DNA from: a virus
Length of the DNA: 30,106 nucleotides
Strand: one strand, 5' to 3'
Virus record (IMG/VR): IMGVR_UViG_3300043543_000352
Coordinates: 1 to 30,106 of that record
Under the pieces are notes generated by a model. That model saw nothing but the letters and a program-made list of their open reading frames with translations. It had not been told where the DNA came from and made no database searches. The position numbers and the translations under genes are program-made. Below, piece after piece: positions 1 to 30,106 of this stretch. Positions within the stretch are counted from its first letter, which is position 1. The number at the start of each line of letters is the position of its first letter.

Positions 1-6
1 TGCTCC

Positions 7-2037
7 TTAACCCACTCCCCATATCCAATCGCAGGCGAGCGAGAGGCCTGCGGCCTGCGTGCCCACACCAATGAGCCCGACGGCAATTGTAAACGACGTG
101 CTGCCCACAAACACCCACGCGCGCCCGTCGTCGCTGACCCAGTACGTAATCGTGCTCCCCACACGCTGGATGCGAAAATAATTGAAGCGCAAATTGATCG
201 CGCCTACCTGCGTCGTCGTCGTTCCCACGCGCGTGATGGCGCTGACGCTGCCCACGTTCAAACGCCACGCGACCTCGCGCGCGTCGTCGGCGCTTCTTAT
301 CGAAAAGCGCGCCTCTTGTGTGACGTCAGCGTTTCTGCCGTGCACAAGCTTGCACCGCGCGTCAAAGTCGCCCGCGGGCGTCCACGACCAGTAGCCATAG
401 CGCGCCCCGCCGCTCTCGGCGATAAACAGGTGCGATTTGTGAAACCCATTCGAATTCCACGTCGTGGGTGCGAGGTTGCCCAGCCACGTGATGCCTGAGG
501 CAGAGCTGTCGAAGTGCTGCAGAAATGTGTAATTTGAGGGCGCGTTACCGAAGCGGTCAGGGTGGTCTGCGAAGGAGGGGATGACGGTGGCGCTCGGCAG
601 GTTGAGGTCGAGCTGCCATGTGATGTAGCGAGAGGCGGCGGGCGCCGCATTGACGCGCACGACGCCAGAGCCCAAGTCGGTGATGATCGTGTCGGTAAAC
701 TCGATGGTGTTTACGCCCGCCACGCTAGGGCTGCCATCAATCTCGCGCACCGTGAGCGCGCTGGGAAACGCAAGCTGCACCGCGCCTGAGCCCAAATCGG
801 TGAGCGCGTTGTTGGGCACGACAATTTCACGCACTGGCGAGACATTGGGGGTGTTGTCAACCTCGCGCACGCGCAAAGGTGGGTTCGCGATCGACACCAC
901 CCCAGACCCTTCATCCGTCACGGTCGTGTTATCGAACTTGAGCGTGGTGACGCCCGACACGCTGGGGCTGCCATCTTGCTCTTCCACCACGAGCGATGAG
1001 GGCGCGGGGAAGCTGACCTGCACGACACCTGCGCCCAGGTCAGTGAGCGAGGCGTTGGGGAACACGAGCTCGCTCACAGGTGAGACGTTGGGGCTGCTGT
1101 CGACCTCGCGCACGGTGAGCGCCGAGCTCGATGACGGCGGCAGCCCAACAACAACGAGCCCATCGACCACCAGCAGCGCGTCAACGGTGAGCGTGTCGGG
1201 GTAGAACTGCTCACGCCGCGCGCGCACGCGCTGCGCGACGTGCACGGGGTTGGGCGCGCCCAGCGCAGGGGGCACGTTGATCAACGTGCGCAGGTCGACG
1301 TGGTCAGGGCGCTGGCGCAGCGCCGCGCCGTCCGCCAAGTAGTACGCCTTGATGGGCACGGCGTCGGGCGGGCGGGCGGCGAAGCAGCTGTCGATCGCAT
1401 CCGTCGTCAGCGGGATCGTTTGACTAACGGGCGGGGAGGCGGTGACGTGCAGCGTGCCATCAATGACGTCGAGCCAGACCACGGCGTAGCGGTGCTGGTT
1501 CGCCGCGGGGATGAAGGGCTGCAGGTCGACCTTGTCGGCCTGCGCGTTCGTGCCAGCAAACCAGCCCACGTAGTCCTCGACGACGTCGTAGAACCAAGCG
1601 CGCGCGTTCACGAGCGCGCTGGGGGTCAGCCCCGTCGCCACGGGGTCGGACTTGAGCGGGATGTAGTGGTCGTTCGTGATGAAGCGCGCGTCGGGCAGCA
1701 GCGGGTTCGACGACAGCGGGTTGACGCCCGCCTCGACCATCGCGCTGAAGTCGCCCTGCACGACCGCGTCGACGCCGTCGGCGTCCACGCCCACGCGCAC
1801 GCGCAGCCCGACGCGCGGCACAAACGCGGCGCCCACCGCGACGCGCACCGCTGCCGCGGGCGAGAGCCGCTGCTGGCCGCTGCCGTCGGCGCCGGCGGGG
1901 TAGCGCACGAAGACGTAGCCGACGCGGTCGGGTACGTGGATGCGCCCCTGCTCGTCGCCTAGGTAAGCGACGCGCGTCCTCTGTGTGAGCCGCGCCCGCG
2001 CACGGCGCAGGCGTCTTATGTCATGTTCCGTCACCAT
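7..2037 (-). CDS. Tail fibre / receptor-binding protein with four ~40-aa repeats (676 aa)
   Basis: Probable distal tail fibre, last in the leftward tail operon. The start at 2037 overlaps the stop of the 970-aa gene (TGATG), which argues against the longer reading frame that opens at 2397. Residues 1-300 are a unique N-terminal part, presumably for tail attachment. Roughly residues 307-466 hold four tandem repeats of the form LxVREVDxSPxVxxVxxxxFxNxxxTDLGSGVVxV. The last ~200 residues, with motifs such as FRIQRVGSTITYWVSDDGRAW and a closing CDWIWGVG, resemble a DUF1349/concanavalin-like beta-sandwich, a fold often used for sugar binding. The fibre role is inferred from order, repeats and this C-terminal domain; the exact receptor is unknown. 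The TAA stop is directly followed by AAGGAG, see the finding on the window ends. Confidence 0.75.
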   Translation of the reverse strand: MVTEHDIRRLRRARARLTQRTRVAYLGDEQGRIHVPDRVGYVFVRYPAGADGSGQQRLSPAAAVRVAVGAAFVPRVGLRVRVGVDADGVDAVVQGDFSAMVEAGVNPLSSNPLLPDARFITNDHYIPLKSDPVATGLTPSALVNARAWFYDVVEDYVGWFAGTNAQADKVDLQPFIPAANQHRYAVVWLDVIDGTLHVTASPPVSQTIPLTTDAIDSCFAARPPDAVPIKAYYLADGAALRQRPDHVDLRTLINVPPALGAPNPVHVAQRVRARREQFYPDTLTVDALLVVDGLVVVGLPPSSSSALTVREVDSSPNVSPVSELVFPNASLTDLGAGVVQVSFPAPSSLVVEEQDGSPSVSGVTTLKFDNTTVTDEGSGVVSIANPPLRVREVDNTPNVSPVREIVVPNNALTDLGSGAVQLAFPSALTVREIDGSPSVAGVNTIEFTDTIITDLGSGVVRVNAAPAASRYITWQLDLNLPSATVIPSFADHPDRFGNAPSNYTFLQHFDSSASGITWLGNLAPTTWNSNGFHKSHLFIAESGGARYGYWSWTPAGDFDARCKLVHGRNADVTQEARFSIRSADDAREVAWRLNVGSVSAITRVGTTTTQVGAINLRFNYFRIQRVGSTITYWVSDDGRAWVFVGSTSFTIAVGLIGVGTQAAGLSLACDWIWGVG
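640..1118 (-). repeat. Four in-frame ~120-bp repeats in the fibre gene
   Basis: Four consecutive units of about 40 codons each. Each has a VREVD/VEEQD/VREID core, an SPxVS core and a TDLGSGVV-like end (one unit has TDEGSGVV). The units are diverged at DNA level, so this is an old protein repeat rather than a recent expansion. Such repeats commonly form the shaft of phage fibres. Confidence 0.75.
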
Positions 2038-4949
2038 CACGGCACTCCTGAGCCATCGGTCGCGCAGATCTGGACGTAGAGGTAGGAGGCGCTGTTGTCG
2101 CTGTACGCGCTGTCGACGTACTCCGTCTGCAGCGACGTGCCGTCGCCGATGAGAGACAAGGTGTAGGTGTGGTTGGGGTTGTAGGCGGGCGTCGGCGGGA
2201 AGACGCCGTCCAGCTTCAAGCCGCGCGTCGGCTGGCTGATGGCGGGATTGCCGCCTGAAGCGTTGAACGTGTAGAAGGCGTCGGCGTACAAGGGCGTGCT
2301 GTCCTGGACGCCTGTAAAGGGGTTCACGCCCGTGCCCTCGAACTTGACGCGCGAGATCGTGACGCCGCCGCCCGCGCCCGTGTGGTGGGTCGTCCAACGC
2401 AGGCGCAATCCTGGCTGCGTCATCGTGACGCTGCCCGTCCAGATGTACGTGCCCGCGCCTGAGGGTGGATTGGCATCGTTGAAGACGATCGAGGGCGGCA
2501 CGGTGTTGGGGAGGTCAGAGCCCGATGTCGCCGTCGTCGCATACAGGCGCAGAAAGCTGTTCACGTTCACTGCGTTTTGGTAGTCGATTTCGACGCGCGT
2601 GATCGTGGATGTCGTCGTCGTCAGGCGCACGATGCCGAGGCTCGTGCGATCAAACACGCACAGGCTGGGCGACTTGTACGTGACCGCCTTCCAGCCCACG
2701 CCCGCTTGATAAAGCCCTGCGTTTTGCCCCACACCGCAGCCGTCGTTCACGACGAGCCAGCCGTGCGTGCCCGTCACGAAGTTGAACTCGCGCACCCACG
2801 TGGGGCTGGGCACCGAGCCGACCAGCCCCACGCCGCTGACGGTGAGCGTGTAGGCTTTACCGTTGGTCAGCTGGTAGGGCGTGTTAGCCGCGGCCGAAGA
2901 GCGCATCGGCACGAGCACCATGCGGCAGCGCGGGCGCGGGCGGCGGCGAGCGGCGTCCTCAGCCGCGTCGGTGGGCAGCATGGCGTAAGCGCGCGCCGCT
3001 TGCGAGGGCGTCAGCGGCTGCTGTTCGCCAACCTCAGGCGCGTCGGTCGGGTAGTTCACCGTGAGCGCTTCGGGAAACGCAGGGTAAGGATCGAGCGTCG
3101 GCAGCACGGGCAGGAAGGTCTCAACCTGCTGCGGGATGATGCTGACGGCGACGACGGCGCCGGCGCTCGCGCGCGCGAGGTGGAACGTCGCGCGCAGCTC
3201 ACGCGCGCCTGTTTCTTGATCGTAGGTCTGCGACACCGCGCGCAGCTGCCACAGCTGGGCGCTCGTGTAGGCGCGCCCGCGCGCGTTTGAGCTGGCGGGG
3301 AGCGCAAACGTCCACCAGCGATCCCAGGCGGGCACGAGCGCGTCGCGCCACGCGCCCCATAACGTCGCGGTCAGCACGTCGCCGGGTTGGCTGTTCGCGA
3401 ACAGGACGCCCGCGATGTCTTTGAGCTCTTGAAACGTGACGTTGTCGGGCTGGCCTGAGCGCAGCCAGAGGCCGTCGACGGTCACCGTCTCGTCGCCGGC
3501 GCCGCGCGCCTGCGGCGGCGCGCTCGCGGCGTAGAACGTCGACGTGTTGGTGCTGGGGTTGTAGCGCTCAGCGCCCACCTCGACGCGCGCGAGGCTGGGC
3601 GCGAAGTCGGCCTCGATCGCGAGCTCGAGCAGGTCTTCCTCCGAGAGCGCGGCGTTCACGAGGCTGCTTGTGAAGTAGCGCGCGTCGGGGACGACGTGGG
3701 TGCTCCCGCCCGCGGCGAACTGCACGCGGTGCAGGACGTAGCCTGCGAGCTGCTGGAGCGCCTCGAGCAGTGTGCGCGCCTCGACCGCGACGGCTTTGAT
3801 CTGGTAGTCGTCGAGGTTGGGCAGGTGCAGCGCGCTGACGTTCGCGAACGTGCTGAACGCGCTGACAACGTGGGCGATCGTGCGCGCGGGCGTCAGGCTG
3901 GCGAGCTGCCCCCAGACGGTCGGCGCTGACGCGCGCTCGACGAGCGTGGGCTGCGCTGCGGTGGAAGCGGCCTGCAGCCCAAAGCCCTCGGCCTCGAAGA
4001 CGACCTCCTGCTGCAGCCCGACGTCGTCGACCGCGCGCGCGGCGTCGCGCTCGCCGCGCAGCCGCCCCACGAAGTCGACGTTCGTGTGCAGCTGCGCGTC
4101 GGCGGCGCTGTAGATGCAGATCGCGGTGTCGGGCAGCAGCGTGCGCAGCAGGCTGACCGCGTCGCCCGTTTGGTAGCCCGTGAGCGAGGCGCGGTAGCCG
4201 TCCTCGTCGACTTCGATCGTCACAGCGTCGAGGTTGGGGATCGTGAACTGCTCGCCGACCCACACCTGAAACGCGAACCAGTTCGAGACGCCCAGGCTGT
4301 TCGTCACCGTCAGCCGCACCCATCTATGCCCCTGCGGGAAGCTGACCGTCACGTTTTGGCTGCTCGCGTTCCCGACGACGAACGTGCCATCTGCAATGTC
4401 CCAGCTCCAGGCCGTGATCGTCGCGCCGGCAGCAACAGGGTTGGCGGTGGGCGCGAACGCGAACTGCGCGCTGGGGGCCGTCGTCGGGTTGACGTAGGCC
4501 GACTGCAAATTCTCAATCAGCGGGGCAGGCGCGGCGTAGGGCTGATCCCAGTCGACGAACACCTGTCCCGCGGGCGTCACGCGCGGCAGCCGCGGCTGCA
4601 CGCGGTAGTCGTTGACGACGGTGACGCGCAGCGCAGGGTTGATCGCGATGGGGCACTCGTCGACGAAAAACGTCGTCCCCGCGGGGGGCTTGCGCACGCG
4701 CCCGACGAACAAGGGGCGTCTCAGGTCAGCGCCCGTCGTGATGTAGACGGTCTGACCCAAGCGCACGGCCGACGCCGCGCCCTGCAGCACGGTGCCGATG
4801 CTGAGCTGAGCAACGACGTCGGTTGACGACGTGCTGGGCTGGAACTGGAACACGACCGCCTGCGGGCAGTAGGCGACGCGCAGCTGGCTGCGGTAGCTGG
4901 GCGCGCGCAGCTGCTGCAGGAGCGAGGGTGTGAGCAAAGGCGGCATCAT
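2037..4949 (-). CDS. Large tail tip/hub protein with a PKD-like domain (970 aa)
   Basis: Large structural protein between the 139-aa tail protein and the fibre; by position a baseplate hub or central tip protein. Start chosen at 4949: GGAGG lies six bases upstream and the ATGA overlaps the stop of the preceding gene, whereas the in-frame start at 4979 would lie 33 bases inside it. Residues ~158-230 (NPVAAGATITAWSWDIADG ... VTVSFPQGHRWVRLTVTNS) match the layout of a PKD/Ig-like beta sandwich. Residues ~235-520 look like a globular hub region. The C-terminal third (WVREFNF, GWLVVNDG, YQAGVGWKAV) has the look of a carbohydrate-binding jelly roll. No lytic enzyme motif was seen. Function is inferred from order and domain look. 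Confidence 0.7.
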   Translation of the reverse strand: MMPPLLTPSLLQQLRAPSYRSQLRVAYCPQAVVFQFQPSTSSTDVVAQLSIGTVLQGAASAVRLGQTVYITTGADLRRPLFVGRVRKPPAGTTFFVDECPIAINPALRVTVVNDYRVQPRLPRVTPAGQVFVDWDQPYAAPAPLIENLQSAYVNPTTAPSAQFAFAPTANPVAAGATITAWSWDIADGTFVVGNASSQNVTVSFPQGHRWVRLTVTNSLGVSNWFAFQVWVGEQFTIPNLDAVTIEVDEDGYRASLTGYQTGDAVSLLRTLLPDTAICIYSAADAQLHTNVDFVGRLRGERDAARAVDDVGLQQEVVFEAEGFGLQAASTAAQPTLVERASAPTVWGQLASLTPARTIAHVVSAFSTFANVSALHLPNLDDYQIKAVAVEARTLLEALQQLAGYVLHRVQFAAGGSTHVVPDARYFTSSLVNAALSEEDLLELAIEADFAPSLARVEVGAERYNPSTNTSTFYAASAPPQARGAGDETVTVDGLWLRSGQPDNVTFQELKDIAGVLFANSQPGDVLTATLWGAWRDALVPAWDRWWTFALPASSNARGRAYTSAQLWQLRAVSQTYDQETGARELRATFHLARASAGAVVAVSIIPQQVETFLPVLPTLDPYPAFPEALTVNYPTDAPEVGEQQPLTPSQAARAYAMLPTDAAEDAARRRPRPRCRMVLVPMRSSAAANTPYQLTNGKAYTLTVSGVGLVGSVPSPTWVREFNFVTGTHGWLVVNDGCGVGQNAGLYQAGVGWKAVTYKSPSLCVFDRTSLGIVRLTTTTSTITRVEIDYQNAVNVNSFLRLYATTATSGSDLPNTVPPSIVFNDANPPSGAGTYIWTGSVTMTQPGLRLRWTTHHTGAGGGVTISRVKFEGTGVNPFTGVQDSTPLYADAFYTFNASGGNPAISQPTRGLKLDGVFPPTPAYNPNHTYTLSLIGDGTSLQTEYVDSAYSDNSASYLYVQICATDGSGVP

Positions 4950-5365
4950 GGGATGACCTCCAAGCGAACGAACTCCCACACGAAATCGACGATGGCGACG
5001 CCGTGCTTTGTTTCGTTGACGAGCTCGAAGTCAGCCGCGTCCGGGAGCAGCAGCGTCGCGTTGTAGTTGGCGTAGGCGCCGCCCAGCGCGCGCGTGCGCA
5101 CGGTGACGCGCCCCTCGTAGGTGCTGGCCAGCAGCTGATACTGAGGCAGCCACAGCAGCCCGCTGCGCCAGCGCACCGCGGGGAAGCCCTCGCGCCGCGC
5201 CGTGCCTGCGAGCGTCAGCCGCCGCACGCCGCGCCGCCAGCTGTCGGCCGCGTGCTCCCAGGGCTCCAGGAACGCCACGCCGCCCGCGGTCAGGCTCGTG
5301 ACCAGCTGCAGGCCAGCGACGTTGTTGTGGCCAGGCGCGATGCGCGCGTCAAACGGGATGAACAT
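4946..5365 (-). CDS. Tail protein following the tape measure (139 aa)
   Basis: Small protein directly downstream of the tape measure, the usual place of the distal tail or first baseplate component in siphoviruses. AGGAGG lies a few bases upstream of ATG at 5365, and the stop overlaps the start of the 970-aa gene (ATGA). The sequence is beta-rich and soluble with no signal peptide or membrane segment (MFIPFDARIAPGHNN ... FVWEFVRLEVIP). I do not recognise a named family; the distal-tail-like role rests on position only. The 14-base gap to the tape measure stop carries the ribosome binding site, so it is translated within the tail operon. Confidence 0.7.
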   Translation of the reverse strand: MFIPFDARIAPGHNNVAGLQLVTSLTAGGVAFLEPWEHAADSWRRGVRRLTLAGTARREGFPAVRWRSGLLWLPQYQLLASTYEGRVTVRTRALGGAYANYNATLLLPDAADFELVNETKHGVAIVDFVWEFVRLEVIP

Positions 5366-5379
5366 ACCCTACCCCTCCT

Positions 5380-7416
5380 TTAGCCATAGCCCGCGCGCTT
5401 GAGCACCTGGCCGACCTGGCGCCCGACGTCGCGCTCGACCGCGCGGGGTGCGGGCGACGGGGCTGCCCGCCCCTCGCCGCGCCGCTCAGGCGCTGCCTGC
5501 GGGCCGCGCGCCGCGAAGCCGCGCGCGGCTAGGGCGAACTGCTGGATGAGCGCAAGCTCCTGAGAGAGCAGCGCGCGCATCGTGCCGAGACGCTGCTGCG
5601 CGTAGGCGTTCAGCTGCGCAACCTCCTGCGCGTAGACCTGCTGCGCTTGGCTCAGCTGCTGCGCGCGCGCGCGGCGCGCCGCCTCGACTTCCCGCTGGAA
5701 CTGCAGCTGCAGCTCCTGCTGCTGCAGCTGCGCCTGCTGCCGGCGCTGCGCCAGCTGCTGCTGCGCCTCCTGCGCGAGCTGCGCCCGCTCGCGCGCAAAG
5801 CGCAGCGCGTTGTCCTCCTGCTGGCGCTGCGCGGCCAGCTGCGCGTCGCGGCGCTGGCGCTCCTGCTGGCGCGCGGCGTCGCGCAGCGCGAGGATGCTGC
5901 GCCTGGCGCTCGCGTCCTCTTGGGCGTCGGCAAACTGGCGGTCGATGTCGGCCAGGGCGCGCTGCGCGGCACGGCGTGCGTCCAGGTCAGCCTGCAGCTG
6001 CTGCTGCGCCAGCTGCGCCTGGCGCTGCGCGGCCTGCTGCGCCAGCTGCGCGAGGTCACGCGCGAGCGCGCGCGCCAGGTCGTCGCTGCGCTGCGCGAGC
6101 TGGCCCTGGGCGCGTGCCACCGCCTCGTCGTACTGCTGCGCGATCTGCGCTTGGCGCTGCAGCGCGCGCTCCTGCAGCTGCGAGGCGCGCTGCTGGACGT
6201 CGGCGAGCGCCTGGGCGCGCTGGGCAGCCTCCTGCGCGCGCTGCCGACGGCGCTCCTCGGCTTGAGCCGCCTGCTGGGCTTCGAGCCGCTCGCGCTCGGC
6301 GGCGGCCGCTGCGGCGTCGGCGGCGGCGAAGGCGTTACGGTCGAGGGCGGCGTTGAAGACGTCGATCTGCGCGCGGGCAGCGTCGGTGCGCTCGCGCAGC
6401 TGGGCGATCTGCTGGGTGAGCGCGGCGAACGCGGGGTCAGCCGCCTGCAGGCCGCGCCGCTGCTGCTCAAGCTGCACAAGCAGCTGTTCTTCGAGCTGCA
6501 GGCGCTGGCGCAGCTGTTCGATTTGCTGCTCGACCTGGGCGCTCGTGCTGCCCGCAAGCACCGCGTCGATCACCGCGCGCTGTGCGTCCACTTGGCGCAC
6601 GAGCGCAGCGGCGGCGTCGTTGGCGGCCGATTGGTTCGAGAGCAGCGCGCGTTCGAGCGCGCCCAGCTCGTCGCCCAGCGCGCCCGCCTGCCGCAGCGCC
6701 TCGTCAATCGCCTCGCGCAGCGCGCCCGCGCCGTCCAACCCCAGCCCACGCTGGATGAAGTTAAAGCTTTCGAGCTGCTGGGTGAGGGCGTCAGCGGTCA
6801 CGAGCAGGGCGTCGCGCTGGCGGTTGAGCTCGGCGAAGCGCGCCAAGAGCGCGTCGCGCGTCGCGCCCCCCGTCAGCTGGTCGCGGACACGCGCCTGGGC
6901 CTCCAGCTGCTGGCGCAGGGCGGCGTTGGCGCGGTCGCTCTCGGCCTTGAGCAAACCGAAGGCGGCACCAACCGCGGCGACCGCTGCAGCCGCGGGCAGC
7001 AGGACAGGCGCGGCCGACGAGAGGGCGGCGACAAAGCCGAGCACGGCCGCCTTGACGCTGCCGAACGCGGCGACCAGCTGTTGAACAGCCGCGGCGGCGT
7101 TGGCAGCAGCGGTCAGGGGCGCAGCGTCGACGCCGAGGCTGGCGGCAGCTTGGGCGGCGCTGCCGACCGCACCGAAGGCGCTGCCCGCGGCCGACTGCGC
7201 CGCCTGCAGCGCGCCGGCGCGGGACGCAGCGGACGCCAGCGCGGCGCCCAGCTGCTGGGCGGCGTCGGCAGCGGCGCGGAAGGGCTGCGGCGTGATGCGC
7301 TTCACCGCATCGCCGACGCCGTCGAGGCCGCGGCTGACGAGCGCAGCGGCCTGCTGGGCGCGGTTGAGGGCGGGCTGGTCGACGTTGAAGACGATGTTGG
7401 TCGTTAGCTCAGCCAT
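5380..7416 (-). CDS. Tail tape measure protein (678 aa)
   Basis: Sets tail length and occupies the tail lumen before DNA ejection. Evidence is position (after the chaperone pair), size and composition: residues ~10-165 are Ala-rich with a hydrophobic stretch near 140-165, and ~270-620 are an almost unbroken Gln/Ala/Arg heptad-like coiled coil (RQAQLAQQQLQADLDAR and similar). Start at 7416 has GGAGGAG a few bases upstream and overlaps the stop of the second chaperone frame by eight bases; the longer frame to 7449 would overlap further and lacks that site. With the usual ~0.15 nm of tail per residue this predicts a tail of roughly 100 nm. The C-terminus is polar and could be trimmed. The strand opposite carries a long open frame (5647-7407) which is a GC-codon shadow. 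Confidence 0.88.
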   Translation of the reverse strand: MAELTTNIVFNVDQPALNRAQQAAALVSRGLDGVGDAVKRITPQPFRAAADAAQQLGAALASAASRAGALQAAQSAAGSAFGAVGSAAQAAASLGVDAAPLTAAANAAAAVQQLVAAFGSVKAAVLGFVAALSSAAPVLLPAAAAVAAVGAAFGLLKAESDRANAALRQQLEAQARVRDQLTGGATRDALLARFAELNRQRDALLVTADALTQQLESFNFIQRGLGLDGAGALREAIDEALRQAGALGDELGALERALLSNQSAANDAAAALVRQVDAQRAVIDAVLAGSTSAQVEQQIEQLRQRLQLEEQLLVQLEQQRRGLQAADPAFAALTQQIAQLRERTDAARAQIDVFNAALDRNAFAAADAAAAAAERERLEAQQAAQAEERRRQRAQEAAQRAQALADVQQRASQLQERALQRQAQIAQQYDEAVARAQGQLAQRSDDLARALARDLAQLAQQAAQRQAQLAQQQLQADLDARRAAQRALADIDRQFADAQEDASARRSILALRDAARQQERQRRDAQLAAQRQQEDNALRFARERAQLAQEAQQQLAQRRQQAQLQQQELQLQFQREVEAARRARAQQLSQAQQVYAQEVAQLNAYAQQRLGTMRALLSQELALIQQFALAARGFAARGPQAAPERRGEGRAAPSPAPRAVERDVGRQVGQVLKRAGYG

Positions 7417-7747
7417 CGAGCTCCTCCAGCGCGGGCAAGTTGCTTGCATCGGGCAGCGCGTCGTTGAGCGCCAGCCACTCTTCCATCGCCAAGAACTTGG
7501 CGACCGCGCGCACCCACCAAGCGGGCTGATCGAGCCAGCCGCCGGCCTTGGGCAGCACGCGCCAGTCGGTCGCGCGCGCGAGATTATAGAGCTCGAACGC
7601 CGCGAGCCCGCCCTCGTGCTGCCAATTCGCGAGGGCGGCCGTCAGCGCGCGCAGCTCGTCCTCGCTCGCGCGCAGCGGCTGGCCTGCCTCCAGCGCCCGC
7701 CGCCGCCGCAGGCGCTCCAAGATGACGGCGTCGAGCTCGTGGGTCAT
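7409..7747 (-). CDS. Tail assembly chaperone, downstream frame (T-like, 112 aa)
   Basis: Second frame of the chaperone pair between major tail and tape measure genes, equivalent in place to lambda T. It starts at ATG 7747, overlapping the TGA of the upstream frame (ATGA). The -1 frame entered from the slippery heptamer at 7747-7753 continues exactly into this ATG codon, so the main product is probably a G-T-like fusion, with independent initiation possible but served only by a GGAGG placed rather far upstream. The protein is helical (MTHELDAVILERLRRRR ... LAMEEWLALNDALP) and carries no catalytic motif. Identification rests on position plus the frameshift signal. Confidence 0.72.
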   Translation of the reverse strand: MTHELDAVILERLRRRRALEAGQPLRASEDELRALTAALANWQHEGGLAAFELYNLARATDWRVLPKAGGWLDQPAWWVRAVAKFLAMEEWLALNDALPDASNLPALEELDG

Positions 7748-8106
7748 TTTGGGTCGGCGCCCTCCGCGGGCGCCGCGTTGACCCGCGCCAGCGCGTCGAC
7801 CCAGGCCTGCGCCAGCGCGCGCTGGGCAGGCTCGTGCAGCAGCCACCTGTAAGCGCGCAGCTGCTCGTCGACCGCGGCGAAGCGGCCTGGCCACGCGAAC
7901 GGGGTGTTCAGAACGTTCACACTTTGCTGAATCATCTGAACGAACGCGATGACGGGCGCGAACGCGGCGGGCGGCAGCTCGGAGAGCGGCGTGTCGGGGT
8001 GCAGACGTTGGGCGAGCTGCGCGTGGAGGTAGGGCGCGTACAGGTCGTCTTCAGCGGTTGCGGGGCGCAGCGTGACGCGCACGCCAGCGGCTTCAAACGT
8101 CAACAT
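7744..8106 (-). CDS. Tail assembly chaperone, upstream frame (G-like, 120 aa)
   Basis: First frame of the chaperone pair, directly downstream of the major tail gene. ATG at 8106 overlaps the stop of the major tail gene (TGATG); the longer frame to 8241 lies inside that gene and is discarded. The protein starts MLTFEAAGVRVTLRPATAEDD and is mostly helical and soluble (FVQMIQQSVNVLN, RAYRWLLHEPAQRALAQAW). In siphoviruses this product and its frameshifted extension coat the tape measure and recruit tail tube subunits. It ends ADPK-stop at the slippery heptamer. Family assignment is by synteny and recoding signal, not by recognised residues. Confidence 0.72.
   Translation of the reverse strand: MLTFEAAGVRVTLRPATAEDDLYAPYLHAQLAQRLHPDTPLSELPPAAFAPVIAFVQMIQQSVNVLNTPFAWPGRFAAVDEQLRAYRWLLHEPAQRALAQAWVDALARVNAAPAEGADPK
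7747..7753 (-). promoter_or_regulatory. Programmed -1 frameshift site CCCAAAA
   Basis: On the minus strand the zero frame reads GAC CCA AAA TGA. CCCAAAA has the X-XXY-YYZ form; slipping back one base gives CCC AAA then ATG, the first codon of the downstream chaperone frame. GGAGG ends seven bases upstream of the heptamer, a placement like Shine-Dalgarno stimulators of other bacterial frameshifts, and sits in a perfect 7-bp stem, 5-base loop hairpin (7756-7774). The zero-frame stop follows at once, which lengthens the pause. Confidence 0.7.
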
Positions 8107-8951
8107 CAGCAGCCCCCGACGAACGCATAGCGCACGACGACGTTGGCGCCGGCGGCGGGCGGAGTCACAAAGGTCAGCACCTTGGTCGTCGTGTTGACGG
8201 TGAAGTTCGTCGTATACGCCTGCGCCGTCCCATCGATCCACACCTGCACCGCCGCGCCCGAAGCGGCGCGCGGCTCCTCGGCCAGCGTCACCGTCGTCGT
8301 CGTACCGTTACCGACGAAGGCGTGGTACGTGACCGGGTGCGTCGACCAGTACGCGCGGTACGCCATCTGCGTCGTGCCGTACTGCGACGACTGCACCGTT
8401 TGCCCAGTCGGCAGCGTGCTGACGCGGTTGAGGACGACTTGGCCAGCGTACTCGTTGACCTCGTTGGTGGTGAAGGCGGGCGACGTCTTCGCGAACAGGT
8501 TGACCGCGAAGAACTCGCTCACGTGGTAGCCGCTGGTGCCCGCCGAGGACGGCGCGACGGACTTGGCGGGCGAGTTCACCACCAAAAACAGGTCAGCGAG
8601 GTTCAAGCACTTGGGAACCCCTGGGATGTACGTGTAGTCGCCCTCGGTGTGGGTGGTCACGCCGTTCGCGACCGCGGCCAGCGCCTGGTCAAGCGCCGTC
8701 AGGGTGACGCTGCCGGCGACGCCCTCCTGCGCCTCGCCCAAGAACGAGGCGAGCAGCCCGTTGTTGCCCAGCGCGTTGACGACGGGCAAATCAGGCTCCT
8801 GCACCTCCAGTCCCGAAACCCCCACGAGCTTGCCCATCGCGCTGTTTTGGCCGTTGCTGAGGGCAGCCGCGCTGGAGCCGTTCGCGTAGTTGCCACGCTT
8901 CGTCGACCAAAAGACGTGCTTCAAACCAATGCTCGAAAACTGCGTTGTCAT
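8106..8951 (-). CDS. Major tail tube protein (281 aa)
   Basis: First gene of the leftward tail operon and the likely tube subunit. Start at 8951 has AGGAGG five bases upstream; the in-frame ATG at 8981 would fall inside the promoter. The N-terminal ~200 residues form a tail-tube-like body (GLKHVFWSTKRGNYANG, VSGLEVQEPDLPVVNALG, LTALDQALAAVANG). The last ~75 residues (GNGTTTTVTLAEEPRA ... VWIDGTAQAYTTNFTVNTTTKVLTF) look like a separate Ig-like surface domain as often found appended to tube proteins. Transcription probably begins at the TACAAT element 29-34 bases upstream. The role is inferred from position just before the chaperone pair, expression signals and domain look. Confidence 0.8.
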   Translation of the reverse strand: MTTQFSSIGLKHVFWSTKRGNYANGSSAAALSNGQNSAMGKLVGVSGLEVQEPDLPVVNALGNNGLLASFLGEAQEGVAGSVTLTALDQALAAVANGVTTHTEGDYTYIPGVPKCLNLADLFLVVNSPAKSVAPSSAGTSGYHVSEFFAVNLFAKTSPAFTTNEVNEYAGQVVLNRVSTLPTGQTVQSSQYGTTQMAYRAYWSTHPVTYHAFVGNGTTTTVTLAEEPRAASGAAVQVWIDGTAQAYTTNFTVNTTTKVLTFVTPPAAGANVVVRYAFVGGC

Positions 8952-8968
8952 GTTGACCTCCTGCGTCG

Positions 8969-8987
8969 TGTACAACTGCATTGTACA
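8969..8987. promoter_or_regulatory. Operator-like inverted repeat TGTACAA-N5-TTGTACA
   Basis: Perfect 7-bp inverted repeat with five-base spacer. It spans the -10 hexamer of the tail promoter and reaches to within 18 bases of the major tail start codon, so a dimeric regulator bound here would block that promoter. No candidate repressor gene was recognised. Confidence 0.55.
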
Positions 8988-9007
8988 TCAAACGCACGAG
9001 CCAAACA
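8977..9007 (-). promoter_or_regulatory. Leftward promoter for the tail operon (-10 TACAAT)
   Basis: Minus-strand TACAAT at 8985-8980 with only a weak -35 region (TTTG-containing) upstream. The 21 bases at 8977-8997 are nearly identical to 24661-24683 in the capsid gene (shared GTGCG, TTTG and TGTACAATGCA blocks), which points to a phage-specific promoter class with an activator rather than a plain sigma-70 -35. Confidence 0.6.
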
Positions 9008-9071
9008 GCCACGTGAATTTGAAGCAGCCACAGAACAAGGGAGGGAGGCGCGCAGCCCACGTCCGCCAGCC

Positions 9072-9094
9072 CTTTCGTACACGGTGTACGAAAG
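9072..9094. promoter_or_regulatory. 23-bp perfect palindrome, operator copy 1
   Basis: Half-sites CTTTCGTACAC and GTGTACGAAAG flank a single central G. A 21-base stretch of it (9073-9093) matches 9873-9893 at 18 positions, with the differences in the centre and the GTGTACGAAA half-site intact. This is the expected pattern of two binding sites for one dimeric protein, one near each end of the gene-free region. Confidence 0.6.
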
Positions 9095-9114
9095 ACAGCC
9101 TGCGCGCAAATGTT

Positions 9115-9156
9115 AAAAAACGCGCAGCCTTGAGTAATCTATGCTAACACTGCGCG
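9115..9156 (-). terminator. Possible leftward terminator
   Basis: On the minus strand CGCGCAG pairs with CTGCGCG across a 22-base loop and is followed by six T. The loop is long, so strength is doubtful. If active it would stop leftward transcription coming from the iteron region before the tail promoter. Confidence 0.35.
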
Positions 9157-9240
9157 CGGGCCTTGCGCTGGTTGCTGCAGCAAGCGGCGTCGGCGCCGGG
9201 CCAGTTTCTCGAAACGGTTTTCGTGAAACCGGTGCAGCTT

Positions 9241-9272
9241 CGTTTACACGTTTACACGTTTACACGTTTACA
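9241..9272. repeat. Iterons: CGTTTACA x4, candidate origin
   Basis: Four perfect head-to-tail copies of the 8-mer CGTTTACA. They are followed by an inverted repeat CTTGTTTAC/GTAAACAAG (9275-9283 and 9297-9305) sharing the GTTTAC core, and preceded by CGGTTT-N5-AAACCG (9215-9231). Repeats of this kind next to AT-rich DNA typify binding sites of replication initiators. The phage encodes its own clamp, primase and helicase, which makes an origin here plausible. Confidence 0.5.
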
Positions 9273-9305
9273 CTCTTGTTTACAAGCTTGTTACACGTAA
9301 ACAAG

Positions 9306-9400
9306 CTGACGTCTACGAGAAAACACGTTAGCTACAGCTGTTGTTAACTTGAGTTAACGTTAGCTAACTAGAGTGAACTAAAAGTTAACTAGTTAACTAG
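9306..9400. other. AT-rich stretch with repeated GTTAAC palindromes
   Basis: About 95 bases that are strikingly AT-rich for this genome, holding GTTAAC at 9343, 9353, 9384 and 9392 and related GTTAGC/GCTAAC words. It could serve as a DNA unwinding element beside the iterons. Open frames crossing it (for example 9141-9347) have neither coding character nor a ribosome binding site. Confidence 0.45.
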
Positions 9401-9872
9401 AAACAAAGCGCGCGTGCGCGTAGGCGCGTGCGCGCGCGTACACGCAGCGCAGCGCAGCAGGGCGTGAGCCCTCACCCCTTGTCTACCAAGCGACGCCGCA
9501 GCGAAGCGGCAGCTCACAGCGCACACCGTCGCCCTTGTCTACCAGCTGCACAGCTGCGCAGCTGCGCCTGCCCGCGCTGTCTGCGCTGTTCAACGCAGCG
9601 CAACAAGCGCGGCGCTGCGGCGCATAGACCCCGGCGCATAGCCCGCGCGCGCCGCCTCGGCTGCTAGCGCAGAGGCGGCAGGACGCGCTGTGAGCCGATT
9701 TCAGGCGTTTTTACGTGCCCTCAGCTAGGGGGGTAGCTGGGGGGTGGCAGAAGGCGCCTCAAATTGCGCCTCAGGCGCTTCTCGCCTCTCGTCTCACAAG
9801 CGTCAACCTAGTATATGCTGGCACACCAAGCGGCTGAAATCGGGAAACTACTTATCAGTCTTGTTGACAGTT
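9401..9872. other. Gene-free GC-rich control segment with short repeats
   Basis: No convincing gene on either strand. It contains the direct repeat CCCTTGTCTACCA at 9476-9488 and 9532-9544, three CAGCTG words in tandem from 9544, GGCGCATAG twice near 9620-9645, and alternating GCGC runs at 9408-9440 that could adopt unusual helices. The 79-aa frame at 9428-9667 is Arg/Ala/Cys-rich low-quality sequence and was discarded. Confidence 0.5.
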
Positions 9873-9893
9873 TTTCGTGCAGCGTGTACGAAA
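9873..9893. promoter_or_regulatory. Operator copy 2, imperfect palindrome
   Basis: Matches the palindrome at 9073-9093 in 18 of 21 positions, including the full right half GTGTACGAAA. TTGACA at 9864-9869 lies just to its left, so the site would overlap a rightward promoter spacer if that -35 is used; the matching -10 (TACGAA) is poor. Confidence 0.55.
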
Positions 9894-9921
9894 AAAGACC
9901 CCAGCGCGTTGGCTGGGGTCT
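9890..9921 (-). terminator. Rho-independent terminator of the 97-aa gene
   Basis: Minus-strand AGACCCCAGC and GCTGGGGTCT form a perfect 10-bp stem with a six-base loop, directly followed by a T run. It begins 12 bases after the stop codon of the leftward 97-aa gene and closes that single-gene unit. Confidence 0.85.
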
Positions 9922-9933
9922 GGCTGGCGCGCC

Positions 9934-10227
9934 CTAGCGGCGTGGCGCCGGCGGAGGCTCCGCCTCGACGGCGGAGTCCCAGACGTCGACGGGGACTGGC
10001 CCGCCGTCGTCGACGAGGAAGCACACCGTGCCGGGCGGCGCGCTGGGGTGGCGGCTCCAGCGCCACGCCTGCGCGAGCTGGAACGTCTCCGAGCGCGACA
10101 GTGGTTCGCCGGTCAGCTCGACCGCCATCTCGTTGATCACGTGTAACATTGCTGCCAAGCTCTTTGCATCCCGAGCGATGAGCGCGTCGGCCAGCGTGTT
10201 CAGCGTGTTCAGCGTTTTGTTCAACAT
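9934..10227 (-). CDS. Leftward 97-aa protein of unknown function
   Basis: Unrecognised small protein, the only leftward gene of the control region. ATG at 10227 is preceded by AAAAGGAGA, and further upstream by a C4/G4 hairpin (10242-10253) and a consensus promoter; a terminator follows. The N-terminus is a Leu/Asn repeat (LNKTLNTLNTLADAL) that should be helical; the middle (HVINEMAVELTGEPLSRSETFQLAQAW) is also helical and the C-terminus is Pro-rich and acidic. No HTH is evident, but its isolated, strongly signalled, divergently transcribed position is where phages often keep a regulator or host-takeover protein. That role is inference only. Confidence 0.65.
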   Translation of the reverse strand: MLNKTLNTLNTLADALIARDAKSLAAMLHVINEMAVELTGEPLSRSETFQLAQAWRWSRHPSAPPGTVCFLVDDGGPVPVDVWDSAVEAEPPPAPRR

Positions 10228-10273
10228 TTTGATCTCCTTTTCCCCCGTGGGGGTGCTTGTTTCAGTTACTTAA

Positions 10274-10302
10274 ATTGTATGCGTATCGCGCAAAATTGTC
10301 AA
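10274..10302 (-). promoter_or_regulatory. Leftward sigma-70 promoter TTGACA-N17-TACAAT
   Basis: TTGACA at 10302-10297, seventeen-base spacer, TACAAT at 10279-10274 on the minus strand: near-perfect consensus. It lies about 46 bases upstream of the 97-aa start codon and drives that gene. Confidence 0.8.
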
Positions 10303-10304
10303 CT

Positions 10305-10352
10305 TGCAGTTTTGAAATTGTTCGCGCTATCATGCACTTAACGCAAAGTGCA
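10305..10352 (+). promoter_or_regulatory. Rightward promoter region and inverted repeat before the clamp gene
   Basis: A candidate -10 TATCAT (10328-10333) has only a poor -35 (TTGCAG) 18 bases upstream. Just downstream, TGCACTT-N6-AAGTGCA (10333-10352) is a perfect 7-bp inverted repeat placed between the promoter and the GAAAGGAGA ribosome binding site, so it could be an operator or a leader hairpin. Rightward early transcription must begin here or further left. Confidence 0.45.
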
Positions 10353-10366
10353 CGAAAGGAGACCCT

Positions 10367-11422
10367 ATGTTCACGTTTGAACGCGCTGCCGCAGCGGCAG
10401 CCAAGGCGCGCGCAGTCAGCAAGGTCTGGCCGTATGCCAACGCGCTGCGGCTGGTCGCCGCGGACGGGCGCGCGGTGTTTTCCGTGGTCGCGCCCGACTA
10501 CGTTTTCTGCGCCTACGCTGACTGCCCTCCAGGCTGGCGCGCCGAGGGCGTCGTCGACGCTGCGACGCTGAGCGAGCTGTGCGCGCTCGCCCCCGTCGAC
10601 GGCGTCGAGCAGGCTGACGCGGGGCTCGTGCTGCGCCAAGGGGGCAGCGTGACGCGCCTGCGCACGCTGTCCGCCGACTTGCCCGACGCCGTGCCGGCGC
10701 CAGCCGAGGGCGCCTTCTTCCTCGCCAGCGCGCCTCTCGCTCAGGCGGTGCGCTGGGCAGCTGCCGCAGTCAGCCGCGACGAAGTCCGTCCCGCCCTGGC
10801 TCACGTCAGCCTGACTTGGGGTGAGGGCACCCTTCTGGTCGAAGCGTCGGATGGCTACCGCGCCCACAGGGTCGTGCGGCCGCTTGAGGCCGTGCGCCGC
10901 GCTGGGGGAACGCTCATCCACCGCAGCGCGCTGCGCGCCGCGTATCAGGTGCTCGACGCTGACCACGTCGTGGCGCTCTCAACCGCAGCCGACGGGCAGC
11001 TGTGGCTTGTGTCTGACAGCGCGATGCTCTACCTGCGACCCAGCGAGGCGCGTGCGCGCATGACGTTTTTCCCCCTGCCTGACTGGATGTTTCAGCCTAC
11101 ATCGTCCTGCTTCGACGTCGACGCTGACGCGCTGCGCGCTGCGCTGAAGATGCGCTTGGCTGAGGGCGCGCTCGGCGTCCACATGTGCTTGAAGGGCGGC
11201 GCGCTGACGGTCAGCGCGCAGGGCGGCACGTCGCAGCTACCCGCCGACGGGGACGACCAAGAGGCGCATCTCAACCCGCAGTACCTCCTCGACGCGCTGC
11301 TGCCCGCAGGGCGCTCCGAGCGCGCTGCGCTGTCGCTCGACGCGCGCTCGCGCTGCACGGTCACGACGCGCGAAGGCGCCTTCGCAGTCGTCGTCATGCC
11401 CATGGAGCCGCGCCGCCCATGA
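10367..11422 (+). CDS. DnaN-like sliding clamp (351 aa)
   Basis: Probable phage-encoded DNA polymerase III beta-type processivity clamp. Size (351 aa) is close to the ~365-380 aa of bacterial DnaN. A mid-protein segment (RPALAHVSLTWGEGTLLVEASDGYRAHR) matches the DnaN pattern of R-x-x-L-x-x-V ... G-x-L-x-x-x-A-x-D-G-x-R. The C-terminus (LNPQYLLDALLPAG, ending VVVMPMEPRRP) matches the DnaN N-x-x-Y-L-x-D-x-L and the near-terminal MPM signature. AAAGGAGA precedes ATG at 10367. It heads the rightward replication operon and overlaps the next gene (ATGA). No phage polymerase was found, so the clamp presumably serves the host replicase. The family is recognised from C-terminal and central motifs; overall similarity must be low. 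Confidence 0.8.
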   Translation: MFTFERAAAAAAKARAVSKVWPYANALRLVAADGRAVFSVVAPDYVFCAYADCPPGWRAEGVVDAATLSELCALAPVDGVEQADAGLVLRQGGSVTRLRTLSADLPDAVPAPAEGAFFLASAPLAQAVRWAAAAVSRDEVRPALAHVSLTWGEGTLLVEASDGYRAHRVVRPLEAVRRAGGTLIHRSALRAAYQVLDADHVVALSTAADGQLWLVSDSAMLYLRPSEARARMTFFPLPDWMFQPTSSCFDVDADALRAALKMRLAEGALGVHMCLKGGALTVSAQGGTSQLPADGDDQEAHLNPQYLLDALLPAGRSERAALSLDARSRCTVTTREGAFAVVVMPMEPRRP

Positions 11423-11949
11423 ACGCGCCCGTCGTCTTCCCCAACGCCCCCGTCTTCGTCCAGGGTGAGCCGGCCCAGCTCGTGCTCCAGCAGCGGGTGG
11501 AGCGCATGACCGTGCTCCAGCCGCTGCCGGCTGCGTTCGACACGCCGCGCTTCGCCTGCCGCCTGCGCGCCGCTGACGCCGCCGCGCTGACGACGGTGAA
11601 CTGGGACGCGGCGCCGCGCTGCGCGTTTAGCGACCGCATGCTGCGCGTGGGCGGCGAGCTGACGCTGCCCGCCGCCCCCGCCCCGCGCTGGCGGCGCCCT
11701 GTCCTGCGCCTGCGCGCGCTGCCCGCGCGCGCAGCGGTTGAAGCTGTGATCCACAAGGCGTCGGTGCGCCCGTTTCTGCACCCTGAGCTGCACGTGCTGC
11801 TAACGCCTGCGCGCGCGGGGGCGCTCCAGCAGCTGTGGGACGCCTGGACGCCCCGCCACTGCGTCTTCGCCGACAGCGAGTGGGGCGCGGCGCTCATCCT
11901 GGGCGCGGTGACTGTCCTCTTTCTCGACAGGGAGGAGCTGCGCGCATGA
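11419..11949 (+). CDS. Unknown 176-aa early protein
   Basis: Start at 11419 overlaps the clamp stop (ATGA); the longer frame from 11185 is a shadow inside the clamp gene. The protein is rich in Ala, Arg and Leu with no membrane segment or recognised motif. It ends in a compact segment (LHVLLTPARAGALQQLW ... GAVTVLFLDREELRA) that looks alpha/beta. Tight coupling to the sliding clamp upstream and to a membrane protein downstream (11946) suggests co-translation. I do not recognise the family; a replication accessory role is only suggested by position. Confidence 0.65.
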   Translation: MNAPVVFPNAPVFVQGEPAQLVLQQRVERMTVLQPLPAAFDTPRFACRLRAADAAALTTVNWDAAPRCAFSDRMLRVGGELTLPAAPAPRWRRPVLRLRALPARAAVEAVIHKASVRPFLHPELHVLLTPARAGALQQLWDAWTPRHCVFADSEWGAALILGAVTVLFLDREELRA

Positions 11950-12593
11950 ACGTCTTCACGCTCGTCTACCTGTGCATCGCCGCCGCCACCGCGCACCACA
12001 CCGCTTGGGGCGCCGCGTTCACGATGCAGGGCCAGCCCCCCGCCGACCTGCTGGGGCAGGCGGCGTGGTGGTGCAGCGGCGCGCTCTTTGCGGTGGCGGT
12101 CGACGTCAGCATGCTGGCCATCTCGCGCGCCATCCGCGCCGGCCGCGAGCGCACGCGCTGGCTGCTGCTGGCCTTCGCGCTCGTCTCGGCGGCCAGCATG
12201 TTCACCCAGCTGCTGTACGCTGCTCACCACGCTGCGCCGCTGCCGCTCTCGGAGGGCGTCGCGCCCGCGTGGGCGGCAGCGCTTCAGCCCTTGGTCGACG
12301 CGCGGGTCGTCGTCATCCCGCTGCTGCTGCCTGCGCTCGCGCTCTTGTACACCTTCGCTGGCGTTGGCCACCGCGCGCCTGCGCCGCCGCGCGCTGAACC
12401 ACCCCCGCCGCCGGCCGTCCGCCCGCCGAGCCGCCCCGCCCTGCCCGCCGCGGCTGTCCACACTGCTGACGGCTGGCAGCTGCGCTGCCCGGCCTGCGGC
12501 TGGCAGACGGCCAAGCCGACCCTGGCCAGCGCCCGCGCGGCGCTCGCGGCCCACATGAGAACCCACGTTGAGGCAAAGGAGACACCACGATGA
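11946..12593 (+). CDS. Multi-span membrane protein with a C-terminal C2H2 zinc finger (215 aa)
   Basis: Four hydrophobic segments near residues 3-20, 38-58, 70-90 and 118-138 (for example RWLLLAFALVSAASMFTQLL and VVVIPLLLPALALLYTF) predict a four-pass inner-membrane protein. A Pro-rich linker (residues ~145-170) leads to C181-x2-C184-x18-H203-x3-H207, a plausible zinc finger ending the protein in the cytoplasm. Start at ATG 11946 overlaps the previous stop (ATGA). A membrane anchor carrying a nucleic-acid-type finger within a replication operon suggests tethering of DNA or of the replication complex to the membrane, which is inference. A holin role is less likely given the finger and the early position. 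Confidence 0.7.
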   Translation: MNVFTLVYLCIAAATAHHTAWGAAFTMQGQPPADLLGQAAWWCSGALFAVAVDVSMLAISRAIRAGRERTRWLLLAFALVSAASMFTQLLYAAHHAAPLPLSEGVAPAWAAALQPLVDARVVVIPLLLPALALLYTFAGVGHRAPAPPRAEPPPPPAVRPPSRPALPAAAVHTADGWQLRCPACGWQTAKPTLASARAALAAHMRTHVEAKETPR

Positions 12594-12790
12594 ACAAGTT
12601 CGACAAGCACTACACGCGCGACCTGCTGCACTGGGGGGCTGCGCTGCGCGCGCTGCGCCACGTCTGCCAGCGCGGCGGGCTCTACGAGAGCCCGCTGCAG
12701 TGGGTGTGCCACGCCATTGACCTCGAGCTCGACGCGCTGGAGGCGGCGCTGCAGCGCCGCTCGCTTGAGAGCGAGGTGCGCCATGACTGA
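12590..12790 (+). CDS. Small protein, 66 aa, unknown
   Basis: AAAGGAGA precedes ATG at 12590, which overlaps the stop of the membrane protein. The sequence is helical (DLLHWGAALRALRHVCQR ... LQWVCHAIDLELDALEAALQRR), with two Cys and no recognised motif. Its end overlaps the next gene by eight bases. It is probably a real small early gene given the ribosome binding site and coupling. Confidence 0.65.
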   Translation: MNKFDKHYTRDLLHWGAALRALRHVCQRGGLYESPLQWVCHAIDLELDALEAALQRRSLESEVRHD

Positions 12791-13187
12791 GCTCGTCAAC
12801 CTCACCTCGCACCCGGTGTCGGTGTTCGACCAGGAGACCGCGAGCGCGCTCAGGCGCGCCCGCAGCGTCTACGAGTTCTACGAGCTGCTGCGCGCGCGCC
12901 CGCCGCTGCTGCAGCTGCCTGCGCGCGGCCTCGCGCGCGTCGACGTCGAGCGCGTCCTCGTCGACATGCTGCGCTTCGAGTCCAGCGTCGTGCCCATTTA
13001 TCGCGCCACGTTTGCGCGCGTCGTCAACGATTTGCCGCCGCCCGCGCCCGACACGCGCTACATCGTGAGCGCAATCGTCATGCGCGCCTGCCCTGAGCGC
13101 AGCGATTTGCTCGTCCCCGTCGAGGGCGTACGCGACCCGGTTGGGCGCATCGTGGGCTGCGCGGGGTTTGACGTGCGCGAGGACTAA
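12783..13187 (+). CDS. Conserved NLTxHPV-type phage protein (134 aa)
   Basis: Starts MTELVNLTSHPVSVFD and ends with YIVSAIVMRACPERSDLLVPVEGVRDPVGRIVGCAGF. Both ends recall a conserved phage protein family of unknown function in which an N-terminal NLTPHPV motif and a C-terminal YxVSxxVxxAxxxRxDLxxPxxxVRDxxGxVxGCxxF motif recur. The function of the family is not established. Start at 12783 is chosen over 12717 because the latter lies within the 66-aa gene and adds a non-homologous Arg-rich leader. Last gene before an internal promoter at 13213. Confidence 0.72.
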   Translation: MTELVNLTSHPVSVFDQETASALRRARSVYEFYELLRARPPLLQLPARGLARVDVERVLVDMLRFESSVVPIYRATFARVVNDLPPPAPDTRYIVSAIVMRACPERSDLLVPVEGVRDPVGRIVGCAGFDVRED

Positions 13188-13206
13188 TTTCGAGTTTTTC
13201 GAAATT
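13186..13206. promoter_or_regulatory. Inverted repeat AATTTCGA-N5-TCGAAATT
   Basis: Perfect 8-bp arms with loop GTTTT, beginning within the stop codon of the 134-aa gene and ending seven bases before a -35 box. It may be an operator for the promoter at 13213 or a weak terminator; no T run follows. Confidence 0.5.
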
Positions 13207-13212
13207 GCCCCC

Positions 13213-13241
13213 TTGACAGCTATGCGCCATCATGGTTTAAT
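13213..13241 (+). promoter_or_regulatory. Rightward sigma-70 promoter TTGACA-N17-TTTAAT
   Basis: Consensus -35 TTGACA (13213-13218), seventeen-base spacer, -10 TTTAAT (13236-13241). It starts a second early transcript for the 101-aa gene and the genes beyond, including the tmRNA-like RNA. Confidence 0.75.
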
Positions 13242-13259
13242 TGGGGTAATGAAAAACGA

Positions 13260-13282
13260 GCTGCCCGCACAGGGCGGGCAGC
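13260..13282 (+). promoter_or_regulatory. Leader hairpin before the 101-aa gene
   Basis: GCTGCCCGC and GCGGGCAGC form a 9-bp stem with a five-base loop, about ten bases after the predicted transcription start and ten bases before AAAAGGAGA. No T run follows, so it is not a terminator; a 5' stabilising or translation-tuning hairpin is likelier. Confidence 0.6.
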
Positions 13283-13308
13283 CCAAGCAAACAAAAGGAG
13301 ACCCAGAA

Positions 13309-13614
13309 ATGACCACGCTAATCGAGATGATGACCTTCCCCGCCGCCCCCGTCGAGCCCGTCCTGGCTCACTGCGACCCTCGTGATCGCGAGGCCAACGC
13401 CGCGAACGCCGCCGCGCTCAACCGCTACGCCATCGACTACGCCGCCTGGAAGGCAGGGCGCGAGGCGGCTGCCCGCACCCGCGCCGAGCAGCTGCGGCTG
13501 GCCTACGGCCTGCAGGCCGCCCCTCGCTGGTACTTCTGGCGGACGTACATCTGCTTCACCACGACTGAGCAGGTGTTCACGGACGAGGGCGAGGCTCACC
13601 CCTGGGACGAGTAA
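13309..13614 (+). CDS. Unknown 101-aa early protein
   Basis: AAAAGGAGA lies upstream of ATG at 13309 behind a leader hairpin and a consensus promoter, so it is likely well expressed. The N-terminal part is Pro/Ala-rich (MTTLIEMMTFPAAPVEPVLAH), the centre helical (AANAAALNRYAIDYAAWKAGREAAARTRAEQLRLA), and the C-terminus aromatic and acidic (RWYFWRTYICFTTTEQ ... EAHPWDE). No family recognised. The longer frame from 13141 would read through the promoter and leader and is discarded. Confidence 0.65.
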   Translation: MTTLIEMMTFPAAPVEPVLAHCDPRDREANAANAAALNRYAIDYAAWKAGREAAARTRAEQLRLAYGLQAAPRWYFWRTYICFTTTEQVFTDEGEAHPWDE

Positions 13615-13627
13615 GCCCTCACCCTCG

Positions 13628-13654
13628 CCCCGCCCTCAGCGGCGGGGTCTTCTC
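13628..13654 (+). terminator. Weak terminator or processing hairpin
   Basis: CCCCGCC and GGCGGGG pair over a six-base loop, followed by TCTTCTC rather than a pure T run. It separates the 101-aa gene from the tmRNA-like RNA, whose 5' end would lie two bases downstream. Readthrough or processing would be needed to make that RNA from the upstream promoter. Confidence 0.5.
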
Positions 13655-13656
13655 AT

Positions 13657-13734
13657 GGGGGCGATGTGGTTTGGACGGCGCTGAAGGCCTCCAGGGGCAA
13701 GCGTCGGACGCGGGTTCGACTCCCGCCGCCTCCA
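13657..13734 (+). ncRNA. tmRNA-like RNA reduced to the tRNA-like domain (78 nt)
   Basis: Folds as the tRNA-like domain of tmRNA. Acceptor stem: GGGGGCG (13657-13663) pairs over all seven positions with CGCCTCC (13727-13733), with G3-U70 as the only wobble, and A73 follows (13734). The 5' strand continues ATGTGGTTTGGACGG, close to the degenerate D-arm of tmRNA. A P2-like helix forms from 13676-13682 and 13700-13706 (seven pairs including one G-U). The T arm is GCGGG, loop TTCGACT, CCCGC, preceded by GGAC as in tmRNA. A 17-base loop (13683-13699) replaces the whole mRNA-like domain and pseudoknots. CCA is not encoded. There is no normal anticodon stem, so it is not an ordinary tRNA. G3-U70 and A73 are the known alanyl-tRNA synthetase determinants. 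The family resemblance is seen in sequence; activity is inference. Confidence 0.72.
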
Positions 13735-13766
13735 CTGCGCACCGCGCGGCGCTAACAAACAACCAC

Positions 13767-13788
13767 GCTCACCCGCGCGGGGGTGAGC
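13767..13788 (+). promoter_or_regulatory. Leader hairpin before the 175-aa gene
   Basis: GCTCACCC and GGGTGAGC form an 8-bp stem with a six-base loop, three bases before AAAAGGAGA. Same arrangement as the hairpin at 13260. Confidence 0.6.
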
Positions 13789-13806
13789 TGAAAAGGAGAA
13801 ACAGAA

Positions 13807-14334
13807 ATGTACCGCTTCATCATTCCGTGTCCGGCCCCCGTTGGCCGCCTGATCCGCCTGCACCGCGCGGCTAACCGCCGCCGCGGGCGCACCCTGACGC
13901 CCGTCCCGCTCGTCGTGGGGCTGGGGCTTGGCAATCGCGTCGAGCGCGTCGAGCGCGGGCGTGTGGTCGAGCTCCCCTGGCGCGAACGTATGGTGTTCTC
14001 GCCCGCAGGCTGGCAGTGGCAGCCCCCGCTGCCCGCCTCGAAGGCGGCGCCCTCCGCGACCCGCGAGGCGGATGGCCGCGTTCGCATTGCCGACGTGCGC
14101 GGGTATTTGCCGCGCGACCCGCGCGTGAAGCACGGCATCGGCCACAACACCGTCCGCTATGGCCGCGTGGCCGTCGGCTACCTCGACGTGTCCGACCTCG
14201 TGGAGGTGGACACGGGCCGCCGCGACGTGCGCCAGTGGGTGGCGCCCGACGGCACGACCTACACCTACGATATGGGGATCACTCCTGGTGACCCCTACAC
14301 CTTCGAGGTGTACACGCCCGCGAGCGGCGAGTAG
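13807..14334 (+). CDS. Unknown 175-aa early protein
   Basis: ATG at 13807 follows AAAAGGAGA and a leader hairpin almost identical in layout to that of the 101-aa gene. The protein begins MYRFIIPCPAPVGRLIRL, has a basic N-terminal third (ANRRRGRTLTP), then beta-type sequence with paired charged residues (VRIADVRGYLPRD, GYLDVSDLVEVDTGRRDVRQWVAPDGTTYTYDMG). No membrane segment, signal or known motif. Next gene starts 12 bases downstream with its own AGGAGG. Function not recognised. Confidence 0.65.
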   Translation: MYRFIIPCPAPVGRLIRLHRAANRRRGRTLTPVPLVVGLGLGNRVERVERGRVVELPWRERMVFSPAGWQWQPPLPASKAAPSATREADGRVRIADVRGYLPRDPRVKHGIGHNTVRYGRVAVGYLDVSDLVEVDTGRRDVRQWVAPDGTTYTYDMGITPGDPYTFEVYTPASGE

Positions 14335-14346
14335 GAGGAAAACGAG

Positions 14347-14922
14347 ATGGACGCCTATGCCATTAAGGCGCTCCTTTACGTCAATTGGCGGCGGCTGAAC
14401 CAGGCCGCCGCCGAGTTTGACGAAATCGTAGTCCACGTCCAGGCGTGGCGGGTTCCCCACCTGAGGCGCCAGAACTTGGCGTCTCGCGCGCCCGACGAGG
14501 TGACCCGACTAGACTCGATATTCACTGGGCAGAGCTTCGAGGTGAGCTCTGCCACCGACGACCAGGTCGACAACCTGGTCAACCTCCTTCGCGCGCTGGC
14601 AGCGCTGGCTGCCAGCGCGCACGCGCGCGAGCTGACCAGCGTCGCCAAGACGCTGGTCAAGGCGATGGACGTCCCATCTTGGGTGCGCCCCCTCCTACTC
14701 GACGTCGTCGAGGGCGACGACGCGCAGGAGGCTTGGGAGAAATTCGTCCAAGCCAACCCGCGCTGGGACGACGACTGGGATGATAACGACGACGACGATG
14801 ACGACGGCGGTGACTGGGACGGCGGCGGCGACGGCGATGACGACGGCGGCGGCGATGACGACTGGGACGGCGGCGACGACGACGTCTGGGAGTACGAGTT
14901 GGAGGTGGCCAATGCTTATTAA
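14347..14922 (+). CDS. 191-aa protein with extreme Asp/Gly C-terminus
   Basis: AGGAGG precedes ATG at 14347. Residues 1-135 are a helical domain (LYVNWRRLNQAAAEFDEIVVHVQ, QVDNLVNLLRALAALAAS, SWVRPLLLDVVEGDDAQEAWEKF). Residues ~140-182 are a low-complexity run of Asp, Gly and spaced Trp (for example WDDDWDDNDDDDDDGG), encoded by GAC/GAT/GGC triplets at 14767-14887. The segment ends in WEYELEVANAY. A strongly acidic tail can mimic DNA or bind a basic partner, but no function is established. It overlaps the following gene by 11 bases. No family recognised. Confidence 0.7.
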   Translation: MDAYAIKALLYVNWRRLNQAAAEFDEIVVHVQAWRVPHLRRQNLASRAPDEVTRLDSIFTGQSFEVSSATDDQVDNLVNLLRALAALAASAHARELTSVAKTLVKAMDVPSWVRPLLLDVVEGDDAQEAWEKFVQANPRWDDDWDDNDDDDDDGGDWDGGGDGDDDGGGDDDWDGGDDDVWEYELEVANAY

Positions 14923-15463
14923 CCTCCCCATCTGGGCGCAGGCGGTGCTGCTGCACTATCCCGACACGTACCGCGACACCCAGCGTCTGCGCGAGGCGCT
15001 GGGGTTGGGCGCAGGCCTCGACTACGCTGAGGCCTGCGAGGAATTCTGGTCGAACGCCGAGGTGCACATGACGCTCGCCCCGCTCCTCTCCCGCCGTCTC
15101 TGGCAGCCTTTGGCGTTACTGCGCGCGTCGATCGACGACGTCGCGCAGGCGCTGGCGGCAGAGCCCCTGCCGCCGACCTACACGCTGACGCCTGAGACAG
15201 CGCGCGCGATCAAAGCCCGCGCGCTAGAGTGGCGGTACGGCAGCGCCATCGAGTTTGCCGACGCCCTCGACGCAGGGCTCGACCGCGACGCCGAGGTGTA
15301 CCGCGTCGTCAACCCCGCCGCCCTGCGCGCGCACGCGGGGCGCGGGGTGGACGCGCTCGAACGCGAAGCCGCCTGGGCGACATGTAATCTCATGTGGGTG
15401 ACGCGCGACGGGTCGCACTACCTCATCGTCACCCCGCGCGTGCGGGAGGTGTCACATGCGTGA
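14912..15463 (+). CDS. Unknown 183-aa early protein
   Basis: Start at 14912 has GGAGG a few bases upstream and lies within the end of the acidic-tail gene, so the two are translationally coupled; the frame from 14780 is a Thr-rich shadow of the Asp/Gly run. The protein is helical in its first half (LPIWAQAVLLHYPDTYRDTQRLREALGLG) with a mixed second half (LTPETARAIKARALEWRYGSAIEFADALDAGL ... NLMWVTRDGSHYLIVTPRVREVSHA). No membrane segment or recognised motif. The end overlaps the 73-aa gene by eight bases. Confidence 0.65.
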   Translation: MLINLPIWAQAVLLHYPDTYRDTQRLREALGLGAGLDYAEACEEFWSNAEVHMTLAPLLSRRLWQPLALLRASIDDVAQALAAEPLPPTYTLTPETARAIKARALEWRYGSAIEFADALDAGLDRDAEVYRVVNPAALRAHAGRGVDALEREAAWATCNLMWVTRDGSHYLIVTPRVREVSHA

Positions 15464-15677
15464 CGACCTCCCCTTCTGGCTGCTCGAAGACCACGACCTG
15501 GTTGATCTATGGGTCATGGTCACCCGCGGGGCGCTCAAGGGCGCGACGGTGCACGTCACGCGCTGCGAGCGCGGCGTGATCGAGGGCTATTTGCTCGACG
15601 ACGAGGAGCGCCCGCGCGCGCGGGTGTGGCTCTCCCGCGCGCACGTGGATGGCCCTGTGATGTCCACCATATTCTAG
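15456..15677 (+). CDS. Small 73-aa protein, KOW/SH3-like
   Basis: GGGAGG precedes ATG at 15456. The sequence VMVTRGALKGATVHVTRCERGVIEGYLLDDEERPRARVWLSRAHV has alternating hydrophobic strands with a central Gly turn, reminiscent of KOW or SH3-like barrels that bind RNA or protein. This is a fold guess from pattern only. Coupled by overlap to the preceding gene and followed by a strong hairpin at 15685. Confidence 0.62.
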   Translation: MRDDLPFWLLEDHDLVDLWVMVTRGALKGATVHVTRCERGVIEGYLLDDEERPRARVWLSRAHVDGPVMSTIF

Positions 15678-15684
15678 ACAATCA

Positions 15685-15707
15685 GCCCCCTCTCTCGCAG
15701 AGGGGGC
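15685..15707 (+). promoter_or_regulatory. Leader hairpin before the 249-aa gene
   Basis: GCCCCCTCT and AGAGGGGGC form a 9-bp stem with a five-base loop, immediately upstream of the GGAGGAG ribosome binding site. No T run follows on either strand. Confidence 0.6.
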
Positions 15708-15720
15708 AATGGAGGAGACG

Positions 15721-16470
15721 ATGACAAACAGCATTTGGTTCAAGCTTTACCACGCCGGCGTCGCGGTCGCGTTCACGCTCGACGAGAGCGCGACGCGCGA
15801 CACCATCGCCCGCCTGCTCGCGCGCGTCGACGACGCGCTCGCGCTGGGCCTCGCGGTCGAGCCGCCTCAGGCCAGCCCCCTCGCGCCGGGCGCGGAGCGC
15901 GAGGTGATCGAGGCGGTCGTCTTGAGGCAGCAGAGCAAGGGCGGCATCGCGGTCGACTGCTATCCCGCCTGGAACCAGTCGGGCACGTTCGGCCAATACA
16001 AGTGGGGTCAAGTGTATCTCGACACCCCAGAGCAGGTGCGCGAGTTCGAGCAGCTGACGGGGCTTGAGGTGAACCGCCTGCAGCCGCTGGGCGTGGACGT
16101 CGCGCCCTTGCGGCGCACCCACGGCCGGCGCCACCCCTGTGAGTACCCCTGCCGCCCGTTCTACTTGACCCGTGTCCAGACGGGCGAGCGGGACGGCAAG
16201 CCCGTCTACAAGTATGCGCTGGGCGGCTCCGCGGTGGCCGCGGTCGCTTCCAGCAACGGCCACGCGGAGGCGCACTGGTCGGACGACCGCGGCGCCGTGA
16301 CGGCGCTCGTCGAGCGCTGCGCGGCGCAGGGGTGGGCGGCCGACGAGGCAGGGGCGCTGGCCTTGTCGGGCGCGCCCAGCTGGCGCGTCTTCCCGACGCG
16401 CGCGGCAGCGGCTGAGGCCATCAAGGCCGCGGCGGAGCGCCTGTCGACTTCCAGCGACATCCCGTTTTAG
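15721..16470 (+). CDS. Putative ssDNA-binding or SSB-like protein with DIPF tip (249 aa)
   Basis: The C-terminus reads LSTSSDIPF, resembling the conserved DDIPF tip through which bacterial SSB recruits replication partners. Upstream, residues ~65-120 (EVIEAVVLRQQSKGGIAVDCYPAW, GQYKWGQVYLDTPEQVREFEQLTG) are beta-rich and could be a divergent OB fold, though I cannot confirm it. There are two Cys near the middle (CEYPC). Start at 15721 has GGAGG five bases upstream; the ATG at 15709 overlaps that site. It sits just upstream of the DNA-binding, primase and helicase genes, as expected for a replication ssDNA-binding protein. The tip is visible; the SSB role is inference. Confidence 0.6.
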   Translation: MTNSIWFKLYHAGVAVAFTLDESATRDTIARLLARVDDALALGLAVEPPQASPLAPGAEREVIEAVVLRQQSKGGIAVDCYPAWNQSGTFGQYKWGQVYLDTPEQVREFEQLTGLEVNRLQPLGVDVAPLRRTHGRRHPCEYPCRPFYLTRVQTGERDGKPVYKYALGGSAVAAVASSNGHAEAHWSDDRGAVTALVERCAAQGWAADEAGALALSGAPSWRVFPTRAAAAEAIKAAAERLSTSSDIPF

Positions 16471-16479
16471 GAGGCGCGC

Positions 16480-16872
16480 ATGGAACGCATCCGCCCCTCT
16501 CGTTTGGATGAGTTCGAAATCCTCAGGCTGCTGCGCGCGCACGGCAGCCTGAGGCAGGCGGCGGCGGCCTGCGGCATGACGCCGCAGGCGCTGTCGCAGC
16601 GCCTGCTGCAGTTGGGCTGGCGCGTCGTGCACCGCCCGCGCGTCGTCTCTGACCTGCCCGCGCCGCCGCGCCGGCGCTACGTCCGCCGCCCGCACCCAAT
16701 TCTCAGTCAGCTGACGCTCGCGGAGGTCTGCAGCCGCATCGAGCGCCACGGGGTCAAGGGCGCGGCGGCGTCGCTGGGCTGCACCCAGGACGCGCTCAAG
16801 CACTACTTGAGGGCGCATGGCTCGCGTGTCGTCTACGACGCCGACATCGAGCCTTCCCAGCCGCTGGTTTAG
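16480..16872 (+). CDS. Double helix-turn-helix DNA-binding protein (130 aa)
   Basis: Two clear HTH units: residues 22-46 (GSLRQAAAACGMTPQALSQRLLQLG) in pieces QAAAACGM and PQALSQRLLQLG, and residues 90-114 (GAAASLGC, DALKHYLRAHG). A basic Pro/Arg linker (PPRRRYVRRPHP) joins them. AGGAGG precedes ATG at 16480. Lying just upstream of primase and helicase, it is a candidate origin-binding initiator for the iterons at 9241 or a transcriptional regulator; the layout of two tandem HTHs would suit repeated sites. The target is unknown. It is the best candidate in the window for a phage regulator. Confidence 0.72.
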   Translation: MERIRPSRLDEFEILRLLRAHGSLRQAAAACGMTPQALSQRLLQLGWRVVHRPRVVSDLPAPPRRRYVRRPHPILSQLTLAEVCSRIERHGVKGAAASLGCTQDALKHYLRAHGSRVVYDADIEPSQPLV

Positions 16873-16883
16873 GAGGCATGTAG

Positions 16884-17837
16884 ATGAGCACGGCCGAGTT
16901 CTTGCGCTGGCTGTACCCTGACGACGGCTGGGGGCTGAGCGACGCGCCGGGCTGGATCGAGGTGCGCGCGCTGCCCGCCGCCGGCGGCCGCCCGCGCCAG
17001 CTCTTCCGCCCCCTGCCGCTGCCCAGCGCCTTCGACTTCACGAAGCTCGCGCGCCTGAACGCTGACCACCACATCCTGCTGCGGGTGGCGACGTCCAGCG
17101 CGCCCGCCTCGCGCGCGGCTGATCTGCGCTTTCTGCCCGCGCTCTGGGTCGACGTCGACGACGCGAGGGCGCTGCCCTCTGACCTGCCGCCCCCCTCGGT
17201 GTGCGTTGAAAGCGGGCGTGGGCGGCACTACTACTGGCTTTTGTCGCCTGCGGTGCACCTCGACGAGCCCGCCTGCGCCACGATGGCGCGGCGGCTCTTG
17301 CAGGCCATGGCGCGCGCCTGCGGCGGCGACGCGCAGGCCACCGACCTCGCGCGCTGTTTGCGCCTGCCGGGCTTCTTCAACCGCAAGCCGCAGTACGCTG
17401 CCAACCCGCCCTTGTGCCGCCTCTTGTGGGCACAGCCGGCGCGGCGCTACGTCTTCATGCAGCTGTGGCGGGCGTTCGAGGCGTATCTGCCGCTCCCCAC
17501 TGCGCGCGTTCTGCGCCCGCTGCCGCCTTTGACGCCTGCGGCGCCGCAGCGGCTGCCGCGCACGGCGCAGGTCTACTTGGAGGCGGGCGCGCCTGAGGGG
17601 CAGCGCAACGCGGCGCTCTTCCGCGCCGCCTGCGCGCTGCGCGCGGCGGGCTGGGAGCACTGCGAGGCTGAGCGCGCGCTGGCGCCGCGCGCGCTGGCCG
17701 ACGGCTTGGGCGCGCGCGAGACAGAGGGGGCGATCCGCAGCGCCTACCGCTACGCCAGCAGCGCGCCAGCCATGCCGGCCTGGTTTCGAATCGTCGCGGC
17801 CAGCGAAGACGCGCTGTTTGCGCGGAGCGCAGGATGA
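16884..17837 (+). CDS. Archaeo-eukaryotic-type primase with PriCT-like C-terminus (317 aa)
   Basis: AEP/RepB-type primase making RNA or DNA primers for phage replication. Motif I LWVDVDD places the metal-binding acidic residues at D90 and D92; motif II ESGRGRHYYW begins at E109; motif III DLARCLRLPGFFNRK begins at D154, matching the hhDxD, sGxGxHxYW and RxPGxxNxK pattern of these primases and of RepB-like enzymes. The C-terminal segment, ~235-300 (GQRNAALFRAACALRAAGW ... ALADGLGARETEGAIRSAY), matches the helical PriCT-1 domain that often follows. AGGAGG lies upstream of ATG at 16884, and the stop overlaps the helicase start. The longer overlapping minus-strand frame is a shadow. Confidence 0.85.
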   Translation: MSTAEFLRWLYPDDGWGLSDAPGWIEVRALPAAGGRPRQLFRPLPLPSAFDFTKLARLNADHHILLRVATSSAPASRAADLRFLPALWVDVDDARALPSDLPPPSVCVESGRGRHYYWLLSPAVHLDEPACATMARRLLQAMARACGGDAQATDLARCLRLPGFFNRKPQYAANPPLCRLLWAQPARRYVFMQLWRAFEAYLPLPTARVLRPLPPLTPAAPQRLPRTAQVYLEAGAPEGQRNAALFRAACALRAAGWEHCEAERALAPRALADGLGARETEGAIRSAYRYASSAPAMPAWFRIVAASEDALFARSAG

Positions 17838-19225
17838 ACGCGCTTGAGCGCTGGCAGGCCTGCGCCCACTACGTGCTGGCCGTGCTCGTGGGCGAGGAGC
17901 TCGCAAGCGGCGTGCAGCGCCACTTCTACGAAGCGGTCGCCGCCGGGCTGACCGCGCGCCACTTCCCGCCTGGGCAGCCGCGCGCGCTCTTCGCTGCCCT
18001 CGCCCAGCTGCGCGCCGAGGCCAAACCCGTGCACCCCAGCACGCTGCTGCCGCTGCTCGACGACGACGGGCGTGAGCTCGTGGCGCAGCTCGTGGCGCTC
18101 TTTGGCGAACGCAGCACGCTGACGGGCGAGGTGTTTAGCGCGCACGTGCGCGAGCTGCGCGCGCTGGGCGACCGCTGGCTCAAGGTTGACGCGCTGGAGG
18201 CGGCCGCGGCGCGCCTGCGCGCGGGCGACGACGTCGACGCCTCGCTGGCGGCGATGGCCTACGCCCTGCGCGCGAACGAGGCGGAACTGCAGGGCGAAGC
18301 GGCCGCTGACCTCGCGGACGCCCTGACGTCGCTCATGGCCGAAGGGCGCGCCCGCCAGCAGCCCACGGGCTTGCGCAAGCTCGACCAATGGACGGGCGGC
18401 TTTCAGCCTGGGGAGTTGGTGGCGATCGTCGCGCCCTTCAAGCAAAGGAAGACGACGCTCATGCTGAACCTCGCGCTGAACGCGGCGCTCGCGGGGCGCG
18501 GTGTGGCGCTCGCCATGTTCGAGGCGGACAGGCTGTCGGTGGGCGCGATGCTGGCGGCGATGCTGGCCACGCGCGCTCGTGTGCTGGAGGGCAGCTATTC
18601 AGACAGAGGCGGGCTCGCGTGGCGCGCCGTCGTGCAGGCCGCGGCCGGCGCGCCGCCCGCCTCAGCCGCCGACCGCGAGGACGTGCAGCGCGGGCTCGAC
18701 GCCCTGCGCGCGCTGGGCGCTTTTCTGCGCATCTACGACCGCACCGCCAAGGGCGGGCGCTTGAGCGACGCCGCCAGCTTAACGCGGGTCGCGGCGTGGG
18801 ATCGCATGCGCTACGAGCGCACCGCGCCGCTGTTCATGCTCTGCGTCGACCACCTGCAGCGCATCGGCGTGGGCAGCGACTACGAGCGCATGGTGAGCGC
18901 CGTGCCCGTCATCGAGCAGTTCGCGCGCGAGCACCAGGTGACCACCGTCGTCCTCTCGCAGGTCAACGCCGCCGGCGTCGCGAGCGGCTTCGAGAGCTAC
19001 GGCAGCCACGCCAAGGGCGGCGGCACGCTCGACGCGGCGGTCGACACGCTTTACACGGTGCAGTATCGGCAAGTGATCGCGGGCACGGCGTACGGCGCGG
19101 ATCGGCTCGTTGTTGGTTTGCACAGCGCGCGCTACGTCGAGTCGGGCAAGAAAGCCGCGCTGCACCTTGATCCCGCGAGTGGCTTGATTCTGGAGGAAGG
19201 AGCAGGAGAGGATGTATGTGGATAA
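17834..19225 (+). CDS. DnaB-type replicative helicase with altered Walker A (463 aa)
   Basis: Hexameric replication fork helicase of the DnaB/RecA-like superfamily. The N-terminal ~150 residues are helical, like the DnaB N-domain (LTARHFPPGQPRALFAALAQL). The core starts with PTGLRKLDQWTGGFQPGELVAIVAPF, typical of the family. Walker B is LFMLCVDHLQRI with D339, and the following VTTVVLSQVN is the usual sensor strand. The P-loop reads A200-PFKQ-R205-K-T-T, with Arg where Gly normally precedes Lys; codon AGG at 18446-18448 is one base from GGG. ATG at 17834 overlaps the primase stop (ATGA), linking primase and helicase production. The identification is firm; the ATPase status is uncertain. Confidence 0.88.
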   Translation: MNALERWQACAHYVLAVLVGEELASGVQRHFYEAVAAGLTARHFPPGQPRALFAALAQLRAEAKPVHPSTLLPLLDDDGRELVAQLVALFGERSTLTGEVFSAHVRELRALGDRWLKVDALEAAAARLRAGDDVDASLAAMAYALRANEAELQGEAAADLADALTSLMAEGRARQQPTGLRKLDQWTGGFQPGELVAIVAPFKQRKTTLMLNLALNAALAGRGVALAMFEADRLSVGAMLAAMLATRARVLEGSYSDRGGLAWRAVVQAAAGAPPASAADREDVQRGLDALRALGAFLRIYDRTAKGGRLSDAASLTRVAAWDRMRYERTAPLFMLCVDHLQRIGVGSDYERMVSAVPVIEQFAREHQVTTVVLSQVNAAGVASGFESYGSHAKGGGTLDAAVDTLYTVQYRQVIAGTAYGADRLVVGLHSARYVESGKKAALHLDPASGLILEEGAGEDVCG

Positions 19226-19472
19226 GCACAAGCACAGCGATGACGAAACGCTCGCCTGGGTCAGCGCGCAAGAAGCACCCTTCACCGCGCCCGACATGGC
19301 GCGCGCGCTGCAGGTGCAGCGCGACGTCGCGCTGAAGCGTCTCGTGCGCCGCGCGCGCCGCGGGCTCGTGAAGCGCGTCGGGACAGTCCGCCGCGCCCAT
19401 GTGCGCCGCCCCGTCGTGTTGTGGATGAGGGCGCTGCCGGCCGCGCCCAGCGAGGGCGATCCAGATGGTTGA
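19212..19472 (+). CDS. Small winged-helix DNA-binding protein (86 aa)
   Basis: GGAGGAAGGAG and AGGAGAGG stretches lie upstream of ATG at 19212, within the end of the helicase gene. The core, EAPFTAPDMARALQVQRDVALKRLVRRARRG, has the spacing of a winged HTH (MarR/GntR-like half), followed by a basic wing (LVKRVGTVRRAHVRRPVVLW). Too small for a ligand domain, so a DNA-binding accessory or regulator. Overlaps the RusA gene by eight bases. Confidence 0.62.
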   Translation: MYVDKHKHSDDETLAWVSAQEAPFTAPDMARALQVQRDVALKRLVRRARRGLVKRVGTVRRAHVRRPVVLWMRALPAAPSEGDPDG

Positions 19473-19818
19473 CGCACACCCCGCCCCTGCGCTCGCCTAC
19501 ACGCTCCCCACCCCGCCCAGCGTCAACCACTACTACCAGCGCACGCGCCGCGGCGTCGCGCTGTCGGCGGACGCGCGCGCCTACCGCGGCGTGGTGGCCG
19601 CGCTGCTGCTGGGCGCTGAGCCCATAGCAGGCGACGTCAGCGTCAGCGTCGTCTGGCAGCGCCGACGCCGGCGCGGCGACCTCGACAACATCGTCAAACC
19701 GCTGCTCGACGCGCTGGAGGGCAGGTTGTTCTACGACGACAAACAAGTTGTCATGCTCTGCGTGCGCGTCGAGCGCGCGCGCGAGGACTGCGTGCGCGTG
19801 GTCGTCGCGCCCGCTTAA
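19465..19818 (+). CDS. rusA: RusA-type Holliday junction resolvase (117 aa)
   Basis: Dimeric endonuclease that cuts four-way junctions made during phage recombination and clears branches before packaging. The length (117 aa) fits the ~120-aa family. The N-terminus has PPSVNHYY, a family hallmark. The catalytic region reads GDLDNIVKPLLDALEG, giving metal ligands D72 and D74 and K78, followed by FYDDKQV with D91/D92, matching the D-D-K-D set known for E. coli RusA. Start at 19465 overlaps the winged-helix gene. It is the last gene of the replication block and is followed by a strong terminator. Confidence 0.92.
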   Translation: MVDAHPAPALAYTLPTPPSVNHYYQRTRRGVALSADARAYRGVVAALLLGAEPIAGDVSVSVVWQRRRRRGDLDNIVKPLLDALEGRLFYDDKQVVMLCVRVERAREDCVRVVVAPA

Positions 19819-19839
19819 CCCACGTTTTTCCAAATTGTG

Positions 19840-19864
19840 AAACGCGCGTCATCGCGCGTTTTTT
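19840..19864 (+). terminator. Rho-independent terminator after rusA
   Basis: AAACGCGCG and CGCGCGTTT pair in a 9-bp stem with loop TCAT and run into TTTTTT. It closes the early/replication block 20 bases after the rusA stop and ~40 bases before the small terminase gene, so the head genes need another promoter or antitermination. Confidence 0.88.
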
Positions 19865-19901
19865 GTTATCATGGATGCGATAGATAAAAGACGAGGGTAC
19901 G
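19865..19901 (+). promoter_or_regulatory. Possible late promoter region before terminase
   Basis: After the terminator only ~37 bases precede the small terminase start. TATCAT at 19867-19872 and GATAGAT nearby could be -10 elements, but no -35 is seen at the right distance because the terminator occupies that place. The ribosome binding site is GAGGG. Confidence 0.25.
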
Positions 19902-20333
19902 ATGACGGCCATCACCAGCTTGAAACACCCGCGCACGCGCGAGCGCGTCGAGCGCTGCGCGCAGCTCGTGCAGGAGGGCAAAAAGCGCCGCGAGATCGTG
20001 ACGCTTTTGAGCGCCGAATGGGGGCTGAGCGTGCGGCGGGTCGACGACTATCTCCAGGCGGCCTACAAGATCATCGCCGACGAGGCGGCTAGTCAGCGCG
20101 CGAGCGAGGTCGGCAGGTCGCTCGCGCGGTTGAACCACCTCTACGAGCGCGCGCTTGAGACGAACAATCTGCGCGCGGCGCTGGGCGCGGTGCGCGAGAT
20201 CAACGCGATGCTAGGGCTGCACGCGCCCGCGCGGCTGCAGCTGGACGCGCACGTCTCGCTCGACTGGCGCGCAGCGGTGGAGCAGGCGTGGCAGGAGGCG
20301 CAGCGTGAGCACAGCGTGGCGCTGCTTGACTGA
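19902..20333 (+). CDS. Small terminase subunit (143 aa)
   Basis: Recognises phage DNA and regulates the packaging motor. The N-terminal HTH (KKRREIVTLLSAEWGLSVRRVDDYLQAAY) lies near residues 27-55. The central helical oligomerisation region SLARLNHLYERALETNNLRAALGAVREINAMLGLHAP is typical of TerS proteins. Start at 19902 has GAGGG upstream. The end overlaps the large subunit by 29 bases in another frame, a usual TerS-TerL arrangement. Packaging type (cos or pac) cannot be read from the sequence. Confidence 0.88.
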   Translation: MTAITSLKHPRTRERVERCAQLVQEGKKRREIVTLLSAEWGLSVRRVDDYLQAAYKIIADEAASQRASEVGRSLARLNHLYERALETNNLRAALGAVREINAMLGLHAPARLQLDAHVSLDWRAAVEQAWQEAQREHSVALLD

Positions 20334-21684
20334 CGACGCGCTCTTCTGCGAGACGTTTCTGCGCGTGCAGGACAAGGACAAGCGCCTCGTGCCGCTGCGC
20401 CTGAACGCCGCCCAGCGCGACTACCTCGCGCGCCGCACGGGGCGCGACATCGTGCTGAAAGCGCGCCAGCTGGGGTTCAGCACGCTGATCCAGGCGCTTT
20501 TCTTCAAGCGCTGCGTGACGTCGACGCAGACGGCGCTCACGATGTGCCACCTCGACGCGACCACGCAAGCGCTGCGGCGCGTCGTCGAGCGCTTTTACGA
20601 CCACATGCCCGCGCACTTTCGTCCGCGCCGCCACCTGGCGAACGCGGTCGTGACGACCTGGCCAGACTTTGACTCCGAGATGGCGATTGCGACGGCGGGC
20701 AGCCCGACGGCCGCGCGCGGCCTCACGGTCAGCCTGTTTCACGGCAGCGAGGTCGCCTTTTGGCGCGACGCGCAGGCCGTCGTCGCGGGCGCGCTGCAGG
20801 CAGCGACCGCCAGCAGCTGGGTCGTGCTGGAGTCAACGGCGAACGGCGCGCAGGGCTGGTTCTACGAGGAGTGCATGCGCGCGCGGCGGGGCGAGTCGAC
20901 GTTTACGCTCCACTTCTACCCGTGGTGGTGGTCGCGCGACTACCGCCTGCCCGTTGAGGGCGCGCTGCGCCGCACCGCTGAGGAGGCGCGGCTGGCCAAC
21001 ACCTACGGGCTCGACGACGGGCAGCTGCTCTGGCGGCGCCACAAGATCAAAGAACTGGGAGAGCGCATGTTTCAGCAAGAATATCCTGAGTCAGTCGAAC
21101 AGGCGTTTTTGCGGGGCGAGGACAGCGTGTTCGCGGGCGCCCAGGAGCGCTTCTACGCTTCACCCCCCGAAGCCCCCGCGCCCGACAGGCGCTACGTAGT
21201 CGGGGTGGACTGGGGGCAGCAGAGCGACTACACGGCGGCCAGCGTCTTCGAGTGCGAGACGGGCGACGAGGTGGCGCTGCTACGCGTGCGCCACCAGCGC
21301 TGGGACGAGATGCGCGCGCAAATCGCAGCGCTCGCGCAGCGCTGGCGCGCGGCGGCCGTGTACGTTGAGAAAAACGCGATGGGCAGCGTCAACGCCGAAG
21401 CCCTGCAGGACGAGCTGCACAAAACGGGGCTCGACGCGGTGGTGGTCGGCTTCGAGATGACCCCTCAGCGCAAGGCGCTTCTGGTCGGGCGCCTCAAACA
21501 GGCGCTTGAGGCGGGCGCGGTGCGGCTGCTCGACGACCCTGCCGCCAACGCGGAGCTGTTGGCCTTCGCCAGCCGACAGACGCCGTCGGGCGCGTGGACG
21601 TACAGCGCGCCTGAGGGCGGCCACGACGACACGGTCATCGCGCGCATGCTGGCCCTGTGGGCGGCGGAGAGGGTGAGCGTATGA
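20305..21684 (+). CDS. Large terminase subunit (459 aa)
   Basis: ATP-driven DNA translocase and headful or cos nuclease. The ATPase Walker A-like motif is K52-ARQLGFST60, as in many phage terminases, and Walker B is SLFHGSEVAFW near residues 145-155. The RNase H-like nuclease has GVDWG with D302, VYVEK with E355, and GGHDDT with D441/D442, the expected acidic triad. The GTG start at 20305 has AGGAGG six bases upstream inside the terS gene. The length is normal for the family. The stop overlaps the portal start. Confidence 0.95.
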   Translation: MSTAWRCLTDDALFCETFLRVQDKDKRLVPLRLNAAQRDYLARRTGRDIVLKARQLGFSTLIQALFFKRCVTSTQTALTMCHLDATTQALRRVVERFYDHMPAHFRPRRHLANAVVTTWPDFDSEMAIATAGSPTAARGLTVSLFHGSEVAFWRDAQAVVAGALQAATASSWVVLESTANGAQGWFYEECMRARRGESTFTLHFYPWWWSRDYRLPVEGALRRTAEEARLANTYGLDDGQLLWRRHKIKELGERMFQQEYPESVEQAFLRGEDSVFAGAQERFYASPPEAPAPDRRYVVGVDWGQQSDYTAASVFECETGDEVALLRVRHQRWDEMRAQIAALAQRWRAAAVYVEKNAMGSVNAEALQDELHKTGLDAVVVGFEMTPQRKALLVGRLKQALEAGAVRLLDDPAANAELLAFASRQTPSGAWTYSAPEGGHDDTVIARMLALWAAERVSV

Positions 21685-24140
21685 ACCTGCCTAAGCGGCT
21701 GCGCCAGCTGCTGCGCCCCCAGCGCAGCGCGCTCTCGCTGCCCACCTGGGTCAGCGCGACTGCGGGGCTGACCTACCCCAACCAAGACATTGCGTCAACG
21801 CGCGCGGGGTTTGCCGCCGCCTACACCGCCGTCATCGCCGTCTACCGCGCCGTCAACATCCGCGCCGACGCGCTCAACGCGCTGCCGTGGTGCGTGAAGC
21901 AGCTGCCCGCGGACGGCAATTACGAGGCGGCGCAGGTCGTCGCGACGTCAAAGCACCCCTGGGGCCATGCCTTCGCGCGCGCGGTGGCGCGTCACCGCGT
22001 CGACACCGGGCGCGCGTTCTTCAAGACGCTGCAGGCTTACATGGATCTCTTTGGCGAGATCTACGTCGAGCTGGCGGACGCGCCCGGCGGCCTCGCGCTG
22101 CGCGTCGTCAACAGCCAATACGTGACGCCTGTGGTCGTGGACGACCAAATTGTGGCGTATCAGTACACGGGCGGCAGCGCGCCCGTGACGCTCGCGGCAG
22201 AGCAGGTGTGCTACAGCGCGGCGTTCAACCCCTACGACGACCTGCGCGGGCTTTCGGTCGTGGCGGTGGCGCTCGACGCGGTCAACGTCGAGCGCAACCT
22301 GAAGCGCTTCTTGCACGACTTCTTCGTCAACAACGCCCGCCCCGGCATGATCCTGTCGCCCGCAGGCGACGACATGTTCACCCAGCAGCAAAAGGCCGAG
22401 ATCGTGCGCGAGCTGCAGGATTTTCACCGGGGCAGCGGCAGCCAGTACGCCGCCTTCGTCGCGCCCAAGGCCATCTCGATCACGGCGCTCGACCAGCCCA
22501 ACCTGGAGAGCAACTACGCGATCAGCCAAACCATCCAGCGCGAGATCTACACCGCCTTCGGCGTGCCGCTCTCGATGGCGGGCGACGACCGCGCCACGAC
22601 CTACAAGCAGGGCAGAGAGGTGTACGAGAACTTCGTCGCAAACACCATTCTGCCCCTCGCGGTCGACGTGCAGGAGTTCGTGAACGCGCAGATCATGCCG
22701 CGCTTCGACCTGCGCGCCTTGTTCGAGTTCGACCTGTCGCACCTGCAGTACGTGAGCGACGCTCAGATGGCGACACACCAAATGGCGCGCGAGGACTTCA
22801 GCGCGGGCATCATCACGCTCAACGAGGCGCGCGCCCGCATCGGCGCGCCCGCCCTCGACGACCGACCTGCCGACGCGCTGCCCAACCCTGTGCGCGCCGC
22901 GGTCGACTTGACGCCGACCGCCGCCATGGCCGAGGAGGCGCGGCGAGGTCTCCAGTGGCGGCGCGAGCACGGCCGCGGCGGCACGCTCATCGGCGTCGCG
23001 CGCGCGAGAGACATCGCGAACCGCCGCCGCCTGTCGGCCGACACAGTCAAGCGCATGGCGGCCTACTTCGCGCGCCACGCGCGCGACCGCGAGGCGCAGG
23101 GTTGGCGCCCCGGCGAGCCAGGCTACCCCAGCGCAGGTCGCATCGCGTGGGCGCTCTGGGGCGGCGACCCAGGGCGCGACTGGGCGGCGCGCAAGCTGGA
23201 GCAGCTCTCTCAACCCGCAGCCGCGTCCGCGCCGCCCCCTCTGCCTGACGCGCCGCTGAAGGGGGTGGACAATTTGCTCGACACGAGCGCGCGCGCCATG
23301 ATCGCGCGCGGGGAGCGCCCAGGGCGCTGGTCGCGCGCGGCGGCGCTCAAGGAGCTCGACGCTTGGGAGCGCTTTCTGGCGCGCCGCGCTGACAAAGCGA
23401 ACGCGCGCGCCTTTGTGCCCCAGGCCTGCGCGGGGCGCGCCGCCGACATCGTCAGCGCGGCATTAGCGGCTGGCGTCCCGCCCGCGGCGGCGATTGCGGC
23501 AGGGCGGCGCACGCTGCTGCCGCGGGCGTTCGCGCGCGAGCTCGCGCAGCTGCTGCTCGTGATGGCGGGCGTCAAGTCGATCGAGGACGTGCGGGACGAG
23601 TTTCGCGCGCAGCTCGCGCCTGTTTTGTTCAGCGCCAACTTCAAGGAGATCGAGCGCCGACGCGCGGGCACGATTGTGCGCTTTTTGATCGCAAAGTACG
23701 TGAACATCGCATATAGAGAGGGCATGCGCGAGGTGGGCGTCGAGGGCGAACCCAGCGAAGAGGAGCGTCAGCAGATCCGACAGCTCATCAAAGACCAATC
23801 CCCCTTTGTGAGTGAGCTGACGAAGGTGCTGCGCGACGAGACGCTCAGCGAGGCTGAGCTGGTCAGCCGCGTTGAAGCCTGGGTCAACGGCGCGTTGATG
23901 CCAGCGTACAACGCAGGATTGGCGGCGGGCGGCGAGAACGGCATGTTCGAGTGGCGCGAGGGCGATACAATCGAGAAGTGTAAAGACTGCCTGCGCCTCG
24001 ACGGCCAGCGCCACCGCTGGCGCGACTGGGCAGCGCGCAATCTGCTGCCTGGCACGCCGGGGCAGGCCACCGAGTGCCAGGGCTTTAACTGTGAATGCAA
24101 GTTGATCCCCGTGAGCGGGGAGGCGAGAGGAGATTTTTGA
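21681..24140 (+). CDS. Portal protein fused to MuF-like head protein (819 aa)
   Basis: Residues 1 to ~400 are an HK97-type portal (AYTAVIAVYRAVNIRADALNALPW, and SQTIQREIYTAFGVPLSMAGDD near the clip/stem). Residues ~415-510 are a distinct module (ARRGLQWRREHGRGGT, GVARARDIANRR, YPSAGRIAWALWGGDPGRDWA) also known in other phage head proteins but without a firm function. Residues ~520-819 resemble phage Mu F-type minor head proteins, ending in a Cys cluster CKDCLRLDGQRH (from ~767) and CQGFNCECKL (to ~803). The protein is about twice usual portal size. Start at 21681 overlaps the terminase stop; the stop overlaps the protease-capsid start (TGATG). The MuF part may be cleaved by the protease encoded next. 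Confidence 0.88.
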   Translation: MNLPKRLRQLLRPQRSALSLPTWVSATAGLTYPNQDIASTRAGFAAAYTAVIAVYRAVNIRADALNALPWCVKQLPADGNYEAAQVVATSKHPWGHAFARAVARHRVDTGRAFFKTLQAYMDLFGEIYVELADAPGGLALRVVNSQYVTPVVVDDQIVAYQYTGGSAPVTLAAEQVCYSAAFNPYDDLRGLSVVAVALDAVNVERNLKRFLHDFFVNNARPGMILSPAGDDMFTQQQKAEIVRELQDFHRGSGSQYAAFVAPKAISITALDQPNLESNYAISQTIQREIYTAFGVPLSMAGDDRATTYKQGREVYENFVANTILPLAVDVQEFVNAQIMPRFDLRALFEFDLSHLQYVSDAQMATHQMAREDFSAGIITLNEARARIGAPALDDRPADALPNPVRAAVDLTPTAAMAEEARRGLQWRREHGRGGTLIGVARARDIANRRRLSADTVKRMAAYFARHARDREAQGWRPGEPGYPSAGRIAWALWGGDPGRDWAARKLEQLSQPAAASAPPPLPDAPLKGVDNLLDTSARAMIARGERPGRWSRAAALKELDAWERFLARRADKANARAFVPQACAGRAADIVSAALAAGVPPAAAIAAGRRTLLPRAFARELAQLLLVMAGVKSIEDVRDEFRAQLAPVLFSANFKEIERRRAGTIVRFLIAKYVNIAYREGMREVGVEGEPSEEERQQIRQLIKDQSPFVSELTKVLRDETLSEAELVSRVEAWVNGALMPAYNAGLAAGGENGMFEWREGDTIEKCKDCLRLDGQRHRWRDWAARNLLPGTPGQATECQGFNCECKLIPVSGEARGDF

Positions 24141-26122
24141 TGCAGCTAGACAAACAGCTCGCGTTCGGCGGGTCAGCCGCCGTCAAGCGGCGCTCGGCGG
24201 ATGGCGTTTACGTCGCGGGCTACTTGGTGCGCTTCACGACGCGCGAGCAGCGCGACTTGTACGGCGAGTACTTCGACGCGAGCACCGACTTCATGCTGGA
24301 GCAGGGCTACGCGGTGAAGGGGACGCGGGTGCTCTTCAACCACGGCTACACGCGCGAGATCGGCCCGCGCGTGCTGGGCGAGGTTGTGGAGGCCGAGCTG
24401 ACGCCCGCGGGGCTGTTCGTCGAGGCGTTGATCAAGGAGCAGGACGACTACACGCGCGAGGTGCTGCGCGCGCTCGAAGAGGGGCGGCTGGGGTTGGGCT
24501 GGTCGTCGGGCGCGCTCCCGCAGTCGGTGCTGGTCGAGGGGGACGGCCACATCGCGCGCTGGGCGATCATCGAGGCGTCGCTCACGCACACGCCCGCAAT
24601 GCCCTTCGTCACGCAGGCGTATTTGCGCACGTGGCGCGCGGACGAGGTGCGTGACCAACTGTGCGCTTTTGGTGTACAATGCACTAAGACCAAAGGCGCC
24701 AGCGAGGGGTCGACGACAGCCAACATCGACACGACAACGCAAGAGAGGAGCACCAACAGCATGGACATCGATCGCATTTTGGAGCTGCTGCGCGAGATCG
24801 CGGCGCTGCTCGACGTCGAAATGACGGAGGACGAGGAGCAGATCATCGCCGAAGACGCGCAGGAGTTCGTCGAAGCAGCCGAGGACACGCTGCTTGAGGA
24901 CGTCGTCCCCGCGGACGACGACGAGGACGAAGAGGAGGGCGAAGAGGAGGAGCGCGCGCGCATGTTGAGCGACGAGGAGCGCGAGCAGCTCGTCAAGCGC
25001 TACCTCGAGAAGCGCGTCAAAGCGCGCCGCGCCCAGCCGCGCCGCTTGCAGCCAGCGCTCGCGCCCAGCCGCGCCCGCTTCGCCGCCGCGCCCGCCACGG
25101 GGCGCTACGCTCATGTGAACCTGCAGCCGCGCAAGGCGACCCCTTTGCTCGACCTTGTGACGCTGGCCACCAAGTCGGCCGCCGGCAGCGCGGTGAAGAC
25201 ACAGAACCCGACCATCGGCAGCCTGGGCGGCTTCTTGGTCGGCCAGCAGCTGGCGGACGAGATCCTGCCTGAGCTGCGCGCGGGCGTCGTCGCCTTTCAG
25301 GCGGGCGTGCGCCAGACGCAGATCGACGGGGTGGGGCAGTACGTCATCCCGAAGCTGACGGTCAGCCCAACCGCCTACCGCCCCGGCATCAACCAGACCG
25401 TGAGCTCGGAAGCGGCGCAGTTTGACACGATCGTGGCCAACATGCGCCCGATCGCGGCGCAGATCGTCATCCCGCGCCAGATGCTGGCCACGCAGGCGGT
25501 GGCAGCCGAGGAGTTCCTGCGCAGCGAGCTGATCAAGTCGCTGCGGCTGCAGATCGACAAGGAAATTTTTGTCGGCACGGGCAGCGTGGTCGCGCCCAAC
25601 ACGGGCGCTGAAATCCTGGGCATTCGCCAAGTTGTGGCCGCCGCCGCGCCGCAGAACGTCAAAGAGCTCGGCACGGGCAACGGCGCGTTCCCCACCTTAG
25701 CTGACCTCGACGACGCGATCACCGCGCTTTATGCGGCCAACGTCGAGAGCAGCGACACGTGGGCGTGGGTGTTCCACCCCCGCGTCGAGGGCGTCATCCG
25801 CAAGCTGGCCGACACAACGGGCCAGCCGCTGCTGCGGCCAAACTACGGCGACCCTGGCTACGAGCGCTTGCTGGGCTTCCCGAAGCTCATGACAACCCAG
25901 ATCCCAGTCAACTTGACGACTGGCACTGACACGACAACGAGCCTCATCTTCTTGGGTAGGTTCGACTACGCACAATACATCATGTCGAACCAAATCGAGA
26001 TCATGGTCGACGAGTACTCGCTCGCCAATAGCCTCCAGGTGCGCGTCGTCGCCTACACCTTCAGCGACTTCGTCGTGCACTACCCCGAAGCCTTCTACGT
26101 CATGACGGGCGTCAACTACTAG
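24140..26122 (+). CDS. Prohead protease-scaffold-major capsid fusion (660 aa)
   Basis: Residues 1-185 are an HK97-type S78 prohead protease: YLVRFTTREQRDLYGEYFD, LFNHG with H68, LGLGWSSGAL with candidate Ser122 or Ser123, and AIIEASLTHTPAMP. Residues ~186-207 are a Thr/Ser linker. Residues 208-310 are an acidic helical scaffold-like delta domain (MDIDRILELLREIAALLD, then a Asp/Glu run). From ~330 follows an HK97-fold capsid (IGSLGGFLVGQQLADEILPEL ... FVVHYPEAFYVMTGVNY). GGAG precedes ATG at 24140. The frame is open throughout. The linker contains a promoter-like TACAAT and an internal AGAGGAG-ATG at 24761, so separate capsid precursor may also be made. Confidence 0.9.
   Translation: MQLDKQLAFGGSAAVKRRSADGVYVAGYLVRFTTREQRDLYGEYFDASTDFMLEQGYAVKGTRVLFNHGYTREIGPRVLGEVVEAELTPAGLFVEALIKEQDDYTREVLRALEEGRLGLGWSSGALPQSVLVEGDGHIARWAIIEASLTHTPAMPFVTQAYLRTWRADEVRDQLCAFGVQCTKTKGASEGSTTANIDTTTQERSTNSMDIDRILELLREIAALLDVEMTEDEEQIIAEDAQEFVEAAEDTLLEDVVPADDDEDEEEGEEEERARMLSDEEREQLVKRYLEKRVKARRAQPRRLQPALAPSRARFAAAPATGRYAHVNLQPRKATPLLDLVTLATKSAAGSAVKTQNPTIGSLGGFLVGQQLADEILPELRAGVVAFQAGVRQTQIDGVGQYVIPKLTVSPTAYRPGINQTVSSEAAQFDTIVANMRPIAAQIVIPRQMLATQAVAAEEFLRSELIKSLRLQIDKEIFVGTGSVVAPNTGAEILGIRQVVAAAAPQNVKELGTGNGAFPTLADLDDAITALYAANVESSDTWAWVFHPRVEGVIRKLADTTGQPLLRPNYGDPGYERLLGFPKLMTTQIPVNLTTGTDTTTSLIFLGRFDYAQYIMSNQIEIMVDEYSLANSLQVRVVAYTFSDFVVHYPEAFYVMTGVNY
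24651..24683 (+). promoter_or_regulatory. Internal promoter-like element inside the protease-capsid gene
   Basis: GTGACC (24651-24656) and TACAAT (24675-24680) are 18 bases apart. The 24661-24683 stretch is nearly the same as the element before the major tail gene (8977-8997, minus strand), sharing TGTACAATGCA exactly. It lies 78 bases upstream of the internal start at 24761. Confidence 0.6.
24744..24763 (+). promoter_or_regulatory. Internal ribosome binding site and start for a capsid precursor
   Basis: AGAGGAG (24744-24750) is followed after ten bases by ATG at 24761, in frame, codon 208 of the fusion. Initiation here would give a 453-aa scaffold-capsid precursor without the protease. Spacing is slightly long. 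Confidence 0.5.
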
Positions 26123-26131
26123 GAGTGAGCA

Positions 26132-26530
26132 ATGATCAACCACGGCATCCAGATCAACGTGTTTCACAACGCAGCCGTCAGCGGCACGGGCGGCAGCACC
26201 GCGTCGCTCGACATCGCGAGCTTTGAGGGCGCGATCGCGATCGGCGTCAACGCGCGCGCAGGCGGCACGGGCACGATGACCGTCACCGTCGAGCACAGCG
26301 AAACGGGGACGGGCGGCTGGGCGGCGGTGCCGGCGTCGGCGCTCTACGCGCTCGGCACCGGCCAGGCCAGCGCGTTCCCCGACGTCGGCACGACCGCCTA
26401 CAGCCAAAAGCGCGGGCTGCAGCGCCAGCAGCTGCGCCGCTACGTGCGCGTGACGTTTGGCGGCACAGGTTTGTCCCACAACGTGGCCTGCGCGGTCGCT
26501 TACCAACCGAAGTACACCGAGGTCGAGTAA
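26132..26530 (+). CDS. Capsid accessory/decoration-type protein (132 aa)
   Basis: Starts nine bases after the capsid stop, with AGGAG upstream of ATG at 26132. The pattern TGTMTVTVEHSETGTGGWAAVPASALYAL and RRYVRVTFGGTGLSHNVACAVAYQPK is typical of small beta-rich head proteins often encoded just after the major capsid gene in siphoviruses. The role (decoration or head stabilisation) is inferred from this position and pattern. No signal or membrane segment. A strong hairpin follows at 26535. Confidence 0.72.
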   Translation: MINHGIQINVFHNAAVSGTGGSTASLDIASFEGAIAIGVNARAGGTGTMTVTVEHSETGTGGWAAVPASALYALGTGQASAFPDVGTTAYSQKRGLQRQQLRRYVRVTFGGTGLSHNVACAVAYQPKYTEVE

Positions 26531-26534
26531 TCCT

Positions 26535-26559
26535 GCTGCCCGCGCTGTGCGCGGGCAGC
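26535..26559 (+). promoter_or_regulatory. 11-bp stem hairpin after the decoration gene
   Basis: GCTGCCCGCGC and GCGCGGGCAGC pair perfectly over loop TGT. No T run follows; the next start codon is 18 bases away. Its outer arm shares GCTGCCCGC/GCGGGCAGC with the hairpin at 13260. It may attenuate expression between very abundant and minor structural genes, or stabilise the upstream mRNA end. Confidence 0.6.
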
Positions 26560-26576
26560 CTCAGCGGAGCGAGGGC

Positions 26577-27119
26577 TTGTTCTTCGTCAACTACACGTAC
26601 AACATCGCGCCCGTTGAGGGCCTGGAGGTGCTCGTCAACACGACCGCGCCCACGGTGTTTCGCGTCGCGGTGCAGACGAGCCAGTACGCCGAAGCCTTGC
26701 TGCGCGTGCGCTTGGGCACGCCGCCGCGCCCGGCCGTCCACCCGTTCTTGTTCGCCACCGAGCGCAGCCGCCGCTACTACTTCTACCTCGTGCGCGCAGG
26801 GCGCGTGCGCACGAACGGCAGGCGCTACGTGCGCAGCGGCCGATTGGTCAGCAGCTGGCGCGTGCTGCCGCGCGGCGGGTCACGCCGGGTGCGCCTCGCG
26901 ATCTTCAACCAGGCGCGCGTCAGCCAGTTCGTCTTCGGCAATGCAGCGGGCAGCCGCCAGGTGCCGGGCCACCGCGTCACGGGCTGGCCGCTGGCCGCGA
27001 AGCAGCTGCCAGCGATTTTGCGCGAGACCAACGCTTACTTTGAGCGTCGCTACGACGAAGAGGTCGGGTTGCAATTTGTGACGCTGCAGCGGCGCGTCAG
27101 GCTGAAGGAGTTTCGATGA
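26577..27119 (+). CDS. Head-tail joining candidate (180 aa)
   Basis: TTG start at 26577 chosen because GGAG lies seven bases upstream and the longer frame from 26457 would read back through the decoration gene and the hairpin. The protein is basic (RSRRYYFYLVRAGRVRTNGRRYVRSGRLVSSWRV) with GHRVTGWPLAAKQLPAILRETNAYFERRYDEEVG near the end; that layout recalls HK97 gp10-like neck or tail completion proteins, but the match is not firm. The stop overlaps the next gene (ATGA). Confidence 0.65.
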   Translation: MFFVNYTYNIAPVEGLEVLVNTTAPTVFRVAVQTSQYAEALLRVRLGTPPRPAVHPFLFATERSRRYYFYLVRAGRVRTNGRRYVRSGRLVSSWRVLPRGGSRRVRLAIFNQARVSQFVFGNAAGSRQVPGHRVTGWPLAAKQLPAILRETNAYFERRYDEEVGLQFVTLQRRVRLKEFR

Positions 27120-27958
27120 TCTACACGTCGCAGTACACGCGCCCCGACCTGGTCGCGCAGCAGCTTGAGAAAGCCGACCCCGCCAACCCGCCTGACCCCG
27201 CGCAGGCGCAGTACGACGATTTCTTCGACCTCGTCGACAGCTACTGCCTGCAAGCCAGCGCTTATGTTACACACCTCACGGGCAGGAGCTTTGTGCCCTA
27301 CTACCACACGTACACGCTGCGCCAGCAGGCCCTCGCTGAGCGCCGCCTGAGCGCATTCAGCACGCTCTACCTGCCCGACGACCTGATTGACGCTGTGGGC
27401 GTGAAGGAAAACGGCGTCGCGCTGGCCAGCAGCGACTACTACCTCGTCGCGCACGACCACTGGGGGACGCGCCCCTTTGTCGGCATACGGCGCAGCAGCG
27501 GCTGGGGGCTGGCAGCAGCGTTCGACGACGAGGTGACAGTCGAGGGCTGGTGGGGCTTCGCGCGCACGTCCAGCTGGTCAACGCATGTCGAGAACGTGAC
27601 GGCCAGCGCGTCGGCGACGACGATCGCGGTGACGGGCACTTACAAGCGCGGCGAGTATTTGCGTCTCGGCGCAGAGCTGCTGCGCGTGCGGGGCGCGACA
27701 GCGACGACGATCACGGTCGAGCGCGGCGTCAACGGGACGACAGCGGCGGCGCACACAAATGCCAGCCTGCGGCGCGTGACCGTGCTCGCGGACGTGCAGC
27801 TGGCCGCGACGCGCCTCGCCGCGTGGCTTTATCAGCGGCGGGCGGACACCGTCGGGCGCGTGCAGCTGGCAGACGGCAGCGCGCTCGTTGCCGAGATGCC
27901 CAGTGCGGTGCGCGAGGTGCTCGCGAACTACGTGCGCTGGGGGAGGATGTCGGTGTGA
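27116..27958 (+). CDS. Head-tail connector (adaptor) candidate (280 aa)
   Basis: Residues 1-145 fit a gp6-type connector: helix (QAQYDDFFDLVDSYCLQASAYVTHLTG), a strand with LYLPDDLIDAVGVKENGVAL, then GWWGFA. Residues ~150-215 are an extra beta module (VENVTASASATTIAVTGTYKRGEYLRLGAELLRVRG, ERGVNGTTAAAHTNAS), similar to adhesive repeats on virion proteins. The last ~60 residues return to helix (VQLAATRLAAWLYQRRAD, VREVLANYVRWGRM), the usual connector C-terminus. AAGGAG precedes ATG at 27116. The connector role follows from position and helix pattern. Confidence 0.72.
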   Translation: MIYTSQYTRPDLVAQQLEKADPANPPDPAQAQYDDFFDLVDSYCLQASAYVTHLTGRSFVPYYHTYTLRQQALAERRLSAFSTLYLPDDLIDAVGVKENGVALASSDYYLVAHDHWGTRPFVGIRRSSGWGLAAAFDDEVTVEGWWGFARTSSWSTHVENVTASASATTIAVTGTYKRGEYLRLGAELLRVRGATATTITVERGVNGTTAAAHTNASLRRVTVLADVQLAATRLAAWLYQRRADTVGRVQLADGSALVAEMPSAVREVLANYVRWGRMSV

Positions 27959-28425
27959 AAATCCGCGAAGAGACGTGGGATCGCCTGACGACCGTCTTGA
28001 AGCAGCTGACGCACCCGACGATCAAGCTGTCCGTGCCGGGCTTCATCAGCCCAGCCAAGCAGCAGTACGAGGGCGTCGTGATCGTCGTGCTGCCCGCGCG
28101 CGGGCAGGGGCAGGCGCGCGCGCAGCACTTAGGGCAGTACGTCATCAGCTGGCAGGTGCAGCTGCTCGGCGGCGAGGCGGGGCTGGGGCTGTCAGCGCAA
28201 AAGCAGCGCGAGATGCTCATCGTCGCTGACCTCGTGCACGACGCGCTCAATCGCGACCCGCAGCTGAAAGACCCCGCAACGGGTCAGGGGTTGCGCTGGC
28301 TGGAGCGCTGCTTGGTCACGGGCGACGACGGCCTGCAGCTCGTCGACTACCCCAGCGGGGGCAGCGTGCAGTGGTACGCCTACACGCTTGAGCTCACGTG
28401 CCAGTACCAGCTGCCCACGTGCTGA
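27955..28425 (+). CDS. Neck/tail terminator candidate (156 aa)
   Basis: GTG start at 27955 has GGGAGGA seven bases upstream and overlaps the connector stop (GTGA); the frame from 27550 is a shadow of the connector gene. The alpha/beta sequence (EETWDRLTTVLKQLTHPTIKLSVPGFI, REMLIVADLVHDALNRDPQL, GSVQWYAYTLELTCQYQ) resembles tail terminator or minor tail proteins that cap the tube at the head. Last rightward gene, meeting the leftward genes 55 bases on. The role is inferred from position and pattern. Confidence 0.65.
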   Translation: MKIREETWDRLTTVLKQLTHPTIKLSVPGFISPAKQQYEGVVIVVLPARGQGQARAQHLGQYVISWQVQLLGGEAGLGLSAQKQREMLIVADLVHDALNRDPQLKDPATGQGLRWLERCLVTGDDGLQLVDYPSGGSVQWYAYTLELTCQYQLPTC

Positions 28426-28480
28426 AGCGCGCGTTCCGAGAGTGAGCTCACGTCGCGAGACTGCCGAGACTGCGCCTCGA
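28426..28480. other. Convergent boundary between head and distal leftward genes
   Basis: Only 55 bases separate the two converging gene sets. A 10-bp palindrome GTGAGCTCAC lies at 28442-28451, but there is no good stem with T run on either strand, so transcripts may overlap into the opposing genes. Confidence 0.5.
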
Positions 28481-29032
28481 TCAAACACACCCAAAGCAGC
28501 GCGCGTACTCTTCGGCGGAGTACCGCGCCATGCCGATCGTGAGCTGCCCCTGCGTGATGCTCAGAGGCCGATCCAGAAGCGTGACAGTGATCCTGCCGTC
28601 ACGGGCGAGAATGGCGCCCCGCTTGAGAGCGAGGCGCAACGTCTCGACCTCATAAGGGTGAAGCCAGGCAAAACCCATGGCAGACGCAAGCGCTAACACA
28701 GAAGCCAGCTCCTCGTCGGGCTCGTCGGGCTCAATCCTCTCGGCCTTCTCGGCAGCGCACTCCTGCAGCTGCGCCCTCTCGGTGTCGGAGTAGGGCGCGA
28801 CGCGCCCCAGCGTGTAGTGCACGCCCTCGCGCAGCTCGTCGACATCCAGCGCGTCAACCGCGTAGACGTCGGGGAACTCGATGCCGCCTTGGGCGCGCCA
28901 GTCGTAGCGGCCTGCAGTGATGAGGCGGTTGGCGATCAACACGGCGCGGTGCCACGCGCCGGCGTCGTTGCGGCCAGCCAGCAGGGCAACCTGCGCTGTG
29001 CCTGTGGTCAGGGGCGGGCAGGCAGTCAGCAT
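28481..29032 (-). CDS. Unknown 183-aa protein, end of the leftward operon
   Basis: ATG at 29032 overlaps the stop of the small membrane protein (TAATG) with GAGGGGG upstream. The N-terminal half (GTAQVALLAGRNDAGAWHRAVLIANRLITAGRYDWRAQGGIEFPDVYAVDALDVDEL) is followed by an acidic segment and a second folded part (YEVETLRLALKRGAILARDGRITVTLL, MARYSAEEYARCFGC). No membrane or signal sequence and no recognised lytic motif. It ends the leftward gene set at the convergent boundary. Function unknown; a lysis or virion role can only be guessed from position. Confidence 0.65.
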   Translation of the reverse strand: MLTACPPLTTGTAQVALLAGRNDAGAWHRAVLIANRLITAGRYDWRAQGGIEFPDVYAVDALDVDELREGVHYTLGRVAPYSDTERAQLQECAAEKAERIEPDEPDEELASVLALASAMGFAWLHPYEVETLRLALKRGAILARDGRITVTLLDRPLSITQGQLTIGMARYSAEEYARCFGCV

Positions 29033-29277
29033 TAGACCCCCTCGTCCGCGCGCTGCTGTTCATACCAGGTCACGAACTGCTCGAACAGCCTGAGCGCCTC
29101 ATCGTCGAGCGTCGTCGCTGAGCGCGCGACCGGTTCACGCAGGGCTTGGATTAATTCCCGCACTTTGTCGAGGGGCACCATGCGCGTCGAGAGAAACGTC
29201 AGCACCACGTTCACCGCGCTCAAGAGCAGGATCAGCCCCACGATCACGATCTCGTTCACGATTTGCACTACTTCCAT
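29032..29277 (-). CDS. Small single-span membrane protein, holin candidate (81 aa)
   Basis: One hydrophobic segment near residues 7-30 (VNEIVIVGLILLLSAVNVVLTFL) is followed by a short amphipathic, charged tail. Two ATGs at 29280 and 29277; the second has the better spacing (six bases) to GAGG. It overlaps the coiled-coil membrane gene in another frame by 143 bases and couples to the 183-aa gene. Size, single span and position late in the operon fit a holin or an accessory lysis protein, but no family is recognised and no endolysin was found next to it. Confidence 0.6.
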   Translation of the reverse strand: MEVVQIVNEIVIVGLILLLSAVNVVLTFLSTRMVPLDKVRELIQALREPVARSATTLDDEALRLFEQFVTWYEQQRADEGV

Positions 29278-29869
29278 CATTCACCTCTACCTTGGTTGAT
29301 TGGTTTAACATATCAAACACCTCGCGCACGAGCGCGTGGATCGACGCGAGCTCACTCGCCACGCGCTGCTGGGTCGCAACCAGCGCGCTCGTCTCGCGAT
29401 GGTGCTCTTCGATCTTCGCTGACGTGTCGCGCAGCAGCACGTACATCTCGCTCAAGCGCGCTGGGATGGGCGCGAGCTGCTCCAGCAGCGCGCGTTGGTG
29501 CTCGTCGAGGCGCGCCTGGATCGCGGGCGCGACCTGCGCAATCTCAACGCTTAGCGCCTTCACGTCGACGTCGACGCCGCGCACGCTTGCGTCGAGCGAC
29601 GCCAGCGAGCTCGACGTCTCGCGCGAGGTGACGGTGATCGTCTCGTTCAAGCGCTCCATCGCCCGCAGCTGCTCGCGCGCCGCGTTTGTCTGCTCGCCAA
29701 TCGCCCCCTGGAAACCCGCCAAGACATCAATGAGCCTTCGCTGCAAATCCGTGTCGCCCCGCCGCGCGCGCAGCGCAACCAGCAATGCAAACAACGCCGC
29801 CAGCGAGAGGGTAAACCCCGCCCCCATGTCGACGATGTAGCGCGCAAAGCGCAGCGTCTCGATGTCCAC
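29135..29869 (-). CDS. Membrane-anchored coiled-coil protein (244 aa)
   Basis: GTG at 29869 has AGGAGG five bases upstream; the GTG at 29875 overlaps that site. One membrane segment near residues 14-34 (GAGFTLSLAALFALLVALRA) is followed by a long helical, heptad-like region to ~185 (LDASVRGVDVDVKALSVEIAQVAPAIQARLDEHQRALLEQL). The last ~45 residues (SSANRERDRDRGADPALERG) overlap the small membrane gene and have shadow-like composition, so the conserved part probably ends near 29280. The anchor plus periplasmic-type coiled coil recalls spanins or phage membrane rods; the role is unproven. Confidence 0.68.
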   Translation of the reverse strand: MDIETLRFARYIVDMGAGFTLSLAALFALLVALRARRGDTDLQRRLIDVLAGFQGAIGEQTNAAREQLRAMERLNETITVTSRETSSSLASLDASVRGVDVDVKALSVEIAQVAPAIQARLDEHQRALLEQLAPIPARLSEMYVLLRDTSAKIEEHHRETSALVATQQRVASELASIHALVREVFDMLNQSTKVEVNDGSSANRERDRDRGADPALERGERGADVSLDAHGAPRQSAGINPSPA

Positions 29870-29892
29870 GATCACCTCCTCACTTTAGTCTA

Positions 29893-30099
29893 CTACGTCA
29901 TCACGCAAAAGACCACACGCGCCCTGACCTCCCACGTCTGCGCCGCGAGCCCCGTCCACCGCAAGCGCAGCGCGTTGGTGGAGGTCGAGACGTCGACGTC
30001 GATCGAGACACCCACCGCGTCGGTAATCGTCGTCGTCGTGTTGTCCTCGCCCACGAGCACCGCGTTTCCCGCCGTGGGGCGGCGCGCACGCGCAAACAC
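29893..30099 (-). CDS. 68-aa structural-type protein at the window end
   Basis: Reads MFARARRPTAGNAVLVGEDN, then ITDAVGVSIDVDVSTSTNALRLRWTGLAAQTWEVRARVVF. This is a compact beta-rich pattern like small virion or fibre-associated proteins. GTG at 30099 is the start if the window ends are joined, since AAGGAG then lies nine bases upstream; otherwise it is the C-terminal piece of a longer gene open at the right edge. The stop at 29893 is 23 bases before the next start. It follows the 676-aa fibre gene in the joined map, which suits a fibre accessory protein. Confidence 0.6.
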   Translation of the reverse strand: MFARARRPTAGNAVLVGEDNTTTTITDAVGVSIDVDVSTSTNALRLRWTGLAAQTWEVRARVVFCVMT

Positions 30100-30106
30100 G
30101 CGCCGA

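Follow-up and report, generated by a model that had tools for sequence, protein, structure and literature searches.

Mycobacteriophage DS6A is listed as carrying a “TLD only” tmRNA in PMC4131195 and PMC11915505 (citing Mao et al. 2009), and the same papers describe a DS6A-like molecule that, chargeable or not, strongly inhibits E. coli tmRNA, perhaps via titration of SmpB. According to PMC4131195, this inhibition by TLD-only RNA is independent of charging. In organelles, plastid tmRNAs of ~65 bases without a CDS occur in Mallomonadaceae (PMC11915505) and tmRNAs without an mRNA-like region in jakobid mitochondria (PMC3985003, PMC11915505); in mitochondria, the MLD-less tmRNAs have been retained alongside SmpB and are believed to be beneficial (PMC11915505). 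In addition, a T. thermophilus TLD, built from 25 residues of the 5′ end and 34 of the 3′ end with a UUCG join, has been cocrystallized with SmpB (PDB 2CZJ; PMC3985003). The G3-U70 pair is completely conserved in tmRNA (PMC3985003).

Here, we analyze a stretch of virus DNA over its full 30,106 bases (the window), in which positions 13657 to 13734 almost certainly constitute a TLD-only tmRNA gene, or mini-tmRNA. Like that of DS6A, it is phage-encoded, with little beyond the tRNA-like domain and no tag frame; DS6A is the single published phage example and is compared with the mini-tmRNA of the window by description only. The organellar tmRNAs likewise have acceptor and T arms and no tag frame or pseudoknots, but they reside in the resident genome and some are two-piece, whereas the phage form occurs alongside a complete tmRNA of the host. 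With the canonical one-piece tmRNA (RF00023; e.g., the full tmRNA of phage PegLeg), the mini-tmRNA has in common the G3-U70 acceptor stem, A73, the stemless D region, P2, and the T arm, yet the resume codon, the tag frame, and the pseudoknots are missing from it, and it measures 78 nt versus about 350 to 400 nt. The T. thermophilus construct is of nearly the same design, with tmRNA ends joined by a short capped P2, but it is man-made and has neither the internal loop nor the second hairpin present in most natural copies. A TLD-only phage tmRNA is therefore not unprecedented, since DS6A precedes it, while none of the open-access papers searched describes a broad family of such RNAs in phages. 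What is new here is the breadth, the invariant alanine identity, the distal hairpin, and the fixed position.

Structure and surroundings of the element

A cmscan search against all of Rfam returned RF00023 (tmRNA) as the sole match of the element (13657-13737, plus strand, 70.1 bits, E value of 1.4e-25; model cutoff, 47 bits). The alignment spans model positions 1 to 374, including both ends, and 308 of the 374 positions, the tag-coding middle, are deleted. An earlier note, made from the letters alone, had called the element a stand-alone tRNA-like domain without the mRNA-like part and had proposed an Infernal/Rfam check, and this end-to-end match bears the claim out. The resume codon and tag reading frame are absent from the alignment, as are the pseudoknots, whose region is missing relative to RF00023 with only a 4-pair hairpin present.

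Counted to the discriminator base A73, the gene is 78 nt long, and it does not encode CCA, positions 13735-13737 reading CTG. Its minimum-free-energy fold is the predicted TLD fold, all parts lying on the plus strand. The 5′ strand of the acceptor stem, GGGGGCG (13657-13663), holds G3 and forms 7 of 7 pairs with 13727-13733, where the 3′ strand CGCCTCC contains U70 and is followed by A73 at 13734 (feature 13727-13734). The stemless tmRNA-type D region, ATGTGGTTTGGA (13664-13675), fits the RF00023 consensus; relatives mostly have GGTTTCGA. The P2 arm (13676-13706), drawn from the fold, the pairing in relatives, and covariation, comprises a helix, an A-rich internal loop, and a distal hairpin. 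Its helix joins CGGCGCT (13676-13682) to AGCGTCG (13700-13706) in seven pairs, including one G-U, and closes a 17-base loop (13683-13699), within which the fold places a distal 4-pair hairpin (13687-13690 with 13695-13698; loop, CCAG) that the earlier note had missed. The T arm, GCGGG-TTCGACT-CCCGC (13710-13726), forms 5 of 5 pairs. The full acceptor stem, stemless D region, P2 with 17-base loop, and T arm within 78 nt, as first described from the letters, are thus all confirmed. Fold stability by itself is unremarkable (z, -1.25), so the case for the element rests on homology and covariation.

A tRNA identity was ruled out: the anticodon arm is missing, ARAGORN finds 0 tRNA and 0 tmRNA genes in the window, and cmscan gives no match to the tRNA model (RF00005) or a permuted-tmRNA model anywhere in it.

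The carrier is a whole IMG/VR virus record, possibly a genome fragment, with genes for a terminase, portal, major head protein, DnaB-like helicase, sliding clamp, and RusA. A near search of phage DNA gave no DNA-level match to known phages, and searches with the terminase, helicase, portal, and neighboring genes returned distant relatives or nothing, with no close relative among them; the stretches around the terminase relatives contained no tmRNA. Residues 420 to 515 of the portal-type protein (21657-24140) share 63% identity with a segment found in Roseobacter phage CRP-821 and its relatives, where the annotated feature at that place is a major capsid protein; the remainder of the protein had no match to these phages in the same search.

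Directly upstream of the mini-tmRNA lies an ORF of 101 amino acids (13309-13614, plus strand) with no Pfam match. Between the two, we read from the sequence a terminator-like hairpin of 8 pairs (13627-13648; whole feature 13627-13656, plus strand), whose tail TCTTCTCAT ends adjoining the first base of the mini-tmRNA. A putative consensus promoter, TTGACA-17-TTTAAT (13213-13241, plus strand), precedes both the ORF and the mini-tmRNA; the promoter scan, in which the second hexamer must have A as its position 2, did not return it. Downstream, an 8-pair hairpin (13767-13788, plus strand), visible by eye and in an inverted-repeat scan, forms part of the leader of an ORF of 175 amino acids (13807-14334, plus strand) with no Pfam or PHROG match. 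A repeated leader design, consisting of a GC-rich hairpin and then AAAAGGAG (13257-13285 and 13767-13788), precedes the ORFs at 13309 and 13807.

Relatives in phages and conservation of the fold

Strict patterns that fixed the T arm, the D region, and the letters GGACG returned nothing in viral or genome contigs, and relaxing the letters revealed the family. The first relaxed pattern, which fixes U70 beforehand, matched 41 viral contigs, most of them with compact TLD-only elements and a few with full tmRNAs; the second, which fixes no acceptor-stem letter, matched at least 119 viral stretches and 24 genome contigs. The mini-tmRNA of the window belongs to a family of TLD-only tmRNAs in varied phages. 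The two DNA patterns followed by an anchored structure scan yielded at least 100 distinct mini-tmRNAs, that of the window included, a number that is a lower bound from a pattern-gathered set whose makeup is not a census. Genome-contig matches in Methanothermococcus, Nodosilinea, and others were dropped for lack of the structure.

Most carriers are uncultured viruses, the metagenomic contigs among them often being fragments; the others are a few contigs of bacteria and the named Streptomyces phages GiJojo, Shaeky, BRock, and pSt2308, and BLAST gives matches in LuckySocke and Alone3 as well. Most of these genes escape ARAGORN: at only 5 of 137 loci does some call overlap the mini-tmRNA. Several annotated phages have no feature, or a protein call, at the site: nothing is annotated at the mini-tmRNA of Shaeky or BRock, and gene 44 of GiJojo (hypothetical protein; L046, 2001-2243) overlaps that of GiJojo.

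Short 3′ matches in many further phages were left uncounted, being permuted or one-piece full tmRNAs, scars, or other things. We observe unannotated full-length permuted tmRNAs near 1970-2280 in phages SM1, PHB04, DLP_6, XacN1, and Rb1 (L049, L050, and L053 to L055). In Tunturiibacter phage Tunturi_4 (L051), the gene for a peptide release factor with an RF-1 domain (1618-1965) immediately precedes a permuted tmRNA that is not annotated (1970-2379), possibly as a two-part ribosome-rescue module. GOLLD RNAs are found near tmRNA/tRNA genes in mycobacteriophage PegLeg (L052, 2804-3217) and Xanthomonas phage XacN1 (L054, 3309-3722).

G3-U70 and A73 are present in all 100 distinct members listed, as they are in the window, in line with the alanine-type acceptor that had been proposed for this element, and pairs 1-72 and 2-71 are likewise invariant in these members. 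Compensated variation among the same 100 members affects acceptor pairs 4 to 6, T-stem pairs 49 to 51, and P2 pairs 2 to 8, with many pair types; compensatory change in relatives, whose absence the earlier note had held decisive against its reading, is thus abundant. Because the anchored scan itself required pairing, P2 was retested on all pattern returns with patterns that impose no P2 pairing: its first five pairs form in 93% of cells (31 sequences) and 95% of cells (75 sequences) versus 56% with arms shuffled. At one homologous locus represented by ten sequences, 14 of 23 pairs have changed on both sides and 97.8% of cells are paired, covariation there including P2 and the distal hairpin. 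None of 500 shuffles of these ten sequences reaches the observed values, and slid registers are only about 41 to 52% paired. A MAFFT alignment of 46 members was left out of any covariance model, as the variable length of the D region had caused the 5′ acceptor strand to be misaligned.

Length is nearly constant, at 77 to 80 nt in 86 of the 100 members listed, under patterns that permitted a wide range. The distal hairpin has at least 3 pairs in 90% of the 92 long-arm members versus 55% for shuffled loops, the other 8 members listed having a short capped P2 only. Homology between this hairpin and the second P2 segment of a full tmRNA, of which it would be a remnant, could not be demonstrated. 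A hidden tag frame in the P2 arm was rejected: a GCN-to-stop stretch is absent from the arm in the window and occurs in 25 of the 100 members listed, among which it varies in kind.

Genomic position and the ssrA-remnant reading

In 30 viral contigs the mini-tmRNA lies upstream of a major capsid gene, at a distance of 108 to 124 nt in 28 of them and 266 to 299 nt in the other 2. The capsid proteins of these contigs are about 48 to 100% identical to the reference, so that the mini-tmRNA is maintained at the capsid locus while its neighbors diverge; two further weak capsid matches lie elsewhere. The capsid-locus copies usually have a rho-independent terminator before them and the capsid leader after them, and a terminator like that of the window precedes the mini-tmRNA in most of the capsid-locus relatives shown. 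Other groups differ: in a Parafrankia contig the gene is found between those for the small and the large terminase, in an Acidimicrobiales contig it is near a head gene, and in the Streptomyces phages it is part of a tRNA array. At 109 of the 137 loci, which are partial, there is no other tRNA call.

Such positions could suggest a cis element whose tRNA-like fold only marks a cutting site for RNase P or tRNase Z or insulates neighboring transcripts, as the setting between terminator and capsid leader, and in the window between two small genes, would allow. However, G3-U70 and the tmRNA-type D region are kept though RNase P cutting needs neither, and the location varies among phage groups, which makes this explanation improbable.

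Phages do integrate into ssrA, and scar-like 3′ ssrA ends beside integrases, with the 5′ half missing, are seen in phages Milly, TClif, and Yeezy (L200 to L202), so a functionless remnant left by integration or by mid-deletion of a captured tmRNA was also considered. Against this, the element keeps both ends, its 5′ half being tmRNA and pairing with the 3′ half, whereas the scars are without a 5′ half; this excludes an integration scar in ssrA and agrees with the earlier note, which had argued against a simple scar from the joint retention of both strands of every helix. No integrase was found among the window proteins scanned, which are part of the ORFs. The extensive compensatory change, and a gene held at one locus amid diverging neighbors, also speak against a remnant, which we consider extremely improbable for the element and effectively refuted for the family.

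Possible roles during infection

SmpB was absent from 39 of 39 carrier virus records and from the window, in a search whose control was positive in ten bacterial genomes; host SmpB would therefore be needed. Three bacterial genomes with mini-bearing contigs have a separate full tmRNA of 350 to 384 nt with a tag, as called by ARAGORN. In a census of the order of the Parafrankia genome, 34 of 35 genomes had one full tmRNA; for mini-tmRNAs this census is uninformative, as it scored 30 candidates per genome and missed the Parafrankia genome's own copy. One virus record of 123,582 bases (L062) contains both a mini-tmRNA (46486-46567) and a full-length tmRNA (77588-77979).

The best explanation, to which we assign a probability of roughly 0.6, is that an alanine-charged mini-tmRNA relies on the SmpB of the host and is a competitor of host tmRNA. 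Following tmRNA biology, tRNA-processing enzymes would trim the transcript, CCA would be added, host AlaRS would charge it with alanine, and host SmpB and EF-Tu would bind the charged molecule, which would then compete with host tmRNA. Since it has no tag frame, tagging and proteolysis would not be directed, and host trans-translation would be blunted during infection; interference with host trans-translation is accordingly its probable net effect, held with similar confidence. The reading in the earlier note as a whole, from the alanine-type acceptor to a possible decoy role, is supported in that it withstood all computational tests.

The invariant alanine identity suggests a charged mini-tmRNA that works at the ribosome and is more than an uncharged SmpB sponge. 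Inhibition by TLD-only RNA needs no charging according to PMC4131195, so simple titration leaves the invariant G3-U70 unexplained, and the pair may hint at a positive function, for example tagless rescue. Here, the charged mini-tmRNA with host SmpB would enter stalled ribosomes, take over the nascent chain, and add alanine, so that the ribosome is recycled without a degradation tag and phage proteins from broken mRNAs are spared. The retention of G3-U70 and A73 in all 100 members listed, stricter than an uncharged sponge requires, fits this idea, as do the near-constant length of 77 to 80 nt and the persistence of mitochondrial MLD-less tmRNAs with SmpB, where they are thought to be helpful (PMC11915505). 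However, no known step frees the nascent chain without a stop codon, and the TLD-only RNA of PMC4131195 inhibited E. coli tmRNA. We regard tagless rescue as unlikely, though the strict G3-U70, which argues for a charging that a sponge would not need, leaves it the main rival to competition with host tmRNA.

A phage-borne and widespread family might also act as a decoy against host defenses that sense or attack tmRNA or SmpB, such as tmRNA-cutting nucleases or the CoCoNuT systems, whose SmpB-like folds are predicted to bind tmRNA (PMC11090510). These targets are predictions, and no defense gene is linked to the mini-tmRNA loci here, so that we give this explanation little credence.

Beyond competition with host tmRNA, a bolder reading, which we hold to be possible but rather doubtful, is that dozens of phage lineages have kept a charged tagless tmRNA that, with host SmpB, actively rescues ribosomes or adds alanine, or else serves as an antidefense decoy, and is no mere inhibitor. 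If true, the constant location ahead of the capsid gene seen in one group would tie such a molecule to late, high-output translation. A family of at least 100 members, versus one example named in the literature searched, with invariant alanine identity, near-constant length, a distal hairpin in most and, in one group, a fixed position, implies selection to tamper with trans-translation in infection, which phage biology has hardly studied, and the cultured Streptomyces phages Shaeky, GiJojo, and BRock make the family directly testable.
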